A DNA stretch of 64,000 nucleotides, taken from positions 1-64,000 of the forward strand of contig NZ_JGYP01000001.1 of assembly GCF_000741525.1 (NCBI RefSeq). The letters run 5' to 3'. Position numbers and translations under genes: made by a program. Every line of letters starts with the position of its first letter. Positions within the stretch are counted from its first letter, which is position 1. The DNA comes from Bifidobacterium bohemicum DSM 22767 (GTDB lineage: Bacteria; Actinomycetota; Actinomycetes; Actinomycetales; Bifidobacteriaceae). Below are positions 1-64,000 of this stretch, one piece after another. The notes beneath the pieces are model-generated. The model had not been told where the DNA came from and did no database searches. It saw only the letters and a list, made by a program, of their open reading frames with translations.

Positions 1-52
1 GTTAATTCGGTGCGGACCGGCCTTTATTGAGGAGAAGGAAGCTTCAGAACGC

Positions 53-1579
53 TTACTTCACCGCGTTCAGCCACTGCTCCTTGGTGGCTTTTTCGGCCTC
101 GAGCTTGGACTTCTTGGCCGGGTCGGACTCGGCGGCGATTTTGGCGTCGAGCTCATCGAGCTGAGCTTTGAGTTGAGTCGCGAAGCTGGAAACACGGGCG
201 TCGGCTTCGGGGTCTCTTTTCTTCCATGCGGCGTCTTCAACGGCCTTGATCTGGCGGTCGACGGCATCGAGACGGCCCTCGATGCGGCGCATGTCCTCGC
301 GGGGAACGTAGCCGATCTGATCCCATTGCTCCTGAATGCTGGCCAAGGTCTGGCGAGCCTTTTTGGCGGCTGCCTCGTCGGCTACAGGTACCAAGGCCTC
401 CGCCTTCTTAAGCAGTTCCTCCTTCTTGGCAAGGTTCTCCTTTTCGCTGGAGCTCATCTGCTCACGGTCGGCTTGACGCGCCTGGAAGAAGACATCGCAA
501 GCCGCGCGGAAGCGAGCCCATAATTCGTCGTCCTCTTTCCGTCCGGCGCGACCGACGGACTTCCAACGGTCCATCAGCTCATTGAACTGGTGCGAGGTGG
601 CACCCCAGTCAGTGGAATCCTTAATGGACTCGGCTTCCTTGATGATCGCCTCTTTGGCGTTGATAACCTCGGTGCGAGCCGCATCACGCTGCTGCGCCCA
701 CTTGCGTCGGCGCTGGTTGAATTCGGTTCGTGCCGAGGAGAACCGCTTCCACAGGGCGTCTGCGTCGGCCTTGTCGATACGTACGGAGGTGCGCTGATGC
801 TCCTGCCATTCATCGAACAGGGAACGGAACTTGTCCGCGGTCGAACGCCAGTTGGTTGACTCGCCAAGCGAGGCGGTGAGCGCTTCGGCCTTCTCGACGA
901 TGGCTGTGCGTTCCTCGATGGCTTTTGCGACGGCTCTCTTACGAGCCTCGGCCAGTTCGATCTTCTTGGCCTCGCCAGCCTGCTTGAGCTCCTCGTACTG
1001 TGCCTTGAGCGCCGGGATATCGCCCACGACCGCGGGACTGTCCGTCTCCTGTCCGAGTGATTTGATCGATTCGTCGATTTCGCGAGCTTTGATGTTCGAG
1101 GCTTTCAGACGTGTAGCGAACAAGTCGAGTCTGGCCTTAAGGTCCAGGTAGCGCTTTGCGTAGAGTGTCAATGCCTCATCGTTGGTGACGCCGGGGAATT
1201 GGCCGATCTCACGTTCGCTTTCGCCTTCCTTGACGAACACGTTGCCCTTGTCGTCCACGCGACCGAACGCTTCGGCGGTTTTGACGTCCTCATCGGAGTA
1301 TATCGCCGGTGCCGGGGCGGCGACGGGATGTCGCGTCGGCTTCTTGGCAAAGGCCAGGGGTGAGGGAACATTTGTCTTCGAGTCTTCGGTTCGCGTCGCC
1401 GTCATCGATGTTTTTTGTGCGGTTTCCTGAGCTGGTGCCGCCTGTGCATCAGCGTGTTGTGTTGCATTCCTGATCTGATCCGACTCGGAGCTGGCGGTCT
1501 GTGGTTGCGTGGGTGCAACGGTCTCCTGATCGTCGGGTTCGGTGATGTGTTCGGATTGAGTGACTTGTTCGTCGGCCAT
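53..1579 (-). CDS. DUF349 domain-containing protein
   Basis: This 508-residue protein has a low-complexity Glu/Gln/Thr/Ala-rich N-terminus of about 95 residues. It is followed by several repeats of roughly 70 residues with Trp/Phe-rich cores (for example STNWRSTADKFRSLFDEWQ and STDWGATSHQFNELMDRWK), the pattern of DUF349, a helical domain of unknown function. The C-terminal third is strongly predicted coiled coil, rich in Lys, Glu and Ala. The start is placed at MADEQVTQ (1577-1579) because AAGGAG lies 6 bases upstream; an open frame extends 23 codons further to 1648 but has no ribosome site. It is divergent from hisS, with about 90 bp between them. No enzymatic residues are recognised, and its role is unknown. 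Confidence 0.85.
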   Translation of the reverse strand: MADEQVTQSEHITEPDDQETVAPTQPQTASSESDQIRNATQHADAQAAPAQETAQKTSMTATRTEDSKTNVPSPLAFAKKPTRHPVAAPAPAIYSDEDVKTAEAFGRVDDKGNVFVKEGESEREIGQFPGVTNDEALTLYAKRYLDLKARLDLFATRLKASNIKAREIDESIKSLGQETDSPAVVGDIPALKAQYEELKQAGEAKKIELAEARKRAVAKAIEERTAIVEKAEALTASLGESTNWRSTADKFRSLFDEWQEHQRTSVRIDKADADALWKRFSSARTEFNQRRRKWAQQRDAARTEVINAKEAIIKEAESIKDSTDWGATSHQFNELMDRWKSVGRAGRKEDDELWARFRAACDVFFQARQADREQMSSSEKENLAKKEELLKKAEALVPVADEAAAKKARQTLASIQEQWDQIGYVPREDMRRIEGRLDAVDRQIKAVEDAAWKKRDPEADARVSSFATQLKAQLDELDAKIAAESDPAKKSKLEAEKATKEQWLNAVK

Positions 1580-1671
1580 GGCCAGCTCCTTGGGTCTTGT
1601 GTGACAGCAGGTGTGTAGGAAAGCGGTTAATGACGTACCGTTTTCCACAACACTCCCTATTATAGGGAATT

Positions 1672-3075
1672 ATGGCTAAAGGCGCATCTATATCAGGATT
1701 TCCGGAGTGGCTACCAAGCGAAAGGGTAGTGGAACAGCGGGTTATTGACACCCTGCGTAAGGTTTTTGAGCTCAACGGTTTCATTGGCATTGAAACAAGG
1801 GCTGTCGAAGAAGGTTCGAGCCTTCTGAAAAAAGGTGAGACAAGCAAGGAGATTTATTTGCTGTCACGCCTTCAGGAGGTTGGTCATGAGTCCGACACGC
1901 CGATAGAACAGCGACTGGGGCTGCATTTCGATCTGACTGTTCCGCTGAGTCGTTATGTGGTCGAGAATTCAGGTCAGCTGGCCTTTCCCTTCAAGCGCTG
2001 GCAGATTCAGAAGGTCTGGCGGGGGGAGCGTCCTCAAGAAGGCCGTTTTCGTGAGTTTGTCCAGGCGGATATAGACGTGGTGGGCAATGGGGATCTGCCC
2101 GAGCACTACGAGGTCGAGCTGCCGTTGGTGATGGTCAGCGCGTTGGAGGAGCTGCGTGCGTTCGGTCTGCCCAAGGCTACGGTTCACGCCAACAACCGCA
2201 AGCTTTCAGAGGGATTCTACCGAGGTGTCGGTTTGGGAGACATCGAGGGGGTGTTGCGCGAGATTGACAAACTTGACAAGATCGGTGCCGATGAGGTTGC
2301 CAGACTCTTGGTCGAGAACTGCCATGCCGATCAGAGGCAGGCTCAGGCGTGTCTTGAGCTGGCGCAACTGACGGCGAGCAATGGTGCCGAACTTCAAGCG
2401 CGCTTTGATCAGTTGTGGAGCAAATACTGTACGGCGGCAGACCGAGAACAGTATCACTCTATGGCCCAAAAGGGCTTGGATACGCTGGCGATGATTATCG
2501 ACGAGGCGGCCGCCATTCGTCCTGGTTCGGTTATCGCGGATCTGAAGATCGCCAGGGGACTGGACTATTACACCGGCTCCGTGTATGAAACGTTCCTTGA
2601 CGGTGCGGCCTCGCTCGGTTCGATATGTTCGGGAGGACGGTACGACAACCTTGCCTCACAAGGTAACCGTAAATACCCGGGGGTCGGCCTGTCGATCGGT
2701 TTGTCGCGTCTGGTTTCCTATATGTTGCACTCCGCTGGTGCCGCCGCCTCCCGCGTCTCTCCGGCCTGTGTCATGGTTGCGGTATGGAATGAGGATGACC
2801 GCTTGGCATCCAACCGGATCGCGGCGCAACTACGCGAGCGTGGTGTGGCCGCCGATGTGGCGCCTTATGCTGCAAAACTAGGAAAGCAGATCAAATACGC
2901 CGACAGACTCGGCATCCCCTACGTTTGGTTCCCGGCGGACGCTGCCGGCGAAGATGGGGGTTCGGGCACCGATCAGGTCAAGAACATAGTCACCGGGCAG
3001 CAGTGCGCAGCTGATGTCACGTCATGGCTGCCGGATAGTGTGTATGCCCGGCAGACCGTCAGTTTGAAACATTGA
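1672..3075 (+). CDS. hisS: Histidyl-tRNA synthetase
   Basis: Class II aminoacyl-tRNA synthetase that charges tRNA-His in the cytoplasm. Visible landmarks are the motif 2 region around [13 protein letters not shown], the HisA-type signatures [13 protein letters not shown] and [11 protein letters not shown], the motif 3 stretch [11 protein letters not shown], and a C-terminal anticodon-binding domain from about residue 370. The length of 467 residues is normal for the actinobacterial enzyme. The ATG at 1672 has only a weak ribosome site (AGGGA four bases away). A TATTAT box at 1658-1663 would put the transcript start at or next to the ATG, so a leaderless or nearly leaderless mRNA is possible. 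aspS follows 67 bp downstream in the same direction, the usual pairing. Confidence 0.97.
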
Positions 3076-3142
3076 TATAGGTCTTGACGACTCGATATTG
3101 CGCAAACGCGAGCATCAACGAGTATTAAGGAATAGAGGAAGT

Positions 3143-4936
3143 ATGAGCCAGACGGCTTACAGAACACACCATGCCACCGAGGTCACCGAAAAGCTGGTCG
3201 GTCAGAGGGTCACCCTTGCGGGTTGGGTTGACCGCCGACGCGACCACGGCGGTGTCGCTTTCATTGATTTGCGTGATGCGACCGGTCTTGTGCAAATCGT
3301 CATCTATGACGAGGAAGTGGCACGTCCGCTTCGAAGCGAGTTCGTCGTGCAGGTGGTCGGTGAGGTGCGTGAACGCCCCGAAGGCAACGAAAACGAGCAT
3401 CTTGTCACTGGTAAGGTCGAAGTTGTGGTCGAAAGCCTGACGGTATTGGCCAAGTCCGACGCGCTGCCGTTCCAAGTGTCAACCGCCCTTGAGAATGAGG
3501 CGGAGAACAAGCTGCCGGGCGAGGACGTACGGTTGAAGTACCGTTATCTCGATCTGCGCCGCCCCGCCATGCAGCGCAATCTCAAGCTCCGCAGCGACAT
3601 GACGCGTGCCGCTCGCCACGCCTTGGAGGAAATGGACTTTACCGAGGTCGAGACTCCGACCTTCATCAAGTCCACACCGGAAGGCGCGCGTGATTTCGTG
3701 GTGCCGGCGCGTCTGGTGCCCGGTTCCTGGTACGCGTTGCCGCAGTCGCCGCAGCTGTTGAAGCAGCTGCTTATGGTCGGTGGCGTTGAGCGATACTATC
3801 AGTTGGCTCGTTGCTATCGAGACGAGGACTTCCGCGCCGATCGTCAGCCCGAGTTCACCCAGCTCGACATCGAGATGAGCTATGTCGGTCAGGAAGACGT
3901 GATGGCCATGGCCGAAAAGGTCATCGCCGCCATTTGGAAGACCCAGGGTTACGACATCAAGCTACCGATTGATCGCATCACTTGGCAGGACGCCATGGAT
4001 AAGTATGGCTCCGATAAGCCTGATCTGCGTTTCGGCAATCCGATCGTAGAACTGACCGATTACTTCAAGAACACTCCGTTCCGCGTGTTCCAGGCGCCGT
4101 ACGTCGGTGCCGTGGTCTTCCCCGATGGGGCGGACACCCCTCGCCGTCAGTTCGACGGTTGGCAGGAATGGGCGCGCCAGCGGGGAGCCAAGGGCTTGGC
4201 GTATGTGCAATTCTCCGGCGATGGTGAGCTCAAGGGACCCGTTGCCAAGAACCTTTCGGACGAAGAGCGTGCCGGACTCAAACAGGCCGTCGGTGCGAAA
4301 GACGGCGACGCGGTGTTCTTCGCCGCGGGAGCCCGTGAGCCCTCCCAGTTGCTGCTGGGTGCCGCACGTGTCGAGATCGCGCGCCGTGCGGGACTTCTCG
4401 ACCCTAAGAAGTTCGCCTTTACCTGGGTGGTCGATTTCCCGTTGTTCAAGCGCACCGACGATCCGGACGACGACGATGTGGCCGTGGGTCACTCCAAGTG
4501 GACCAGCATGCACCATCCGTTCACGATGCCGAGCGCCGATTGGATCGACAAGTTCGACAAGGATCCGGAGCACGCGATGAGCGACTCATATGACATCGTG
4601 TGCAACGGTGAGGAGATGGGCGGCGGTTCGGTTCGTATCCATCGCAACGACATTCAGGAGCGGGTGCTTGACGTGCTCGGCATCGGCCCCGATGAGGCCA
4701 ATGAGAAGTTCGGCTTCCTGCTTGAGGCATTCAAGTATGGTGCGCCGCCTCACGCGGGCATCGCGCTTGGTTGGGATCGTACTGTTTCGATTCTGGCCGG
4801 CGAGGATTCCATCCGCGACGTCATCGCCTTCCCGAAGGCCGGTGGCGGTCGTGACCCGCTTACCGGAGCCCCGGCCCCGATTTCCGACGAACAGCGGGCG
4901 GAGACCGGTGTGGACTACGACCCTGATGAGGAATGA
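3143..4936 (+). CDS. aspS: Aspartyl-tRNA synthetase
   Basis: Class II synthetase of 597 residues. An N-terminal OB-fold anticodon-binding domain ([21 protein letters not shown]) is followed by the catalytic domain. Motif 2 is visible as [20 protein letters not shown], the bacterial GAD insertion lies in the middle (about residues 300-420), and motif 3 is [15 protein letters not shown] near the C-terminus. The start is set at MSQTAYRT, where AGAGGAAG lies 2-4 bases upstream; an extra 15 codons upstream lack a ribosome site. I cannot tell from the sequence alone whether it is discriminating (Asp only) or non-discriminating (Asp and Asn). A terminator hairpin follows. Confidence 0.97.
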
Positions 4937-5006
4937 TGTACCTTAAACGCATCTTTCTTCGCTCACCTGTTTTCAAGTGATTTCGAGATGGATGCGTGAG
5001 GGTTGG

Positions 5007-5046
5007 AAGGCGGCATGGTGCTCTTCATAGGCACCGGCCGCCTTTT
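5007..5046 (+). terminator. Rho-independent terminator after aspS
   Basis: The arm AAGGCGGC (5007-5014) pairs with GCCGCCTT (5037-5044). An inner GTGC/GCAC pairing adds stability, and T-rich sequence follows. It separates aspS from the amino-acid transporter operon. Confidence 0.75.
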
Positions 5047-5190
5047 GCGTGTTTTTGCGACCCGTTGTGAGCAAAACCAGGTTGGTGCGTTACGATGCGA
5101 TTACCGATATATTAACTGCGGCGATGATTAGCATGGCGAAAACCCATATAAGGGCCGGAACTTGATAATGATGCCAATTTCGCGAGAAGC

Positions 5191-5217
5191 TTGACCGTAA
5201 CATAAGGTCGGTATACT
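5191..5217 (+). promoter_or_regulatory. Possible promoter of the gluABCD-like operon
   Basis: TTGACC and TATACT boxes are separated by 15 bp, about 135 bp upstream of gluA. The boxes match the housekeeping consensus well but the spacer is shorter than the usual 17 bp, so this is tentative. Confidence 0.35.
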
Positions 5218-5351
5218 TTTCCCCAGGCCAGAAAAGTGGCGATGCTTGCTTTACTGCGGTCTCGTGAGGACGTTGAATGGGAATCCGCGAAGGCAGGCGC
5301 GTTCACGGGCGATATTTCCCATATATAAGCGGTGAAAAGGAGTATACGGTC

Positions 5352-6161
5352 ATGTCACTACTCGAACACATGGATACAGGCCAAGCAAGCGCCGGAAAGA
5401 CATCGGCGGTCCCAACGGAAAACGACCGGCCGCTCGTCGAACTGTCCCACGTCGAAAAGCACTTCGGCAAGTTGCATGTTCTGAAGGACATCAATCTGAA
5501 GGTCAACAAGGGTGAGGTGCTGGTCGTGGTCGGGCCTTCCGGATCCGGCAAGTCGACGATGTGTCGGACCATCAACCGTCTGGAGACCATAGACTCGGGC
5601 ACCATTCGTATCGACGGCCAGCCACTGCCGCAAGAGGGCAAGGAACTTGCCAACTTGCGGGCCGAGGTCGGCATGGTCTTCCAGCAGTTCAACCTGTTCG
5701 CAAACAAGACGATCCTTGAAAACGTGACGCTCGCTCCGGTCAAGGTGCGGCATATGTCCAAGAAGGATGCCGACGACTTGGGTATGGATCTTCTGGCCCG
5801 TGTCGGCGTGGAATCCCAGGCGGCCAAGATGCCGTCGCAGCTTTCCGGAGGCCAGCAGCAGCGCGTGGCCATCGCGAGGGCTTTGGCGATGCAGCCGAAG
5901 ATCATGCTGTTCGATGAGCCCACCAGCGCGCTCGACCCCGAAATGGTCAACGAGGTGCTTGATGTGATGATGAAGCTTGCTTCCGAAGGCATGACCATGA
6001 TTTGCGTGACCCACGAGATGGGCTTCGCCCGCAAGGCGGCCGATCATGTGGTGTTCATGGCCGATGGTCGCATTCTCGAAAAGGGCACGCCCGAGCAGTT
6101 CTTCGATCATCCGCAGACCGATCGCGCCAAGGACTTTCTTTCGAAGATTCTCACCCACTGA
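5352..6161 (+). CDS. gluA: Polar amino-acid (glutamate-type) ABC transporter ATP-binding protein
   Basis: ATPase subunit of a polar amino-acid uptake ABC transporter, 269 residues, working at the inner face of the membrane. All nucleotide-binding motifs are intact: Walker [11 protein letters not shown]-loop VFQQFNLF, signature [15 protein letters not shown], Walker B IMLFDEP and the H-loop CVTHEMGFA. The first 28 residues form an extension before the core. The start MSLLEH is chosen for the AAAAGGAG upstream, rather than an in-frame ATG 75 bases earlier. It is the first gene of a four-gene operon arranged like gluABCD of Corynebacterium. The substrate is inferred from family and order, not proven; glutamate, glutamine or aspartate are the likeliest. 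Confidence 0.92.
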
Positions 6162-6191
6162 TGTTGGGTTTGATGGCAAAGGACTTGATAT

Positions 6192-7043
6192 ATGACTAGA
6201 TTCAATCAATGCATGAAAGCACTCAAACGCCTTGCGGCCGCCGTTTGCGCGGCGGCGTGTGTCGTCACACTTGCGGCCTGCGGCACGGATGACGAAGCCG
6301 GCAAAGTGCGTATTGGCATCAAATTCGATCAGCCGGGCCTGGGGTTCAAGAAGGCCGGCACCTACGTCGGTTTCGACGTCGATGTGGCACGGTATGTGGC
6401 TCGAAAGCTGGGTTACTCGGACGATCAGATCGTGTTCAAGGAGGCTCCTAGCAAGCAACGAGAGGCCATGTTGCAAAATGGCGATGTTGATATGATTTTC
6501 GCTTCGTATTCGATTACCGAAGAACGTCAGAAAGCCGTTTCGTTCGCCGGCCCGTATTTTGTCGCGGGTCAGGATCTTATGGTACGCAAAGATGACCACG
6601 ACATCAACAGCGTCAACGATCTGAATGGCAAACGGCTGTGCTCGGTGACCGGCTCAACCTCCGCGCAAGTGGTCAAAGAACGTTTTGCCTCCGAAGTGCA
6701 GCTCATGGAACAGCCCGGTTACGCCGAATGCGCGACGGCACTGTTTTCAGGAATCGTTGATGCGGTGACCACTGATGACATCATTCTCGCGGGTCTTGCG
6801 GCCAATGCGCGAGGCAGACTCAGACTCATCGGCAAACCGTTCACTCAGGAATACTATGGCGTCGGCATCAAAAAGGGCAATACGGCCCTGGCCCGGCGAG
6901 TTGACGCAGCTATCATAGATATGGAGAAGGATGGCTCTTGGCAGCGTGCCATCAATGACAATACCCGTGGAGTCACTTATAAACCCAATATGAAATACAA
7001 CCCGCCCAAGGCCGATTTGGGCAAGACGGGAGAGAAGGCATGA
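6192..7043 (+). CDS. gluB: Amino-acid ABC transporter substrate-binding lipoprotein
   Basis: Solute-binding protein of 283 residues. It has a lipoprotein signal peptide: positive residues, a hydrophobic Ala/Val stretch, and the lipobox LAAC with Cys29 as the lipid-attachment residue. The mature part is a family 3 periplasmic binding protein fold, seen as GFDVDVARYVARKLGY, then DMIFASYSITEERQKAVSFAGPY, and the hinge region around VNDLNGKRLCSVTGSTSAQ. AAAGGA lies 8 bases before the ATG at 6192. The gene overlaps the next by four bases (ATGA), so translation is probably coupled. It captures the amino acid outside the cell and delivers it to the GluC/GluD channel. Confidence 0.92.
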   Translation: MTRFNQCMKALKRLAAAVCAAACVVTLAACGTDDEAGKVRIGIKFDQPGLGFKKAGTYVGFDVDVARYVARKLGYSDDQIVFKEAPSKQREAMLQNGDVDMIFASYSITEERQKAVSFAGPYFVAGQDLMVRKDDHDINSVNDLNGKRLCSVTGSTSAQVVKERFASEVQLMEQPGYAECATALFSGIVDAVTTDDIILAGLAANARGRLRLIGKPFTQEYYGVGIKKGNTALARRVDAAIIDMEKDGSWQRAINDNTRGVTYKPNMKYNPPKADLGKTGEKA

Positions 7044-7717
7044 GCGAATTTCTGCAACTGTTTACGCAGTATAACATTATCGGAGCGTTTTGGGTGAACA
7101 TCCAACTGACCTTGTGGTCGGCGCTTTTCTCCCTCATTCTCGGTGTTCTCCTGCTGATGATGCGCATTTCGCCGATTTCCTCGCTGCGAGGTTTGGCAGG
7201 TGCATATGTCGAATTCTTCAAGAACATGCCGTTGACGATCATTATGGTGTTCATGGTGCTTGGTGCATATGCTCAGCTCAAACTCACATTCTCCGACAAG
7301 TTCGTCGTCAATTTCTTTTGGCTGGCCGTCACCGGCCTGTCGCTTTACACCGCGGCGTTCGTCTGTGAATCGTTGCGATCTGGCATGAACACGGTGCCGT
7401 TGGGGCAGGCCGAGGCCGCCCGTGCGCTTGGACTGGGGTTCTTCCAGTCGGCAACGGAGGTCATCCTTCCGCAGGCGTTCCGTGGTTCGGTGGCACCTTT
7501 GGGCAACACGCTTATCGCGTTGCTCAAGAATTCGACCGTCGCGGCCGCCGCTTCAGTCGCCACGGAGACATCAAGCCTGATGAGCACGATGATCGAATTC
7601 CATGCGAATTCGATTGTGGGCATCTTCCTGATCTTCGCTTTGGGCTATATCATTCTCATCATTCCGATTGGACTGCTGACTACGGCTTTGTCCAACAAAC
7701 TTGCGGTGCGGAGGTGA
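7040..7717 (+). CDS. gluC: Amino-acid ABC transporter permease 1
   Basis: Membrane permease of 225 residues with about five hydrophobic helices and the family EAA loop (EAARALGLGFFQSATEVILPQAF), which docks on the ATPase. It follows the His/Glu/Gln/Arg/opine permease pattern. The ATG overlaps the gluB stop codon. It forms the transmembrane channel as a heterodimer with the next gene product. Confidence 0.93.
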   Translation: MSEFLQLFTQYNIIGAFWVNIQLTLWSALFSLILGVLLLMMRISPISSLRGLAGAYVEFFKNMPLTIIMVFMVLGAYAQLKLTFSDKFVVNFFWLAVTGLSLYTAAFVCESLRSGMNTVPLGQAEAARALGLGFFQSATEVILPQAFRGSVAPLGNTLIALLKNSTVAAAASVATETSSLMSTMIEFHANSIVGIFLIFALGYIILIIPIGLLTTALSNKLAVRR

Positions 7718-7720
7718 CGC

Positions 7721-8866
7721 ATGGACAACAATCAAACTGAAACCTCTGTACTCTTCGATGAGCCCGGTCCAAGAGGCAAACGCAACATCAGAATCGCCAA
7801 TTGGATCGGTGGAATCGTCGTCGTCGCCCTCGCGGTGCTTATATTGATGCGTCTGCACAATCCGCCGGATGGGGAGAACCAATTGGACTGGCAGTTGTGG
7901 CTGCCCGCCTTGGACTTTGAAGCCTGGACCGATTTCTATCTGCCTGGTCTGTGGATGACGATCAAAGCCGCCGCCGTGGCTGTCGTCGGATCGATGATCT
8001 TCGGTCTGCTCTTCGGCATCGGACGTCTGCTGCCCAGTAATATTCTCAAGGGCGTGTCCAGCGTCATTGTCGAGTTCTGCCGAGCGGTCCCCGTGCTGAT
8101 GTTCATGATCTTCTTCTGGCGTTTCTTCGCCTTCGCGGGGGTCAAAGGCGCCTCGTACTGGGCGGTGGTTCTGGCGTTGATCCTGTATAACGGTTCCGTT
8201 GTAGCCGAACTTGTGCGTTCAGGCGTGGGCAATCTGCCCGGCGGGCAGCGTGAGGCTTCGCTTGCGTTGGGATTGACCCGTACGCAGTCCTTGATGAAGA
8301 TTGAGGTTCCCCAGGCGCTTTACGCGATGCTGCCCGCTGCCGTTACCCAATTGGTGGTGGTGCTGAAGGACACGGCTTTGGGGTCGATCATCATGTATAC
8401 CGACCTGCTGCAGGAGTCCCGCCGGCTTGGTTCGATGTACTTCAATATTCTGCAGACGCTTGTGGTTGCAGGAGTGATCTACTTCATTGTCTGCTGGATG
8501 CTTTCCGAGCTTGCCGAGTGGCTCCCGAGCCGCATGCAGACTCGTACTGCCGCGCCGGCCGAGGCCGAACCCATGGCTCCCATCGCCATTATGGATGCGT
8601 CCAATGTCAATCAGATCGCGGTGGCCAAGGAACTGGGGGAGGACCACTATGGTGGTGCACCGCGCCGTTACCATGTGCGCCATCGTGGTTCCAATGCGAC
8701 GGCACGAGGTTGGCGTAAGGACAGGTACATGCAGGGTTACGATCCGAATCATCCTGATATCCTTCCCGATCAGCACCATATCGAACTACCGGAGTTTCCG
8801 GAATTGCCTCATCCGAAGTCCTCGAAGACGAAGAAGGACGACAAAGGAGACAAGGATAAACAGTAA
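7721..8866 (+). CDS. gluD: Amino-acid ABC transporter permease 2 with long hydrophilic C-terminal tail
   Basis: Second permease, 381 residues. Residues about 25-275 hold the membrane helices and the EAA loop (REASLALGLTRTQSLMKIEVPQAL). The start lies 3 bases past the gluC stop, with GGAGG upstream. After the last helix there is an unusual tail of about 100 residues rich in His, Arg and Pro and ending in a Lys/Asp-rich stretch (SKTKKDDKGDKDKQ). Core members of this permease family are about 270 residues, so the tail is an addition. It should lie in the cytoplasm if the helix count is as predicted. Its function is unknown. Confidence 0.9.
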   Translation: MDNNQTETSVLFDEPGPRGKRNIRIANWIGGIVVVALAVLILMRLHNPPDGENQLDWQLWLPALDFEAWTDFYLPGLWMTIKAAAVAVVGSMIFGLLFGIGRLLPSNILKGVSSVIVEFCRAVPVLMFMIFFWRFFAFAGVKGASYWAVVLALILYNGSVVAELVRSGVGNLPGGQREASLALGLTRTQSLMKIEVPQALYAMLPAAVTQLVVVLKDTALGSIIMYTDLLQESRRLGSMYFNILQTLVVAGVIYFIVCWMLSELAEWLPSRMQTRTAAPAEAEPMAPIAIMDASNVNQIAVAKELGEDHYGGAPRRYHVRHRGSNATARGWRKDRYMQGYDPNHPDILPDQHHIELPEFPELPHPKSSKTKKDDKGDKDKQ

Positions 8867-8890
8867 CCACCCGCCGGTAGGCTAGAGGCC

Positions 8891-11428
8891 ATGACACAGA
8901 CTCTGGGAGAATTGGCGCCAAGCCGGGATGGCGAGAGTGCGCGCAACATAGATGCCGACCAAATTTACCAACGGTTCTTCGACTGGGTGCGCGACGTCAA
9001 AGGCGTAGATCCATGGCCGCATCAGGAGGAAGCGGTCATGGATCTGCTGGTGGGCGACCATGTGATTCTGAGTACGCCCACCGGTTCAGGCAAGTCGTTG
9101 GTGGCACTTGGCATGCACTTCGCGGCTTTGTGCACTGGTAGGCGTTCGTACTATACGGCACCGATCAAAGCTCTCGTCTCCGAGAAGTTCTTCGATTTGG
9201 TCGAGGCTTTCGGTCACGACAACGTCGGGATGATAACCGGCGATACGTCCATCAACTCCGACGCGCCGATTATCTGCTGCACCGCCGAAATTCTCGCAAA
9301 CCAGGCGTTGAGAGAAGGCGAAACCGCCGACATCGGCTGCGTGGCGATGGACGAGTTCCATTACTATGGTGACCCGGATCGCGGATGGGCTTGGCAGGTG
9401 CCGCTTCTGACCCTACCGCAGACGCAGTTTTTGTTGATGAGCGCCACGTTGGGTGATGTCAATGCCATTGCTGACAAGCTTGAAGACATGACCGGTATCG
9501 ACGTTGATGTCATCGACGACGCCCCACGTCCGGTGCCGCTGTCATATCGGTATACCGACAGGCCACTCGCGGCAACTGTCGAGAATCTGTTCAATAACAG
9601 TGACACTCCGATTTATGTTGTCCATTTTTCGCAGGATGCGGCGCTTGAGACGGCGCAGGCACTGGCCAATACCGGGGTATCCAGCAAACAGCAGCGTCAG
9701 GCGATTGCCGATGCCATGAAGGGCACGAGTTTCACCACAGGCTTCGGCAAGATACTCCAACGCCTGCTGCGCACGGGCGTCGGCATTCATCACGCCGGTA
9801 TGCTGCCCAGGTATCGCAGACTTGTCGAGCAGTTGGCACAGCAGGGTCTGTTGCCGGTTATCTGCGGAACGGACACGCTCGGCGTCGGCATCAATGTGCC
9901 GATTCACTCGGTGGTGCTGACGCAGTTGACCAAATTCGACGGCAATAAGATGCGTCGTTTGCGGTCCAGGGAGTTCCATCAGATCGCAGGTCGCGCCGGA
10001 CGTATGGGCTTCGACACCGAAGGACTGGTGGTGGCCGAGGCCCCGGAGTTTGAGATAGAGAACGCCAAGGCCCTTGCCAAGGCCGGTGACGACCCGAAGA
10101 AGCTCAAGAAAATCAAGCGTAAGAAGCCGCAGGAAGGTTTTGTCTCATGGAACGAGGGCACGTTCGACAAGCTCATCGAGGCGGCTCCCGAGACGCTGAC
10201 CCCGCATATGAAGGTCACGCATGCGATGGTTCTCAATGAGGTGGCTCAAGGAGGAGATGCACGTGCACGTTTGGATCGGTTGATCGATGATTCCTCGCAG
10301 AGTCCCGACCAGAAGGAATACCTGCATCAACGGGCCGAGGAGATTTTCGACACCATGTTCGACTCCGGCTTCATCGATTCCGACGAGGACGGACGTGGCG
10401 GGAAGGACTATCACTTGGCGGTCGATGTGCCGGATAATTTTGCACTAGACCAACCGCTTTCGCCCTTCCTGCTGGCCGCACTTGAACTGCTTGACCCTGA
10501 ATCCGACACCTATGCGCTCGATGTCATCTCCATGGCCGAAGCCACGCTCGACGACCCCAAGCAGGTGCTTAAGGCGCAACAGCGTCAGGTGCGCGACGAG
10601 GCCATGGCCCAGATGAAGGCGGACGGACTGGATTACGACGAGCGCATGGAGAAGCTGCAGGAGGTCACTTGGTCGAAGCCTCTTGAACGGATGCTCGATG
10701 CGGCGTTTGAACAGTATCGTCACGATGTGCCCTGGGCCGCCGATTATGAGCTCAGCCCGAAATCGGTGGTGCGCGACATGGTCGAGACCGCCAGCGATTT
10801 CAACGGGTATATAGCCCGATACAACATCGCCCGCTCCGAAGGCACCTTGCTGCGTTACCTTTCCGACGCCTACCGTACGCTTGCGCGAACCGTGCCGGTC
10901 GAGAAGCGCGATGACCAGCTGGAGGACATCATCTCATGGCTGCGCGTGGTGGTGCGTTCGGTCGATTCAAGCCTGGTGGACGAGTGGGAGCAATCGGAAT
11001 CGCCGGACTCGGGCGCCGAGAATCTGGCCGCCCCGAGCGGGGCTCCGAAGGCCGTCGAGGATCGTCGTGGTCTGATCGTGCTCATTCGCAACGCCATGTT
11101 CCGCCGCATCCAGCTGATGGATCGTGATGACGCAGTGTCGTTGGGTGCGCTCGACAAGGATTGGGGTTACGGCGTTCATCAGTGGGAGGATGCGCTTGAC
11201 GACTACTATGACGTACATGAATACGTCGGCATCGACCAGCAGGCCCGAAGCGGGGATTTGTTCATCCTTGACGACCGCAACGAGGCCAAGGAACACACCT
11301 GGAAGGTGCGTCAGATCATCGACGACTCCGATGGCGACCACGATTGGGCCATCACCGGAACCGTTGACCTCGATGCCACGCAGGAAGGTGGGGAAGTCGT
11401 TTTCGTTGACTATCGGGTTGGCGACTGA
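8891..11428 (+). CDS. DEAD/DEAH-box helicase with C-terminal DUF3516
   Basis: Superfamily 2 helicase of 845 residues. Motif I is STPTGSGKS, motif II is DEFH (in VAMDEFHYY), motif III is LMSATLG and motif VI is QIAGRAGRMG. The core resembles Ski2/Mtr4-like RNA helicases. The C-terminal half (from about residue 415) lacks helicase motifs and corresponds to the DUF3516 region found in actinobacterial members. It starts 24 bp after gluD with a modest ribosome site (AGAGG) and may be transcribed with the transporter. The substrate (RNA or DNA) is not determinable from the sequence. Confidence 0.88.
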   Translation: MTQTLGELAPSRDGESARNIDADQIYQRFFDWVRDVKGVDPWPHQEEAVMDLLVGDHVILSTPTGSGKSLVALGMHFAALCTGRRSYYTAPIKALVSEKFFDLVEAFGHDNVGMITGDTSINSDAPIICCTAEILANQALREGETADIGCVAMDEFHYYGDPDRGWAWQVPLLTLPQTQFLLMSATLGDVNAIADKLEDMTGIDVDVIDDAPRPVPLSYRYTDRPLAATVENLFNNSDTPIYVVHFSQDAALETAQALANTGVSSKQQRQAIADAMKGTSFTTGFGKILQRLLRTGVGIHHAGMLPRYRRLVEQLAQQGLLPVICGTDTLGVGINVPIHSVVLTQLTKFDGNKMRRLRSREFHQIAGRAGRMGFDTEGLVVAEAPEFEIENAKALAKAGDDPKKLKKIKRKKPQEGFVSWNEGTFDKLIEAAPETLTPHMKVTHAMVLNEVAQGGDARARLDRLIDDSSQSPDQKEYLHQRAEEIFDTMFDSGFIDSDEDGRGGKDYHLAVDVPDNFALDQPLSPFLLAALELLDPESDTYALDVISMAEATLDDPKQVLKAQQRQVRDEAMAQMKADGLDYDERMEKLQEVTWSKPLERMLDAAFEQYRHDVPWAADYELSPKSVVRDMVETASDFNGYIARYNIARSEGTLLRYLSDAYRTLARTVPVEKRDDQLEDIISWLRVVVRSVDSSLVDEWEQSESPDSGAENLAAPSGAPKAVEDRRGLIVLIRNAMFRRIQLMDRDDAVSLGALDKDWGYGVHQWEDALDDYYDVHEYVGIDQQARSGDLFILDDRNEAKEHTWKVRQIIDDSDGDHDWAITGTVDLDATQEGGEVVFVDYRVGD

Positions 11429-11533
11429 GTATTTTTGCGCTGATTGCGTCCGTCCAGTCGATTCCGCTGACTCTGCTGTGTCTGCTTACTGGTTCTTTGA
11501 CGCTCAAATGATGTGAGTGTCGGGAACCGGTAT

Positions 11534-11542
11534 GGGGGGGGG
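11534..11542. repeat. Homopolymer run of nine G
   Basis: Nine consecutive G on the plus strand. On the minus strand this is nine C lying 8 bases after the stop codon of the degraded membrane-protein gene (11551-11931). No reading frame clearly depends on it. Confidence 0.9.
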
Positions 11543-11550
11543 ATGTGACG

Positions 11551-11931
11551 TCATCGTGTCTCGAAATAGCGGAAGAGATGTGACTCCTTGATGAACGTCG
11601 CCGTGAATAATGCGGCGAGAAGAGTAGCGGCCGCAAGGGCTATCGGTGGGCGGATGGCGGTGGCCGGCACGGAATGAACGTTTCGACGGCTACACCGAGC
11701 AGCAGCGCGCCTCTACTCTGACCGGAGTGAAGCGCGCCCGCGTACTCGAGTCGGCGCCGGCGCACGGTCCGGCAGCCACAGTGCACACGCGGCAACGAAA
11801 AGGCATGAGGCCAGCAGCACGGCGAGCAACAGCCAGGTCACCGGCACCAGTCCTGAAGTGGAACGCAAATGTCTTTCGTCGTTATACTGGGATTTTTGTT
11901 CGGTTGATCCTGCTTTTGCTGCCGCTTCCAT
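11551..11931 (-). pseudogene. Small two-helix membrane protein interrupted by one in-frame stop
   Basis: The ATG directly follows the stop of the lipoprotein relic (TAAATG), so the two were translationally coupled. The first 72 codons encode a polar N-terminus and a strong membrane helix (VTWLLLAVLLASCLFVAACALWL). An amber codon follows at 11713-11715. Past the amber the same frame stays open for another 53 codons and encodes a second hydrophobic segment (IALAAATLLAALFTA) and a charged tail ending at a TGA (11551-11553). Removing the single amber therefore gives a 126-residue protein with two membrane spans. This is direct reading of the sequence. The family is not recognised. A membrane protein beside a small secreted peptide could serve immunity or export, but that is inference. 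Confidence 0.55.
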
Positions 11932-12290
11932 TTAGAGTCCGTTGGGGAATTTGATGAGTTTGATTTCCTTGTAGCCTCTGCTGGTCATGCAGGTTTTGTA
12001 GTCGGACCATGCGGATTCGCAGTACGAGATGGACACCTTGCCGCCGTGTTGTAGTGCTCGTTGGAGTATCGCGCGTTGTGAGTCGGAGACATTGTCGTTC
12101 TTCAGTATGTCGTTGATGAAGTCGGGTGGTGAGGCGGCAAATTTCTCGTCGGTTTGTGACGTGTACTGTGACGGCTGGTATCTGATTTGGCCAACCTTCG
12201 GTTTTGGTCGGCGACGCGCAGCCCGCAAGGGCCAGAAACGCTACACACAAAAACAGCGAGCAGCCGGAACGGCCTTCTAAGTGACGATTT
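11932..12290 (-). pseudogene. Frameshifted lipoprotein gene
   Basis: Three reading frames read in succession give one plausible lipoprotein. One frame supplies a basic start (LRRPFRLLAVFV), the next the end of a signal peptide with a lipobox (FLALAGC, then ASPTKTEG), and the third a mature part running to a stop at 11932-11934 (IRYQPSQYTSQTDEKF, later ESAWSDYKTCMTSRGYKEIK). At least two frame changes, near 12250 and near 12195, are needed. No proper start codon lies between the stop of the upstream secreted-peptide gene and the signal sequence. The mature domain with its two Cys residues resembles a small lipoprotein type I associate with bifidobacteria, but I cannot name a family. Confidence 0.55.
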
Positions 12291-12306
12291 GCTGGCCGCC
12301 GTTGTC

Positions 12307-12626
12307 TCAGCCCCAGACTTTCGCGTCGTCGTTGTGATTTCGGGCTGAGCCCCACGCTTCGACGCTGATCGACTGATTGTTTTTGTTGGTGTTGGCATGT
12401 AAATAGCGCCCGTCCTGCTTTACGCAGGCCGAACCCACGTACCGTGGGCGTCGTGCGTATACGCTTGCTGTGGAATATGTCCATGAGTAGGAGGCGGATC
12501 CGCTGACCCGTGTATTGTCAAGAGATGCAGCTTGGGCTGGTAACGCTCCAAAGCACGATGCAAGGGTGGAAGTTAGTATTGTCGCCCCCCCCCCACAGCG
12601 GTCAATGTTTTTGCTGATTTTTCCAT
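12307..12626 (-). pseudogene. Small secreted protein, frame broken by a run of ten G (candidate phase-variable gene)
   Basis: The start ATG (12624-12626) follows GAGGGG by 6 bases. It opens a signal-peptide-like sequence (MEKSAKTLTA, then glycines). A run of ten G at 12585-12594 then shifts the frame, and the sequence as given stops after 17 codons. With one more G (or two fewer) the frame continues through a hydrophobic core and a likely cleavage site (ALPAQA) into a mature part of about 72 residues. That part is rich in Ser, Tyr, Asn and Trp and ends at a TGA at 12307-12309 (landmarks SGSASYSWTYSTASVYARR, GSACVKQDGRYLHANTNK, EAWGSARNHNDDAKVWG). The restored precursor is 106 residues. The coherent product argues against chance. 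It is reminiscent in layout of small secreted bacteriocin-like precursors such as the lactococcin 972 type, but I see no diagnostic motif, so function is open. Confidence 0.65.
12585..12594 (-). repeat. Run of ten G in the signal-peptide region of a secreted protein gene
   Basis: It reads as ten C on the plus strand and ten G in the coding direction. It encodes glycines at residues 12-14 of the precursor and sets the reading frame: lengths of 8 or 11 are in frame, and the 10 present is out of frame. Long G runs are prone to slippage during replication. Confidence 0.9.
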
Positions 12627-12670
12627 GCTAATGCCCCTCATAAAAAATCGATAGATGTCATGTGCTCTAC

Positions 12671-12676
12671 ATTGTA
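12671..12676 (-). promoter_or_regulatory. Possible -10 box of the secreted-peptide operon
   Basis: TACAAT is read on the minus strand about 45 bp upstream of the start codon. No good -35 match sits at 17 bp; CACTTA is the best there, and TTGACA is 37 bp away. Confidence 0.3.
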
Positions 12677-12855
12677 ACACATGTTGGATATGCTAAGTGA
12701 GGTTCTGGCTTACTGTCAATTATGCGTACCACATAGTGATACAAAGAATTGTTCTTTGCGCCGGGAGTAATGTTCCGTTGCTATGCGTCCGTGGTTTCGG
12801 CAGTGTGTTTGCTTTGTGGCTTTCTTCGTTCTTTGATCTGCCGAAACTCGATAGG

Positions 12856-12869
12856 CGAACAGATGTTCG
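12856..12869 (+). promoter_or_regulatory. LexA-type SOS box upstream of rarA
   Basis: CGAACAGATGTTCG is a perfect palindromic match to the CGAACN4GTTCG form of the actinobacterial and Bacillus SOS box. It overlaps the predicted -35 hexamer of rarA. The same 14 bases recur upstream of ruvA. Confidence 0.75.
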
Positions 12870-12894
12870 ACACTTCATCGGTGTCGAGTAGAAT
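12866..12894 (+). promoter_or_regulatory. rarA promoter, probably giving a leaderless transcript
   Basis: TTCGAC (12866-12871) and TAGAAT (12889-12894) are separated by 17 bp. The ATG of rarA begins 7 bases after the -10 box, so the first transcribed base would fall on or beside the A of the start codon. No ribosome-binding sequence precedes the ATG. Confidence 0.6.
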
Positions 12895-12900
12895 GAAGTT

Positions 12901-14277
12901 ATGACTGAGGATTTGTTCAGCGCGGCGGACGCGCCCGAGGATGTCACCCGTCCGTTGGCCGTGCGGATGCGCCCTACCAGGCTTGAGGATGTGCTGGGGC
13001 AGGCGCAGGTGATGGGTCAGGGGTCGCCGTTGCGAAGGCTGGCGAATCCGGCCTCCAAAGGTTCGTTGACGGCTCCGAGTTCGATCATTCTGTTCGGCCC
13101 TCCAGGAGTGGGTAAGACGACGCTGGCCTATATCGTGGCGCAGCAGTCCGGGCGCGTGTTCGAGGAACTTTCGGCGGTCACCTCCGGAGTCAAAGACGTG
13201 CGGGCCGTGCTTGAGCGGGCGCACGAGCGTTTGGTGACCAGCGGGCGTGAGACGGTGCTGTTCATTGACGAGGTGCACCGTTTCTCGAAGTCGCAGCAGG
13301 ACGCGTTGCTGCCCAGCGTGGAGAATCGTGACGTGACCTTCATCGGCGCGACCACGGAGAATCCCAGCTTTTCGGTCATCAAGCCGTTGCTCAGCCGGTC
13401 CGTGGTCGTCAAACTCGAATCGTTGGAACCTGAGAACCTCAAGACGCTTATCGAACGGGCGCTCGCCAGCGATGAGGGGCTTAAGGGCGAGGTGAAGGCG
13501 GATGAGGGCGCCATCGACCAGATCGTTCGTATGGCCGGAGGTGACGCGCGTAAGTCCCTGACGATTCTTGAAGCGGCGGCAGGCGCCGTAACGGGAGACA
13601 AGGAACGCAAAAAAGGTGCGCGCAAGCCCGTCATCACCGCTGAAATCGTCGGGAAGGTGATGGACTCGGCCACGGTGCGCTACGATGACGGTGGAGACGA
13701 CCATTACGACGTGGCCTCGGCGTTCATCAAGTCCATGCGTGGATCGGATCCTGATGCGGCATTGCACTATCTGGCCGTGATGCTCAGGGCCGGCGAAGAT
13801 CCGCGCTTCATCGCCCGGCGTATCATGATCGCCTCTGCCGAAGAGGTGGGCATGGCCGCTCCTCAGATTCTTCAGGTCACGGTTGCGGCTGCGCAGGCCG
13901 TGGCGATGGTCGGGATGCCAGAGGCGCGAATCATCCTGTCCGAAGCGGTGATAGCCGTGGCCACCGCGCCCAAGTCGAACGCCAGCTACCTGGCAATCAA
14001 CGAGGCCTTGGCGGACGTAGACGCGGGGCATGTGGGTGAAGTGCCGCTTCACTTGCGCAACGCTCCGACCAAACTTATGAAACAGTGGGGCAACCACGAT
14101 GGCTACGTTTACCCCCACGACGCGCCCGGCGCCGTCGCCGCGCAGCAATACATGCCGGACGAACTTCAAGGCCGTGAATACTACCATCCCAATGACCGCG
14201 GTTACGAGCGTGAGGTGGGTCCAAGACTTGAAAGGATACGGGAGATTCTGCGTGGAAATTCAAAGTCGGAGCCCTAA
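12901..14277 (+). CDS. rarA: Replication-associated recombination protein A (AAA ATPase)
   Basis: AAA+ ATPase of 458 residues in the RarA/MgsA/WRNIP1 family, which acts at stalled replication forks. Walker A is GPPGVGKTT, the Walker B region is FIDEVHRFSKSQQD, and sensor 1 is GATTENPSF. The C-terminal half contains the MgsA tetramerisation region (GSDPDAALHYLAVMLRAGED, and YLPAEL-like RMIDELQGREYY, here YMPDELQGREYY). A LexA-type box over the promoter suggests DNA-damage induction. A long minus-strand frame (12781-14187) is an antisense shadow of this gene. Confidence 0.95.
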   Translation: MTEDLFSAADAPEDVTRPLAVRMRPTRLEDVLGQAQVMGQGSPLRRLANPASKGSLTAPSSIILFGPPGVGKTTLAYIVAQQSGRVFEELSAVTSGVKDVRAVLERAHERLVTSGRETVLFIDEVHRFSKSQQDALLPSVENRDVTFIGATTENPSFSVIKPLLSRSVVVKLESLEPENLKTLIERALASDEGLKGEVKADEGAIDQIVRMAGGDARKSLTILEAAAGAVTGDKERKKGARKPVITAEIVGKVMDSATVRYDDGGDDHYDVASAFIKSMRGSDPDAALHYLAVMLRAGEDPRFIARRIMIASAEEVGMAAPQILQVTVAAAQAVAMVGMPEARIILSEAVIAVATAPKSNASYLAINEALADVDAGHVGEVPLHLRNAPTKLMKQWGNHDGYVYPHDAPGAVAAQQYMPDELQGREYYHPNDRGYEREVGPRLERIREILRGNSKSEP

Positions 14278-14438
14278 ATCGGCCGATTCAGATGCAATTG
14301 GTAAGGTGTACGCTGATCGGTGGCTGCATTGCGAATCGACAGATTGAAATCAGTAGGATGAGCGACTTGGTCGTGTACCGTCTTTGTGAAAAGGACAGCA
14401 GACGATGAGTCATGCTTGTTGAGCGGGAAGGACAGATT

Positions 14439-15428
14439 ATGAACGCAAGTGGGAATGACGACAGGCTTATCGTCAACTGTATACCGGTGGGGCAGGAGGA
14501 TCGTCAGCGGTTCCTTGATGCGGCGGGCGACGTTGCAATAGCCTTTGCGGGAGATTTCGATCATTACGGCGACATGAAGGTTCAGGCTCAGATTCCGGTT
14601 GCCCTGCGTAGCAGGGCAACGGCGGTGATCGGCAATTTCGATCCGGAGATCGCTTCGGAACTGCCCCGTCTTGAATGGTTGCAGACATGGAGTGCAGGTG
14701 TTGATAAATACCTGAAGCCCGGTGTACTGCCGGAAACGGTGAAGGTCACCAGTGCCACCGGCGCGTATGGTCAATCCGTCGGCGAACATATGTTCGCGAT
14801 GACCCTGGCATTGATGAAGAACCTTGCGCAATACGCCCGAGCCGATGCTGCGCACCAATGGAGGGACGCCGGTGAAGTAACTAGCCCCGAAGGGGCCACG
14901 GCGTTGATTCTTGGAACCGGAGACATCGGGTCGCATTATGCGACTCTGGTGAAAGCGGTGGGCATGAAGACCATCGGCGTGCGCCGTGATGCCGGCAAAC
15001 CAGCCGAAGGCATCGATCGAATGTACGGTTTTGACGATCTTGACGAACTACTGCCCGACGCCGACGTGGTGGCCCTTTCCCTGCCTTCCACGCCGCAGAC
15101 CCGCCACATTTTGGACTCACCACGTTTGGAATCGCTCAAACCCGAAACCATCATCATCAATGGCGGTCGAGGTGATGCCATTGATCTTGATGCGCTGGCC
15201 GAGTCCTTGGACTCCGGTGCCGTTCGCGCAGCGGGCTTGGATGTGACCGAACCTGAACCGCTTCCTGAAGACAGTCCACTTTGGGATGAGCCACGTTGCC
15301 TGATCACTCCGCATGTGGCCGGAGGCAGCCACTTGTCCGTAACCGATTCGCGGGTCATTGACATCGCATTGGCTAATGTGCGTCGTTATGCGGCCGGAGA
15401 ACCGGTGGTCGATAACGCTCATCGGTGA
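14439..15428 (+). CDS. NAD-dependent D-2-hydroxyacid dehydrogenase
   Basis: Protein of 329 residues in the D-isomer-specific 2-hydroxyacid dehydrogenase family, which reduces 2-keto acids or oxidises D-2-hydroxy acids. The Rossmann motif is ILGTGDIGSHYATLVKAVGM. A catalytic Arg lies in NGGRGDAID, and the catalytic His is in PHVAGGSHLSV. The start is set at MNASGND, where GGAAGGA lies 6-7 bases upstream; an in-frame ATG 27 bases earlier has none. The substrate cannot be told from the sequence. The gene stands alone, followed by a long gene-poor stretch. Confidence 0.88.
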   Translation: MNASGNDDRLIVNCIPVGQEDRQRFLDAAGDVAIAFAGDFDHYGDMKVQAQIPVALRSRATAVIGNFDPEIASELPRLEWLQTWSAGVDKYLKPGVLPETVKVTSATGAYGQSVGEHMFAMTLALMKNLAQYARADAAHQWRDAGEVTSPEGATALILGTGDIGSHYATLVKAVGMKTIGVRRDAGKPAEGIDRMYGFDDLDELLPDADVVALSLPSTPQTRHILDSPRLESLKPETIIINGGRGDAIDLDALAESLDSGAVRAAGLDVTEPEPLPEDSPLWDEPRCLITPHVAGGSHLSVTDSRVIDIALANVRRYAAGEPVVDNAHR

Positions 15429-16011
15429 CGGATGTCGCAAAGGACGCGAGGCAGGTCAGGTTCCTGTTTTTTGTGAGGCAGATTGACATGGCTCGCATGT
15501 GTTGCTGGACGTTTTGATGCGTAGGTGCTGTTTCCTACTTGCCTATCATTGCTCGGTTGAATTGGTCCGGCATGGATGATGAAGAGGCTTTGGCGGGTTG
15601 CTGTTAGATGGTTTTCGGTGGCCATGCCGGGGGCGTTCGCTCTCGATGGGCTGTGTTGAGCCGCTCTAAATATGCGTGGTCTTAGTCAAGACGTTTGTTG
15701 CTGACGATTGGTTATGGAGGGGAGGACGGGAGAGATGGGTATATGGTGCAACCGACTGCCTCAACATGCGTTTGATATACATCGTCTGGTCAGTCGAGTA
15801 GGTCAAAATTGAACGGGTAACCGGGCCATTCGCAAGCATTGCAGCCTTCAGTCTTAGACATCATGGTCATGAGGCATTGGGACGATACCATTTCGGTCTG
15901 AACGGCCCCGTTGGAGCGGCTTTGGTCTTATGTTTGCTCTCGCGCAAAAAACAAAGGTCGTGGTGGGGGAACAAATCCCTTAGAAGTCAAACATAAAGGA
16001 AAGGCGAAATC
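15429..16011. other. Gene-poor stretch before the GTPase gene
   Basis: This 583-bp stretch has no supported gene. Short frames on both strands lack ribosome sites and protein-like composition. Near its end AAAGGAAAGG precedes the GTPase start. No repeats, tRNA or integrase remnants were found. Confidence 0.6.
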
Positions 16012-17370
16012 ATGGGTTATGATGAATTTGAAAACCACAATTCGAAGCAGAGAAGCATGCGCAATTCGGAGGCCGAATCAATAAAGAATCAAAAGGGAAA
16101 CGTACTTATTCTCGGTAATTCCGGTGTGGGTAAGTCGACTCTCATCAATGCCGTCTTCGGTGAGAATATCGCTGAAACTGGTTTTGGAAACAAGGGGACC
16201 ACTGCCAGAATAGAACCATATGAGAACGACAATATTCCTTTTCGTCTGATAGATACCATAGGATTCGAGCCCACTTGGTTTAAAAGGCGGACAGCCATCA
16301 GAGCCGTGGATCGATGGACCAAGGCGAGCTTTGCCGGTAACGACCAGGATCGTCAGATTAACGCCATATGGCTTTGCTTTGACGGGACCAACTCGAAGAT
16401 TTTTGATCAGACAGTCAAAGCCATGGTCCATGCGATCGGTCATTGGAATCAAGTCCCCGTTATCGCGGTGGTCACCAAATCATATTCGGTGCCTGACAGA
16501 GAACAGAACATCAGAATCATTCGTGAAGCCTTCAGGAAAAAAGGCGTTGTTCGACTACGGGAGATCATTCCGGTGGTCGCTCAAACATTCACTCTCAACG
16601 ACGATGCGTTTGCGCCTCCAGAGGGAATTGACAAACTGCTCGATGTGACTAACAGACTTATGCCAGAAGGAATTCAAGCGGCTGAGACGACGATTCATCG
16701 TTTGCGGCATCATAGAAAACAATGGGAAGCGCAAGCTGTTGCCCTAAGCGCAGCGGCAGCGGCTTTCGGGATTGGTGCCGGAGCCGCAAAAAGGGCTCAG
16801 GTATCAGCTCATGAGATTCTGATATCCGCTGAAATAGCTGAAATAAAGCAAATCGGGAAAATTTATGAAATGAACCAGGATTGTATCGAATGGATGAAAG
16901 GCAACATCCTTGCCTCCATGACAAAGACTACGATTACGAGTTTCCTGGATACCGTTGCTACGCATATTGCAATCAAGAAATTTAAGAATGCACAGTATGT
17001 AGTGGACGGTGTTGTCGCAGCCGCAATCGTCATGCTGATTGGAGAGCGCTCGATTTACGAATTCGACCGGATTTATCAAGGTCATGAGTCGCCGAACGAT
17101 GAGGATGGAATCAAACAGAGTGTTGACGGTATGCTGTTCTCTCCTGATTTTATCGACATGGTTTCGGAAATCGGTCTTCAGGCGCTTAATGGTCTACCCG
17201 TAGATGAAGTGGCCAAGTCAATCATGAGGTTCTTCGGCAAGGCTGACTCAACGGATGCTACATGTATGACAGGCGAGAGTTCAGAACCGGTTGATCGTCA
17301 AATCCAAAAACAAAGAAACACAGAAAAATCTGCCACATCGGGCAAGAACACCAGCAGCCGAACCAAGTGA
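16012..17370 (+). CDS. Isolated GTPase of the Era/YeeP-like type
   Basis: Protein of 452 residues. The N-terminal domain is a TRAFAC-class GTPase: G1 is GNSGVGKST (residues 35-43), G3 is DTIGFE (81-86), and the G4 position reads TKSY rather than the usual NKxD. From about residue 215 the protein becomes helical, with Ala/Gly-rich hydrophobic segments (AAAAAFGIGAGAA and VVDGVVAAAIVMLIGE) that could insert in or lie on membrane. The C-terminal tail is polar and Ser/Lys-rich. The base composition is visibly AT-richer than in its neighbours, and it sits alone between two long non-coding stretches, which suggests horizontal acquisition. The strong ribosome site AAAGGAAAGG supports expression. GTPases of this kind occur on genomic islands; the cellular role is unknown. 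Confidence 0.75.
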   Translation: MGYDEFENHNSKQRSMRNSEAESIKNQKGNVLILGNSGVGKSTLINAVFGENIAETGFGNKGTTARIEPYENDNIPFRLIDTIGFEPTWFKRRTAIRAVDRWTKASFAGNDQDRQINAIWLCFDGTNSKIFDQTVKAMVHAIGHWNQVPVIAVVTKSYSVPDREQNIRIIREAFRKKGVVRLREIIPVVAQTFTLNDDAFAPPEGIDKLLDVTNRLMPEGIQAAETTIHRLRHHRKQWEAQAVALSAAAAAFGIGAGAAKRAQVSAHEILISAEIAEIKQIGKIYEMNQDCIEWMKGNILASMTKTTITSFLDTVATHIAIKKFKNAQYVVDGVVAAAIVMLIGERSIYEFDRIYQGHESPNDEDGIKQSVDGMLFSPDFIDMVSEIGLQALNGLPVDEVAKSIMRFFGKADSTDATCMTGESSEPVDRQIQKQRNTEKSATSGKNTSSRTK

Positions 17371-18414
17371 GATCTGCTGAAAGGCTCTGACGAATGAGAA
17401 ACTCTGATGAAATTGATGGATCCTCCGGGTTCATTTTCAAGAATAAGATGAGTGTGATAATGTCATCTGTTAGACAATCGCCTAGGCAGGGTTCCGAATC
17501 AGATGAATTCATGTCCTCTTAAGCGGCGTGTGCTTGTGAGGTTCGATGATGTTTGATTGGTCGTGGACAGATATCAAAGCCATTCATTCGTGGTTTGGAA
17601 TCCGAGTTGGCTCGGTTTTCTTGTCCCGGTCCACGACTGCGTTCTGCCTGTGTGGTGGTGTTTCATTGTGGCTTGGCGGGGATGTGGGACCGTGTGCACA
17701 TCTCCTTGCCTGTTAAGGGTGGCGGGCATGGGGGGGGGGTGCTGTAAAGTACGTCCGACTGGGTCTTGTCGGAGTTGCGTGTGATAGTTGCGCCACTGCC
17801 CTCCTGTCATCCCATCCGTCGTGGCGTGAGCATTTCGTTGGCCATGAAGTGGTGGGGGTGGGCGCTGCGTGTTCGGTTAAAGGACATCCTGTCGATGGTG
17901 GTGACGGGTTAGGTGAAATGTGACGTGGTGGTTGGCCTATTTTCGGTTACCACAATGACTGGTAAATACAGCCTCATCACAAGCGTGGTGGCCATCATGG
18001 AGATAACGGATTCATACGCTGTTTTCAAAACCTGGATTCACTTAGCGGTATTGTGAACAGTAGAGTAATGTATGATTATTTCATTATGGTAGCACCAATT
18101 ACGACTGCGCGGTGGAGCAATTTCATCATGATAACAAACTTGGTTGCACGGCTCATGAAGAATATGAAGGAACTTATGGTTGCATGATTGCAATCATTTG
18201 GCATACCAAGGAAAGTGTTTGGCGCAAAAGCATTACATGTGTTCGTAAACTGACTACGTGCCCCGTTTTGGATTGCTTCACTGCAACTCAATAAAAATAA
18301 GCTTAGAGGCACGATATGTATTGTTCTGACGTAAAGCGAAGCATAAAAGCTTTATATCCATAGCAACACATATCGCACCCCTACGCGATAAGCCCTGAAG
18401 GGGAACAGTCAAAA
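17371..18414. other. Gene-poor stretch between the GTPase and tal
   Basis: About 1.04 kb without a supported gene. It includes a run of ten G at 17730-17739. The segment from about 17990 to 18400 is AT-rich. Small frames at 17557-17784 and 18112-18294 have no ribosome site and no recognisable product, and I regard them as chance. Confidence 0.6.
17730..17739 (+). repeat. Homopolymer run of ten G
   Basis: Ten consecutive G follow GGGCAT on the plus strand in the gene-poor stretch. No frame on either strand gives a convincing protein when the run is lengthened or shortened. Confidence 0.9.
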
Positions 18415-19518
18415 TCAGCCGTTCACGCGGTCGATTCCAGCTTGGGTGTCGGACAGCACCGAATCCCAGGACTTGATGAACGAGGCCACACCATCCGCCT
18501 CGAGCTTGTCGGTTACATCCTTGATGTTGATGCCCAGTTGAGCAAGCTTGTCCATCACCGCCTGGCTTTCCTCGTAGGTGCCTTCGATGCTCGGACGGCC
18601 GTCACCGTGATCGGCAAGGGCGTCGAGGGTCTTTTCAGGCATGGTGTTCACGATGCTCGGAGCCACGAGCTCGTCGACATACTTGCAGTCGGAGTAGGCC
18701 GGGTTCTTGGTGCCAGTGGAGGCCCACAGCGGACGCTGCTTCTTGGCGCCCTTGGCCTCAAGATCGGCCCAGCGAGGATCGGAAGCGAACTTCTTCTCGA
18801 ACAGCTGGTAGGCCAGACGCGCGTTGGCGACGGCGGCCTTACCCTCAAGAGCCTTGGCCTCTTCGGAGCCGTTCTCTTCGAGCAGCTTGTCAACGGCGGT
18901 ATCCACACGGGAGACGAAGAAGGAGGCCACGGAACCCATGTGCTTGAGGTCGTGACCGTTCTTGTCGGCCTGAACCATGCCTTCGATGAAGGCGTCGATG
19001 ACCTGCTCATAACGTTCCAGCGAGAAGATCAGGGTGACGTTCACGCTGATGCCTTTGGCGAGGGTTGCGGTGATGGCCGGCAGGCCTTCGAGGGTTGCCG
19101 GAATCTTGATCATGGCGTTGGGACGATTGACCTTGGCCCACAGCTCCTCGGCCTGCTTCTCGGTGTTGGCGGTGTCGTGAGCCAGACGGGGATCGACCTC
19201 GATGGAGACGCGACCGTCGACATAGTCGCTCTTCTCGGCGACCTCACGGAAGATATCGGTGGCGTTGCGCACGTCGGTGGTCGTCAGCTCGCGTACGGCG
19301 TCCTCGACGTTGATGCGACCTAGCTCTTTGAGCTGTGCGTCGTAAGGGCCGACCTGCGAAAGGGCCTTCTGGAAGATGGAGGGGTTGGTGGTGACGCCGA
19401 CGACGTTCTTGTTGGCGATCAAATCCTGCAAGGAACCTGACTCAATGCGGGTACGGCTCAAATCGTCAAGCCAAATCGAAACACCGGAATCACTGGTGCG
19501 CTGCGTTGCTTCTGTCAT
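18415..19518 (-). CDS. tal: Transaldolase
   Basis: Transaldolase of 367 residues, which transfers a dihydroxyacetone unit between sugar phosphates in the pentose-phosphate part of the bifid shunt. The Schiff-base lysine region is NAMIKIPATLEGLPAI, followed by ISVNVTLIFSLERY; other landmarks are LDDLSRTRIESG and GVTTNPSIFQKAL near the N-terminus. The length fits the long actinobacterial type. The start at 19516-19518 (MTEATQRT) is supported by AAGGAGAAAAAAC; the open frame 31 codons upstream has no ribosome site. It lies downstream of tkt on the same strand, with a hairpin between them. Confidence 0.96.
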   Translation of the reverse strand: MTEATQRTSDSGVSIWLDDLSRTRIESGSLQDLIANKNVVGVTTNPSIFQKALSQVGPYDAQLKELGRINVEDAVRELTTTDVRNATDIFREVAEKSDYVDGRVSIEVDPRLAHDTANTEKQAEELWAKVNRPNAMIKIPATLEGLPAITATLAKGISVNVTLIFSLERYEQVIDAFIEGMVQADKNGHDLKHMGSVASFFVSRVDTAVDKLLEENGSEEAKALEGKAAVANARLAYQLFEKKFASDPRWADLEAKGAKKQRPLWASTGTKNPAYSDCKYVDELVAPSIVNTMPEKTLDALADHGDGRPSIEGTYEESQAVMDKLAQLGINIKDVTDKLEADGVASFIKSWDSVLSDTQAGIDRVNG

Positions 19519-19567
19519 GTTTTTTCTCCTTATTTCTTCAGCGAATTGAGGCTGAAAAATCATTGCC

Positions 19568-19610
19568 TGCCGGTGCTGCATACCGAGTGAGAAGGTACGC
19601 AGCACCGGCA
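19568..19610 (-). terminator. Hairpin between tkt and tal
   Basis: TGCCGGTGCTGC (19568-19579) pairs with GCAGCACCGGCA (19599-19610), with further pairing inside. It probably ends or attenuates tkt transcription, giving tal its own or a reduced transcript. Confidence 0.7.
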
Positions 19611-19638
19611 TTATTCAGTTATGTAAAAGGGGCAGGCC

Positions 19639-21738
19639 TCAGCGACGTGCTTCCTCTATGGAAGCTTCAGCGGCTTCGACCACATGCTCGGCGGTGATGC
19701 CGAGATCGATCATGTTCTGGGCGCCGTCACCCTGCAGACCGAACTGCTCGATGGAAATCGGCTTGCCCGCCTCGCCAAGGTACTTGTACCAGGGCATCGC
19801 GATACCGGCCTCGATCGAGACGCGGGCACGGACGGAGGCGGGAAGCACGGCTTCCTTGTATTCGTCGTCCTGCTCCTCGAACCATTCCATGGACACCATG
19901 GAAACGACACGAGCCTTGATGCCTTTGGCGGCGAGGGTCTTGGCGCCCTCGACGGCCCACTGCACTTCGGAACCGGAGGCCATGATGATGACGTCGGGCT
20001 CGCCCTCGGTGTCGATCAGCACATAGGCGCCCTTGCGAACCCCCTCCCGTGCCTTCTCGGCGGTCTCGGCCAGTGCCGGGACGCCCTGACGGGTGAGGAT
20101 CATGGCGGTGGGCAGCGTGTTCTTCTTTTCGAAGAAGGCACGGTAAGCCTCGGCGGTCTCGAACTCGTCGGCAGGACGTACGACTTCCACGTCCGGCATG
20201 GCACGGAACACTGCAAGATGTTCGATCGGCTGGTGGGTCGGGCCGTCTTCGCCCAGAGCCACGGAATCGTGGCTCCACACGTACAGGTTCGGAATCTGCA
20301 TCAGTGCCGCAAGGCGCACTGCGGGGCGCTCATAGTCGGAGAACTGGAAGAAGGTGCCGCCGAACGGACGCGTGTGGCTGCCCAGCAGGATGCCGTTGGT
20401 GATGGCGCCCATGGCGAATTCGCGCACGCCGAAGTGCAACTGGCGGCCGTATTCGCTGGTTTCAGGCCAGGTGCGGGTGGCATCCGCCCGAGGGCCGAAG
20501 GACTTTGCGCCGTCGAGGTCGGTCTTGTTGGAGCCACCAAGGTCGGCGGAGCCGCCCCACAGTTCCGGCATGACCTTGGCCATGGCGTTGAGTACCTGAC
20601 CGGAGGCCTTACGTGTCGCGGCCTTGTCGCCGGCTGCCCAGCCGGCTTCAAGATCGTCGATGGCCTTGTCGAAGCCCTCAGGCAGCTCGCCGGCCTTGAT
20701 GCGATCGTAAAGCCTGGACTTGTCGGGGTTGGCCTGACGCCACGCGGCGAGCTTCTCATCCCACTGCTTGTGAGCCTCGAGGCCACGGTCGGCAACCTTA
20801 CGGGCATGTGCCAGGGCCTCTTCGTCAACAGGGAAATCGACGTCGGGATCGTAGCCGAGGACCTTCTTGAGGCCGGCGACGGCCTCCGTGCCAAGCTTGG
20901 AGCCGTGCGCGGATTCATCGTTGGTCTTGTTCGGGGTCGGCCAGGCCATCAGGGTGTCCACCTTGATGAACTTCGGACGGTCGGTGACCGCTTCGGCCCT
21001 ATCGAGAGCCGCTGCCAGGGCCGCAGTGTCCTCCTTGTAGGATCCGTCGGGCTGAATGAAGCTGACTTCATCGGTGTACCAGCCGTAGGCTTCGTAACGC
21101 TTAAGGATATCCTCTGAGAAGGTCAGCTTGGTGTCGCCTTCGATTTGGATGTGGTTGGCATCGAAAATGACGGTCAGGTTGCCCAGTCCTTGGTTGCCTG
21201 CGAGCGAGCTCGCCTCGGACGAAACGCCCTCTTCGACATCGCCTTCCCCGCAGATGACCCACACCTTGTGATCGAAGGGAGAGGTGCCGGCGGGAGCTTC
21301 GGGATCGAGTAGGCCGCGCTCGAAGCGCTGGCCATAGGCGAAACCGACGGCGGAGGCCAAGCCCTGTCCGAGCGGGCCGGTGGTCATTTCGATGCCTGGG
21401 GTCAAGCGGTACTCAGGGTGCCCAGGCGTACGGGTGTCGGCGCCACCACGGAAGTACTTCAGATCGTCGAGGGTCAGGCCATAGCCTGAGAAGTAGAGTT
21501 GAACATATTGGGTCAGCGAGGCATGACCGCCGGAGAGAATGAACCGGTCCCTGCCATCCCAATTGGGGTCGTTCGGGTCGTGCTTGATGTAATGCTGATA
21601 GAGAGTGTAGGCGATGGGCGCCAGCGAGATGGGGGAGCCGGGATGGCCGCTGCCAGCCTTCTCCACTGCATCCGCGGAAAGCACTTTGGCCATCTTGACT
21701 GCGCGCTCGTCCAGGTCCGACCATGTGAAATCGGTCAT
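19639..21738 (-). CDS. tkt: Transketolase
   Basis: Thiamine-diphosphate enzyme of 699 residues that moves two-carbon units between sugar phosphates, an essential step of the bifid shunt with transaldolase. Landmarks are HPGSPISLAPIAYTLYQ, the TPP-binding GDVEEGVSSEASSLAGNQGL with FDANHIQIEGDT, the pyrimidine-domain stretch SHDSVALGEDGPTHQPIEHL and the C-terminal domain from about residue 570. AAGGATATAGACCT precedes the ATG. The length is normal for the family. It is not a phosphoketolase, which would be about 825 residues. Confidence 0.97.
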   Translation of the reverse strand: MTDFTWSDLDERAVKMAKVLSADAVEKAGSGHPGSPISLAPIAYTLYQHYIKHDPNDPNWDGRDRFILSGGHASLTQYVQLYFSGYGLTLDDLKYFRGGADTRTPGHPEYRLTPGIEMTTGPLGQGLASAVGFAYGQRFERGLLDPEAPAGTSPFDHKVWVICGEGDVEEGVSSEASSLAGNQGLGNLTVIFDANHIQIEGDTKLTFSEDILKRYEAYGWYTDEVSFIQPDGSYKEDTAALAAALDRAEAVTDRPKFIKVDTLMAWPTPNKTNDESAHGSKLGTEAVAGLKKVLGYDPDVDFPVDEEALAHARKVADRGLEAHKQWDEKLAAWRQANPDKSRLYDRIKAGELPEGFDKAIDDLEAGWAAGDKAATRKASGQVLNAMAKVMPELWGGSADLGGSNKTDLDGAKSFGPRADATRTWPETSEYGRQLHFGVREFAMGAITNGILLGSHTRPFGGTFFQFSDYERPAVRLAALMQIPNLYVWSHDSVALGEDGPTHQPIEHLAVFRAMPDVEVVRPADEFETAEAYRAFFEKKNTLPTAMILTRQGVPALAETAEKAREGVRKGAYVLIDTEGEPDVIIMASGSEVQWAVEGAKTLAAKGIKARVVSMVSMEWFEEQDDEYKEAVLPASVRARVSIEAGIAMPWYKYLGEAGKPISIEQFGLQGDGAQNMIDLGITAEHVVEAAEASIEEARR

Positions 21739-21934
21739 AGGTCTATATCCTTCCCATTATTCGGGAGCCGTGCCCGGGCCTTATGCCTTAGCGCCGGCAC
21801 CCGCATATTGCGTCTTCATGCTATCTTTTGCAGCCGACGAAAAGGGAACTTTTTGACACGTTTTGTGAACTCTTGTCGTGTTAGCGTTCACAATATGTCA
21901 TTCTTCATACGACTTTCTTCTAAAGAGGAATTGA

Positions 21935-21961
21935 TTAGCACTCTTGCTTCAAGAGTGCTAA
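21935..21961 (+). promoter_or_regulatory. CIRCE operator upstream of hrcA
   Basis: TTAGCACTC, nine spacer bases and GAGTGCTAA form a perfect match to the CIRCE consensus, the binding site of the heat-shock repressor HrcA. It lies 68 bp upstream of the hrcA start, so the hrcA-dnaJ unit is probably autoregulated and heat-inducible. Confidence 0.95.
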
Positions 21962-22029
21962 TACTGATAGCGTGAACGAAGTCGGTCTGGATGTGTTCCG
22001 GACCAGACACAAGTACGGAAGGGGACGGT

Positions 22030-23133
22030 ATGAAACAGTCAAGACGCATGCTGGTGCTCCGTGCCGTCATTGAGGACTACATTCGCACCCAGGAACCTGT
22101 CGGTTCCTCGACTTTGGCAAGGGAATACGGTCTCGGGGTCAGTTCCGCAACCATCAGAAACGACATGGCCGCCTTGGAGGATGAAGGATACCTCATCCAG
22201 CCTCATACGTCCGCCGGGCGCATTCCTACGGAACGTGGATACCGTTATTTTGTCGACGAATTGGCTTCCGTGGTGCGGCTGTCTGCGGCTCAACGCCGAG
22301 CAATAGCCAACTTTCTTTCTGACTCGGTCAGTCTTCAGGACGCGTTGGAGCGTTCTGTTCGGCTCTTGTCGCATATTACCGGTCAAGTCGCCATTGTATC
22401 AGGGCCTTCACTGGCCAAATCTCGCGTACGTCGTATTGAAATCGTCCCGCTTTCAACAACGACCATGCTCGCGGTGATCATCACGGATGCGGGTTCCGTG
22501 GCCCAACACACATTGTCGTTGGACGTGACTTTGCCATCGGACCGGATTATGGATTTATCGGATGAAATCAACCGGGTATGCATCAATAGTTCGCTTTCCG
22601 CAGCCGCTGGATGTATCCGTCGGTTGGCTGCCGTTCAGGATTTACGTGAGATGAGCAATTTTGCGATTAAACTTGCCCGCACAGTGGAGGCGATGGCCAA
22701 CGATGAACGTTCGGGGCAGCTGTATATAGCCGGGACTTCACAACTGGCGCATCAACAGCCCACTGAAGACCTTGCTCCTCTATTTGATGCGTTGGAGGAG
22801 CAGGCCGTCATCATGCGACTTATGAACAATTTAAGCCAGCAGAACGGTGAAGTCGGGGTTGCCATTGGTTCTGAGACCAAAACGCCTGGTCTGATGAGTT
22901 CCGCTGTCGTTTCAAGCGGTTATGGTCATAGCATGGTCGATCAGATTTCTGCAGATCGTTCGGCTGACGCCGATCGGCCGGACAATGACAATTACCGGCA
23001 GGACGCTCCTGTCGCATTCGTCGGTTCCATAGGCCCCACCCATATGGACTATGCGGCCACGATGTCGGCGGTACGTGCCGTGGCACGTTACCTGACCGAG
23101 TTGATTGCGCAGGATGACACAGGTTGGAGCTGA
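22030..23133 (+). CDS. hrcA: Heat-inducible transcription repressor HrcA
   Basis: Repressor of 367 residues that binds CIRCE elements. The N-terminal winged helix-turn-helix carries the family stretch GVSSATIRNDMAALEDEGY followed by QPHTSAGRIPTERGYRYF. The C-terminal part is the GAF-like domain, ending in GPTHMDYAATMSAVRAVARYL. The start MKQSRRM follows AAGGGGACGGT. A perfect CIRCE lies upstream. The next gene is dnaJ, 54 bp downstream, the standard heat-shock arrangement. Confidence 0.97.
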   Translation: MKQSRRMLVLRAVIEDYIRTQEPVGSSTLAREYGLGVSSATIRNDMAALEDEGYLIQPHTSAGRIPTERGYRYFVDELASVVRLSAAQRRAIANFLSDSVSLQDALERSVRLLSHITGQVAIVSGPSLAKSRVRRIEIVPLSTTTMLAVIITDAGSVAQHTLSLDVTLPSDRIMDLSDEINRVCINSSLSAAAGCIRRLAAVQDLREMSNFAIKLARTVEAMANDERSGQLYIAGTSQLAHQQPTEDLAPLFDALEEQAVIMRLMNNLSQQNGEVGVAIGSETKTPGLMSSAVVSSGYGHSMVDQISADRSADADRPDNDNYRQDAPVAFVGSIGPTHMDYAATMSAVRAVARYLTELIAQDDTGWS

Positions 23134-23187
23134 CCGGGGTCCATGACAGAATAATCCGCAGAACCAAAACGAATCAAGGACATTTCA

Positions 23188-24324
23188 GTGGCAGACTATT
23201 ACGAAGTGCTGGGAGTTGGACGACAGGCCAGCGACGACGAGATCAAAAAAGCCTATCGCAGGATGAGCCGCAAATACCACCCAGATATCGCCGGCCCAGA
23301 ATTCGAAGACAAGTTCAAAGAGGTCAACAGCGCGTATGAGGTGCTTTCCGACCCTAACAAGCGTCGTATGTATGATTCTGGAATAGATCCCAACGACCCG
23401 AATTCAGGGTATTCGGGCGCGGGCGGTTTCAGCTCGGATATGGGGGATATCTTCAGCCAGTTCTTCGGCAATGCCTTCGGCGGCGGTTTCCAAGAGCCGG
23501 AGTCACGGACGCAGCCAGGCCGAGACTCGCTTTCTGTGGCTTCGATAGATTTGAAGACGGCGGTCTTCGGAGGAATAGCCCATGTGTCAATCGACACCTT
23601 CGGGCTATGCCAGAAGTGCGGCGGCGTGGGCTCCGAAAATGGAGAGCAGCCGGTCACTTGTCCGGACTGCAACGGTAAGGGAGTGCGACAGAAGGTCGTA
23701 CGCACCATGCTTGGCCAGATGATGACGACCGATACGTGCGAACGTTGCGATGGACACGGCACGATCATCGAGCATCCCTGTGCTGTGTGCGACGGGCATG
23801 GGCGTGTACGTACCAAACGTGACGTCGGGGTCACCATTCCCGCCGGCATCAAAGACAACACTCGACTGCGATTGGTGCATCAGGGTGATGTTGGCGAGGG
23901 TGGCGGTTCTGCCGGGGATCTGTACGTCGATGTGCGCATCGAGGCCAACAGCCAGTTCACCCGTGACGGCGACGACCTGCACTGCTGGATCCAGATTCCC
24001 ATGAGTTGGGCTGTGCTGGGTCATGAACTGGATATTGACACTTTTGACGGCAAGCAGAAGCTTGTCGTGCCCGCAGGTTGTCAGCCGGATCAGACCGTCA
24101 CCCTCAAAGGCCTTGGTGTCACGAAACTCAAACAGGAGGAACGAGGCAGCCTCATCGTGCACGTGAGCGTGGTAATCCCGACCAAGCTTGATGATAAGGA
24201 GCGTGAACTGATCAGTCAGTTCGCTAAGCGCCACGATTCGAAGGAACATGCGATTAATCAGAGCGCGAAACCATCCGTTGTACGCAAGAGTTTCTTCAGC
24301 AAACTCAAGGATGCCCTGAGCTGA
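23188..24324 (+). CDS. dnaJ: Chaperone protein DnaJ
   Basis: Co-chaperone of DnaK, 378 residues. It has an N-terminal J-domain with the HPD motif (residues 31-33), a Gly/Phe-rich linker ([23 protein letters not shown], in pieces), and four zinc-binding CxxCxGxG repeats ([32 protein letters not shown]), followed by the C-terminal substrate-binding domains. It uses a GTG start preceded by AAGGAC. Being paired with hrcA, it is likely the DnaJ2-type copy of actinobacteria, distinct from the one in a dnaK operon. A strong hairpin follows. Confidence 0.97.
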
Positions 24325-24420
24325 GATTACTGGTTGATGGTTGCCTTGTCTCCTGCGTTTCCGCTGATAGGGCGTAATCGATTAGTGTTCGTGGTCTGAT
24401 AAGGCATCCATCTGAATTAC

Positions 24421-24472
24421 AGCAATGGTTGGCGGTTCCGTTTCGATGCTAGCGGAACCGCCAACCATTGCT
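24421..24472. terminator. Bidirectional terminator between dnaJ and the fructosamine-kinase gene
   Basis: Perfect 20-base arms (24421-24440 and 24453-24472) with a 12-base loop lie between two convergent genes. Confidence 0.9.
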
Positions 24473-24518
24473 GAATGCTACTGTCGATATGCGTGTAGTC
24501 AGCGCTTCAACTTGAGGT

Positions 24519-25313
24519 TCAGCCCAGCAACGAGCGACACATGGCGCGATATTCGCTGACATATCCGCCACCGAAGAACACGCAGTGACCTGCAATGGGG
24601 TAGAGCTGCCAAAGAGTGATGCGGCCGTCGAAGCCCCGCTTGAGCGGGTGCACGGACTGATACCCGTCCATGATCTCGTCAAGATACTGCATGCCAAACA
24701 GGTGCAGCATGGCAAGGTCCTCCTCGCGGTGTCCGCCATGCGCCGCCGGGTCGATCAGGACTGCCTGAGTCTGGCCTTGATCCGCGGTCCACATCACATT
24801 GCCACTCCAAAGGTCGCCGTGAACCCGTGCCGGTTTATCATGTGCCGCCTCACCCAGGAGTTCCGGCAAAGCATCAATAACCTCGTTGGTCAGGGCCATG
24901 TCGCTTTGCGTCAGTTCGCCCCTGTTGATGCCCATCTGCACCATTGGGCGCAGACGGCCCTCTGCCAGATAGGAAATGGGATCGGTCCATGTGCCGCTGT
25001 CCATTGGTACAGGATCTTGGAGCGGACCGAAATAGCATGTTCCGGTGTATCCTTCGGGAGCGGTTCCGAAATATTGCGCTCCCGTGTCATGCATGCGAGC
25101 GAGAGCCGCCCCGAAATCGTGAGCCGCCTTTGCGGTCGGACTGCTTGAACTGACGCGTTCAATGTCAAGCCAACCGTCGCCCCAGTCAAATACCTTGACT
25201 ACGCGCGGTCCGCCTTGCTCTTCGGCCTGACCCAGCCACTGAAGACCACGTCCTTCACACTCGAAAAATCCTTTTGGAGCGAATGCCCGCTGCTTGCGAT
25301 AAGTGTTTTCCAT
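24519..25313 (-). CDS. Fructosamine kinase family protein
   Basis: Kinase of 264 residues with the fructosamine-3-kinase/aminoglycoside-phosphotransferase fold. The catalytic loop reads RVHGDLWSGNVMW and the metal-binding DFG-equivalent region reads LIDPAAHGGHREEDLAMLHLFG. Family members phosphorylate ketoamines on glycated proteins or small molecules so that they can be repaired. The length is slightly below the usual 285-300 residues because the N-terminus is short. It is convergent with dnaJ, with a shared terminator. Confidence 0.87.
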   Translation of the reverse strand: MENTYRKQRAFAPKGFFECEGRGLQWLGQAEEQGGPRVVKVFDWGDGWLDIERVSSSSPTAKAAHDFGAALARMHDTGAQYFGTAPEGYTGTCYFGPLQDPVPMDSGTWTDPISYLAEGRLRPMVQMGINRGELTQSDMALTNEVIDALPELLGEAAHDKPARVHGDLWSGNVMWTADQGQTQAVLIDPAAHGGHREEDLAMLHLFGMQYLDEIMDGYQSVHPLKRGFDGRITLWQLYPIAGHCVFFGGGYVSEYRAMCRSLLG

Positions 25314-25524
25314 GATGTGCTCCCTAGATGTTATTTGACGAGCTGTTTCCGATCCATTCCCATTGTGTGTGAGATGTGCGACATCGCAACGTTTCTAGGC
25401 CTGTCGCTCAATGGGCACGCAGGCTTGTAGTCTTGACGGCAGTGGTTATCTGCCACATCGTGCCGAGTGTTTTTCTGGTTCACTGAGCTCGGCCGAATGC
25501 CAACGTGCGTTGTAAAGAGGTGCT

Positions 25525-26439
25525 ATGAATTTCTTCCAAGCGATCATCCTGGGAATCGTGCAGGCCTTGACCGAGTACCTGCCGGTCTCGTCGAGTGCGC
25601 ATATTCGCATCGTCGGGGACCTGATGCTTGGTTCCGACCCCGGAGCCGCCTTCACTGCTATTATCCAGCTCGGTACGGAGCTTGCGGTCATCCTCTACTT
25701 CCGTCATGACATCGTGAGGATTCTTACGCACTGGTTCCGCTGTCTGTTCGGCCGCAATGGAACGGATTGGCGGCACCGTCTCGGTTTCGGCGACCAGTCG
25801 GCGCTGGAAGGTTGGTTCGTCATCATCGGAACGATGCCGATTCTCATCGCCGGGCTTCTTTTTCAGCATGCCATCGAAACGACGCTGCGTAATTTATGGA
25901 TCACCGTTACTGTGCTTCTGGTTTTTGGTGTCATCCTGTGGGTTGTGGACGCCAGAAGTCCTCAGCGCAAAACGGTTCGGGAGATGAACTGGAAGGATGC
26001 CCTGCTCTTTGGCGTGGGGCAGATGCTTGCGCTGATTCCAGGCGTTTCCCGCTCCGGAGGCACCATCACATTCGGTCGTGCTTTGGGATACACGCGTGAA
26101 TCCGCCGTGCGTGTCAGTTTCATTATGGCCATTCCGGCCGTTTTCGGTTCCGGTTTACTCGAGGCCTGCAAAGCCGTGGTCGATTACAAGACACAGCCGA
26201 ATTTTCCAGGGTGGGGGGCAACCATTGCCGCCACTGTGATCAGTTTCTTTGTTGGGTACATTGTCATCATCGGTTTTTTGAAGTTCGTCTCGACTTTCTC
26301 ATACAAGGCATTTGCCGTCTATCGTATCGTGGTTGCCATTCTCGTCGCTGTTCTGCTGGTCGCCGGAGTGCTGCACGCGAACCCTGCCGCGGCGAATGTG
26401 GTTGCCGAGTTCGCCGAACACGTCATTATGATTCGATAA
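25525..26439 (+). CDS. uppP: Undecaprenyl-diphosphatase
   Basis: Integral membrane phosphatase of 304 residues that recycles undecaprenyl pyrophosphate for cell-wall synthesis (formerly BacA). The signature regions are ALTEYLPVSSSAHIRIVGDL near the N-terminus and PGVSRSGGTI in the middle, with about eight hydrophobic helices. The start ATG follows AAAGAGG. A long hairpin follows the gene. Confidence 0.95.
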   Translation: MNFFQAIILGIVQALTEYLPVSSSAHIRIVGDLMLGSDPGAAFTAIIQLGTELAVILYFRHDIVRILTHWFRCLFGRNGTDWRHRLGFGDQSALEGWFVIIGTMPILIAGLLFQHAIETTLRNLWITVTVLLVFGVILWVVDARSPQRKTVREMNWKDALLFGVGQMLALIPGVSRSGGTITFGRALGYTRESAVRVSFIMAIPAVFGSGLLEACKAVVDYKTQPNFPGWGATIAATVISFFVGYIVIIGFLKFVSTFSYKAFAVYRIVVAILVAVLLVAGVLHANPAAANVVAEFAEHVIMIR

Positions 26440-26475
26440 CGCCGTGAGCGTGTGCGGTTTAACACATGCATGATG

Positions 26476-26525
26476 AATGGCTGTGCCGCATGGACAAGAA
26501 TCCTCGTTCATGCGGCACAGCCATT
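26476..26525. terminator. Bidirectional terminator between uppP and the PAC2 gene
   Basis: AATGGCTGTGCCGCATG (26476-26492) pairs perfectly with its complement at 26509-26525. It lies between convergent genes. Confidence 0.88.
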
Positions 26526-26589
26526 TCGCATATATCGTTAAGGTGTTATTCCCAGAAGATTGCTCTATCGTGCCGGGCGTCCATATCAA

Positions 26590-27453
26590 TCACTTATCGA
26601 GCTGCTCAAGATATTCTTCGACCTCTTTGGCGAGCCTGTCGCCTCTCGATTCCTCGTTAAGGATCTGCAACTGCGAGCCCATGTCATATTGCTTTTCAAG
26701 CAGATTGACGTATTCTCTCAATTCGTCGTTGCAGGAGAGCAGTACGGAGGCCTGTGCACTCCAATGAGCGGCTTTCTCAGGAAGATCATACTCTTCAAGC
26801 GGCACTTTGATTCGATCTGACAACCGACGTAGCATCTGCAATGTGGCTTGGGCGCAATCGTCGCCGGAGAGGTATTGCGGTATCGAAATCCACAGTGAGG
26901 TCGTGTCGAATCCTTCCTCTTTGCCTATGGCGTCATAGACGGTTGTGATGCCCACGGGTCCGTCACAGGCGCAACCGCCTGAAGGACCATAGTCGCGCAT
27001 CGAAGAGTCGTAGTCCATGACCTTATGAATCGGATCAAATCCAAGTTCGTCCATCGGCAGGGGACGGGTGTGCGGGCAATCCGCGAACATGGAGCCAAGT
27101 GTGATGATTTCGTCGATTTCGAGCTCATCGGCTATCCGCAAGCTTCGACGTACGTACTCCACCCACTTGTAATTGGGTTCAGGTGCGATCTGCGCAAAAA
27201 TGTGGGTTGAAGGATTGATGGTGATGTCATAAAACGAAGTTTCCGGCCAGATGATGCGCGCTGTTCCGTCCATATGGCAAATAACGGGACGAACCGATTT
27301 ATAATCGTAATATGCATCAGACCGTATATTACGTACCTCTGTGGCATCGTAATGGGAAATGAGGTGATGAATCACATTTGTGGCCGCATGGCATGCGTCA
27401 TTCCATCCTTCGAATGCACAAATCATGACTCTTTTGCTTGATTGATCCATCAT
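26590..27453 (-). CDS. PAC2 family protein
   Basis: Protein of about 287 residues of the PAC2 (proteasome assembly chaperone 2-like) family common in actinobacteria. The fold is suggested by ICAFEGWNDACHAATNVIHHL, IITLGSMFADCPHTRPLPM, and PVGITTVYDAIGKEEGF with SLWISIPQYLS. The C-terminal part is helical and acidic (KEVEEYLEQLDK). The start is uncertain. Two consecutive ATG codons (27448-27453) begin MMDQSSKRV, and neither has a clear ribosome site; an upstream extension of 13 codons is possible. The role in bacteria without a proteasome is unknown. Confidence 0.8.
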   Translation of the reverse strand: MMDQSSKRVMICAFEGWNDACHAATNVIHHLISHYDATEVRNIRSDAYYDYKSVRPVICHMDGTARIIWPETSFYDITINPSTHIFAQIAPEPNYKWVEYVRRSLRIADELEIDEIITLGSMFADCPHTRPLPMDELGFDPIHKVMDYDSSMRDYGPSGGCACDGPVGITTVYDAIGKEEGFDTTSLWISIPQYLSGDDCAQATLQMLRRLSDRIKVPLEEYDLPEKAAHWSAQASVLLSCNDELREYVNLLEKQYDMGSQLQILNEESRGDRLAKEVEEYLEQLDK

Positions 27454-27689
27454 GGTTATACAGACTAGTGTCTTTGTTGTTCGTCTATGCAACTATTCGC
27501 CATAGGTGAATGAGCAGTATGCATAAACTGTTATATATAACGGGGGAAGACCAGTGAAATAGACGGTTTTCTTGGTTTTATATATGCCCACTTCCAAATC
27601 GCGTCGAACAGGCCGACACGCAGGGTTTGGCAAAATCGCCAAGAGGCTATATAGTTATTCCTTGTGCTCAGGTGATGTCCTGAGGACAT

Positions 27690-27762
27690 GCGGACATAGC
27701 TTAGTTGGTAAAGCGCGACCTTGCCAAGGTCGAGACCGCGGGTTCGAGTCCCGTTGTCCGCT
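27690..27762 (+). tRNA. tRNA-Gly (GCC), copy 1
   Basis: It folds as a complete cloverleaf: acceptor GCGGACA pairs with TGTCCGC, the anticodon loop TTGCCAA gives GCC, and the T-arm is GGGTTCGAGTCCC. It is identical to the copy at 28114-28186. CCA is not encoded. Confidence 0.96.
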
Positions 27763-27791
27763 CTAGGTCCGAGGAGTTGTAACGACCTTAC

Positions 27792-27862
27792 GGTGGGTTA
27801 GCCAATCGGTTAGGCAGCGGCCTGCAAAGCCGTATAGACGAGTTCGACTCTCGTACCCACCT
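27792..27862 (+). tRNA. tRNA-Cys (GCA)
   Basis: Acceptor GGTGGGT pairs with ACCCACC, the anticodon loop CTGCAAA gives GCA, and the T-loop is TTCGACT. It is 71 bases long. Confidence 0.95.
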
Positions 27863-27900
27863 CGGAATGGAAGATTTCGGTTTTCCGTTTCCAAAGACCC

Positions 27901-27972
27901 GGGCGGTTGGCGCAGAGGTAGCGCACTTCCCTGACACGGAAGGGGTCACAAGTTCGAATCTTGTATCGCCCA
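27901..27972 (+). tRNA. tRNA-Val (GAC)
   Basis: Acceptor GGGCGGT pairs with ATCGCCC (one G-U), the anticodon loop CTGACAC gives GAC, and the T-loop is TTCGAAT. A terminator hairpin follows immediately. Confidence 0.95.
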
Positions 27973-28000
27973 CAAAAACCGGAGGAGACTCCGGTTTTTG
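27973..28000 (+). terminator. Terminator within the tRNA cluster
   Basis: CAAAAACCGGAG (27973-27984) pairs with CTCCGGTTTTTG (27989-28000) around a 4-base loop, with a T run in the descending arm. It suggests that the first three tRNAs form one unit. Confidence 0.85.
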
Positions 28001-28022
28001 TTTCACAATTCAATATGCGTTT

Positions 28023-28095
<73 letters not shown>

Positions 28096-28113
28096 CGGAG
28101 CCGAGAGGTTTTC

Positions 28114-28186
28114 GCGGACATAGCTTAGTTGGTAAAGCGCGACCTTGCCAAGGTCGAGACCGCGGGTTCGAGTCCCGTTGTCCGCT
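28114..28186 (+). tRNA. tRNA-Gly (GCC), copy 2
   Basis: It is identical base for base to the copy at 27690-27762. Confidence 0.96.
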
Positions 28187-28369
28187 CTTATATTGTGTCA
28201 GTGTTTTCCTTTAGTGGATTTCTAATCATTTTATTGACGGATTGTTCGTCTCTGAAATTGTACTCATGTAAGTTCAATTCGATGTCTACATGACCTCATA
28301 TCGTTGTCATTGTTGATTTTCGTCCCGGCCTGCCCCTAGTAACGCGGGCCCTGAAAGCAAAGGACAACC

Positions 28370-30430
28370 ATGGCTGACAAGACCATCTCCATAACACTCG
28401 ACGGCGAATACAAGGAGGTGGGGGCCAGTCAGACCGGCACCGATCTCTTCGCCGACAACAAAGACATCATCGCTGTACGTTTGAATGGCGAGCCCCGTGA
28501 CCTGTACACTCCGCTTAATGACGGTGACACCGTAGAATCCATCGCCATAGACAGCGAGGACGGGCTGCGAATCATGCGGCACTCGGCTACGCACGTGATG
28601 GCTCAAGCGGTCCAGGAGATACGTCCCGACGCCAAACTTGGTATCGGACCGGCTATCGAGAACGGCTTCTATTACGACTTTGACGTCGACAAGCCCTTCA
28701 CTCCCGACGATCTCAAGGAGATCGAGAAGCGCATGAAGCGCATCATTGCTTCGTCGCAGGCTTTCAAACGTCGTGTAGTCACTGAGGAGGAGGCACGCAC
28801 GGCAGAGGCCGATCAACCATATAAGCTTGAACTGATCGGCAAGAAGAAGGCCGATATCGACGAGACGGTCGGTACCGAGGTGCCGAATGAGGGTGAGATC
28901 ACCTTCTACGACAACGTGGACCGCGAAGGCAACGTCGTATGGACTGACCTGTGCCAGGGGCCGCATCTGCCCAACACCCGCTACGTCAAGGCGTTCAAGC
29001 TCGAACGCGCTGCGGCCGCGTACTGGCTGGGCGATGAGCACAACCCGTCCATGCAGCGGATCTATGGTACGGCATGGGCTTGCAAAGAAGACCTCAAGGC
29101 GTATCAGACCCGTATGGAGGAGGCCGCCAAGCGCGATCACCGGAAGCTGGGAGCGGAAATGGACCTCTTCTCCTTCCCCGAGGAGATCGGGCCGGGGCTG
29201 CCCGTATTTCATCCCAAGGGTGGCGCGGTAATCAATGCGATGGAGGACTACTCCCGCAAGATGCATCGCAAGGCCGGATACAGCTTCGTGCAGACCCCGC
29301 ACATCACCAAGGGTGGTTTGTATGAGACCAGCGGCCACTTGCAATGGTACAAGGACGGCATGTTCCCGCCGATGCACCTTGACGAGGAGAAGGATGAGGA
29401 AGGTAATGTCACCAAGCAGGGCTTTGACTACTATCTCAAGCCGATGAACTGCCCGATGCACAACCTCATCTTCAAGTCGCGTCAGCGCTCTTACAAGGAG
29501 TTGCCGTTGCGTCTGTTCGAGTTCGGTACGGTCTACCGCTACGAGAAGAGCGGTGAGGTGCACGGACTGACCCGTGTGCGTGGTTTGACGCAGGACGATT
29601 CGCATATTTATTGCACGCGCGAGCAGATGAAGGACGAGCTCAAGTCCATTCTCAACTTCGTGTTGCAATTGCTGAAGGACTTCGGGCTCAACGACTTCTA
29701 CCTTGAGCTTTCCACCAAGGATGAGAAGAAGTTCGTCGGATCCGACGACATTTGGGAAGAGGCCACATCGACGTTGGCCGAGGTTGCCAAGGATTCCGGT
29801 CTTGAACTGGTGGACGACCCGGGCGGGGCCGCGTTCTACGGCCCGAAGATCTCGGTGCAGGCACGTGACGCGATCGGACGCACTTGGCAGGTATCCACGA
29901 TTCAGCTCGACTTCAACCTGCCCGAACGTTTCGGACTCGAATACATCGCCAAGGATGGCACGCATCAGCGTCCTGTGATGATTCATCGTGCTCTGTTCGG
30001 CTCCATCGAACGGTTCTTCGCGATTCTGCTCGAGCATTATGCCGGCGCGTTCCCGGCTTGGCTGGCTCCGGTGCAGATTACGGGCATTCCTGTGGCTGAC
30101 GAGTTTGCACCACATCTTGAGCGGTTCATTGATTCGATGCAAAACGAGCTGGTTCGTTGCGAAATGGATAGGTCCGACGATCGCTTCGGCAAGAAGATTC
30201 GCAATGCCTCGAAGTCGAAAGTGCCTTTCACCATTATTGTCGGTCAAGATGATGTGGATAGGGACTCCGTCAGCTTCCGTTTCCGAGACGGAAGTCAGCT
30301 CAACGGTGTACCGGTAAAGCAGGCCAAGGACTGGATTCTCAAGGTCATCAACGAGCGTGCTCAGGTCAACAGCGCACAGGATTTCGCGGATGCGATCGGT
30401 GCCGAAATTTCGGCACCTGCGCTGAATTAA
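28370..30430 (+). CDS. thrS: Threonyl-tRNA synthetase
   Basis: Class II synthetase of 686 residues. A TGS domain ([19 protein letters not shown]) is followed by the editing domain with the HSATHVMA zinc/editing motif, then the catalytic core ([30 protein letters not shown], and motif 3 around [17 protein letters not shown]), and the anticodon-binding domain from about residue 565. AAAGGACAACC precedes the ATG. I looked for a T-box leader in the 183 bp upstream and saw none. A long minus-strand frame (28307-30511) is its antisense shadow. Confidence 0.97.
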
Positions 30431-30448
30431 CTGTTTCAAACCGAACAT

Positions 30449-30485
30449 CAGTCGTGCTCCACGGTCCAGCTGTGGAACACGACTG
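30449..30485 (+). terminator. Hairpin after thrS
   Basis: CAGTCGTGCTCCAC (30449-30462) pairs with GTGGAACACGACTG (30472-30485), with one G-U pair. No strong T tract follows, so it may be a stability hairpin. Confidence 0.65.
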
Positions 30486-30615
30486 CTCACATGCCGTGCT
30501 GTGAAGAACAATGTGATATATCACACTTTCTACGGCAAGTTATTCGAAGCTTTTGACGGTTTTGTCGAGCGTACTGTCGAGTTCACGATTCACCCGAAAG
30601 ATATCGAAGATTACT

Positions 30616-31272
30616 ATGCTTGAAAAGCTACGGACTCCATTCAAACGCCTGATCGCACCAGTGGCGAAAGCCTTGGTCGCTCTAGGGCTGAGCGCTAACG
30701 CTGTGACGGTTATCGGGGCGTTCGACACCATCATCGTGGTCATCGTCACGGCAGTGACGGGATGGCTGGTTCCCGGGTCGCTGCTTATCGCAGTGCTTGC
30801 GGCTTTCGACGCTCTTGACGGGTCGGTCGCCGCGTTGACCACCGGTGGCACGAAATTTGGTGCCTTCCTGGATTCGACGCTCGACCGTGTGGTGGATTGG
30901 GCGGTGCTGCTGGCCGTGGCATTGTATTTCCCGCTTCACGGCGGCATGTCGATTGCCTCAGGCGGCATGAACTCCGCTAACCTGATTGGCTGGGTCGGCA
31001 TCGGTGCCACGCTCTATGCCATGATGACGTCCTTCGTCACTTCTTATACCCGGGCACGTGCCGAATCGGTGGGGTATGAAGCGAAAAACGGCATCGCCAC
31101 GCGCAGTGACCGGCTGGTCATCATCATTGTCGGCATGTTGGTCACTGGGCTGACTGGAATGCCGATTGTACTGGCTGGATTCATCGTCGTTTTGGCCGTG
31201 CTTGGAACCGTCACTGTTTTTCAGCGTATCTTCGAGGTGCGCCGTCAGATGAAGGACGATAATCAGAATTGA
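30616..31272 (+). CDS. CDP-alcohol phosphatidyltransferase (phosphatidylinositol-phosphate-synthase-like)
   Basis: Membrane enzyme of 218 residues that couples CDP-diacylglycerol to an alcohol phosphate during phospholipid synthesis. The family motif appears as [14 protein letters not shown] followed by GAFLDSTLD, which preserves the four Asp residues and both Gly. At the position usually occupied by Arg in DGxxAR this protein has Ala. About five hydrophobic helices follow the usual pattern. The start MLEKLRTP (30616) is preferred over one 63 bases upstream that would read through a non-coding-like segment, though the ribosome site is weak. In Actinobacteria the likely product is phosphatidylinositol phosphate, but phosphatidylglycerophosphate is not excluded. 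Confidence 0.82.
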
Positions 31273-31355
31273 ATCCGTCGGCCATGTCGTCTTTTTGTCG
31301 TCAAACCGGCTTAGAATTGAGACGTTTACGTTTTCATATACCTACTAGGAGCAAT

Positions 31356-32114
31356 ATGTCAGGGCATTCCAAGTGGGCGACCACCAAGAATAAAAAGGCC
31401 GCCATCGACGCGAAGCGCGGCAAGCTGTTCGCCAAACTCATCAAGAACATCGAGATCGCCGCAAGGCTGGGTGGCGGCGACCCTGACGGGAATCCGACGC
31501 TCTATGATGCCATTGTCAAGGCCAAGAAAGCCTCAATGCCCGCGGACAACATCAAGCGTGCGGTCAAGCGTGGTTCCGGCGCCGAAGCAGGAGCTGCGAA
31601 CTATGAAAGCATCACCTACGAAGGCTATGCCCCTGCTGGCGTCGGTCTGATTATTGAGTGCCTTACCGACAACCGGAATCGTGCGGCGGCTGAGGTGCGT
31701 TCGACTTTGGGCAAGGGCAATGGATCCTTGGCAACCTCGGGCTCGGTGAGCTTCAACTTTGAACGTAAGGGCCAGATTGTAGTTCCCTCTGAAGGGTTGG
31801 ACTACGACAAGGTCTTTGAGATCGCCGCCGAAGCTGGTGCTGATGATGTCAGCGATGAAGGTGAGGTCTATGTGGTATCTACCGATCCTTCCGACATGGT
31901 TGCGGTTCGTGAGGCATTGCAAAAAGCCGGCATCGACTACGATTCGGCGGATCTGGTCATGAGTCCGAAGAACGAAATCGAGCTTTCGCTTGACGATGCA
32001 CGCAAGGTTTCGCGCTTAATCGACAATCTCGATGACCTTGACGATGTGCAAAACATCTACAGCAACTGGACGGCCTCCGACGAGGTGATGGCTCAGTTGG
32101 ACGAAGAGGAGTGA
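31356..32114 (+). CDS. YebC/PmpR family transcriptional regulator
   Basis: Protein of 252 residues that begins with the invariant [21 protein letters not shown] stretch. The start is placed here with TAGGAG 5 bases upstream; an in-frame ATG 87 bases earlier is ignored. The middle carries [16 protein letters not shown] and [21 protein letters not shown]. YebC proteins bind DNA, and recent work also links some members to translation of difficult sequences. It lies directly upstream of ruvC, the usual neighbour. Confidence 0.96.
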
Positions 32115-32121
32115 TTTCTTC

Positions 32122-32703
32122 GTGATCATCCTTGGCGTCGACCCTGGACTAACCCGTTGCGGGGTCGGCGTGATCGAAGCCGACGCATCGCGTCGGCTTT
32201 CGTTTGTTCATGTGGATGTGGTGCGTTCCGATCCACATGAGTCGCAGGACTTGCGATTGCTGAACATTTACAATGGGCTGACTGAGAAGATTGAATTTTT
32301 CAAGCCCGACACCGTCTCCGTTGAGCGTGTATTCGCGCAGGAGAACCGCAATACGGTTCTCGGTACCGCGCAAGCCGCGGGGCTGGCGATGCTGGCCGCG
32401 GCACAGCATGGCATACCGGTGGCGTTGCACACGCCGACTGAAGCCAAGATGGCAGTGTGCGGTAATGGAAGGGCTGAAAAAATTCAGGTGGAGCGCATGG
32501 TCGCGCGAATTTTGAATTTGAATGAATTGCCGCAGCCCGCCGATGCTGCCGACGCACTGGCGCAGGCTATCTGTCATGCTTTACGTCCGGCTGGTGCCTT
32601 GCAGGGGGGCGAACGAGAACAGCATCTCACGCTTGCGCAGCGGCAGTGGGCTTCAGCGGCGCAACGCGCCAAGTCGTCGCATGGGGTCGATAGGGGCATG
32701 TAG
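32122..32703 (+). CDS. ruvC: Holliday junction resolvase RuvC
   Basis: Endonuclease of 193 residues that cuts Holliday junctions with RuvAB. Catalytic acidic residues lie in [10 protein letters not shown] (Asp7), [12 protein letters not shown] and [14 protein letters not shown]. It uses a GTG start 7 bases after the yebC stop. ruvA is 123 bp downstream, with a LexA-type box in the gap. Confidence 0.97.
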
Positions 32704-32707
32704 GCTG

Positions 32708-32723
32708 TCGAACAGATGTTCGA
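32708..32723 (+). promoter_or_regulatory. LexA-type SOS box upstream of ruvA
   Basis: TCGAACAGATGTTCGA is a perfect palindrome containing the same CGAACAGATGTTCG core found over the rarA promoter. It starts 4 bases after the ruvC stop and lies about 105 bp before ruvA, implying a separate SOS-controlled ruvAB transcript. Confidence 0.8.
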
Positions 32724-32826
32724 AATGTGATAAGCGGTCGAACGCCGATTTGGGAATCGCTTTCAGCATGCTGAAACGGGGTTCCGCATATTCACGACTC
32801 GTTCTGAATACAAGGGGAGACGCGAG

Positions 32827-33441
32827 ATGATAGGGATGATCGAAGGAACAGTCGAGTCGGTGGACTCGGCCACGGCTCTGATCAATGTCAATGGCATCGG
32901 TTTTGAAGTACGCATGCCCGTTTCAGACCTGTCATCCATGCATTCAGGGCAAGATCTCAAGATCTACACTTCGCTCAACGTTTCGCAGGACGCGGTTACA
33001 CTCTATGGTTTTCTTGCGACTGCCTCTAAAAAGATGTTCCTTCAATTGCAGAAGGTGAGCGGCATTGGTCCGCGCGTCGCCTTGTCGCTGCTTTCGACCC
33101 TGCCGCCCGAACGTTTGGCTCGTACGGTGATGGACGGAGATGCCACTGCCTTGGCCAAAGCTCCGGGATTGGGTAAGAAGGGAGCACAGAAGATCATCCT
33201 AGAGTTGAGGGGCTCCATCAATCTTGATGAGTTGGCAGGTACTTCGAACGGGTCGTCCTCTTATGATGCAGGTACTGCGCAGGTCATCGACGGTCTGGTT
33301 TCGTTGGGCTGGCGTGAACGCGATGCTGAACACGCCGTGGCCAAGGTTTGTCAGGAACATCATTTCAGCACACCTCTTGGCAACGTCGATGTGCCGCAAG
33401 TGCTGAAATTCGCTTTGACATCGCTCGACCGGGGTAGGTGA
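32827..33441 (+). CDS. ruvA: Holliday junction branch-migration protein RuvA
   Basis: DNA-binding subunit of the RuvAB branch-migration complex, 204 residues. It has an N-terminal OB fold ([20 protein letters not shown]), helix-hairpin-helix motifs ([13 protein letters not shown] and [14 protein letters not shown]) and a C-terminal domain III that contacts RuvB ([19 protein letters not shown]). AAGGGGAGACGCGAG precedes the ATG. Confidence 0.96.
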
Positions 33442-34505
33442 ATATGATGGGTACCGGTAACGCCCAATACAATGACGGTGCACGTGAGGAGTCGTTGCGC
33501 ATGGTCTCTTCGGAACCGCAGGGTAACGAACAGGTCAGCGACGAACAGTTGCGTCCGCACTCCTTAGAGGGGTTCATTGGCCAGCCGACGCTTAAGGCGC
33601 AGTTGCAGCTGTTCCTTGATGCGGCTCGTAAACGGGATGTGCCGCCCGATCATATTTTGTTGGCCGGTCCTCCGGGACTGGGTAAGACGACGCTGGCTAT
33701 GATCGTCGCCCAGGAGCTTGGCGTGCCGATCCGTGTCACTTCAGGTCCTGCGATACAACATGCCGGCGATTTGGCTTCGATTCTCAGTTCTTTGGATACC
33801 GGTGAAGTGTTGTTCATCGACGAGATTCATCGTTTGCCAAGGCCTGCTGAGGAACTGCTGTATATCGCAATGGAGGATTTCCGTGTCGATGTCATGGTAG
33901 GCAAGGGACCTGGAGCCTCGTCAATTCCTCTGACATTACCGCGTTTTACCGCAATCGGAGCCACTACCCGCGAAGGTATGCTTCCTTCGCCGTTGCGTGC
34001 ACGATTCGGCTTCACGGCGCATCTCGACTTTTACCCGCATGAGGAGTTGGAGCGGCTTATCGAACGTAGCGCCAAGGTACTAGGTGTCAGTCTGGGTTCG
34101 GGAAGCGCTGAAAAGTTGTCAATGAGAAGCCGTGGGACGCCTCGAATTGCCAACCGATTGTTACGACGGGTGCGTGATTGGGCCGTGGTGCATGATCTCA
34201 GTGAGGTCACACCAGGTAATGTCGAAGACGCGCTTGAACTGTATCAGGTTGATTCGGCCGGTTTGGACCGTCTTGACCTTGCCGTGCTGCAGGCCATGGT
34301 CAAACGTTTCGACGGAGGTCCGGTAGGACTGAACAATCTGTCTGCGATGGTGGGAGAGGAGGCCGAAACGGTCGAGACGGTCTGCGAGCCGTATCTCGTA
34401 CGTGAGGGCTTCCTGGCGCGTACTCCCAGAGGGCGCGTTGCCACTGAAAAAGCATGGCATCATCTAGGTGTCGAACCACCTGATGATGTCAACAAGCTAT
34501 TCTAA
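33438..34505 (+). CDS. ruvB: Holliday junction branch-migration helicase RuvB
   Basis: AAA+ motor of 355 residues. Walker A is GPPGLGKTT, Walker B is [11 protein letters not shown], sensor 1 is [18 protein letters not shown], and the C-terminal winged helix ends in [13 protein letters not shown]. The annotated start is a GTG overlapping the ruvA stop; an ATG 6 bases later is an equally possible start. Confidence 0.96.
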
Positions 34506-34566
34506 AATTAATGGTTGTGGGGCTTCATATCTTCGTGATCCAAACAATGTACGTCAGGAGCTTATT

Positions 34567-35028
34567 GTGACTAGCGCTAGCAGCACGCTTTTTCTTATTA
34601 TTTTTTTAGCCGGTCTGATTGCCCTGACATGGTTGTCAAGTCGTAAATCCAAGAAGCAGGTCAGGGATTTCCGGAGCTCCCTCCGGCCTGGGACCTTGGT
34701 CGTCACCGTTGGCGGTGTCATCGGTACGATTGTTTCCGTTGATAAGAAATACGAAGAGATTGTCATTGATTCGGAAGGTACACTGATGCGGTTCACCACG
34801 GGTGCCGTCAACAAGGAATATGTGCGTCCTGCATTCATTGATGATGACGAGGTCGACGAGCGGGGCAACCCGATCAATGATGAGGTAAAGGGCAAGTCTT
34901 CGCCGGTTGCATCCAAGGATGATTCCAAGATCGATCAGAAGGCTTTCGACTCCGACGTTTCGCTTGAGGAAGGCTCCGAAGGCGGCATGAGCGAAGGTTC
35001 GGATGCATCCGAAAAGGCCCACGACTGA
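34567..35028 (+). CDS. yajC: Preprotein translocase accessory subunit YajC
   Basis: Single-pass membrane protein of 153 residues. A hydrophobic N-terminal helix (TLFLIIFLAGLIALTWL) is followed by the YajC core (SLRPGTLVVTVGGVIGTIV). The acidic, Ser-rich C-terminal tail of about 60 residues is longer than usual. The GTG start at 34567 is chosen for CAGGAGC upstream; the longer frame from 34468 would overlap ruvB and add a polar stretch in front of the helix. In many actinobacteria yajC precedes secD and secF; here apt follows directly. Confidence 0.85.
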   Translation: MTSASSTLFLIIFLAGLIALTWLSSRKSKKQVRDFRSSLRPGTLVVTVGGVIGTIVSVDKKYEEIVIDSEGTLMRFTTGAVNKEYVRPAFIDDDEVDERGNPINDEVKGKSSPVASKDDSKIDQKAFDSDVSLEEGSEGGMSEGSDASEKAHD

Positions 35029-35098
35029 TTTCGCCTTTATCACAACACCATTTCGACAGTAATCGTATTCGAATAACTCAGCAGTCAAAAGGATATAC

Positions 35099-35680
35099 AT
35101 GTCAGGTTCCGATATCACCATCAACGGATTGAAAAAAGTGGGAGAGGCGGACGCCGAATACTTGGTCTCATTGGTCCGGTCGGTGCCGGGATTTCCGAAC
35201 GAAAATGTGCTTTTCCGCGATTTTATGCCAGTGCTTGCCGATGCTCGTGGCTTCCAAATTATGATGAAGGCTCTGGAACTCGCGTTGCCGGTGCCGATCA
35301 GCGAGTTCGACTATGTCGCTGGTCTCGAAGCCAGAGGCTTCCTGATTGGACCGACGCTTGCCTACAACCTTGGCAAAGGGTTCGTCGCGGTTCGAAAAGC
35401 CGGAAAGCTACCGCCGGAAACCATCGGGAAAAGTTACGATCTTGAATACGGGCAGGCTCGTGTCGAAATCGAACAGGGGACGGTAAAGCCAGGAGACCGT
35501 GTACTGATTGTCGACGATTTGATTGCGACCAGTGGTACCGCTCAGGCTGCGGCCGATCTTATCGAGCAGGCCGGTGGCAAGGTTGTCGGTTTTAGCTTTG
35601 TCATGGAGCTGATAGGTCTGAACGGCAGGGGAAGCCTGGGGCAAGTGCCTTGCAGCTCGCTGATTACGATGCATGCCTGA
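35099..35680 (+). CDS. apt: Adenine phosphoribosyltransferase
   Basis: Purine salvage enzyme of 193 residues that makes AMP from adenine and PRPP. The PRPP-binding motif is VLIVDDLIATSGTAQAA, and earlier landmarks are VPGFPNENVLFRDFMPVLAD and GLEARGFLIGPTLAY. AAAAGGATATAC precedes the ATG. Confidence 0.96.
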   Translation: MSGSDITINGLKKVGEADAEYLVSLVRSVPGFPNENVLFRDFMPVLADARGFQIMMKALELALPVPISEFDYVAGLEARGFLIGPTLAYNLGKGFVAVRKAGKLPPETIGKSYDLEYGQARVEIEQGTVKPGDRVLIVDDLIATSGTAQAAADLIEQAGGKVVGFSFVMELIGLNGRGSLGQVPCSSLITMHA

Positions 35681-35742
35681 AGCCACTTCAGCCATCGTGA
35701 AGAGACCGATAACAACGTGAAATCGAATGCAGGAAGGCCGTT

Positions 35743-36936
35743 ATGGATCTTTACGAATATCAGGCGCGTGAACTTCTCTCGGAACAAGGCATCAATGCTC
35801 CGGAAGGGGTGTACGCCCGTACCACCGATGAGGCGGTTGAGGCTGCGGAACGCATAGGGTATCCTTGCGTCGTCAAGGCTCAGGTGCGTATCGGTCATCG
35901 CGGTCAGGCCGGTGGTGTCAAGCTAGCCGGAAATCGAGATGAAGTGCGCGCCTGTGCTCAGCAAATCCTGCCCATGACCATTTCAGGTCATGAAGTCAAT
36001 GGGGTACTGATAGCTGAGGCGAAGAACGTTCTGCATGAATACTACGTTTCGATTTCTCTGGATCGTTCCTCCAGGGATTTCGATGTGTTGGCTACCGCCA
36101 ATGGTGGCACCGAAGTCGAGGAGATTGCACGAGAGCATCCGGAGTCAGTCAAGCGGTTGCATATCAGTGCCTTGGAAGATTTCAATCTTGAGGCGGCTCG
36201 CCGTATGGCACAGTCCATCGGCTTCTATCATGCCGACATCGATCAGGCGGCCGAAGTGCTTTTACGCATGTGGCGGTGCTTCAAGACCAATGATGCTACG
36301 TTGGTGGAGATCAATCCTTTGGCCAAGGTTGGTGAGCCCGATGACGAAGCTTCCAAGAGTCTTTCGGCACTTGATGCGAAGATTTCCCTTGACGACAACG
36401 CCGCGTTCAGGCATGACGGTTGGAAACGCTTTGCCAGCGCCGCCACTGCCAATCCTCTTGAACGGCGCGCGAAAGAACATGGATTGCATTATGTTCACCT
36501 CGACGGGCAGGTCGGAGTGATAGGCAACGGTGCAGGACTCGTGATGAGTTCGTTGGATGCCGTGCATGGGGCTGGAGTAGCACAAGGTACGGGTGCGGCA
36601 CCAGCAAATTTCCTCGATATTGGCGGTGGAGCGTCGGCCGAGGTGATGAGCGAAAGTCTGTCCATCGTACTGTCCGATCCGCAGGTGAAATCCGTGTTCA
36701 TCAATATATATGGCGGCATTACGGCCTGCGATCAGGTCGCCGAAGGCATCTGTTCCGCAATGGACAAACTGAATGCTTCCAAACCCATCGTGGTACGGTT
36801 TGATGGTAATGCCGCCGTGGAAGGACTCGAGATTCTTAAAGCGTTAGACAACCCGAATCTCGTGGTACGTTCCACTATGGAAGAGGCGGCTGAAGAAGCG
36901 GCGCGTTTGGCATATGCCGGCAAGGAAGGCAAGTGA
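35743..36936 (+). CDS. sucC: Succinate-CoA ligase, beta subunit
   Basis: ATP-grasp subunit of 397 residues. Landmarks are the N-terminal [17 protein letters not shown], the nucleotide-binding stretch [22 protein letters not shown], and a C-terminal ligase domain with [12 protein letters not shown] and [13 protein letters not shown]. It interconverts succinyl-CoA and succinate with ADP/ATP or GDP/GTP. The stop overlaps the start of sucD. Confidence 0.95.
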
Positions 36937-37862
36937 TGGCGTTGTTCCTCGAAGAGGGTTCACCGGTTATCGTGCAAGGAATGACCGGTCACCAAGGCAT
37001 GACACATACCGCGCGCATGCTCGCAGCGGGCACCAATATTGTCGGAGGGGTTAACCCACGCAAGGCGGGCAGTGTCGCATCATTTACGTTTGCTCGTAAC
37101 CAACTCCATACGGCAGACATCCCCATTTATGCGACCTGTGGCGAGGCGAGAGAGGCTACCGGTGCCAAGGCGAGTGTGGTATTTGTGCCTCCGAAATTCG
37201 CCAAGGAAGCTATCGTTGAGGCCATTGAGGCCAGCATCGGCTTGATTGTGGTGGTTACGGAAGGCATTCCGGTTGCGGATACCGCGTACTGCGTGGAACT
37301 GGCACTCGAGCATGGCATCCGTATCGTAGGGCCGAATTGTCCCGGACTGATGACGCTGCCGGAACATTCGAACGAGTTCGGAGTCAACCTTGGCATCATC
37401 CCGGATGGTATCGTCGGCCGTGGTCCGCTTGGTCTGGTTTCCAAATCCGGCACATTGACCTATCAGATGATGGACGAACTGAAGGATATCGGTTTCACGG
37501 CCTGTCTGGGTGTGGGCGGTGATCCTATCGTCGGCACGACCCTTCTTGAAGCCCTGCAGCAGTTCGAACAGGACCGTGCCACTGAAGGCGTGATGATGAT
37601 TGGTGAAATTGGCGGGAATGCGGAACAGGATGCAGCCCAGTGGGCCAAGGATCACATGACAAAGCCCGTGGTGGCCTATATCGCAGGCTTCACAGCTCCT
37701 GAAGGCAAACAGATGGGTCATGCCGGTGCAATCGTGTCCGGCGGGAAAGGCACCGCACAGGATAAGAGGGAAGCCCTCGAAGCGGTGGGCATACCTGTAG
37801 GCAACACGCCAGCGCGGGCCGCCGATCTGATGCGAGAAGCTTTGAATGACAGGCGCCGATGA
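36936..37862 (+). CDS. sucD: Succinate-CoA ligase, alpha subunit
   Basis: CoA-binding subunit of 308 residues. Landmarks are [19 protein letters not shown], the CoA-binding region, and [10 protein letters not shown]. The phosphohistidine site is in [14 protein letters not shown]. The ATG at 36936 overlaps the sucC TGA by one base, with GGAAGG 6 bases before it; a GTG one codon upstream is also possible. sucCD are followed by a coupled membrane-protein gene. Confidence 0.95.
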
Positions 37863-39328
37863 ACAATCATAAAAGACCTTGGCTTCGCGGTATCGTCATC
37901 GCATTTGTTTCGATGGCGATTTTTACCGTTACGCTAGGCGTTTTTATGTCCTTGATGCTACTCGTGATTTCCATTGAGGAGGGCGGCGGCCCGCTTTCGG
38001 ATTTTTCTGTATCCTTGACGTTGGCCATCGTACTTTTGAGTCAAGGTATCGGTTTTGTCTCAGGAACGGTTCGACTGACCATCGTTCCGTTGCTGCTGAC
38101 TTTTTTGCTTATCTGGCTGATCTGCACGCTCACCAGACGCATTTCGACAAACTGGCAATCGTTTTGCACCGGTCTGGTGACGTGGGTTTTGACCATGTTC
38201 GTGTTTTCGCAGAACGTGCTTGTGACTCTGTGCGACCCTTTATGGATGCAGGCGATTAAGAGCGCCGCCATTTTTTCATTGGGGTTTTCGTGGGGTGCCG
38301 TGCCATGGCGTTCTTTGGCTAAACAGGCCAAAAAATTGATGGCAGAACATCTGTCATTGATGACGCTTAAAGCTGTGATGTTCTGCTTGGTCAATGCTTT
38401 GATCGTACTTGGGATCTTTACGGTTTGCGGGCTGTTCACCGTAGGAGCGTGGACGGTGCACGGCAGTCATGCGGTCGTGAGAGTGTTCAATATGACTGCA
38501 ATGCAAACTGGCTCGCGGATACTGACCTCCATCTGCGCGGTTGCGTGGTTACCCAATCTGATGGCATGGGCCGTATCCTGGCTTTTTGGTTCCGGATTCT
38601 CGATAGGTGATCTGGCCACTTTCACCCTGTGGTCCGGCGGGGCGACCGGTTTACCCGCTATTCCGGCCTTTGCGATATTCCCTGAGCAAGTCAACAACGG
38701 TCAACTGCGCATCTTATTCGTGTCGATACCGATGCTGGTCAGTTTCGTCATAGGCGTTATCGAGATGTTTCTGCCTACAGAATTCGCCATTTCGGCCGGC
38801 AAACCTGATCAGGACTGGCATGGCTCCAACCGGCTTAGACATCTGGTCGGCCAGTTTATCAGTCCGCTGGCTTCCTTCGCCGTCACCACGGCGCTGTTGG
38901 CGGCTTGCCAATTCCTGTTTTTCCGTCTGTCGTCCGGAGCGTTGGGTGAACACCGTTTGGCGTACATCGGGCCTGAGGCAAGGACAGCCACCTCAATCAT
39001 CGTCAAAACAATAGGAATCGGATTCTTTTGCGCTTGGCTTGTGGCGGTTATGGTCGTAGGAGCGGTAATTACCATTCGCATCGTGGCCAGGTATATACGC
39101 GGCAACGCTCAGGTGTTCCAAAATACTGACGCGAAACCCGATACAAGCACTGCTAATCCTGGCGACGAACCGTCAATCAATCCTCAACAGACCGGTCCAA
39201 CCCAATCGAACACGTCCTTGACGAATTCCGCGGAACCAAGCTCGAATATCTCCGCAGTTGACGACAATACATCCGTTCATAAAAACGTGGATGAGATCAC
39301 CAATTTATCGGATACACCAACAAGCTAG
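37859..39328 (+). CDS. DUF6350 family membrane protein
   Basis: Polytopic membrane protein of 489 residues with about nine to ten hydrophobic segments and a Ser/Thr/Asn/Pro-rich hydrophilic tail of about 75 residues. It sits between sucD and purH, the conserved place of DUF6350 proteins in actinobacteria. Its ATG overlaps the sucD stop (ATGA), so translation is coupled. [22 protein letters not shown] is a recognisable internal stretch (given here in part). Function is unknown. Confidence 0.78.
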
Positions 39329-39337
39329 GAGACGGTG

Positions 39338-40987
39338 ATGGCAGATACCAATCGTGTGATACGTCGTGCACTGGTTTCAGTATATGACAAAGCGGGCATA
39401 GAGATTCTTGCCCAAGCGTTTGTTGAGGCTGGCACCCAAGTGGTTTCCACAGGCGCCACGGCTAAGGTATTGAAGGCTTGCGGCGTTCATGTCACGCCGG
39501 TTGAAGAGGTGACAGGTTTTCCTGAAAGTCTTTCGGGACGTGTCAAAACGCTCGATCCGCATATTCATGCCGGAATTCTCGCTGACATGACCGATCCGAA
39601 TCAGGCTCGTGAGCTTACCGACCTTGCTATTGAGCCGTTCGACTTGGTGGTGGTCAATCTCTATCCGTTTGCCGATACCGTACGATCTGGCGCGAACGAA
39701 CCTTCAATCGTTGAAAAAATCGATATAGGTGGTCCATCCATGATTCGCGGTGCGGCGAAAAACAGTGCGAGCGTGGCGGTCGTTTGCGATTCCGCAGATT
39801 ACGCGTTAACAGCCGAGCGCATCAAAGACGGTACGGGATTCTCACTTGAGGAAAGGCGTTGGCTGGCATCGAAAGCCTTTGCGACAACCGCTGCCTATGA
39901 CGCAGCCATCGCGCAGTGGACCAAGACTCGCTGGGTAAGGCCGGAATCCATCCAGACCGTCAACCCGTTAAATGGCGATGATCGTGCTTCTGAACAGTCC
40001 AATGAGGACGAAGTCACATTCCCGCGGCATTTGACGCACACCTGGGAGAGATTGAGCGTGCTTCGATACGGTGAAAATCCTCACCAGAAGGCTGCCTTGT
40101 ACGCGGATACCTTCGAGCCAGACGCCTTTGCACATGCCGAACAGCTCGGCGGCAAACAAATGAGCTACAACAACTACGTGGATGCCGATGCGGCCTGGCG
40201 TGCAGTTTGGGATTTCGCGCCTCAGATTGCAGTGTCCGTGTGCAAGCACAACAATCCTTGCGGGCTGGCCATCGGGCAGACCGTCGCCCAGGCCCATCTG
40301 AAGGCCCATGCATGTGATTCCAAGAGTGCCTATGGTGGAGTGATAGCCACGAACGCGACGGTATCGCTCGAAATGGCTCAGAACATTCGTCCCATTTTCA
40401 CCGAGGTGATTGTCGCTCCGGACTACGAGCCTGACGCATTGGAACTGCTGAAAGCACATAAGAAGAATCTGCGTATACTGCGTGTGTCTGAACCTCCAAC
40501 CGGCCGGTTGCAGCTCCGGCAGATTGACGGTGGTGTGCTCATGCAGTCGTTGGATCGTGTGGATGCGGCGGGCGACGATGTTGCCAACTGGCGTCTTGTC
40601 GCTGGAAGTCCCGCGGACGAGAGGACCATGCAGGATCTGGCCTTTGCTTGGCGGGCTGTGCGCTGTGTCAAATCAAATGCGGTGTTGCTGGCCAACGATG
40701 GAGCGACCGTTGGAATAGGCATGGGGCAGGTCAACCGTGTGGATTCCTGCCATCTAGCCATTGAGCGGGCGAACACGCTTGTCGATGGCATGGATCGTGC
40801 CACAGGTTCCGTGGCGGCATCGGACGCCTTCTTCCCATTTGCCGACGGCGCTGAGGCGTTGATCGAAGCTGGAGTCAAAGCTATTGTGCAGCCTGGCGGG
40901 TCTATTCGCGACACGGAGGTTATCGAAGCGGCACAGCGATATGGGGTCACCATGTATTTGACGGGCGAGCGTCATTTCTGTCACTGA
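39338..40987 (+). CDS. purH: Bifunctional AICAR formyltransferase / IMP cyclohydrolase
   Basis: Last two steps of purine synthesis in one protein of 549 residues. The N-terminal IMP cyclohydrolase (MGS-like) domain shows VSVYDKAGIEILAQAF and GRVKTLDPHIHAGIL. The AICAR transformylase domain carries SVCKHNNPCGLA, AYGGVIATN and the C-terminal GGSIRDTEVIEAA with the terminal GERHFCH. AGGAGACGGTG precedes the ATG at 39338; a GTG one codon earlier is an alternative. Confidence 0.96.
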   Translation: MADTNRVIRRALVSVYDKAGIEILAQAFVEAGTQVVSTGATAKVLKACGVHVTPVEEVTGFPESLSGRVKTLDPHIHAGILADMTDPNQARELTDLAIEPFDLVVVNLYPFADTVRSGANEPSIVEKIDIGGPSMIRGAAKNSASVAVVCDSADYALTAERIKDGTGFSLEERRWLASKAFATTAAYDAAIAQWTKTRWVRPESIQTVNPLNGDDRASEQSNEDEVTFPRHLTHTWERLSVLRYGENPHQKAALYADTFEPDAFAHAEQLGGKQMSYNNYVDADAAWRAVWDFAPQIAVSVCKHNNPCGLAIGQTVAQAHLKAHACDSKSAYGGVIATNATVSLEMAQNIRPIFTEVIVAPDYEPDALELLKAHKKNLRILRVSEPPTGRLQLRQIDGGVLMQSLDRVDAAGDDVANWRLVAGSPADERTMQDLAFAWRAVRCVKSNAVLLANDGATVGIGMGQVNRVDSCHLAIERANTLVDGMDRATGSVAASDAFFPFADGAEALIEAGVKAIVQPGGSIRDTEVIEAAQRYGVTMYLTGERHFCH

Positions 40988-41056
40988 GCTTTGGTTACAT
41001 ACAGAAGGTATGTGCATTATCGGAGTTATCAAGAAACGTCGCCAGGGGGTGCGGAC

Positions 41057-41347
41057 ATGAACAAGAAGCGCCATCCGTATGTGTCGGAGGAGCAGGAGGG
41101 CAAGCCCGTTTTCGAATGGATCGTCGCGGCACTGGTGGCGATTGCGACGTCATTCGCAGTAATGGGTCACATCAGGGCCGCTACGGTCATTATCGCATTG
41201 ACGGCAATCATTATCGGAGTGTTCCGTCTGGTACTCGGTCAACGCAGTCCTTGGAAAGCACGTTCGGTAGGTTTCGACGCATTCATCTCCATCTCGTTCG
41301 GATTGGGATTGCTGCTTGTCTATTTCAGCATACAGATGATGATGTAA
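41057..41347 (+). CDS. DUF3017 family small membrane protein
   Basis: Protein of 96 residues with three hydrophobic helices (FEWIVAALVAIATSFAVMG, ATVIIALTAIIIGVFRLV, and DAFISISFGLGLLLVYFSI). Its position after purH fits the actinobacterial DUF3017 family. The start MNKKRH follows AGGGGG. Function is unknown. Confidence 0.75.
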   Translation: MNKKRHPYVSEEQEGKPVFEWIVAALVAIATSFAVMGHIRAATVIIALTAIIIGVFRLVLGQRSPWKARSVGFDAFISISFGLGLLLVYFSIQMMM

Positions 41348-41409
41348 TGTCGTTTGATCGTGGGTTTGTCCGATCTTCCGTTATAAGTGGTTAGCGGGAG
41401 ATCTTGATA

Positions 41410-41459
41410 CGGGTATGAATTGGGGTCCTAACGTTTGTCAGGACCCCAATTCATACCCG
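41410..41459. terminator. Bidirectional terminator between the DUF3017 and aquaporin genes
   Basis: Perfect 20-base arms (41410-41429 and 41440-41459) with a 10-base loop lie between convergent genes. Confidence 0.92.
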
Positions 41460-41510
41460 CGACAGATATTACGGATAATAATGCCGCATAACGCTCTTGG
41501 CGCGGGACTA

Positions 41511-42512
41511 CTACTCCAAAGCATCCCCAGCGGAAGCGCCAAGGGACGCGCCAGGAGCGTTCTGAACATCGGCATCGTCGGTATCCGTTGCTTCCGTTTG
41601 TGGCGCTTTGGCGGTTTCTTCAATGAAGATGTCGTCATCGATCTGGTGTTCGTTGGATTGTCTGTCTTCGATGGTTTGGCCGATCATCGAAATCGCAACC
41701 ACAATCGTCGCGGCGAAGATGGGACAAATCCAGAAGTAGAGCAACTGGGCCAGGGGATCGACCGGCAGACCGGAGCCGTGGGCGAAAATGGCGATTCCGG
41801 TGGCGCGGGCAGGGTTGAGAGACGCGCCCGTAACCGGGTGGGTGATTGCAGCGCCTAAAGCATACGCCGCGCCCATGACGACAGCCGCGGTGTCGGTGGG
41901 CTTCCCATCGTCATCCATTGAATGCAACGCGGCGGAAGTAATGATAAGACCGGCGATGATCTCAACAATGATTGCCAGCAGAAGACCGAAATTCAGCCTC
42001 GTGTTTTGCAGTGAGGCCGCAGAAATCGAATTGCTTCCGAATCCGTTGATGGCCTTGGCGAACCACGTTTGAGCAGGAACCGTCTGAGAAACCGGCAGAA
42101 CGAGAATCGTGATGCCGCCTGCGACGATTCCGCCAAGCACCTGAGCCACGATGTAGGCGATGCCGTTCCATATATTGGTTTTTCCGGTGAGGATGGCGGC
42201 CAATGTCACCGCAGGATTGAATTGCCCCCCGGAGAACCTGCCGAAAATGACGATCATCAATGCGTAGGCAAGCCCCGTTGTCAGGCTCGAAAGAATGACG
42301 TTCGGTCCGTAGAGCGTCATGCTGATGGCCGAAATCAAATAAATCGACACGAATATCAGCAGGCTTCCCAAAAACTCGGCTGCGGTTCCCAGCAACAATG
42401 TTGCCAGATTGGACTTAGAGCCGCTCTTTTCCTCACTGGCCTCTGACATGATGTCTGCCGGCACCGTCTCATCGGCTGTGACGGTTTCGTATTGAGATTC
42501 TTCTAGCGTCAT
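41511..42512 (-). CDS. MIP family channel (aquaporin or glycerol facilitator)
   Basis: Membrane channel of 333 residues with six hydrophobic helices and both half-helix signatures, GGQFNPAVTL and GASLNPARATG. An N-terminal polar extension of about 40 residues and a C-terminal Asp/Glu/Ala-rich tail of about 60 residues flank the core. Whether it passes water, glycerol or other small solutes cannot be decided from these motifs. The ATG at 42510-42512 has AAGGA 6 bases upstream; a GTG one codon earlier is possible. Confidence 0.9.
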   Translation of the reverse strand: MTLEESQYETVTADETVPADIMSEASEEKSGSKSNLATLLLGTAAEFLGSLLIFVSIYLISAISMTLYGPNVILSSLTTGLAYALMIVIFGRFSGGQFNPAVTLAAILTGKTNIWNGIAYIVAQVLGGIVAGGITILVLPVSQTVPAQTWFAKAINGFGSNSISAASLQNTRLNFGLLLAIIVEIIAGLIITSAALHSMDDDGKPTDTAAVVMGAAYALGAAITHPVTGASLNPARATGIAIFAHGSGLPVDPLAQLLYFWICPIFAATIVVAISMIGQTIEDRQSNEHQIDDDIFIEETAKAPQTEATDTDDADVQNAPGASLGASAGDALE

Positions 42513-42764
42513 CACGATTCCTTATCTGATTTTGCGCGTTCACGCGCCGTATCAAACGCAATGCTATCAGCAGGGCTGTAAGTAGGGTATACTGAGGTGT
42601 TGGTACCGGAAGCGGATGTGAAACTGAAAAATGTTTGGCTCCTAAATGCGCTCAGAAACCCTCGATCCGTGGGACTTCTCGGCATTCGCGGACGAAACCG
42701 AACTGTTTGATATATGACGGACGGATGCCGGAATGACGCCGTCCTTGGCCACGTTGGGAGAACG

Positions 42765-43538
42765 ATGCCACACGCATACACCCGCGCCGAACGCGCGCAC
42801 AGCAACCAAGACGAGGGCGTTCGTCTACAGAAAATCCTTGCGCAGGCCGGTTTCGGTTCGCGTCGCAAATGCGAGGAAATGATTACCGAAGGTCGAGTCG
42901 AGGTGGATGGCGAATTGACCACCGAACTTGGCACACGGGTCGATCTGGGTCGTCAGGAGGTTCGTGTCGACGGTTCTAGGGTTCGTTTGAACCCCAACCA
43001 TGTGACGCTGGCGCTCAATAAGCCCAGGAAGGTTCTTTCCGCAATGGACGACCCGAAGGGGCGTTATACATTGAGCGACATTGTGGGGGACAAATACGAC
43101 CGCATCTTCCATATGGGCCGACTCGACTACGATTCCGAGGGGCTTATTCTCATGACCAATGACGGGGAGCTGAGCGAACACGTGATGCATCCGCGCTACG
43201 AGGTTCAAAAGACATACATCGCTACCGTCGAGGGGCGTATCGGCGGCAATATCTGTCGGCGTTTGGTGACGCAGGGCGTCAATCTTGACGACGGGCTCAT
43301 ACGCCTCGACCGTTGCGCCATCATTGACTCAAGTCGAGACCAGACCATCGTCAAAGTCGTTCTTCACTCCGGTAAGAATCGCATCGTGCGTCGTATTTTC
43401 GACGCGGTCGGATACCCGGTGCGTCGACTGGTGCGTACGCAAATCGGGCCCATCAAGCTCGGTGAGATCAAGCCGGGTGCCTATCGCGTGCTTTCGCAGG
43501 CTGAGGTACGGGCTCTGTCGAAGGAGGTCGGACTGTGA
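42765..43538 (+). CDS. RsuA/RluB-type rRNA pseudouridine synthase
   Basis: Protein of 257 residues with an N-terminal S4 RNA-binding domain ([20 protein letters not shown]) and a pseudouridine synthase domain with the catalytic Asp in [19 protein letters not shown]. Other landmarks are [13 protein letters not shown] and [17 protein letters not shown]. The start MPHAYTR follows GGGAG; the frame extends 17 codons further up without a ribosome site. Its stop overlaps the start of the Cmk-Der gene, the usual partner. The target is probably 23S rRNA (RluB class) but is not proven. Confidence 0.9.
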
Positions 43539-45670
43539 TACGAGTAGCCATAGACGGACCGGCAGGAGTCGGCAAATCTTCCACCTCCAAGGCGTTGGCC
43601 GAACATTTCGGATTCGCATACCTCGACACAGGTGCGATGTACCGTGCGGCGGCTTGGTGGTGTCTGAGACGCGGCGCCGATCTTGATGTCGAAACCGTAG
43701 ATGAACAGTCCGTCACCGAGATGGTGAGCGAACTGTTCACTGGTGACCACTTCGAACTCAGCGTTGATCCGGACCATCCTTCGATCCATGTGGACGGCGA
43801 GGACATCAGCGAGCAGATTCGCGATTCGAATGTTTCGACTCACGTCTCGAAAGTGTCGAACATTACTCCGGTGCGCCACCTTCTGATTGCGGCGCAGCAA
43901 GCTTATATCGAGGCGGAGGGTGCGCCTGATTCGTTTTCCAAGGGTGCCGGCGTGGTGGCCGAAGGGCGTGACATCACCACGGTGGTCGCCCCTGAAGCCG
44001 AAGTACGCGTATTGCTGACCGCGCGGCCTGAAGTGCGGCAGGCACGACGTAGCGGGCAGGCCGCCGGGGGACAGGCCGGTGCTGAAAACGTCATCGCGCG
44101 AGACCAAGCGGATTCAAAGGCGACGAGCTTTTTGACCGCTTCCGATGACGTGACCACGGTCGACAATTCCGACCTCACGTTCGACCAGACGTTGCGGCAA
44201 CTGATAGAGCTGGTCGATCAGGCCATCGAAACACAGGAATACGACCGTTATGCCGCCAACCTTGAAGACTATGAGCTTGATGAGGCCGATGAGGCGTTGC
44301 TGGACGATGACGATGCTGATGGATCCGACGCCTTCGCCGCCAAGCCCGTGGGTGTGCTCGCGGTGGTGGGCAGGCCTAACGTCGGTAAATCAACGCTTGT
44401 CAACCGTATCCTCGGCAGACGTGTCGCGGTCGTGGAAGACACCCCGGGAGTGACGCGAGACCGTGTGAGCTATGACGCCGAATGGGCCGGGACCGATTTC
44501 AAGATCGTGGACACAGGCGGTTGGGAGACGGGAGTCGAGGGAATCGACTCGGCCATCGCTTCGCAGGCTCAGGTGGCCGTCTCGCTTGCCGACGCCGTGC
44601 TGTTCGTCGTGGACGGTCAGGTGGGTGTGACCGCCACCGACGAACGAATGGTCAAGATGCTGCGCAAGGCCGGTAAACCGGTTATTCTCGCGGTCAACAA
44701 GATCGACGGTTCCAATAGCGAATATCTGACGGCGGACTTCTGGAAGCTGGGGATGGGCGAACCATACGCCATTTCGGCCATGCACGGCAGGGGAGTGGGC
44801 GATTTGCTGGACGTCGCGATTGATCAGCTCGCCAAGGCCGAGAAGACCTCGGGCTTCCTCACTCCGGGCGATTTACGTCGGGTTGCGCTTATCGGCAGGC
44901 CGAATGTCGGCAAGTCTTCGCTGCTCAATCAGCTGGCCCGCGAAGAGCGCACCGTTGTCAACGATCTTGCCGGCACCACACGCGATTCGGTCGACGAAGT
45001 GATCGACATCGATGGCGAGGATTGGCTGTTCATCGATACGGCGGGCATCAAGCGGCGGCAGCATAAGCTTTCCGGAGCCGAGTATTATTCCTCGCTGCGC
45101 ACGCAGGCCGCCATCGAGCGCTCCGAGCTCGCCTTGGTGCTTTTCGACGCGACCGAACCCATCTCGGATCAGGACCTCAAGGTGATGAGCCAGGCCGTTG
45201 ATGCGGGTCGCGCGATCGTGCTCATATTCAACAAGTGGGATCTCGTGGACGAATTCGACCGGCAACGCATCGAGCGTTTGTGGGCCACCGAGTTCGATCA
45301 GGTCACATGGGCAAGGCGCGTCAACCTCTCGGCTAAAACCGGCTGGCACACCAACCGCCTGCACGCTGCGATGGACGAGGCGCTTGAATCGTGGGATCAA
45401 CGTATTCCGACCGGCAAGCTCAATTCGTTCCTCGGCCGCATTCAGGCGGCGCATCCGCACCCGCTGCGTGGCGGCAAACAGCCGCGCATCCTGTTCGCCA
45501 CACAGGCGTCTTCGCGTCCGCCGCGCTTCGTCATCTTCGCCACCGGATTCCTCGAGCCCGGATACCGTCGATACATCGAACGCAATTTGCGCGAGGAGTT
45601 CGGTTTCGAAGGCACCCCGATTCAGATTTCGGTTCACGTGAGGGAACGCAAGTCCGACAAGAGGAAGTAG
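43535..45670 (+). CDS. Fused cytidylate kinase and GTPase Der
   Basis: Single 711-residue protein. Residues 1-220 are (d)CMP kinase, with the P-loop GPAGVGKSS and the CMP-binding stretch [19 protein letters not shown], later [12 protein letters not shown]. An acidic linker (about 240-270) leads to two tandem GTPase domains of Der/EngA: first GRPNVGKST with DTGGWE and NKID, then GRPNVGKSS with DTAGI and NKWD. A KH-like C-terminal domain ends the protein. It joins pyrimidine nucleotide metabolism to ribosome assembly in one chain. In most bacteria these are separate cmk and der genes; the fusion is known in bifidobacteria and relatives. A GTG start overlaps the upstream stop. Confidence 0.95.
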
Positions 45671-46052
45671 CCGAAGTTTGCCGACCGAGTCGGCGGATGA
45701 AGTTTCGTGATGGCTTGAATCTAGCTGTTCTACGAAACGCATCCGTCGTCTCATTTCTGCGGTTAGGTGCCCGCAGATCGCAATCGCATGGTGGTACCCA
45801 ACAATCGTTTGGTGAGTGATTACTGGCATTGGTGTATGTATTACAGAACCCATTGATGGCCGTATATTCAGCTTTCGGTGAGGGTGTATCGAATCAAGAA
45901 TGTCGATTGTATGACGAACGCTGGCTAGTTCTGACGCCAACCGAGATTCGTGCTTCGGTCGCTTGCCTGCCCCCGCGAACTGCTTCGCCACGCCGAGGAG
46001 GTGATGCAAGGAAACATGTGCTAGACTTACTCCTTGGTGCTATTGCACTGTT
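45671..46052. other. Intergenic region before tRNA-Pro
   Basis: This 382-bp stretch has no supported gene. A frame at 45829-46062 runs into the tRNA and is not coding-like. The tRNA promoter must lie near its end, but I see no clear boxes. Confidence 0.55.
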
Positions 46053-46126
<74 letters not shown>

Positions 46127-46130
46127 CGAG

Positions 46131-46179
46131 AAAAGCCCGGAATTCCAACGTTTTGAGAACATTGGAATTCCGGGCTTTT
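46131..46179 (+). terminator. Terminator of tRNA-Pro
   Basis: AAAAGCCCGGAATTCCAA (46131-46148) pairs with TTGGAATTCCGGGCTTTT (46162-46179). Confidence 0.92.
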
Positions 46180-46284
46180 GCGATTTTAAACACGATTAGA
46201 CAGGATTCCAGCGCAATCAGATTCGATGACCGCAGAGCTCCGTCGTTTCGGGGATGTAGGTCAGACCTTGTGCGCCTTAGTGCT

Positions 46285-46293
46285 GGGGGGGGG
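46285..46293 (+). repeat. Homopolymer run of nine G
   Basis: Nine G follow GTGCT in non-coding sequence downstream of tRNA-Pro. No dependent reading frame is recognised. Confidence 0.9.
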
Positions 46294-46464
46294 CAGAACA
46301 ACGGACGGTTAACAGCTAGGTGCTGCCCGCTGGGATGATTGGATGCCGGCTGGATTCAGGCAATCGTTCTGAGGGGCAGACCGGCGATGTCGAGTTTGGA
46401 GTAATTGGTTTGCTCCCCAATTCTACGGGTTTCAGGGCTATGTTATTGAGGGCCGGTGATCCGT

Positions 46465-46474
46465 GGGGGGGGGG
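46465..46474 (+). repeat. Homopolymer run of ten G
   Basis: Ten G lie in non-coding sequence. On the minus strand the C run falls near the end of a doubtful 104-codon frame. With two more or one fewer G on the plus strand, a short hydrophobic peptide frame opens, but the evidence is too weak to call a gene. Confidence 0.9.
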
Positions 46475-46788
46475 TCGTATTCGGCCATGGATCCGCATTC
46501 ATGGCAGGTGCTGTGCTGGCCGATGGCTTTGGTGGATTGACGTGTTTTGACTTCGAGCGCTTGATGTTTATATAGTTGTTTTAGGTTTGGATGACCGATA
46601 TATAGCCGTTGAGGTTTGTTGTCGCGTTTCCCGGCTTTATGAATTTGAGCGATATCACTCCGCCTCCCTCCTCTTGTGGGTTCGGGTTCGACGTCTGCGA
46701 ATTCGGCCATATGGGCCGATTCTTGCGGGGAAGTCGTTTTCGGCGCGGCCATGGGAGGCGTGGCCGGTAAAGGAGTGTTGTCACGGAT

Positions 46789-47196
46789 ATGGTCCTGAAG
46801 GATGATATCGATTTGGATTTTCCGCGTTCACTGGCTGAACGGACGGTTCGGCGGTATGCGCGGGCGATGTCCGACGTCGATGTCGAGACCGCGGCGGGGC
46901 TTTTCGTTCCCGACGCGGTGAGGGTCGACCCGATCGGCGGAAATGTCTGCCAGGGCAGAAAGGAGATTTTTGCCGCTTTTAGACAGGCGCTGTCGTCTGC
47001 GCCGGCGCGGGTCAGTTTCGTCCCGGGGCCGCCGCATGGCAGAGGGAATAGGTTCGCCTTCGAGTTCCGGCACACGGTCGCCGGTGTCGGGCCTGAGAAG
47101 TCGTTGTACGGCATAGATGTCTTCACGTTCGACAGGGACGGGCTTATTGAAAAGGTCGAGGCTTATTGGGGTGACGACGATTGGAGCGAGAAATAG
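46789..47196 (+). CDS. NTF2-like (SnoaL-type) protein
   Basis: Protein of 135 residues with the cone-shaped NTF2-like pattern. An N-terminal helix (TVRRYARAMSDVDVETAAGLF) leads into the strand pattern VPDAVRVDPIGGN, and the last strands end in GLIEKVEAYWGDDDW. Such domains bind small hydrophobic molecules and can be isomerases or hydrolases, but no catalytic set can be assigned. A likely ribosome site is 13 bases away, slightly long. It is followed at 94 bp by the esterase gene. Confidence 0.7.
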   Translation: MVLKDDIDLDFPRSLAERTVRRYARAMSDVDVETAAGLFVPDAVRVDPIGGNVCQGRKEIFAAFRQALSSAPARVSFVPGPPHGRGNRFAFEFRHTVAGVGPEKSLYGIDVFTFDRDGLIEKVEAYWGDDDWSEK

Positions 47197-47290
47197 ATTC
47201 GGAAACGGTCCGTCGATCCTTGTTCGCCGGAACCGAGGATATGAGGCGAATCGTCGGTAATGATCGCCGGTCATATGGGAAAGGGGTCGT

Positions 47291-48214
47291 ATGAAGCGAC
47301 GTAAAGTGACAGTTGCGGCGTGCGCCGTGATGGCTATCGTGGCGATAGTGATAGGTGTCTGTTGGGCGGCAAATTCGTTCAGTAAGGGCGATGACCCCGG
47401 AGCCTCGGGTTCGTCGGCTCCGGCCAGTCGGCTGGAAACCGTGAGCTATGACATTACGTACCAGGGCAGGCACTATGCGAAGACCGCGAGCGTGTATGTC
47501 CCCTCTTCCTATCGGAAGGGCACGCCGATGAACATCCTGTATCTGCTGCACGGCTCGTGGACGAACGGGCCGAAACTGGCCGTCCAGATGCAGACGTATC
47601 TGGACGGTTGCCTTTCTGATAAGCCGATGCTCGTGGTGTTTCCTACCTACTATCCCGACGCATCGTTCGTCGTCGCCGATTGGCCCAAGGACTACGCGCT
47701 TAACCGTTTCTTCGCCACTGACGAGATCGAATCCCTCATGCGGGTTGTGGAAAGCCGGTTCACCACCTATTCCGATGGCGTCACGCAGGCGGATTTCATA
47801 AACAGCAGGACGCACCGGGCTTTCGGGGGTTATTCGATGGGGGGTCTCACCACTTGGGAAATGCTCGCCGCCAAGCCGCAATATTTCCATGATTTCATGC
47901 CGATGGCCGAGTACAGCTGGATCAACCAGAGCACGGGCGGCACCACTGATCATGATACCGCCGAAAATCTCCTAGCCGGCCTCAGGGCACGGCACTACGG
48001 CTCCGGCGATGTGACGGTGATCGCGATGGTGGGCGAGAAGGACGACACCAAGACCCGCATGATTCCCCAGATCGACGCCTTGCGCGCCGACAGCGGCGGC
48101 ATCATGAACAAACGGAACCTCGTCTACTGGGAGAATCCCGGCGGCGGGCATGGCCGTGCCTCGTTCAAGGCCGAGGTCAAACACGGGCTGCCGTATCTGT
48201 TCGCCAAACAATGA
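47291..48214 (+). CDS. Membrane-anchored or secreted alpha/beta-hydrolase esterase
   Basis: Protein of 307 residues. An N-terminal hydrophobic segment (residues 7-27) following basic residues is a signal anchor or signal peptide. A Ser/Gly linker then leads to an esterase domain of the feruloyl/acetyl-xylan esterase type: LLHGSW (oxyanion region), the nucleophile elbow GGYSMGG with Ser182, and a late His in GGGHGRASF. The enzyme probably removes acyl groups from plant or host polysaccharides outside the cell. AAAGGGGTCGT precedes the ATG. A hairpin follows. Confidence 0.82.
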   Translation: MKRRKVTVAACAVMAIVAIVIGVCWAANSFSKGDDPGASGSSAPASRLETVSYDITYQGRHYAKTASVYVPSSYRKGTPMNILYLLHGSWTNGPKLAVQMQTYLDGCLSDKPMLVVFPTYYPDASFVVADWPKDYALNRFFATDEIESLMRVVESRFTTYSDGVTQADFINSRTHRAFGGYSMGGLTTWEMLAAKPQYFHDFMPMAEYSWINQSTGGTTDHDTAENLLAGLRARHYGSGDVTVIAMVGEKDDTKTRMIPQIDALRADSGGIMNKRNLVYWENPGGGHGRASFKAEVKHGLPYLFAKQ

Positions 48215-48274
48215 GACGCATGTCGGCAGGGAAATATCCTGCCATGCGACTTGGCATGCAAAGTGGATGAAGAA

Positions 48275-48314
48275 GAACGGCCATGAATGCTTCGATATGC
48301 ATTTATGGCCGTTC
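48275..48314. terminator. Bidirectional terminator between the esterase and aminotransferase genes
   Basis: GAACGGCCATGAATGC (48275-48290) pairs with GCATTTATGGCCGTTC (48299-48314), with one mismatch. The flanking genes converge. Confidence 0.85.
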
Positions 48315-48329
48315 GATAGTATACGGGCG

Positions 48330-49565
48330 TTAAAACCTTCTTGGCTTATACGGGCTTCTATCCGACTGTTTTATATGTGTGGAACGGTAGGCTTTTGTTC
48401 CTGTTCCGAGTCGGTGAAGACCGTCGGCAAGCATGTTTGGGGGACAAGCGAAATTCAGCCGTATGAACCGGTTCCCGTCACCGCGATAGACGGATCCGGA
48501 CGACAGCACCAGGCCCGTGCGGCGGCGTATCTCATCCGTGAAAGCGTCCGCGTCATCCGTGAGGGCCGAAACGTCTATCCACATCAGATAGGTGGCCTGT
48601 CCTCCGACGATGCTGAGGCCTTCGATGTTTCGGTCGATGAAATCTCGGGCGTTCTCGCGGTTGGAACGCAACTGTGCGATAAGCGCTTTGCGCCAGCCGC
48701 GTCCTTCGTTGTACGCGGCGATGGTGCCGTCAAGCGCGAGAAGATTGGGTTCGGCTACTTCGTCGGTGTTGAGCCCGCGTGCCACTTGGGCCCGCAGGTC
48801 CGGGTCGGGGACGATGGCCGTCGCGGCGTGCAGGGCGGCGAGGTTGAAGGTCTTGCTGGGGGAGACCAGGGAGATGATCTGCCGGTTCAGCGGTGCTTTG
48901 AGGGAGAAGGCCGGCGTGTAGTCCGGTCCTGAGAGCACCAGGTCGCCGTGGATCTCATCGGAAAGCAATATGACATGGTGCTTGAGGCACAGCCGTGCCG
49001 TATGCTCGAGTTCGTTTCGCGTCCACACTTTCCCGATCGGGTTGTGCGGGTTGCAGAGAATCATGAGCGTCGTCAGCGGGTTTGAGAGCTTGGCCTCCAG
49101 GTCGTCGAAATCGATGTTATAGGAGTCTCCGTCCCGTTTCAGGTCGCTGGAAAGCGCATGCCGTCCGTTGTTCTCGATGGAGTTGTAGAAGATGTTGTAG
49201 ACCGGCGCCTCAACCACCACGTTGTCGCCGACATGGCCGATGCGGCGCACGATTGATGAGATCGCGGGCACGACGCCGGTGGCGAAGACCATCCAGTCCG
49301 TTTGCGGGCGGGCGTCGTGCTGGGTGGCGTACCAATCCGCCACGGCCTGCCGGTAGTCGTCCCTGGGCTCCTCGTAGCCGAACGCGCCCAGATCCAGCTT
49401 CCGTCGCATGGCTTCGACGATTTCCGGAGCGGTTGCGAAATCCATGTCCGCGATCCACATCGGAAGCTCGCCTTCGCCGACGTCCCATTTGACCGAGGCC
49501 GTGCCTCGGCGGTCCGGGGCGTGGCGGAAATCGTATGTCTGCCCGTTGGCTGTTTCGCCGCTCAT
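48330..49565 (-). CDS. MalY/PatB-type PLP enzyme (probable cystathionine beta-lyase)
   Basis: Fold type I PLP enzyme of 411 residues. The PLP lysine is Lys238 in VSPSKTFNLA, preceded by the DEIHGDLVL cofactor aspartate and by ILCNPHNPIGKVW. The N-terminal signature LPMWIADMDFATAPEI is typical of the MalY/PatB C-S lyase group, which cleaves cystathionine or related beta-thio substrates. The start overlaps the stop of the DUF3737 gene by four bases, so the two are translationally coupled. Classical aminotransferase activity is not excluded. Confidence 0.88.
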   Translation of the reverse strand: MSGETANGQTYDFRHAPDRRGTASVKWDVGEGELPMWIADMDFATAPEIVEAMRRKLDLGAFGYEEPRDDYRQAVADWYATQHDARPQTDWMVFATGVVPAISSIVRRIGHVGDNVVVEAPVYNIFYNSIENNGRHALSSDLKRDGDSYNIDFDDLEAKLSNPLTTLMILCNPHNPIGKVWTRNELEHTARLCLKHHVILLSDEIHGDLVLSGPDYTPAFSLKAPLNRQIISLVSPSKTFNLAALHAATAIVPDPDLRAQVARGLNTDEVAEPNLLALDGTIAAYNEGRGWRKALIAQLRSNRENARDFIDRNIEGLSIVGGQATYLMWIDVSALTDDADAFTDEIRRRTGLVLSSGSVYRGDGNRFIRLNFACPPNMLADGLHRLGTGTKAYRSTHIKQSDRSPYKPRRF

Positions 49566-50458
49566 GCCGCGGTCCCCGTATTGTTGGTGTCTGAGCTAGA
49601 GATCAGCCTGTCCGGTTCGATGGCGCTGCTGATGACGCTGCGTTTGGGGTCCACCTTGGTCGCATCGACGATGACCTCGCCGATATGGCGGGCTTGGATG
49701 GAACCGCTCAGCGGGTTCTTGACGCTCATGATGTCCCCGTCGATTTTGGCGTTCACGTCGCTGCAGTATTCGAAGGCGAGGTCGGTGCGCAGCAGCCTGC
49801 ACCCGCTCATTTTCAGATGGTCGGTGTAGCAAAGCCCCTGGTCGCTTTCGATGGTGCAGTTGACCAGCGTGAGGTTCTTGGTGTTCCATGCCAGGTATTC
49901 GCCGTCGAGAACGGAATCGTAGATGGTGACGTTCTCGCAGTTCCAGAAGGCGTCCTTGGAGACGAAAACGCAGTGGTGCGCCTCGATGTCGGAAGCGCCG
50001 TCGAAGCAGTAGTTGCCGACGATATGCACGTCGTCAAGCCGTATGCCGGAGCTGTCCTTGCCGAAGTAGTTGCCGACGGCCTGCACATGGTTCATGCTGA
50101 TGTCCTTGCAGGTCCACATCGTCTCCTCGGCGTCGGCGAAATGCACCCTTTCCAGGCTCACGCCTTTGCAGCGGCGGAAAAGCTTGGGCGCCTGCAAGTC
50201 GCAGTCTTTCATATGGATTTTGTCGGTGTACCAGATGCCGGAACGTGACATGGTCTCGAAGACGGTGTCGCTCACCTCGACGTTTTTGCAATACCACAGC
50301 GGATATTTCCATGTGAAGATCGAACCGCGGACATTCAGGTTTCGCCCCTCCTTGAGCGGCGACTCGCCTTTCCCGAATGTCACGTTTTCCACATCGGCGT
50401 CATGCTGCCCGAACAGGGGCCTCTCGCCCTCGAAATAGCTGTTTTTGTACGTCGTCAT
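49562..50458 (-). CDS. DUF3737 family protein, right-handed beta-helix
   Basis: Protein of 298 residues built from short imperfect repeats with many N, D, C and V residues (for example NCENVTIYDSVLDGEYLAW and NTKNLTLVNCTIESDQGL), the pattern of a parallel beta-helix. The opening MTTYKNSYFEGERPLFG is typical of DUF3737, often next to C-S lyase genes. It overlaps the MalY/PatB-type gene. The biochemical role is unknown. Confidence 0.85.
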   Translation of the reverse strand: MTTYKNSYFEGERPLFGQHDADVENVTFGKGESPLKEGRNLNVRGSIFTWKYPLWYCKNVEVSDTVFETMSRSGIWYTDKIHMKDCDLQAPKLFRRCKGVSLERVHFADAEETMWTCKDISMNHVQAVGNYFGKDSSGIRLDDVHIVGNYCFDGASDIEAHHCVFVSKDAFWNCENVTIYDSVLDGEYLAWNTKNLTLVNCTIESDQGLCYTDHLKMSGCRLLRTDLAFEYCSDVNAKIDGDIMSVKNPLSGSIQARHIGEVIVDATKVDPKRSVISSAIEPDRLISSSDTNNTGTAA

Positions 50459-50757
50459 TATCTTGGTTGTCGCCTTTCGACATGGTTGGTTTCAAGGATG
50501 GCCTTCGCTATATCGTATTTATTTCAAGTCCTTGAAGTCAAAACGGGTTGTGTCGTGCCGGGTATGGAACCGGCGCTCGACACGGATGCCGCGTGAGGGC
50601 TTCAGGTCGCCGGCGCACAAACGGGAGGCAGGTGCCGGAGAAGCCCGAAGGAAGCGGTGGTTTGACTTCGAGTGCTGGAGGTTTTTACGATTCTAGATGG
50701 TGCATGAATCCGGACGATGGTCGCATTGTTGGGCGGACGGCGCCGGAAAGGAGACTC
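50459..50757. other. Divergent promoter region
   Basis: 299 bp lie between the DUF3737 gene (minus) and the alcohol dehydrogenase gene (plus). Open frames into this region from the dehydrogenase side lack a ribosome site. No clear operator was found. Confidence 0.5.
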
Positions 50758-51813
50758 ATGAGTGAGTCACAGATGATGAAGGCCGCGATTTTCCGGGGAC
50801 CTGGTGACATTGCCACCGAATCGGTACCAAAGTCGTCGGTACAGCATAATGACGATATCGTCATCCGGGTCGTTCGCGCATGCGTGTGCGGGTCCGACCT
50901 CTGGTTCTATCGGGGGCTTGATGCCTTCAAGGCGGGAACGCCGGTGGGCCATGAGGCCATCGGCGTGGTCGAGCAGACCGGTTCCGCGGTGCAGAGCGTG
51001 CGGAAGGGCGATTTCGTCATCGTCCCGTTCCCGTACAGCTGCGGGAAATGCCCGGTGTGCAAGGCCGGTTTCGAATCCTCCTGCCCCAACGGCGGATATA
51101 TAGGTGCCGTGAGCGGCTGCCAGGCCGAATACCTGCGCGTGCCGGAGGCCGACGGCACCGTCGTGAAGGTGGACGAGCCGGAAGGCGGTTTCAGCGACAC
51201 CATGCTGGCTGCGCTGGTCACGCTTTCTGATGTGATGGCGACCGGTTATCACGCGGCCGCCAGCGCCGAAGTGAAGCCGGGGGACACCGTGGTCGTGCTC
51301 GGTGACGGTGCTGTGGGCCTTTGCGGCGTCATCGCGGCCGGATTGCGCGGTGCAAGTCGCATCATCTCCATGAGCCGTCATGAGGACCGGGCGGCATTGG
51401 CCCGCAAATTCGGCGCGACCGATATCGTCGCCGAACGCGGGCAGGATGCGGTCGACAAGGTTCTGTCCATGACCGGCGGCTACGGTGCGGATGCGGTGCT
51501 CGAGTGCGTGGGGTCGAAACTGTCGTTCGACACCGCGATGGGCCTGGTCATGCCGGGCGCGTTCATCGGGCGTGTCGGCGTCCCCCACGGCGAGGAGCTC
51601 GACAGTGACGTACTGTTCAACAAGAACATCGGCCTGCGCGGCGGTTCCGCTCCGGTGCGGACCTATGACAGGACGGTGTTGCTTGACAAGGTACTCGACG
51701 GCTCGATTCACCCCGAGCTGGTGTTCACCCAGGAATTCGACATCGACCACATCAACGATGCCTACGACGCCATGGATAAGCGGCGTGCCATCAAGTCGCT
51801 GATCAGATTCTAG
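50758..51813 (+). CDS. Zinc-dependent alcohol dehydrogenase
   Basis: Medium-chain dehydrogenase/reductase of 351 residues. Catalytic zinc ligands appear in CVCGSDLW and GHEAIGVVEQTG. The structural zinc site has Cys residues in CGKCPVCKAGFESSC, and the NAD(P) motif is VVLGDGAVGLCGVIAAGLRGA. The start MSESQMMK follows AAAGGAG. The substrate is not identifiable; sequence style suggests a short-chain or sugar alcohol. A strong hairpin separates it from the next, convergent gene. Confidence 0.9.
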   Translation: MSESQMMKAAIFRGPGDIATESVPKSSVQHNDDIVIRVVRACVCGSDLWFYRGLDAFKAGTPVGHEAIGVVEQTGSAVQSVRKGDFVIVPFPYSCGKCPVCKAGFESSCPNGGYIGAVSGCQAEYLRVPEADGTVVKVDEPEGGFSDTMLAALVTLSDVMATGYHAAASAEVKPGDTVVVLGDGAVGLCGVIAAGLRGASRIISMSRHEDRAALARKFGATDIVAERGQDAVDKVLSMTGGYGADAVLECVGSKLSFDTAMGLVMPGAFIGRVGVPHGEELDSDVLFNKNIGLRGGSAPVRTYDRTVLLDKVLDGSIHPELVFTQEFDIDHINDAYDAMDKRRAIKSLIRF

Positions 51814-51835
51814 CCTTGTCCGATAGACGAAAACT

Positions 51836-51889
51836 CGGCGGGGTGCCGACGTAAGCCAGATGGTTGTGGCTTGCGTCGGCACCCCGCCG
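51836..51889. terminator. Bidirectional terminator after the alcohol dehydrogenase gene
   Basis: 23-base arms (51836-51858 and 51867-51889) with one G-U type mismatch and an 8-base loop lie between convergent genes. Confidence 0.92.
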
Positions 51890-51950
51890 TTTGTGATAGG
51901 AATTCTTTTTCATTCCTGTTGATTGGATGTATCTCTGTGCCCCGGAAGGT

Positions 51951-53249
51951 TCAGAACGAGAACGACTCATGGTAGATGTCGCTTGCCGCCACACCCTCAT
52001 GGCGCAGAATATGGCGGACCGAACGGTACATCGGGGTCGGGCCCGCGAGCAGATAGACGGCCTTCGGCGTCACCGCTGCGCGTAGCTCTTCATCGTTGAA
52101 CCTTCCGACCTTGAGCATGATAGTGTTGCCAGTCCGTTCCGCCCATCGCCTCAGTTGCGACTGATGAATGAGTTCCGATTCGTTTTTCGCCGAATATGCG
52201 AGGGTGATCCGTCTTCCGTCTCTTTGTGCCCCGTAGGCGTTCAATATCGCCAACAGCGGAACGATACCAGTGCCGCCGGCGTAGAGGACCAAGGGCCGGT
52301 CGTCTTCATGTTCCTTGATGAACCGGTGGTATCGCCCGAACGGCCCTTGCAGGTCAACCCGCGCGCCGGGAGAAGCGAAGATCGGCAAGAGGGTGGTGAA
52401 ATCGCCTTCGCCGCGTATTATGAATGTCGCGTTGTCGTCCTTGTTGGGGGCGTCGGCCATCGAGAATGGGTGATATTCGCGTAATTCCTTGAAATCCGGA
52501 AGTCTCAGGAAGGCGAAATCTCCGGTTTCCCAATTCTTGCTGAGGCCGGGGACATGTATGGTGAGCTCACAGATGTTGCCGTCCAGCATTTCCCGGGAGA
52601 TGATTTGCCCCTGGAGTTTGGGATGGTGCTCTCGGATTTTGAACAGGATGTAGTATGCCAGTACGCCTATCGTGGCGGCGTCGCAAAGAACGATGAACGG
52701 CCGGACGCTGACGATGTAGCTGGTGAGGTGGAAATGCACGCAGGCCACGCCCACCGTGACCAAAACGAGTCGGTGCAGCCATACGGTAATTTCGTGCTTG
52801 ATGAGCGGCTCGTGGACTGTCAAAAAGCTTCTGACTGGAGTGATCAAGTCGGTGAGGCGTCGCGTCATGAACAACGCGGAGAACGCAACCATCGTCAGAA
52901 GCGACCAGAACGCGATCTCGCCGAATGTCTTGGCCAGACCGAACGTCGGCAGCTCAAGACGGTGAATGATGGAGATGCCGAAGGCGAACACGGCCAGCAG
53001 GCCGTGCGCCAGATATAAATCGGGCAGGCCGACCAGCCGGTCAAGCCAATGCGGGCGGCAGCTTAAATACACGGATTCCAGCATCCAGATATAGGCGATG
53101 ACGCCCAACGCGATCGGAAGCATCGACATCTCGCGGAAGATCGGATTGATGAAAACCGCCAAAACAACCATGAAAGGCGCCGGCACGAGAATCAATATTG
53201 ACAGCCAGAAAATCGGAAGCCGGAAGAAAAGGTTGTGTTTCTTGGTCAT
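51951..53249 (-). CDS. Ferric-reductase-like transmembrane flavoprotein
   Basis: Protein of 432 residues. The first 210 contain about six membrane helices of the ferric reductase/YedZ type with several His residues for heme. The C-terminal 220 form a ferredoxin-reductase domain: the FAD-binding EYHPFSMADAP, GPFGRYHRF, and the nucleotide-binding LVLYAGGTGIVPLLAIL. It probably moves electrons from NAD(P)H across the membrane to iron or another acceptor. The ribosome site is weak. It lies upstream of a flavodoxin lipoprotein's end on the same strand, suggesting a shared redox theme. Confidence 0.85.
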   Translation of the reverse strand: MTKKHNLFFRLPIFWLSILILVPAPFMVVLAVFINPIFREMSMLPIALGVIAYIWMLESVYLSCRPHWLDRLVGLPDLYLAHGLLAVFAFGISIIHRLELPTFGLAKTFGEIAFWSLLTMVAFSALFMTRRLTDLITPVRSFLTVHEPLIKHEITVWLHRLVLVTVGVACVHFHLTSYIVSVRPFIVLCDAATIGVLAYYILFKIREHHPKLQGQIISREMLDGNICELTIHVPGLSKNWETGDFAFLRLPDFKELREYHPFSMADAPNKDDNATFIIRGEGDFTTLLPIFASPGARVDLQGPFGRYHRFIKEHEDDRPLVLYAGGTGIVPLLAILNAYGAQRDGRRITLAYSAKNESELIHQSQLRRWAERTGNTIMLKVGRFNDEELRAAVTPKAVYLLAGPTPMYRSVRHILRHEGVAASDIYHESFSF

Positions 53250-53415
53250 GATTGAAATCGTCTTTCTACACTGAACTTAGAGTAATCGGCGAATATGTTC
53301 AAAATCACCGGTTTGCCGAAGCCGGCTGAGAATAAGATGCTCGTCTTCCTGCTTACTAAAACGGCAGAAAAACGAGCATGAGGCCGATCGGGTCGTCTGA
53401 TCGGCAGCTTGACGT

Positions 53416-54081
53416 TCAGGACAGCTTGTTGTCCTTGAGCCATTTGCCGGCCAGTTTGTCGGCCTGATCTTTTTGAGGGTGCTCGACATGCAATGCATCC
53501 AGTACTTTGGCCTTTGGTTCGGCCGAGACAAGGTCGTCGCGGAACTGCGAGCATCCCGATCCACCCGAGGTGCAGAACGGCGCGACCGTCTTGCCTGATA
53601 GGTCGTAGCGGTCTAGAAAGGTCCTGATGATCATCGGCTCCTCGCCCCACCATATCGGCGTGCCCAGGTAGATCAGACTATAGTCGTCAAGATTCTTAAT
53701 CTCGCCGGAGATGGCGGGCCTGATGTTGTCCCTGCCTTCCTTTTTCGCGACGGCGAGTAGCTCGTTGTAATCGCTTGTGTAAGGTTTCGTGGGTTCTATG
53801 CGGAAGATGTCGGACTTGGTCTGCTTTTCGATCGCGTCTGCCACGGCCTTCGTCGTGCTGGTGTGGGAGAAGTAGACTATCAGCGATTTACCGCCGCCTT
53901 TCTTCGGTTCCGTCTTTTCGGCGTCGTCATGCCCGCTCTTCGTCTTGTCGCCTTTCTGAACCTGCACGGAAGAGGATTCCGAGCCGGGGTTTGGGGACGA
54001 CTGGCTACCCCCGCACGCCGTCAGTGATGCGATTGAAGCCAAAAGCACCAAGGCTGTCGTGATTCTTTTCATCGTTCTCAT
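53416..54081 (-). CDS. Flavodoxin lipoprotein
   Basis: Protein of 221 residues with a lipoprotein signal (lipobox LTAC, Cys23) and a Ser/Lys/Glu-rich linker. The flavodoxin domain begins VYFSHTSTTKAVADAI, where the FMN phosphate binds, and later carries IYLGTPIWWGEEPMIIRTFL and FCTSGGSGCSQF. It would sit on the outer face of the membrane. AAGGA lies 9 bases before the ATG. The neighbouring ferric-reductase-like gene suggests electron exchange at the cell surface. Confidence 0.9.
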   Translation of the reverse strand: MRTMKRITTALVLLASIASLTACGGSQSSPNPGSESSSVQVQKGDKTKSGHDDAEKTEPKKGGGKSLIVYFSHTSTTKAVADAIEKQTKSDIFRIEPTKPYTSDYNELLAVAKKEGRDNIRPAISGEIKNLDDYSLIYLGTPIWWGEEPMIIRTFLDRYDLSGKTVAPFCTSGGSGCSQFRDDLVSAEPKAKVLDALHVEHPQKDQADKLAGKWLKDNKLS

Positions 54082-54143
54082 ATCGATTGTTCCTTCTGTC
54101 TATGCGCATTCCATGCCGTCACTGGATGACTGTCCGCCTGAAA

Positions 54144-54347
54144 TCACAGGTCGAGTCCATCGACCCAGCTGACGAGCGTCTTCTCGTCCACGCGGGCGTC
54201 GAAGCGACGGCCGGTCTTCCAGCTTGCTGCAGGTGCCGAATCGTGCAGGCGACGGCCGTCCGCGCCTATCGCGTGCGCGAGCTTTTTTGCGACTTCTGCT
54301 GTGGTTCCGGTACCCGAGAAGTAGGTGACTAGTGGTTTCTTGTCCAT
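54144..54347 (-). pseudogene. Flavodoxin gene with its central part deleted
   Basis: This 67-codon frame reads as the first about 32 residues of a cytosolic flavodoxin (PLVTYFSGTGTTAEVAKKLA, the FMN phosphate loop) joined directly to the typical C-terminus (ASWKTGRRFDARVDEKTLVS, then WVDGL). About 100 residues of the usual middle are missing, but the frame is intact. AAGGCGG precedes the ATG. It lies between the flavodoxin lipoprotein and the acetyltransferase, the position a full flavodoxin often holds in such LysR clusters. The product cannot bind FMN normally, so I treat it as a deletion relic. Confidence 0.75.
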
Positions 54348-54415
54348 GATGCCGCCTTGATTGTTCTTGTTGGGCTTTGCCACCGCATCTTTGGGTATTG
54401 CGTCACGTCCGATGG

Positions 54416-55003
54416 TTATTTGCGCCCGATGACCCGTGCCGGATTGCCGGCGACGATGGTGTTGGCCGCTACGTCCTTGGTGACCACGGCGGCCGCGCCG
54501 ATGACGGCGTTGTCGCCTACGGTGACTCCCGGCAGCACGGTTGCCCCGGTGCCTATCCAAACACGGTCGCCGATGACGATCGGCCTGCACACGGTTGCAG
54601 TGAGGTTATGGGGGTCGCTCACGTGGTTGAGGGTGATCAGATTGACTTTCGGTGCGATGAGGACGCCGTCGCCCAATGTGATGCCACCACGGTCCATGAA
54701 CAAGCAGTCCCAGTTCACGTAGGAGTCGCGACCGACTTTGATATTGTGTCCGAAATCCGTGCGGAACGGTGCGTTCAGACGAAACGTGGGATCCACGGGG
54801 TGGCCGACGAGCTCTTCGAACAGGTCATGTATCTCTTCGCGGGTGTGGTAACCTGTGTTCAGCTTGGCGCACACCCGTTTGGCGTGTTCGATGACCTCCG
54901 CAATGGCCTCATAGCCCTCTTCATCGGGCGATATCGATTCCCCGGCGAGTTCACGCCGCATGATATCAGGCAGTTCTTCGGCCTCCCCTTCACGTTCTGG
55001 CAT
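54416..55003 (-). CDS. Maltose/galactoside-type O-acetyltransferase
   Basis: Left-handed beta-helix acetyltransferase of 195 residues. The N-terminal helical Mac domain (MRRELAGESISPDEEGYEAI) is followed by hexapeptide repeats (VGRDSYVNWDCLFMDRGGI, IGDRVWIGTGATVLPGVTVG, VIGAAAVVTKDV) and ends in NPARVIGRK. The catalytic His lies in LNHVSDPHN. It transfers acetyl from acetyl-CoA to sugars. It overlaps no other gene and lies between the flavodoxin relic and the LysR gene. Confidence 0.93.
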   Translation of the reverse strand: MPEREGEAEELPDIMRRELAGESISPDEEGYEAIAEVIEHAKRVCAKLNTGYHTREEIHDLFEELVGHPVDPTFRLNAPFRTDFGHNIKVGRDSYVNWDCLFMDRGGITLGDGVLIAPKVNLITLNHVSDPHNLTATVCRPIVIGDRVWIGTGATVLPGVTVGDNAVIGAAAVVTKDVAANTIVAGNPARVIGRK

Positions 55004-55257
55004 GGCGCCCCTTTCTTGTTGTCGAGTCGTATGGAATCATTTCACCTCGGCAAGGAGTTATGTTCAAATAGGTTTTCTCTATGGCTTGTCATGTGTTCCA
55101 TGCATGGCAAGCCTCTATGACTGAAAGGGCACATGTCGATGAGGTTGCGTTTATTTCTGCGAGGACGACGGACCACATGCCTATACGCAGACATTGCAGC
55201 TGCACTGAGCGGCATCAGGGCCGATGCTTTGTTGACAAAAGGCGATTTTACGAAAAG

Positions 55258-56217
55258 TCACTCCTCTTTCGGGTTCTGGTTGTTGCGCCTTTGCAGAAAA
55301 TCGATGAACCGTGCGGCGGCCATGGAATGTTCACCGCTTCGTTTCCAGGCGATCACCGACTCTCCGGTCAGGCTTGGACTGAGTGGCAAGGATCTGACCT
55401 GAGGATGGATGATGCCGGTATCGATGCACAGGAACGCGCCAAGCTCGGCGGCGACCATAGTCGCGGCATTGCCGGTGAGATTGCAATAACCGACGACATT
55501 GACGTCATCCGCCTTTGGGGCGAACCAGCCCTTGAGGACGTTTTGGGCGGAATTCCGGGAGGGAAGCATGATGGGCAGGCCGCACAGGTCGTCCACGGTG
55601 GCCACATTGTTCGGCGGCCACGGCCAGCTTTTGGGAAGCAAGGCCACCCAGCGTTCCACCACGTTGGTTCGTATATGGTCATAACGCTGGGTGTCCACGG
55701 GTTCGAGGAGCAGACCGATGTCCAGAAGGCCTTGCTCCATACGCTCTTGTATAAGGTCCGCCGCCGCGCTGAAAATCGTAAAGCGGACTTTTGGATAATC
55801 GTCTCTGAATTCTCTTATGGCCTGAGTGAGGTAACGCATGCCACGCATCTCCCCGCATCCGATGGTAATCTCACCGCTAAGCTCGGCATCGGCGTTCTTG
55901 AGTTCGTCCTCAGCCTTTTCCATCAGTGAAACCATGGTTCGTGCCCGGTCATAAAACAATCTGCCTGCATCGGTCAGGGAGGTCTCGTCCTTGCGGTTGC
56001 TTCTGTTGATCAGCGTGGCTCCGAGGTCCTTCTCGAGATTCTTGATTCGGCGTGACATCGAAGGTTGGGATACACGGAGCAGCTCTGCCGCTGCGGTGAT
56101 GCTTCCCTCCTCTGCGACGGCCAGAAAACAACGGAGCGCTCGGATGCTCAGGTCGGACATCCGGTCATCATCTGCCAGATAGTCGTTCAGGTCCTCATAT
56201 TGTTTGTTCTCCGGCAT
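55258..56217 (-). CDS. LysR family transcriptional regulator
   Basis: Regulator of 319 residues. Its winged helix-turn-helix lies at residues 22-80 (EGSITAAAELLRVSQPSMSR, then RRIKNLEKDLGATLINRS), followed by the effector-binding domain. GGGAGG lies 5 bases before the ATG, so the first of two possible starts is used. Its place upstream of the acetyltransferase and flavodoxin genes on the same strand suggests that it controls them. The inducer is unknown. Confidence 0.93.
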   Translation of the reverse strand: MPENKQYEDLNDYLADDDRMSDLSIRALRCFLAVAEEGSITAAAELLRVSQPSMSRRIKNLEKDLGATLINRSNRKDETSLTDAGRLFYDRARTMVSLMEKAEDELKNADAELSGEITIGCGEMRGMRYLTQAIREFRDDYPKVRFTIFSAAADLIQERMEQGLLDIGLLLEPVDTQRYDHIRTNVVERWVALLPKSWPWPPNNVATVDDLCGLPIMLPSRNSAQNVLKGWFAPKADDVNVVGYCNLTGNAATMVAAELGAFLCIDTGIIHPQVRSLPLSPSLTGESVIAWKRSGEHSMAAARFIDFLQRRNNQNPKEE

Positions 56218-57562
56218 TTCTACCTCCCTGTATCAATATTTTGCATGGTGTGCCCGGATCCGTATCAGCCGCTTCGATGTTTTCCCTCATCCTCTTCGTC
56301 TGTCTCGGTCAATGGATAGGGCGCTTCGCCATCAGCACGTAAACCAGATAGCGACGAAGGGGCGATCACGTGCATTGCCGACGTCAGTCCATGATACTCC
56401 TCAATCAAAGGGTGCCGTGATCGGGATTATTCGGATTTTACTTCAAGGTGCCTGAGGTCTTTGGAGTATCGATTCCAAAACCCTGAGAACTTGAGGCTCT
56501 TGAAACCTGGCCGAACATCTTCCGTCGGTTTGTGCTTTTGTCGAGACTGTAGCTGGCGGATCGTGGGCTGGCGTTCCGTAAACCGGTGAAAAGATGGAGG
56601 TGACGATTACTGGTCGGCTTTTCATGTTTAAAGAAGGTATTTGGATTTTTGGAGATCGGGTCCAGCACTTGGCGGATCGGTGAAAGGATGGATGTGATCG
56701 GTGCGCCGAACGCCGACCGGAGCTCGTTCCTTGACGATCGAACTTCCGGCCGAAACGATTATGTCGCCTGAGATTCGGTTGGACAGGAAATCAATTCTAT
56801 GCATTTTGTCTATGGAATACCATGCCACAAAGGTATTTGAACATATAATGCTTCTGTTGTGTAATCAGTTTGTTCTATTGTCGCAACGAGGGGAGAGCCA
56901 AAATGCAACAAGATGGCGTTCCGGAGGCAAGTCGCTCGTTATGTTTGGTTAATCCGAGGACTCATGCCTCTGCCTTTGCTCATGGTTGAGTTGGTGTTCG
57001 GGATTCCCGAATGACGATACTCCATCCGGAAAACGAAAAGGGACAAAACTGCGGTTCATGGGACAAAGAATGGGCGTGTACGAATTGGGGCTGAGGTTCT
57101 CGGCACTGTCGATTGGTTCATCATTGATGCATGCATGAGGCTGTCACGTTGGAGACCTTCCATTTGATTGCCGCGACAAGTCCAATCATGAACCCGCTTT
57201 TTGATGCTGATAGGGACTGAAACACAAATATCTACAATGGGGTACTTCTTTTTCTGTGCGAGATATCGATTGCCGATTTGAGATAAACCGCCGCATGCAC
57301 TGCTCAGACCAGAAATCGAAGCATCCATCAGCATTCTCTTCAGTCAATAGATGCGACCTTTCATGGCGAGACAAGAACCTTAAACCAGAAAGGAAAAATA
57401 TGGCCAAAAGTTAACAAGACATGAATAATGGGTATCTTTGCCGGCGGTAAAGACTCTGACAGCTAGCGTGAGCGTCACGGCAAGTTTCCATGCAATAATC
57501 TGAATGACGGAATCACCGCGAAGTGTGTTCACCGTTCCGGGCATCCGGCGTTCAGCGCCACT
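56218..57562. other. Gene-poor stretch between LysR and the GH3 gene
   Basis: About 1.35 kb without a supported gene. One 20-base segment (56584-56603) recurs with 18 identities at 56678-56697. Small frames on both strands lack ribosome sites and recognisable motifs. The composition becomes AT-rich around 56800-57420. Confidence 0.6.
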
Positions 57563-57581
57563 GTTGAACAATCGGTTCAAC
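57563..57581 (+). promoter_or_regulatory. Operator-like palindrome upstream of the GH3 gene
   Basis: GTTGAAC, five bases and GTTCAAC form a perfect inverted repeat 16 bp before the start codon, just ahead of the ribosome site AGGAGA. A repressor of the LacI or ROK type could bind here; the protein is unknown. Confidence 0.55.
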
Positions 57582-57597
57582 GAGATATTAGGAGAAA

Positions 57598-60537
57598 ATG
57601 CAGATTATGTTAGATGTCAACATCGATGATGTCATTGCAGTCATGCAATCGCTGGTGCCCTATTTGGTGGGTATTGCGGTATTGTTCGTGGCCGGTATCG
57701 TCATCAGCTTCGCCGTCAACAAGAGGACGGTGCAGAACGCGGCCGTGCGTAAACTCGTGCACGGCGAGGCCTGGATCGTAGTGCTGCTGGGTGCCGTCAT
57801 AGCGGTGTCCATGATATTGACCGGTCCCATGCAGACCCTGATGGACAATGCGTCGGCGCCGAAGCAGCATCTGACGCAGGCGACGATCAGGAAGACCAAC
57901 GATTTGGCGGTCAACATCGAGAATGAAGCGATTACGATGTTGGAGGACACGGATAACGTGCTACCTTTGAAGAGCAGTGAGCCGTTGAATGTCTTCGGCT
58001 GGGCTTCGACCAATCCGATTTACGGAGGAACCGGCTCCGGTTCCTTGGATGGGTCCTATAGGACCACTTCCTTGCTGGATGGCCTGCATCAGGCCGGTTT
58101 TAGGACAAATACGCGGTTGAGTGATTTCTATACGAAGTATTCGACCAAGCGCGGTGAGATCGCGGTGACCTCTGCCGACTGGACGCTTCCCGAGCCCCCG
58201 GCGGAGGACTATTCGAGTTCGTTGGTTGATAATGCGAAGCAATTCTCAAAGACCGCGGTGGTGGTCATCGGCCGTGTTGGTGGTGAAGGTCTTGATCTGC
58301 CCACCGACATGCATGCCAAGGATGTCGTCTATAACAACAACTCCAAGAAATATGAGGATTTCGCTCCGGGGCAGCACTATCTCGAGTTGAACAGGACCGA
58401 GCATGACATGCTTGACTTGGTGACGAGGAATTTCGATGATGTGATTCTTGTTTACAACGGTGCGAATGTCTTCCAGATGAATTTCCTGAAGAATTACCCA
58501 CAAATCAAGGGTGTACTCTGGGCACCGCACCCAGGTCAGGCCGGTTTCAAGGCACTGGGTGACGTGCTCAGCGGCAAGGTCAATCCATCGGGCCGTACCT
58601 CCGACACGTTCCTTACCGACCTGAAGAAGACCCCGTCGTGGAACAATTTCGGCGATTTCCCTTACAGGAACGTTGACGAGTTCAAGATCGACTCCGCCCG
58701 TGGCGTGCGCTCGCCACGTTTCGTCAACTACGTCGAGGGCATCTACGTGGGGTATCGTTTCTATGAGACGGCCGCCAAAGAGGGGCTGATCAATTACGCC
58801 GACGAGGTGCAATATCCGTTCGGCTACGGCTTGAGCTACACGAGGTTCAGTCAGAAGATGGGCCGGGTCTCGCACGATAACGGCAAAGTCTCCTTTAGCG
58901 TATCTGTTACCAATACTGGCAATAAGGCCGGAAAGGACGTGGTCGAGGTCTATTATGATCCGCCGTATATTAATGGTGGTATCGAGAAGGCTTCAACAAA
59001 CCTGATCAAGTTCTCGAAGACCAGCACTCTTCAGCCTGGACAGTCTCAGGATATTAAGATCACCTTCAATGATTCTGATATGGCCTCTTACGATGACAAG
59101 GACGCGAAGGCCTACGTCCTCGACGACGGTGATTATGACATTTCCATCCGGTCTGACTCCCATACGGTGCTTGATCATCAGACGGTTTCCGTGGCGAAAA
59201 AGGACATCTATAACACCAAGTCCAACACCCACAATGGTGACAAGCAGGTAGCCACCAACAGGTTCGATGATGCTCGTGGCAACGCGACTTATCTTTCTCG
59301 TGCGAACCACTTCGCCAATTACGATACAGCCACGGCCGCTCCGACGGACTTCGACATGAGTGCCAAGTACAAGAAGAATTACTACAACAATGGTAATTAT
59401 GACCCGAAGAAGTTCGACAAGGCCGGCGATAAAATGCCGACAATGGGTGCGAAGAACAACATCCGCCTCGCCTCCATGCGCGGAAAATCGTATGACGACC
59501 CTCAATGGGAGAAACTGCTCGACGAGTTGACCTTCAAAGACATGGACAGCCTCATCGCCAATACGGGCTACCAGAATCCCGCGATCGGCTCCATCGGCAA
59601 GATCCGTCTATCGGACGTGGACGGCCCTGCCGCGTTGAAGGACAACTTCACCAAGGTCGGTTCCATCGGTCTGCCCTCAAACGTCTCCCTCGCCTGCACC
59701 TGGAACGCCGAACTGGCGCGCGACTTCGGTAGGACCATCGGCGACATGGCCCATGAGATGCTGGTTTCCGGCTGGTATGCGCCCTCGGTCAACATCCATC
59801 GTTCCCCATTCGGCGGACGTTCATTCGAGTATTTCTCCGAAGATCCCATTCTGACCGCCGATTTGGCATCACAGCAGGTCCTGGGCGCCGCGGACAAGGG
59901 CGTGTATTCCTTCACCAAGCATTTTGTGCTCAATGAGCAGGAGACGCAGCGCAACGGGCAGCTTTGCACCTGGAGCAACGAACAGGCCATTCGCGAAATC
60001 TACATGAAGCCGTTCGAGATCATTGTGAAGGCTGATGGCGATGCACAGGGCATCATGGGTTCTTTCAATTACATCGGGAATACCTACACCAGCGCCGACC
60101 CGACGCTGAACCAGACGATTCTCCGTGACGAGTGGGGATTCAAGGGGTTCGTGGAGACCGACTACTTCTCCGGGCCGAACTACAGCTACCAGAACGCCGA
60201 TCAGATTATCCGCGGAGGCACGGATGCGATGCTCGCCACGACCAAGACGACCAACCACATCACGGACAGGTCGGCCACTTCGGTGAAGCAGATGCGCCGA
60301 GCATGCAAGAACATCCTCTACACGGCCGTCAACTGCTGGCGGTACGAGCATGGCGAACCCGGCACCAAGACCCCTGCCTGGCGCATGGCCATGTATGTGG
60401 TTTGGGGCGCGACGGCAGTACTGGTTCTCGGGCTCGAGGCCATCGCGATCATACGGTTCCGCAAGCGCCGTGGAGAGGCACAAACCGCGGTCACGGTTGA
60501 AGGCGAAAAGACCCTCAATATCGAAAATCAAGAATAA
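57598..60537 (+). CDS. Membrane-anchored GH3 glycosidase with swapped domain order
   Basis: Protein of 979 residues. Two hydrophobic helices (about 20-40 and 59-77) and a third near the C-terminus (about 930-950), followed by RFRKRR, suggest that the large middle faces outside. The GH3 C-terminal-type domain comes first (about 105-400, with GRVGGEGLDLPTDMH and VLWAPHPGQAGFKALGDVLSG), then a fibronectin-III-like domain (about 430-545). The catalytic barrel comes last (about 650-925), with SDVDGPAALKDNF, SVNIHRSPFGGRSFEYFSEDP, FTKHFVLNEQETQRNG, and the probable nucleophile Asp855 in VETDYFS. Beta-glucosidase-type activity on plant glycosides is likely; the substrate is unknown. AGGAGA precedes the ATG. 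Confidence 0.88.
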   Translation: MQIMLDVNIDDVIAVMQSLVPYLVGIAVLFVAGIVISFAVNKRTVQNAAVRKLVHGEAWIVVLLGAVIAVSMILTGPMQTLMDNASAPKQHLTQATIRKTNDLAVNIENEAITMLEDTDNVLPLKSSEPLNVFGWASTNPIYGGTGSGSLDGSYRTTSLLDGLHQAGFRTNTRLSDFYTKYSTKRGEIAVTSADWTLPEPPAEDYSSSLVDNAKQFSKTAVVVIGRVGGEGLDLPTDMHAKDVVYNNNSKKYEDFAPGQHYLELNRTEHDMLDLVTRNFDDVILVYNGANVFQMNFLKNYPQIKGVLWAPHPGQAGFKALGDVLSGKVNPSGRTSDTFLTDLKKTPSWNNFGDFPYRNVDEFKIDSARGVRSPRFVNYVEGIYVGYRFYETAAKEGLINYADEVQYPFGYGLSYTRFSQKMGRVSHDNGKVSFSVSVTNTGNKAGKDVVEVYYDPPYINGGIEKASTNLIKFSKTSTLQPGQSQDIKITFNDSDMASYDDKDAKAYVLDDGDYDISIRSDSHTVLDHQTVSVAKKDIYNTKSNTHNGDKQVATNRFDDARGNATYLSRANHFANYDTATAAPTDFDMSAKYKKNYYNNGNYDPKKFDKAGDKMPTMGAKNNIRLASMRGKSYDDPQWEKLLDELTFKDMDSLIANTGYQNPAIGSIGKIRLSDVDGPAALKDNFTKVGSIGLPSNVSLACTWNAELARDFGRTIGDMAHEMLVSGWYAPSVNIHRSPFGGRSFEYFSEDPILTADLASQQVLGAADKGVYSFTKHFVLNEQETQRNGQLCTWSNEQAIREIYMKPFEIIVKADGDAQGIMGSFNYIGNTYTSADPTLNQTILRDEWGFKGFVETDYFSGPNYSYQNADQIIRGGTDAMLATTKTTNHITDRSATSVKQMRRACKNILYTAVNCWRYEHGEPGTKTPAWRMAMYVVWGATAVLVLGLEAIAIIRFRKRRGEAQTAVTVEGEKTLNIENQE

Positions 60538-60595
60538 CGGGCATCGATTGTGGCGATCAGCTTGCCTGGCATCATTCTCGAATAGGTGGATGATA

Positions 60596-60645
60596 GTCAT
60601 ACAGTCGCAGACCGAAATATGCATATCGGTCTGCGACTGTATGAC
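60596..60645 (+). terminator. Terminator after the GH3 gene
   Basis: Perfect 20-base arms (60596-60615 and 60626-60645) with a 10-base loop, followed by AAAAA on the plus strand. The T run is on the other strand, so it may work in both directions. Confidence 0.88.
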
Positions 60646-60917
60646 AAAAATCAATGTGCGGGCGGCCGCCGGAAAGGTATCGCAGTTCACAGCGTTCTCT
60701 CGCCGGGAGTGATATTGTCGATTCGCAGTATACGCACTCGGAGATCGAATAATCCAAGTGGGTGCAACAGCCGTAACAATTCCTTCAGGCATCATGACCG
60801 CGGTCCTCGACTGGCACCGGTCGTCTGTACCGTTTTTGGAGTATCCGGACTTTTTGGAATTTCTGTGGTGCCGGCATTTCCCGGCGCTATTCATTGCCGG
60901 ACGTTTCAACTGTCAAT

Positions 60918-60955
60918 TCAACAAGTGGTCACGGGTTCAAATCCCGTCGATCCAA
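60918..60955 (+). pseudogene. Relic of the 3' end of a tRNA
   Basis: T-arm ACGGGTTCAAATCCCGT and the 3' acceptor strand CGATCCA plus discriminator A are present, but no D-arm or 5' acceptor precedes them. Aligned without gaps to tRNA-Pro(GGG) at 46089-46126, it shows the same T-loop and flanks with scattered substitutions. A matching terminator follows. Confidence 0.75.
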
Positions 60956-60961
60956 CGATAG

Positions 60962-61006
60962 AAGCCTGGAATCCCGATGTTTTCAAGACATCGGGATTCC
61001 AGGCTT
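60962..61006 (+). terminator. Terminator following the tRNA relic
   Basis: AAGCCTGGAATCCCGATGT (60962-60980) pairs perfectly with its complement at 60988-61006. It aligns with the tRNA-Pro terminator, with compensating changes in the two arms. Confidence 0.88.
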
Positions 61007-61319
61007 TTCGATTGCAGACACGATCAGGTTACCGGCCGGATTGCGTGTCCGATGGTCTGGTTTTATTCGGTCGTTTCGGTATCCGGTCGGGGGCGGAATT
61101 CGTCCCAGTCACCACCGGTGTCCCAGGCCGGCGTCTCGGTGGCGGCGAAACCCGTCTTCGACTCACTCGGTTGTGGGTCGGTTCTTCGCGGGGAGGCCAC
61201 GGATACACGTTGCATCTGCCAATGTATACCGCGGAATTCGCGATCGACCCGAATGGCGACGCGCCGTATCGTGAGGTCGGGGCACAATTGAATCAGGATG
61301 ATCGGGGAATGGAGTAAGC
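61007..61319. other. Intergenic region before the histidine phosphatase gene
   Basis: 313 bp without a supported gene; several overlapping short frames here have no ribosome site. GGAATGGAG lies just before the next start. Confidence 0.55.
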
Positions 61320-62159
61320 ATGATCGACGAAGTAATTATGTTGCGTCACGGCAGGACGTCTTATAATCTGGCGCACAGGCTTCAAGGCCAGATCGACGTG
61401 CCGCTCGACATCGTGGGGCAGTGGCAGGTGGAGCAGACCGGCATGGAGCTGGCGCAGCGGTACTACTGGGCGAAAGCCGGCAACATCGTCGAAAACCCCG
61501 AACAACTGCCGCAGCCCGGACATGAGGCGGTGGTGCGAAGCAGTGTCGAGGAATATCGGAAGGCCTCCGCCTCTCAGCGCCGTATGCGGGTCATTTCGAG
61601 CGACCTGTTCCGCGCAGCGCAGACCGCGCACGCTTTTGCCGACATCCTCGGCCTTCCGGTCGAACTCGATCAACGTCTTCGAGAGCGCTGTTTCGGGCGG
61701 TGGGAGGGGCTTACCTACGAGGAGATACGCCAGCTCGACCCTGATGCGTTCCGCTCCTGGAGGGCGGGTGCGGGCGGTGAGGCTCAGTATGGCGTGGAAT
61801 CGAGGACGCATCTTGGTCAACGAGGGGCGCAAGCGGTCAACGAACTGGTGAATCAGTATGAAGCGGAACGGATCCCTACCACGCTGATGCTTGTCACGCA
61901 TGGTTCGTTCATGGCCGCCACCATTCAGACGCTGATCGGTCTTGACCCTGAAGTAGCTACGTTGGGTCCAATCCAGAACGCTTTTTGGACACGCCTTTGC
62001 CCCTCGTACAATCAGGAAAACAGCAAGGTGGCCGGCTGGACCCTTGAGGAATTCAACGGTCGACCACGCATCGCGGCACTAACCGACTGGGCCAATGGAC
62101 CGCAGGAGTTGCGTAACCCATCCATGCCCGTTGCCACCCCGTTCCCGGCGCTCGTGTGA
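61320..62159 (+). CDS. Histidine phosphatase (phosphoglycerate-mutase-like)
   Basis: Protein of 279 residues with the phosphohistidine motif MLRHGRTSYN near the N-terminus. Other landmarks are SSDLFRAAQTAHAFADIL, ERCFGRWEGLTYEEI and the second catalytic His in LVTHGSFMAATIQ. The family includes cofactor-dependent phosphoglycerate mutases and broad phosphatases. The insertion of about 40 residues between the RHG motif and the SSDL region is longer than in glycolytic mutases, so a phosphatase role is more likely. Confidence 0.88.
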   Translation: MIDEVIMLRHGRTSYNLAHRLQGQIDVPLDIVGQWQVEQTGMELAQRYYWAKAGNIVENPEQLPQPGHEAVVRSSVEEYRKASASQRRMRVISSDLFRAAQTAHAFADILGLPVELDQRLRERCFGRWEGLTYEEIRQLDPDAFRSWRAGAGGEAQYGVESRTHLGQRGAQAVNELVNQYEAERIPTTLMLVTHGSFMAATIQTLIGLDPEVATLGPIQNAFWTRLCPSYNQENSKVAGWTLEEFNGRPRIAALTDWANGPQELRNPSMPVATPFPALV

Positions 62160-62342
62160 GGATGGGCTCGGGAGTCGAATGCGGATTCATTCGTATGAAT
62201 ATGGTCTGCTTGCTGGTCCGTTGGGTGCAGCGGTGTGTGAAAGTTCATCGCGGGCATTATTGTTGACGTTTGGTAGCCGTCGGTGGACTGCGGGCCGCAA
62301 ATCGGCCGATTGAGGCGCGATGCATGAAAGGTGGGTGAGAGC

Positions 62343-63374
62343 ATGCTCAGAATCTTCAATACCGTGAACGGGCAGGTGGAGCAGGTAAGAACGACCGAGG
62401 AAGGTTCGTGGGTTTGTCTTTCCGACCCGACCGACGTTGAACTCGCCACCGTTTCACAGGAGACGGGCGTCGATCTTGCCGCGCTGAGGGCTCCGCTGGA
62501 TGATGAGGAGCGCTCGCGAGTCGACTCCGACGATGATTATACGATGATCATCGTCGATATTCCCACCGTTGAGGAGCGTGATGGGCGCGACCATTACGAG
62601 ACCATCCCGCTTTCGATTGTCGTGACGGCGAAACTGGTCATCACCGTCTGCATGCGTGACACGCCGGTGCTTCATCCGTTCATGGAAGGCACCATCCGCG
62701 GGTTCAATACCTATATGAAGTCACGCTTCGTTCTGCAGGTCCTGTATAGGAATGCCACGATGTACCTGCGTTATTTGCGTGTTATCGACCGTAATTCCGA
62801 CAATCTCGAGCTCAAACTGCAACATTCCATGCAGAACCGGGAGATTCTGCAACTGCTTGAGCTGTCCAAAACACTGGTGTATTTCACCACCAGTCTCAAG
62901 TCGAACGAGCTGGTGATGGAGCGCTTGCGCATCCTGCCCCGGGCGGACGAGCCCAATGACCGGGTGCATCGGCTGGCGGACTCGGTCCTGCCCAATTCCG
63001 GCAGGATACGTAACCAGTCCCTGCTGCGGCTCTACGAGGACGATGAGGATCTGCTTGATGACGTGATCACCGAAAATAAGCAGGCCATCGAGATGGCGAA
63101 CATCTACAGCGGGGTCCTTACGAACATGACGGACGCCTCGGCCTCGATCGTTTCCAATAACCTTAATAACGTGATGCGTATCTTCACGATCATTTCCATT
63201 GTCATTTCGATTCCGACCCTGATTTTTTCAATGTACGGCATGAACTTCCAGAACGGTATGCTCGGTATGCCGTTCACCAATACGCGTTGGGGGTTCATCA
63301 TCGTTCTCGTCATATCGTTGGTCGTGACTGCCTTGGTTGCTTGGTGGCTGACCCGTTCAAAGTTCTTCAAGTAA
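62343..63374 (+). CDS. CorA family divalent-cation transporter
   Basis: Protein of 343 residues with a large cytosolic N-terminal domain and two C-terminal membrane helices. The signature GMN loop is in SMYGMNFQNGM between them. It moves magnesium, cobalt or related ions across the membrane. The start MLRIFNTV (62343) has AAAGGTGG upstream; a GTG 12 bases earlier lacks a ribosome site. Confidence 0.92.
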   Translation: MLRIFNTVNGQVEQVRTTEEGSWVCLSDPTDVELATVSQETGVDLAALRAPLDDEERSRVDSDDDYTMIIVDIPTVEERDGRDHYETIPLSIVVTAKLVITVCMRDTPVLHPFMEGTIRGFNTYMKSRFVLQVLYRNATMYLRYLRVIDRNSDNLELKLQHSMQNREILQLLELSKTLVYFTTSLKSNELVMERLRILPRADEPNDRVHRLADSVLPNSGRIRNQSLLRLYEDDEDLLDDVITENKQAIEMANIYSGVLTNMTDASASIVSNNLNNVMRIFTIISIVISIPTLIFSMYGMNFQNGMLGMPFTNTRWGFIIVLVISLVVTALVAWWLTRSKFFK

Positions 63375-63468
63375 ATGTGAGCCTCAACGTCCGTTCGCGT
63401 TCATGGTGAGTCTTCATAGTGCGCCAAAGTGACCGCTGTGTCCAGTTGAACTACGATAATTCTTACCC

Positions 63469-64000
63469 ATGAGCGAAAACGAGAACAACACCACCAGCTA
63501 CAACGGGCGAGCGTCAGAGCCGCGTTTCCGATACAACGCGGCTATGGCGCAGCAGATCGAGCAAAAATGGCAGAAGCAATGGGACGATAAAGGAACCTTC
63601 TGGGCCGCCAACGTCAGCGGCGATCTCAAGGACGGCAAGGGGCGCAACGCGGAAGGAAGGACGCCTTATTTTGCCATGGACATGTTCCCGTATCCGTCCG
63701 GGAAAGGCCTGCATGTAGGACACCCGCTCGGATACCTCGCCACCGACGTGGTCTCGCGGTACCACCGCATGAAGGGTGAGAACGTGTTGCACGCCATGGG
63801 TTATGACGCGTTCGGCCTGCCGGCCGAGCAGTACGCGGTGCAGACCGGCCAGCATCCGCGAATCACCACCGAGGCCAACATCGCCAACATGCGCAGGCAG
63901 TTGCACCGTATGGGGCTGAGTTTCGATGACCGTCGTTCATTCGCCACCATCGACCCTGAATACGTGCGCTGGACGCAGTGGATTTTCTCGCGGATCTACG
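63469..64000 (+). CDS. leuS: Leucyl-tRNA synthetase (5' part)
   Basis: The first 177 codons of a class I synthetase, cut by the window end. The ATP-binding [21 protein letters not shown] contains the HIGH-type motif HVGH and is followed by [15 protein letters not shown], typical of LeuRS. No ribosome site precedes the ATG; a TACGATAAT box at 63452-63460 lies 9 bases before it, so a leaderless or very short leader is likely. Confidence 0.95.

Follow-up and report, generated by a model that had tools for sequence, protein, structure and literature searches.

The 64,000 nucleotides of Bifidobacterium bohemicum DSM 22767 analysed here (hereafter, the window) carry a small gene, apparently for a secreted protein, whose reading frame is broken at a run of ten G. 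This locus raises two questions: what does the gene encode, and is the break one position of a switch or the mark of a lost gene? A previous reading based on the letters alone (hereafter, the sequence-only reading) had left the second question between a phase-variable factor and a recently decayed gene.

The small gene and its run of ten G

The gene starts on the minus strand with an ATG at 12626 and is broken at the G-run (Table 1). As printed, the frame from this ATG (MEKSAKTLTAVGGGRQY) stops after 17 codons; the frame 3′ of the run stays open until the stop at 12307, and the two parts sum to 106 residues, which confirms the lengths given by the sequence-only reading. A putative Sec signal peptide followed by a small mature domain was recognised by eye in the window frames and in homologues, the cleavage site being assigned in the same way. 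The gene also presents an early coding G-run that sets the frame, a trait of phase-variable G-tract genes. The chance of a 92-codon open stretch is about 2.6% in a given frame and 7.7% in any of the three. Since the open frame by itself is weak evidence, the case for a real protein rests on homology and on the fold model.

Long G-runs exceed the expectation from dinucleotide shuffles in the window, with three G10 matches for 0.17 expected (2 of 100 shuffles reach three) and eight G9 matches for 0.62 expected (0 of 100 reach eight). Besides that of the gene, runs of 9-10 G are located at 11534, 17730, 46285 and 46465, and all five lie outside predicted genes. Elsewhere in the window, five tRNA genes (Gly, Cys, Val, Val, Gly) are clustered at 27690-28187.

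Table 1. Positions in the window of the small gene, its parts and the adjoining operon remnants.
Feature	Position	Strand	Basis
Gene for the small secreted lactococcin-972-like protein; frame broken at the G-run in the assembly	12307..12626	-	sequence, homologues, fold model
GAGGGG, ribosome-binding-like site, 7 bases 5′ of the ATG	12634..12639	-	read from sequence
G10 within the signal-peptide part	12585..12594	-	C10 on the plus strand, that is G10 in the gene
Mature domain (predicted; 73 residues); all-beta model, closest to lactococcin 972 among solved structures	12310..12528	-	model; cleavage site by eye
Partner lipoprotein, signal/lipobox remnant, in a frame different from that of the body	12203..12271	-	weak match, E 0.012
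Partner lipoprotein, body remnant, 58% identical to G083 over 103 residues; internal stop at 11932-11934, rest missing	11872..12180	-	
Adaptor-like protein remnant, about 33 residues	11755..11853	-	E 3e-9
ABC-type permease, internal remnant	11673..11777	-	sequence match
Permease, C-terminal remnant, in another frame	11554..11673	-	sequence match
Second G-run (G9), adjoining the operon remnant	11534..11542	+	sequence

Relatives of the protein and its predicted fold

A search with the single sequence of the mature part detected relatives in 3 of the 111 other genomes of the genus, and a profile search extended them to 16 of the 189 genomes of the family, the window's own included, at an E-value of 1e-8 or better (these genome sets contain one genome per species). 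This cut-off was our choice and keeps 16 of the 29 genomes (among 189) that match at E 0.001; many of the weaker profile rows lie in long open frames and resemble signal-peptide noise. A scan of a genome collection with the single protein gave no confirmed relative, and viral contigs and plasmids contained none. One genome, G026, encodes about six homologues of the small protein (contigs C5, C7, C11, C12, C17 and C36).

We checked 12 homologous genes: L007 (G040), L008 (G026), L009 (G042), two in L092, two in L064 (G042), and those of L088, L087, L081, L083 and L086. Ten of them are open; the G026 gene is frameshifted at another place and the second B. jacchi copy (L092) is shortened. A run of at least six G is absent from the 400 bases after the start codon in all 12, and L207, one further member from the profile search, is likewise devoid of a G-run. 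The window gene alone, among 13 family genes checked, presents a coding G-run, and conservation of the run, another trait of phase-variable G-tract genes, was found in 0 of the 12 other genes. The sequence-only reading had called for a search for open relatives and had held that homologues all broken at other positions would speak against it. Open relatives do exist, none of them by way of a coding G-run, and with ten of the 12 open the family as a whole is not broken. The leader of the B. vespertilionis homologue contains a G9 (L087, 146-154), 57 bases 5′ of the start codon, where it could affect a promoter, a single case among these genes.

AlphaFold2 models of the mature part (73 residues, 9 sequences) reach a best mean pLDDT of 91, the five models going from 91 down to 69, and predict an all-beta domain with seven strands. 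Among 998 re-aligned chains, lactococcin 972 (2lgn) ranks first with a Z-score of 7.0 and an rmsd of 2.3 over 63 of 66 residues (the next chain has 4.5), a score in the range below 8 which, according to the tool's own warning, can reflect a common arrangement. Foldseek alone placed 2lgn at rank 29 with a weak E-value of 1.2. The model of the window mature part thereby presents the predicted beta-sandwich fold of lactococcin 972. Moreover, a profile-profile comparison with bifidobacterial lactococcin 972 proteins, from which L195 was left out as a near copy of L194 (one of the eleven lactococcin 972 stretches described below), gave a probability of 53% over 36 columns; none of 30 column-shuffled controls exceeded 2%.

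The Pfam model of lactococcin 972 (PF09683) matches neither the window protein nor the homologues scanned, and in a genome search it had no match in the window genome and a single match in G040, at another locus. Since the Pfam model fails to recognise it, we do not file the window protein as a PF09683 member. It nevertheless looks like, and is positioned like, a lactococcin 972 member: both are small secreted all-beta proteins with a signal peptide, 2lgn is the best structural match, and a Pfam member holds the same operon slot in another genome, G072 (see below). The window protein differs in that its sequence lies below Pfam detection, its gene is out of frame, and its operon comprises a lipoprotein, an adaptor-like protein and an ABC-type permease, none of the scanned genes being recognised as encoding a DUF1430 protein. 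Our preferred interpretation of the product is a putative divergent lactococcin-972-like bacteriocin, and the earlier guess of a secreted, possibly antimicrobial protein gains support from the fold and from the operon context. Other candidates were set aside: sub-threshold Pfam and NCBIfam matches (Big_6 at E 0.0038, OmpA-like, claudin and others) were discarded, and a sequence search with alignments against solved structures returned an endoglucanase C (E 1.1) and a DUF4352 protein (E 0.066), both unconvincing.

For lactococcin 972 itself, PMC9964109 describes lipid II binding and an inhibition of septum formation. According to PMC12345188, mediterrocin (NF052268) is likewise a lactococcin-972-related secreted bacteriocin from the gut, but its own cluster has a DUF1430 immunity-like protein. 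A neighbouring seven-helix DUF1430 immunity-like protein is also a trait of the lactococcin 972 family, and a Pfam scan of three G040 partners (lipoprotein, adaptor-like protein, permease) found no such domain. The NCBIfam model NF052268 does not match the window protein, and its match to the G040 homologue (E 0.043, 13.9 bits) falls far under the 40-bit cut-off. A lactococcin 972 gene of B. longum subsp. infantis is mentioned in PMC8477406, together with a NarX-like kinase two accession numbers away. Among the matches listed in our search of the open-licence literature (titles and openings of abstracts), neither the small-protein family nor its operon is described.

The operon in relatives and its remnants in the window

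In G040, genes for a lipoprotein, an adaptor-like protein and a permease come after the small gene, and those for a response regulator, a kinase-like protein and an ABC ATPase lie in the opposite orientation. The names adaptor-like protein, kinase-like protein, ABC ATPase and permease (FtsX/MacB-like or ABC-type) are labels given by reading; a Pfam scan of G040 recognised the regulator alone (Response_reg and GerE) and gave no meaningful match for the adaptor-like protein, permease and kinase-like protein. The same gene set, with several lipoproteins, is present in B. leontopitheci (G042). In G072, the homologous operon is headed by a Pfam lactococcin 972 protein (45.9 bits for a cut-off of 22). 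Homologues of the lipoprotein, adaptor-like protein, ATPase and permease come next, and the regulator and the kinase-like gene are divergent. We examined 11 of the 15 lactococcin 972 matches from the genome search; the operon is shared by one of these 11 stretches, and the other ten are without lipoprotein, adaptor or permease matches. None of the 11 lactococcin 972 genes has a G-run longer than five in its signal and domain part.

Other genomes retain parts of the set. G019 (L061), G037 (L062) and G060 (L063) have the permease, adaptor-like protein, ATPase and a shortened lipoprotein match, and the small gene, regulator and kinase-like match were not found within these stretches. G083 has near full-length matches to the lipoprotein, adaptor-like protein, ATPase and permease, and the small gene was not found. 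The model of the partner lipoprotein has a pLDDT of 83 and resembles nothing in the PDB by Foldseek at E 0.001 or better.

The corresponding genes of the window are reduced to the remnants of Table 1, located between a helicase gene (8891-11428) and rarA (12901-14277). No convincing match to the ATPase, regulator or kinase was detected in the window from 11000 to 13500, the best being an ATPase match at E 0.013 inside rarA, and profile searches found no other copy of the lipoprotein or permease elsewhere in the genome. Among 29 relatives searched over 1.5 kb on either side of rarA, lipoprotein and adaptor-like matches occur in G083 only; two other relatives show, beyond rarA, matches to generic regulators or ATPases. 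Since the lipoprotein, adaptor-like protein and permease are all fragments, the window holds a decayed operon. An otherwise intact gene and operon would be expected of a phase-variable gene; here the mature frame is clean and the operon partners are fragmentary. The 94 codons after the run contain no lesion, versus at least two in the about 126 codons of the lipoprotein remnant, and at equal lesion rates the chance of a clean small gene is about 22%. With such a figure, constraint on the small gene is neither demonstrated nor excluded, and recent death is not separated from function.

Slippage, assembly or decay

We counted 74 runs of at least nine G in the genome (122 minus 48), and the exact counts are 11 runs of 8, 28 of 9, 44 of 10, 2 of 11 and none longer. 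This corresponds to an 11-mer/10-mer ratio of 0.04, the smallest among 30 genomes having at least twenty 10-mers, the next being 0.24. This sharp ceiling at ten may come either from the assembly capping long runs or from the lineage itself. Because run lengths end so abruptly, the printed length of ten is doubtful and unfit for calling the gene off. Of 61 runs examined for their position, 53 lie outside predicted genes and 8 inside, though 77% of the sequence is coding, a share computed from the window and 36 stretches chosen around runs. G-runs thus occur mainly where the frame is irrelevant, bearing in mind that genes were predicted with our own codon-score caller and that those broken by a run count as outside.

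A screen for signal-peptide genes with a G-run retained 7 of the 61 runs versus 65 of 1220 random places, i.e., about twice the control; it missed the window gene, and four of its seven cases are convincing by eye. L142 (C2:484134 of the window genome, G000) and L143 (C2:498246) are similar lipoprotein genes with a G10 just after the signal peptide, out of frame. L160 (C4:99405) encodes a secreted protein of 473 residues with a G10 at the same place, in frame, and L150 (8126-8136; C2:716525) is a signal-peptide gene with a C11 just after the signal peptide. The open frames after the run are short in L142 (64 codons) and L150 (48 codons). L143 and L160 are better candidates for phase variation than the window gene.

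The true run could be longer or shorter than printed, as a consequence of sequencing or assembly, and this explanation, compatible with the others, is a real possibility although we lean against it. The sharp stop at ten and the lowest ratio of the 30 genomes speak for it, but low ratios also occur in run-poor genomes (G084 has ten 10-mers and no 11-mer) and G-stretches at contig ends lift the ratio in some others, as seen for G004. Besides, open frames of 686-979 codons are intact in the window, which indicates that indel errors are not widespread, and the stop and deletions of the operon are not homopolymer slips. As for the product, the small protein might, instead of being a bacteriocin, act as a signal or as an envelope-stress protein, with the lipoprotein and the regulators as sensors. 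In several relatives its gene is indeed linked to a LuxR/GerE-type response regulator with an adjacent kinase-like protein and to several lipoprotein paralogues, and the scanned genes, in which no DUF1430 immunity protein was recognised, would suit this proposal, but we regard it as unlikely, given the lactococcin-972-like fold and the true lactococcin 972 at the same operon position in G072.

A contingency locus, in which slippage of the run would toggle an orphan lactococcin-972-like protein independently of the dead operon genes, seems unlikely to us. The run lies inside the signal peptide, a site suiting a switch, the frame downstream is clean, and L142, L143, L160 and L150 have a similar layout. 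There is also a precedent in the sortase-dependent pilus genes of B. breve UCC2003, for which PMC9187656 reports signal peptide and LPXTG part in two frames split by a G-tract, slippage that was measured, and G-tracts in such pilus genes of other species. The likeness is that of a long G-run splitting a secreted-protein gene into two frames; the pilus genes, as presented there, differ in being pilin operons with measured slippage and with G-tracts in several species, whereas the window operon is wrecked and the coding run occurs in one of the 13 family genes checked. A switch is further disfavoured by the lack of a coding run in the 12 homologous genes, by fragmentary operon partners, the genome giving no further match to the lipoprotein or permease, and by the position of most G-runs outside predicted genes. 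We are a little more doubtful about a phase-variable bacteriocin, in which slippage in a subset of secreted genes, the orphan included, would give populations in which producers and non-producers coexist once the immunity operon has been lost.

We therefore consider it probable that the locus is a divergent lactococcin-972-like gene of a decayed operon, the small gene being dead and hit by a slippery G-run. Decay is preferred since the downstream operon genes are fragmentary and none of the 12 homologous genes has a coding G-run; between the two alternatives of the sequence-only reading, the recently decayed gene fits better, and the phase-variable factor loses ground. The small gene would have encoded a secreted lactococcin-972-like protein, whose most likely role is that of a Sec-exported bacteriocin, and would once have headed an operon also encoding a lipoprotein and an adaptor/ABC-transporter set. 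These partners probably served immunity or sensing, and in relatives a response regulator often lies beside them. Between the helicase gene and rarA, this operon has been eroded by deletions, a stop and a frame break, leaving the small gene as its last nearly whole piece, out of frame at a G-run of the type found mostly outside predicted genes. We infer that the gene is dead rather than switched off.

These results call for caution, as a G-run in one assembly is no evidence of a switch when such runs are common in the genome, lie mostly outside predicted genes and have printed lengths that look capped. They also bring to light a family of small secreted proteins (16 of 189 genomes at E 1e-8 or better), without Pfam or NCBIfam name in the members scanned, which we connect with the lactococcin 972 fold and with an operon for lipoproteins and an ABC-type transporter. 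This family provides a testable set of bifidobacterial competition systems.
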